Made by a program: the position numbers and the translations under genes. Under the pieces are notes generated by a model. That model saw only the letters and a program-made list of their open reading frames with translations, did not search any database and was not told the DNA's origin. DNA of 5,495 bases from Candidatus Desantisbacteria bacterium CG1_02_49_89 (GTDB lineage: Bacteria > Desantisbacteria > UBA1551): the NCBI GenBank assembly GCA_001871075.1, contig MNUP01000116.1, forward strand, positions 1 to 5,495. The letters are read 5' to 3'. Positions 1-5,495 of this stretch are shown here, piece by piece. Within the stretch, counting starts at the first letter, position 1; every line of letters starts with the position of its first letter.

Positions 1-111
1 CTTTTGGCATCCGGGACAAAGAACATCTATTACAAAGATATGAATTTCGGCAGTCCCGTAATAGGGGCAAGCCATTGGGACCTTACGCCTGACACACAGG
101 TACAAACAATA
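1..111 (+). repeat. Repeat unit 0, C-terminal part only
   Basis: Residues 1-37 match the last third of the ~106-residue repeat. They contain IYYKD (residues 9-13), then GSPVI at the place of GxPxIT, then a DTQVQTI ending like the TQxETI that closes other units. It shows that the repeat array continues upstream of the window. The segment after GSPVI (ASHWDLTPD) departs from the usual SRxDLxPD only slightly. Confidence 0.8.
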
Positions 112-3100
112 CAGGTATCCAGGTTCGTGTTTATGACCCCCCAGAGACAGGTTAAAGCCGGGGTGCCAACGGACGCAGTCACCATAGAAGCGCAGGACGA
201 GAACGGGCATATAGACAGCTCGTTCAGCGATTACGCGCTGCTTGGCACCGGTTCCGCGGCAGGCTGTTTCTCCCTGGACCAGGTTCCGTGGTCGAACATA
301 GGCGCTATAACCCTTGTTTCAGGCCAGGGAAGCTTCTACTACAAAGACGAATCCACAGGATATCCGGTCATAAGCGCTTCCAGAACAGACCTTTCAATGA
401 CCTCGGGCACGCAGGCAGAAACGATTGTGTTCGGCGCGATAAAAATGAAGATAACTTCCTCTCCTGGAAATGAAAGGGCTGGCTGGCCGATAAGCATGGC
501 TGTTCAGGCGCAGACAAACACAGGCGCGCTTGACCCGGGCATAACGGCTACCCCGGTTGATCTCGCGACCACTTCGGGTGACGGGCATTTCTCCGCAAGC
601 AGCACGGAATGGATAGACATAAACCAGGCTAACCTTGAATCAGGCCAGGCAGTATTCTACTACCTGGACCACAACCTGGGCTCACCCGTGATCACCGTTT
701 CAAAAACCGGATATTATTCCGATACGCAGGCGCAGACCATATATTACGGAGCTACAGGATTCAGCATTACCACGGAATTCAGGACCTTCATAGCCGGGCT
801 TTCCTCAGATTCCATAGCCGTTGAAGCCCTTACCGACGCAAGCCAGGTTGACACAACCTTTAACGGAACTGCAACGCTTTCCGCGTCTTCAAACAGCGGC
901 ACCTTCTCAACCAGCAAGACACAATGGTCTGACACGACAGCGCTCAGATTCTCTCAGGGAAAGGCCGTATTCTATTACAAAGACAGGATAATAGGCTCCC
1001 CGTCCATTACCGTGAGCAGAAATAACTATAATTCCGCTGCACAGGATCAGAGCGTTATTTACGGGGCAATAAAATTAAAAATAACGACGGCGCCCAAGGC
1101 CGCAAGGGCAGGATATCCTACCGATTATATCGCGGTCGCGGCCCTGACCGACGCGGATGATACCGACGTCAGCCAGAACGAGGCAATCTATCTCTACAGC
1201 ACTTCGGGGAACAGCGCTTCATTCTCAGCGAGCAGCACCGAGTGGGCTGACATCAACCAGGTCACACTCGTTAACGGCATCGGGATATTCTCTTACAAGA
1301 ACAAAAAAACAGGGCGGGCGGTAATAACGGTTTCACGGCCCGACCTGTACCCGTATTCGGACACGCAGGCGGAAACCGTAGCCTACGGCGCAATCAAATT
1401 CGCGATAAGAACCCCGGAGAGAACGGCAAAAGCCGGGATGCCCACCGCAATCATCCAGGCCGTGTCACAGACAGACACAGGCGAAACAGATGTAAGCTTT
1501 ACGGGGACCGCGGCGCTTATTACGACTTCCCTGAACGGATCTTTCTCAATAAGCAGCACCCAGTGGGCTGACACCAGCATAATAACCTTTACGTCAGGCA
1601 TCAGCCGGTTTTATTACATGGACGAAAACGACGGCAGGCCGACAATAACCGTGACCAGGGACGATTTCTATCCTGGCGGGCAGCAGGAAACCATCGCGTA
1701 CGGCGCGATAAAACTTGTGATAACTTCCGCAGCGAGGACAGCCAAAGCGGGCATTCCCGCGGATTCCATCACCGTTGAGGCGCAGACCAATAAGGGCGTG
1801 CTTGACACTTCCATAGGCGGGACCGTCGTGCTTTCCACAAGCTCGGGGAATTCCGGCTCGTTCTCGATCGACCGCGCGCTCTGGGCCAGCACAAGCACGA
1901 TCACTCTTTCAGGCGGCCAGGCAGCGTTCTACTATAAAGACCATAAAACAGGCGCGCCGGTTATCACGGCCAGCAGAAGCTCGTCCGACCTTTTGCCCGC
2001 AACCCAGACCGAAACCATAATCTACGGCGCCATTAAAATGAAGATCTCGTCACCTCCGAGAACAGTGTACGCCGGAACCGCTTCGGAATCGATCATAGTC
2101 CAGGCGCTGACCGATACTGACGCTGTTGATACCGGTTATAGCCAGCCGGTGACATTTACCGTTGAATCAGGACTGGGAACCTCGGAAATTTCCGCGGATA
2201 ACGGGATCTCATGGACACCCTATACCCTTGGTCTGAACTTTAACTGCGGCGAAACTTTTGTATATGTGAAAAACCTAAACTACGAAACCGCGGTGATCAC
2301 CGTAACAAACGCTGATTTTACCCCGGATTCTCAGGCAATAACCTTCACAGTTTCCCGCCTGGTGATCACCACTCTGCAGCAGACAGTTAAGGCGGGTTAC
2401 CCGACAGATTTCATAACAGTGGAAGCCAGGGATGAAAACGGGCGGCTGGACCCGAATTACGGCGGGACAGTAACCCTTTCCACGACTTCCAACACCGGCT
2501 TTTTCTCCGTGAACAGGTTCACATGGAAAAATACCACAACGATATTTCTCAGTGCCGGGGCAGCGTCGTTCTATTACAGGGATTTCGCGCCGGGAATCCC
2601 GGATATAACGGTCTCAAGGGAAGGGCTCATACCCGGAGTGCAACCGGTAACGATCGAATACGGCGCCTCAAAGCTTGCCATTATAACCCCGCAGAGAACG
2701 ATTGTTGCGGGCGCTATATCAGATTCTATGGTGATCCAGGCGCAGACCTGCACCGGGGCCCTTGACGCCGGTATAACCGGCGTGAACATCCAGCTGCTGA
2801 CCGCTTCTTCAACAGGCGCGTTCTCGGATACCAACGCTTTCTGGAACGAGCTGTCCCCGTCCGAAATAACACTTGTGGACGGCGAGGCGCGGGTATATTA
2901 TAAGGATTATTCCACCGGCGTTAAATTGATCAGCGCGGCAAGGGACGGGCTGCTTTCCGCGACACAGAACGAGACAATAGTTGCCGGCGCGATAAAACTG
3001 AAAATAACCACCGCAGGAAAAACAATCAGGGCAGGGGACGTTTCAACCGCGGTCAACATCCAGGCATGGACCTGCGCTGACGCCCTATACGCGTCTTATC

Positions 3101-5495
3101 CGGCAGCGAACACGATAACGCTTTATACGAGCAGCGAAAGCGGCCAGTTCTCGACCACAGGCAGCCCTCCATGGAACCCCAGCGGCTGCACGATCACCCT
3201 CGCGGGCGGGCAGCGTAATGTTTTCTACAGGGATTTCCTGATGGGCAGGCCTGTGATCACGGTAACGCGGTACAACGCTGACCTCGCGCCTGACTACCAG
3301 GAAGAAACAATAACTTCCTCAAAGCTCAAGATCACTTCCCCTTCAAGGACGGCAAAAGCCGGTCTGCCCACTGACAGCATCACTGTCGAGGTCTGGGATG
3401 AGGCAGGCAATTTTGACGGGACATTCAGCGGGACAGCAGCGCTTTCTTCGTCATCGGTGACAACGCCGACATTCTCGGTCAGCCAGACAAGCTGGATAAA
3501 CGTCACCGTCATTAATATCGTGAACGGGAGAACGCTCTTTTATTACAAGGACAAAGGGAGCGGAAGCCCCAATATAATCCTGACAAACTCCTACCTGCGG
3601 TCTGATTCACAGGTGCAGACAATAACGGGCGGCGCGATAAGGCTCCAGTTCAAACCTGTTGCATCGACAAAAGCCGGGTCCCCGACAAACGAAATAACCC
3701 TGCAGGCAACGTCAGACACGGGGCTGATGGACGTATCCTGGAACTGCACCGTTTCGCTGTTCAACACCACCGGGAATTCAGGTTCCTTCTCAGTAACGCA
3801 CAATCCCTGGGTTAATACAAGCGTTATAACGCTGTCAAACGGGGAAGTAAAGCTGTATTACAAGGACAGGAAAACAGGCCAGTCAAAAATAAGCGGGTAC
3901 GCGTATGACCTGCTGCCCGACACTCTGACCGTGACCATCCTTTACGGGGCAATAAAACTGAAGATCGAGAACGATACCCAGGTGATCACGATAACCCCGT
4001 ATTCGCCTTCCGGAGCCATTAAGGCGTTCGCCCTGACAGACACCAACGATATAGACAAGACCTACTCGGAAACGGTTGTCTGGATAACCGACGGCCCGAA
4101 CGGGTGTTTCAACGACCAGTATGTCCCGATCACAGATCCTTCATGGGACAACACGGGCGCAATTTCATTAAAAACGATACAGGGCGTGTGCACGATCTAC
4201 TACAAGGATATCGACCTGGGCACAAGGACACTGACCGCAAGTATATGGAATAACACGTTCAACCCCGACACCCTGACAGTAAGGGTGCAAAGGGGCGTGC
4301 CTGCGATCCAGAACGCTTCCGCAAGTCCTTACTGGTTCAGCCCGGACGCGAGCGGCTGGAAAGACACTTCCGTTATTTCATATTACCTTAAGGATGAGGA
4401 CGATGTTGCTGACAGCGTTATTATTCATATATATGACAAACTGGGCAATACCATAACAACGCTTGTGAACGGCCAGACCAGGATAACCAATACCTATTCC
4501 TATCAAACGTGGAACGGGACAGGGAACACCGGCGAGGACACCTACTACGCGTGGATAGACGCGTTCGACCCGACAGGCCTGAGGGCTTCCGATTACGGCA
4601 ACGCGGACAGCTGCTTTATTGAAATTGACCTTGCGGCACCTTATACCGGTTCAGTGTTCATCAACAACAACGCTCAATACGCTGACAACGTCGTCGTAAC
4701 GCTAAGCCTTTCTTCCGCTGACACACTCTCAGGCGTCGGGGAAGTGCTTGCAAGCAATAACCCCGGGTTCGCAGGCGCGCAAGTCCTTCCGTATTCCTCG
4801 CAGGTGACCTGGACCCTCGCGGGGAACGATACGCAGGTCGTTTACGCGCGGTTCATGGACCTTGCGGGAAATATGTCCGCGGTTTACAGCGACACGATAT
4901 TTATCGACACAGGCCCGCCCAGGATCGCGTGGACAGACCCGTTCAGCGGCGAAACCGACGTTTATTACCTGACAAATGTTATCGCGCAATTCACGAAAAG
5001 AATGGAAGTTTCGACCATCAACACGGACACTGTCAGGATGTCTTATGTTGTCGGCACACAGATATATTACGTCACGGGGACCATATCTTACAACTCTATA
5101 AGCTTCCAGGTAACCTTCGACCCGTCAATAACGCTTACATACCTGAGAACTTATAATATGACAATCTACGGCGGAGGCACGGGTGTCAAGGACATATTCG
5201 GCACACCAATGGCAAGCCATTACACCTGGCCCTTTACGGTGGGTATTGAAGACGACACCCCGCCCTGGGGCTGGGTCAAGATCAACAACGGCAACCCGTA
5301 CACGAACACCTCGCCCGTCGCTTTGTACATCTACGGCGCTGACACGCACGGCTACGTGGCAACAGTCTGGATAGGGGATTCTCCGGGCATAGGCCTGGCA
5401 AATATCCTGTGCAACAGCAATCCTTTCACCGGGATAATAAGCTGGCCGGTAAAAGGGCTTACGACAGGCGAAAGCGACGCGCTCAGGACGGTATA
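1..5495 (+). CDS. Giant multi-domain Ig-like repeat protein, probable surface or secreted protein (partial at both ends)
   Basis: Frame 1 is open for 1,831 codons with no stop, so this is an internal piece of a single gene whose start and stop both lie outside. The product is mostly tandem beta-rich modules: a repeat tail (residues 1-37), thirteen repeats of about 106 residues (38-1431), a FlgD-like Ig module (1432-1546), an Ig-like module (1547-1638), a Big_5/SbsA-like module (1639-1752) and the start of another Ig-like module (1753-1831). Composition is rich in Thr, Ser, Gly, Asp and Ala and has only 10 Cys, as expected for an exported protein. No signal peptide, membrane helix, enzyme motif or C-terminal sorting signal is visible, and both ends where the first and last would lie are missing. 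I infer an extracellular fibre, adhesin or structural role from the architecture. The repeat family is not one I can name with certainty. Arg is mostly AGG/AGA and Ile mostly ATA throughout, with no sign that part of the gene has a different origin. Confidence 0.93.
112..432 (+). repeat. Repeat unit 1 (107 residues, Ig-like)
   Basis: Residues 38-144. The GAIK start is replaced by QVSR. Key landmarks are KAGVPTD (52-58), a DENG turn (70-73), Trp97 and FYYKD (112-116), followed by GYPVISASR. It carries one of the few cysteines (Cys89, just before the FS pair). The DENG type of central turn is shared with unit 8, seven units downstream. Confidence 0.85.
433..747 (+). repeat. Repeat unit 2 (105 residues, Ig-like)
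   Basis: Residues 145-249, starting with GAIKMKIT. The AGxPTD segment is altered to AGWPISM (160-166). It has the turn QTNTGALD, Trp204 and FYYLD (219-223), where Leu replaces the usual Lys, then GSPVITVSK. Its QTxTGALDxGIT stretch is strikingly close to unit 9, whereas its FSASSTEWxDINQ stretch is close to unit 4, which suggests exchange between units. Confidence 0.87.
748..1062 (+). repeat. Repeat unit 3 (105 residues, Ig-like)
   Basis: Residues 250-354. It starts GATGFSIT instead of GAIKxKIT and has AGLSSDSIAVEA in place of AGxPTDxITVEA. The central turn is of the LTDAxxxD type (residues 277-284). Trp309 precedes FYYKD (324-328) by 15 residues, followed by GSPSITVSR. Confidence 0.86.
1063..1386 (+). 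repeat. Repeat unit 4 (108 residues, Ig-like)
   Basis: Residues 355-462. It has GAIKLKIT, AGYPTDYIAV (370-379) and an acidic turn with Asp at 384, 386, 387 and 389. Trp415 is followed after 15 residues by FSYKN (430-434), the most altered FYYKD motif apart from unit 7. The GxPxITVSR segment is present as GRAVITVSR, without the Pro. The unit is about three residues longer around the acidic turn than the 105-residue units. Confidence 0.85.
1387..1701 (+). repeat. Repeat unit 5 (105 residues, Ig-like)
   Basis: Residues 463-567. It has GAIKFAIR and RTAKAGMPT (474-482), but the usual DxITVEA is replaced by AIIQAVS. The turn is QTDTGETD. Trp522 is followed by FYYMD (537-541), with Met for Lys, and GRPTITVTR. 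The strand before FS reads as a typical TAAL-type beta strand. Confidence 0.86.
1702..2025 (+). repeat. Repeat unit 6 (108 residues, Ig-like), close to consensus
   Basis: Residues 568-675. Nearly every landmark is in its consensus form: GAIK, RTAKAGIPADSITVEAQT, GTVVLSTSS, SGSFS, Trp628, ITLSGGQAAFYYKD (ending at 647) and GAPVITASR, closing with TQTETI. This is the best unit for building a family profile. The extra residues compared with 105-residue units lie in the SSSDLLP loop after the ITASR strand. Confidence 0.88.
2026..2346 (+). repeat. Repeat unit 7 (107 residues, Ig-like), divergent second half
   Basis: Residues 676-782. The first half is normal: GAIKMKIS, RTVYAGTASESIIVQALTD and an acidic DTDAVD turn (705-710). 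The second half departs from the family. The G-FS segment is replaced by TSEISADNGISW with Trp738. The FYYKD motif becomes FVYVKN (753-758), and GxPxITVSR becomes YETAVITVTN. Cys749 sits just before the degenerate motif. Spacing from Trp to the motif is still 15 residues. Confidence 0.82.
2347..2661 (+). repeat. Repeat unit 8 (105 residues, Ig-like)
   Basis: Residues 783-887. GAIK is replaced by TVSR, as in unit 1 (QVSR). It then has KAGYPTDFITVEARDENGRLD, GGTVTLSTTS, Trp842, FYYRD (857-861) and GIPDITVSR. Sharing both the xVSR start and the DENG turn with unit 1 points to a common origin of the two units. Confidence 0.87.
2662..2985 (+). repeat. Repeat unit 9 (108 residues, Ig-like)
   Basis: Residues 888-995. 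It starts GASKLAIITPQRT and has VAGAISDSMVIQAQT, with the QTCTGALD turn carrying Cys917. Trp948 is followed by VYYKD (965-969), 17 residues later instead of 15 because of a two-residue insertion at ELSPSEIT. GVKLISAAR replaces GxPxITVSR. The unit closely resembles unit 2 in its central turn. Confidence 0.85.
2986..3312 (+). repeat. Repeat unit 10 (109 residues, Ig-like)
   Basis: Residues 996-1104. It has GAIKLKITTAGKTIRAG, then DVSTAVNIQAWTCADAL, with Cys1025. The PTDxITVEA segment is therefore altered. Trp1058 is followed by VFYRD (1074-1078) and GRPVITVTR. A second cysteine, Cys1063, lies between Trp and the motif. This and unit 13 are the only units with two cysteines, so an internal disulfide is possible but unproven. 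Confidence 0.84.
3313..3630 (+). repeat. Repeat unit 11 (106 residues, Ig-like)
   Basis: Residues 1105-1210. GAIK is replaced by TSSK, followed by RTAKAGLPTDSITVEVWDEAG, a consensus AGxPTD segment with a DEAG turn related to the DENG turn of units 1 and 8. Trp1165 is followed by FYYKD (1180-1184), then GSPNIILTN, which has lost the ITVSR form. Confidence 0.87.
3631..3945 (+). repeat. Repeat unit 12 (105 residues, Ig-like)
   Basis: Residues 1211-1315. It has GAIRLQFK and TKAGSPTNEITLQATSDTG (from 1223). One residue is missing between the GAIR start and KAG compared with the other units. Cys1249 lies in the strand after the turn. Trp1270 is followed by LYYKD (1285-1289). The usual GxPxITVSR is weakened to GQSKISGYA, and the unit ends in DTLTVTI, the same ending as unit 13. 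Confidence 0.86.
3946..4293 (+). repeat. Repeat unit 13 (116 residues, Ig-like), last and degenerate
   Basis: Residues 1316-1431. The GAIKLKI start is kept, but the KAGxPTD segment is lost, being replaced by a VITITPYSPSG stretch. An LTDTNDID turn (1345-1352) follows. Cys1369 and Cys1397 flank Trp1382, which precedes IYYKD (1399-1403) by 17 residues. GTRTLTASI replaces GxPxITVSR. The unit is the longest and least regular, as often seen at the edge of a repeat array next to a different module. Confidence 0.8.
4294..4638 (+). other. Protein domain: FlgD-type Ig-like module
   Basis: Residues 1432-1546. The pattern IYDKLGNTITTLVNG (1477-1491), a spacer, WNGTGNTGEDTYYAWIDA (1504-1521) and DPTG (1523-1526) is the typical strand-turn layout of the FlgD Ig-like fold: a 'D..G..v.tL..G' hairpin, then W-N/D-G-x-[DG]-x-x-G and a [TY]YY-x-[WI]xA[FT]D strand. 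The module is commonly found in large exported bacterial proteins, usually near the C-terminus. About 40 residues before it (KDEDDVADS, 1464-1472) form the first strand and an acidic loop. One cysteine (Cys1538) follows the core. Confidence 0.6.
4639..4914 (+). other. Protein domain: Ig-like module of the 'INNG..YT' type, first copy
   Basis: Residues 1547-1638. It starts APYTGSVFINNNAQY and contains VVVTLSLSSADTLSGVG, SNNPGF, WTL (1604-1606), VVYARFMDLAGNMS (1613-1626) and DTIFIDTGPP. The order 'IN.G..Y....V.L.L.A.D..SG......SN...F....W.L..G....VY..F.D.AGN.S......I..D...P' is a known pattern of small all-beta domains repeated in secreted bacterial proteins. The DTGPP end is the Pro-rich joint to the next module. 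Confidence 0.6.
4915..5256 (+). other. Protein domain: Big_5/SbsA-like Ig module
   Basis: Residues 1639-1752. The stretch PPRIAWTDPFSGETDV, VIAQFTKRMEVSTINTDTV, VTGTISYNSISFQVTFDPS, YNMTIYGGG, VKDIFGTPMAS and WPFTVG follows the strand pattern of bacterial Ig-like Big_5 domains: 'P.V..T.P..G...V.....I...F...M...S', a 'G.V.Y......F.P' hairpin, 'Y.V.I..G..D..G...' and a W.F.. end. The family is found in S-layer and other surface proteins. Each strand pair is visible, but the identification is from pattern memory rather than a profile score. Confidence 0.62.
5257..5495 (+). other. Protein domain: second Ig-like module of the 'INNG..YT' type, cut by the window edge
   Basis: Residues 1753-1831. 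TPPWGWVKINNGNPYTNTSPVALYIYGAD (from 1753) repeats the layout of the module at residues 1547-1638: VFINNNAQY aligns with VKINNGNPY and TLSLSSAD with ALYIYGAD. The following WIGDSPG and WPVKG also fall at the expected SN... and WxL places. The [VY]xxFxDxAGN strand expected next is not reached, so the protein continues downstream with at least the end of this module. Confidence 0.6.

Follow-up and report, generated by a model that had tools for sequence, protein, structure and literature searches.

The window, the whole stretch of DNA analyzed here (5,495 nt), is the entire contig C62 of a 2.48 Mb genome in 150 contigs. A single reading frame runs uninterrupted through the contig's 1,831 codons and is open at both ends. 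Along this frame, on the forward strand, lie 13 full units of 105–112 residues each (aa 41–1430, nt 121–4290), in agreement with the preliminary description, which had noticed 13 tandem repeats of about 106 residues. A profile built from the 13 units recovers each of them at E ≤ 1e-29. It also identifies an extra half unit before unit 1, absent from the earlier count: the C-terminal half of a unit at positions 1–120 (aa 1–40; 34.9 bits, E 1e-11), cut by the contig start. The array is not a product of chance, as the same profile finds about 96 units on 19 contigs when the whole genome is searched.

Units 1 to 4 occupy positions 121–441 (unit HMM score 129.9 bits, supported by the alignment), 442–756 (123.3 bits), 757–1071 (125.9 bits) and 1072–1395 (127.6 bits). 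Unit 5 (1396–1710, 131.6 bits) is followed by the most typical copy, unit 6 (1711–2034, 138.8 bits), and then by the divergent unit 7 (2035–2355, 104.0 bits), in which FVYVK replaces the FYYKD motif of the other copies. The remaining units lie at 2356–2670 (unit 8, 131.9 bits), 2671–2994 (unit 9, 119.7 bits), 2995–3321 (unit 10, 110.0 bits), 3322–3636 (unit 11, 127.2 bits), 3637–3954 (unit 12, 126.5 bits) and 3955–4290 (unit 13, 94.6 bits), the last being the most divergent of all.

Beyond the array the frame continues into other modules, all on the forward strand. Positions 4300–4635 encode a beta-type module that is not a unit and has no library match; on reading the sequence by eye it resembles the Ig-like domain of FlgD. 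An OmpL47-like domain at 4690–4899 stays under the curated cut-off (NCBIfam NF047446, E 8.7e-6, 26.1 bits against a cut-off of 40), and a bacterial Ig-like domain of the Big_5 type at 4906–5238 lies above its cut-off (PF13205, E 1.4e-11). After Big_5, positions 5248–5493 look by eye like another OmpL47-like module, cut by the contig end. No binding module adjoining the 13 units was seen within the window. The window would be an internal piece of a very large protein that is probably secreted and exposed on the surface.

A FYYKD-type motif starts at residues 112, 219, 324, 430, 537, 643, 753, 857, 965, 1074, 1180, 1285 and 1399, and is preceded in every unit by a Trp, at residues 97, 204, 309, 415, 522, 628, 738, 842, 948, 1058, 1165, 1270 and 1382. 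As the preliminary description had stated, the spacing is 15 residues in ten units; units 9, 10 and 13 have 17, 16 and 17. Since the units are homologous, the conserved spacing is not independent evidence. All 13 units share the Trp and one Gly (position 69 of unit 6) without exception, and A13, G14, D32, F51, S52, Y75, G81 and I85 (unit 6 numbering) are nearly invariant. Mean pairwise identity is 35%, with units 7 and 13 the most divergent. Tandem Repeats Finder detects no array in the window DNA, indicating that the array is old and its domains have diverged, and that it does not stem from a recent burst of near-identical copies. Among the 98 matches with a recognizable motif in the wider family, 71 have a spacing of 15 and 23 a spacing of 16–18, and four have no Trp. 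Distant relatives retain F51 and the F, Y, D and G of FYYKD...G but sometimes lack the Trp. The strict Trp spacing therefore characterizes the subgroup and not the family as a whole.

Predicted fold and relation to known Ig-like families

Unit 6 was modelled with AlphaFold using an alignment of 103 related units, a set that includes three second copies of units from contig C58 owing to overlapping fetches. The model is all beta, with ten short strands (mean pLDDT 95.3, pTM 0.86). By DSSP, the FYYKD motif follows the invariant Gly as strand two of a hairpin, and the loop leading into this hairpin holds the Trp. A model of units 5 and 6 as a pair (pLDDT 96.9, pTM 0.84) shows no drop at the joint, with the caveat that pTM is no proof of rigidity in solution.

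The top structural neighbor of unit 6 is the C-terminal Ig-like domain of a GH2 protein (9bey; Z 12.6, rmsd 2.0 Å over 96 residues). Other neighbors include invasin (1cwv, Z 10.6), intimin D00-D0 (Z 9.9) and domains of the S-layer proteins SbsC and SbsB (Z 9–10; SbsC at Z 10). For the pair model, Foldseek ranks intimin D0-D1 first (E 5e-8), and with VIA-align the two units fall on tandem domains of invasin, intimin, FdeC and LigA, with SbsC also listed. These pair superpositions have rmsd values of 4.6–15 Å, indicating that the angle between units differs from that in known rods. The confident all-beta model and the invasin and intimin Z scores bear out the earlier suggestion of an invasin/Big-type beta sandwich.

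The same description had raised the possibility of a new or poorly described family. In Pfam, none of the 103 units reached any cut-off, and neither NCBIfam nor PHROGs names them. Below threshold, the most frequent bacterial-Ig matches are Big_1, Glyco_hydro2_C5 and Big_13, with Invasin_D3 also appearing; none is better than E 0.003. Big_1 (PF02369) passes its gathering cut-off in none of the 103 units (best E 0.0033; six units with E up to 1). Glyco_hydro2_C5 (PF18565) reaches at most 22 bits in this genome against a cut-off of 32, and no GH2 catalytic domain is present in the window or in the sister proteins scanned. The suspicion of a poorly described family is thus borne out, but the family is not isolated: structure, profile-profile comparison and the sub-threshold matches to Big_1, Invasin_D3 and Glyco_hydro2_C5 place it in the invasin/Big-type superfamily. 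In our reading, the units constitute a separate, divergent and uncatalogued family within the invasin/Big_1/GH2-C5 superfamily, not a new fold.

We asked how this reading compares with a simpler one, in which the units are ordinary members of Big_1 or Invasin_D3 (PF09134) overlooked by the Pfam models. The predicted fold is of the Big_1 type, and both kinds of domain are used in tandem in extended surface proteins. Moreover, hhalign aligns the unit profile in register over 73 columns with a profile built from 58 Big_1 domains of the sister proteins. The score of 21.3 exceeds those of 100 column-shuffled controls (9.5 ± 2.0, maximum 15.9) and of the reversed profile (12.9), but the HH probability is just 15%, which makes the relation a distant one. 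The Big_1 profile drawn from these very proteins matches none of the units, just as the Pfam models leave all 103 under the curated cut-off. The conserved patterns differ as well, F-S...W...G...FYYKD...G.P.ITV...Q in the units versus D.NG.P...TD.NG.A in Big_1. Finally, the two domain types stand side by side at fixed, different places in the same cassettes, which argues for separate lineages in this genome. We therefore regard plain Big_1 or Invasin_D3 membership as somewhat unlikely. Glyco_hydro2_C5 resembles the units as the best structural match and through weak sequence matches to a few of them, but it is a domain on the C-terminal side of GH2 enzymes, not found in long arrays, and no unit passes its cut-off.

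Several other matches were set aside. The best PDB matches of the 103-row profile are antibody variable domains (E 0.002–0.01), through ISSG..YYADSVKGRFTIS-like stretches; we read these as chance similarity between Ig strands and not as kinship. Matches to KPP10_Orf10, GH35, ATP synthase epsilon and a phage esterase are single, partial and under cut-off.

A paralogous array and the module grammar of sister proteins

A paralog of the window gene lies on contig C70 (G000:C70, L009). Its N-terminus is a signal-peptide-like sequence, after which come Big_1 and a binding module. Both proteins differ from the sister proteins in having a long uninterrupted run of units. Window units 1–8 find their best matches in C70 units 5–12 in order, 8 of 8 on the diagonal, with 52–69% identity, indicating that the units had already diverged when the whole array was duplicated as one block. 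Overall identity is 60% in protein and 64% in DNA, and 71, 75 and 45% at codon positions 1, 2 and 3 (dN 0.31, dS near 2); purifying selection is evident at the protein level.

The window opens with 74 nt identical to positions 3657–3730 of C70, beyond which identity falls to about 64%. This pattern points to either an assembly fork or a recent gene-conversion tract where the contig begins, and the boundary of the window's contig may be artificial. One could read the identical stretch with the divergence after it, together with the one-to-one unit order, as a sign that contig C62 is a strain variant or a collapsed copy of the C70 gene instead of a second gene. Divergence of the size measured here goes far beyond strain variation, however, and we consider a variant or collapsed copy quite improbable. 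Both contigs are unclosed.

The arrangement of modules in the sister proteins was analyzed with profiles for the unit (U), Big_1 (B), a CBM-type jelly roll (C), LamG (L) and a C-terminal domain (T). In this genome, whose unit-bearing proteins reach about 5,300 residues, most of the large proteins follow the order B-C-U-B-L-U-…-U-U-T. That is, a cassette of Big_1, a carbohydrate-binding or LamG module and a unit is repeated n times, followed by one or more further units and a DUF11-like C-terminus. In 28 open frames, the next domain after a LamG or CBM-type module is a unit in 44 cases and something else in three, and the next domain after a unit is T in 15 cases; overlapping fetches double a few of these counts. 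The units are subtyped by position and are most like units from a matching context in other proteins: nearest neighbors agree on the following domain at a rate of 0.69, versus 0.31 by chance and a shuffle maximum of 0.49. GH20, WbsX/GH99-like and 3-keto-disaccharide-hydrolase-like domains occur in the same proteins as the units. What is new here is this genome-wide cassette grammar in Candidatus Desantisbacteria.

Two giant open frames, G000:C58 (L013, about 5,280 aa) and G000:C21 (L012, about 4,275 aa), combine GH20 or WbsX/GH99-like domains, several LamG modules, Big_1 and the FYYKD unit. The DUF11-like domain makes up the last ~125 residues and usually ends in ..KGLRW..LG...IRFRVRVK at the stop codon (L012, L013, L010, L011, L026, L024 and others). 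Most unit-bearing proteins, both in this genome and in G001, an order-mate Candidatus Desantisbacteria genome, end with this domain, which is possibly a sorting or anchoring signal.

Proposed role as a stalk or spacer

We think it likely that the window encodes an internal piece of a giant, probably secreted surface protein of an uncultured, deep-branching Candidatus Desantisbacteria bacterium, in which the 13 units serve as a stiff rod or spacer, forming a long stalk. The predicted invasin/Big-type sandwiches are joined almost without linkers (...ETIxYGAIKxKIT...), and with such joints the units should stack into an extended rod, several tens of nanometres long if typical Ig-domain lengths apply. 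In the sister proteins, the unit sits directly behind a carbohydrate-binding module in the Big_1–binding module–unit cassette, near glycosidase-like domains, where, as a stiff spacer, it would hold the binding and catalytic modules apart and give them their orientation. On this view, a long run of pure spacer is present in the window protein and in the C70 paralog. As the block occurs about 100 times in the genome, usually right behind sugar-binding modules, it is probably a rigid spacer, and its most likely role is as the stalk or spacer of secreted proteins that bind or degrade glycans. Several points favor a stiff spacer: the fold is predicted with confidence, the joints have almost no linker, the units have a fixed place behind binding modules, the paralog has a signal-like N-terminus, and intimin and other stalk proteins set a precedent. 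The unit family is an Ig-like domain of a well-known superfamily and would play the usual role of such domains. The analysis itself shows the units, their predicted fold, the module grammar, the expansion and the purifying selection, whereas surface location, rod shape, spacer function and the glycan substrate are inferred.

The Big domains of intimin are described as rigid and extended, and those of the passenger rods of intimin and invasin, both inverse autotransporters, are likewise arranged in tandem with short joints to form an extended stalk (PMC7718877). The D0-D1 joint of intimin is described as flexible (PMC7718877), so tandem Big domains are not always stiff. The arrays described here differ from intimin and invasin in belonging to another domain family and to a candidate phylum rather than to enterobacteria, and no inverse-autotransporter barrel or tip lectin was seen. 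No outer-membrane beta barrel was found in C70, whose signal-like N-terminus leads into Big_1; the N-terminus of the window gene itself lies off the contig. Globular repeats with short rigid linkers are known to give rods (PMC9704523). Periscope proteins resemble the present arrays as single-chain stalks of independently folding repeats with short joints (PMC9704523), but their repeats are near-identical in DNA and vary in number, in contrast to the diverged units of the window.

The main functional alternative is that the units bind ligands, in particular glycans, through a surface formed by the Trp and the Tyr pair of the aromatic strand, so that the array would provide avidity instead of length. 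Aromatic residues are among the most conserved positions, the best structural neighbors are C-terminal Ig-like domains of glycosidases, and the units share their proteins with glycosidases and LamG/CBM modules. In those proteins, however, dedicated binding modules already precede each unit. The Trp is dispensable in distant relatives, unit 7 keeps its place without the FYYKD motif, and when a small sandwich conserves aromatic and Gly residues, their role is more often structural. Glycan binding by the units themselves therefore appears improbable. Still less probable, and in our estimate very unlikely, is that the long Ig array belongs to an S-layer, a two-dimensional lattice on the surface and not a stalk for binding modules. 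The SbsC and SbsB neighbors would fit such a lattice, but the units occur in a wide variety of large genes, on 19 contigs, that also encode glycosidase- and lectin-type modules, which does not fit a single lattice protein, and no SLH or other S-layer anchor was found in the proteins scanned.

Going beyond the spacer role, we tentatively raise the possibility, itself less likely than not, that in a Desantisbacteria-specific set of giant secreted proteins for glycan processing, this distinct, uncatalogued Ig-like family is a partner that carbohydrate-binding modules must have on their C-terminal side. If so, the position-specific subtypes and the shared DUF11-like domain would mark all members of an extracellular machinery. 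The cassette grammar and the common C-terminal domain in any case provide a testable list of extracellular glycan-handling proteins for Candidatus Desantisbacteria, to our knowledge a phylum without a cultured member.

Occurrence in other bacteria

A search with the whole window protein against genome contigs returned no matches; tighter alignment found relatives. Viral contigs and phage records yielded no relatives, and a literature search on the motif or such giant proteins returned nothing relevant. The G001 genome contains eight units, and one of its contigs, of 13,252 nt, carries the same kind of unit. The protein search yielded a unit-bearing record from Candidatus Desantisbacteria bacterium CG1_02_38_46. 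A broad sample of 241 genomes contains 12 with one or more units at E ≤ 1e-5, and the sparse relatives with named hosts come from Omnitrophota, Chloroflexi, Poribacteria and Patescibacteria. One profile thus finds units of the proposed FYYKD Ig-like family, claimed by no Pfam family, in several phyla. A family left blank by current libraries is now named and bounded in giant proteins of uncultured bacteria, and its profile annotates about a hundred otherwise anonymous stretches in one genome.

In an unclassified bacterium, a 3,866-residue open frame (JAJYBE010000017.1, L043, positions 1–11598) contains LamG, DUF2341 and TIG domains and, behind them, a long array of distant FYYKD units. This array is an independent example of array expansion. 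In Omnitrophota-type proteins (L040, L041 and L054), a single unit precedes a DUF6701 region, found by Pfam in L041; DUF6701 is a domain known from MSHA-pilus-related proteins.
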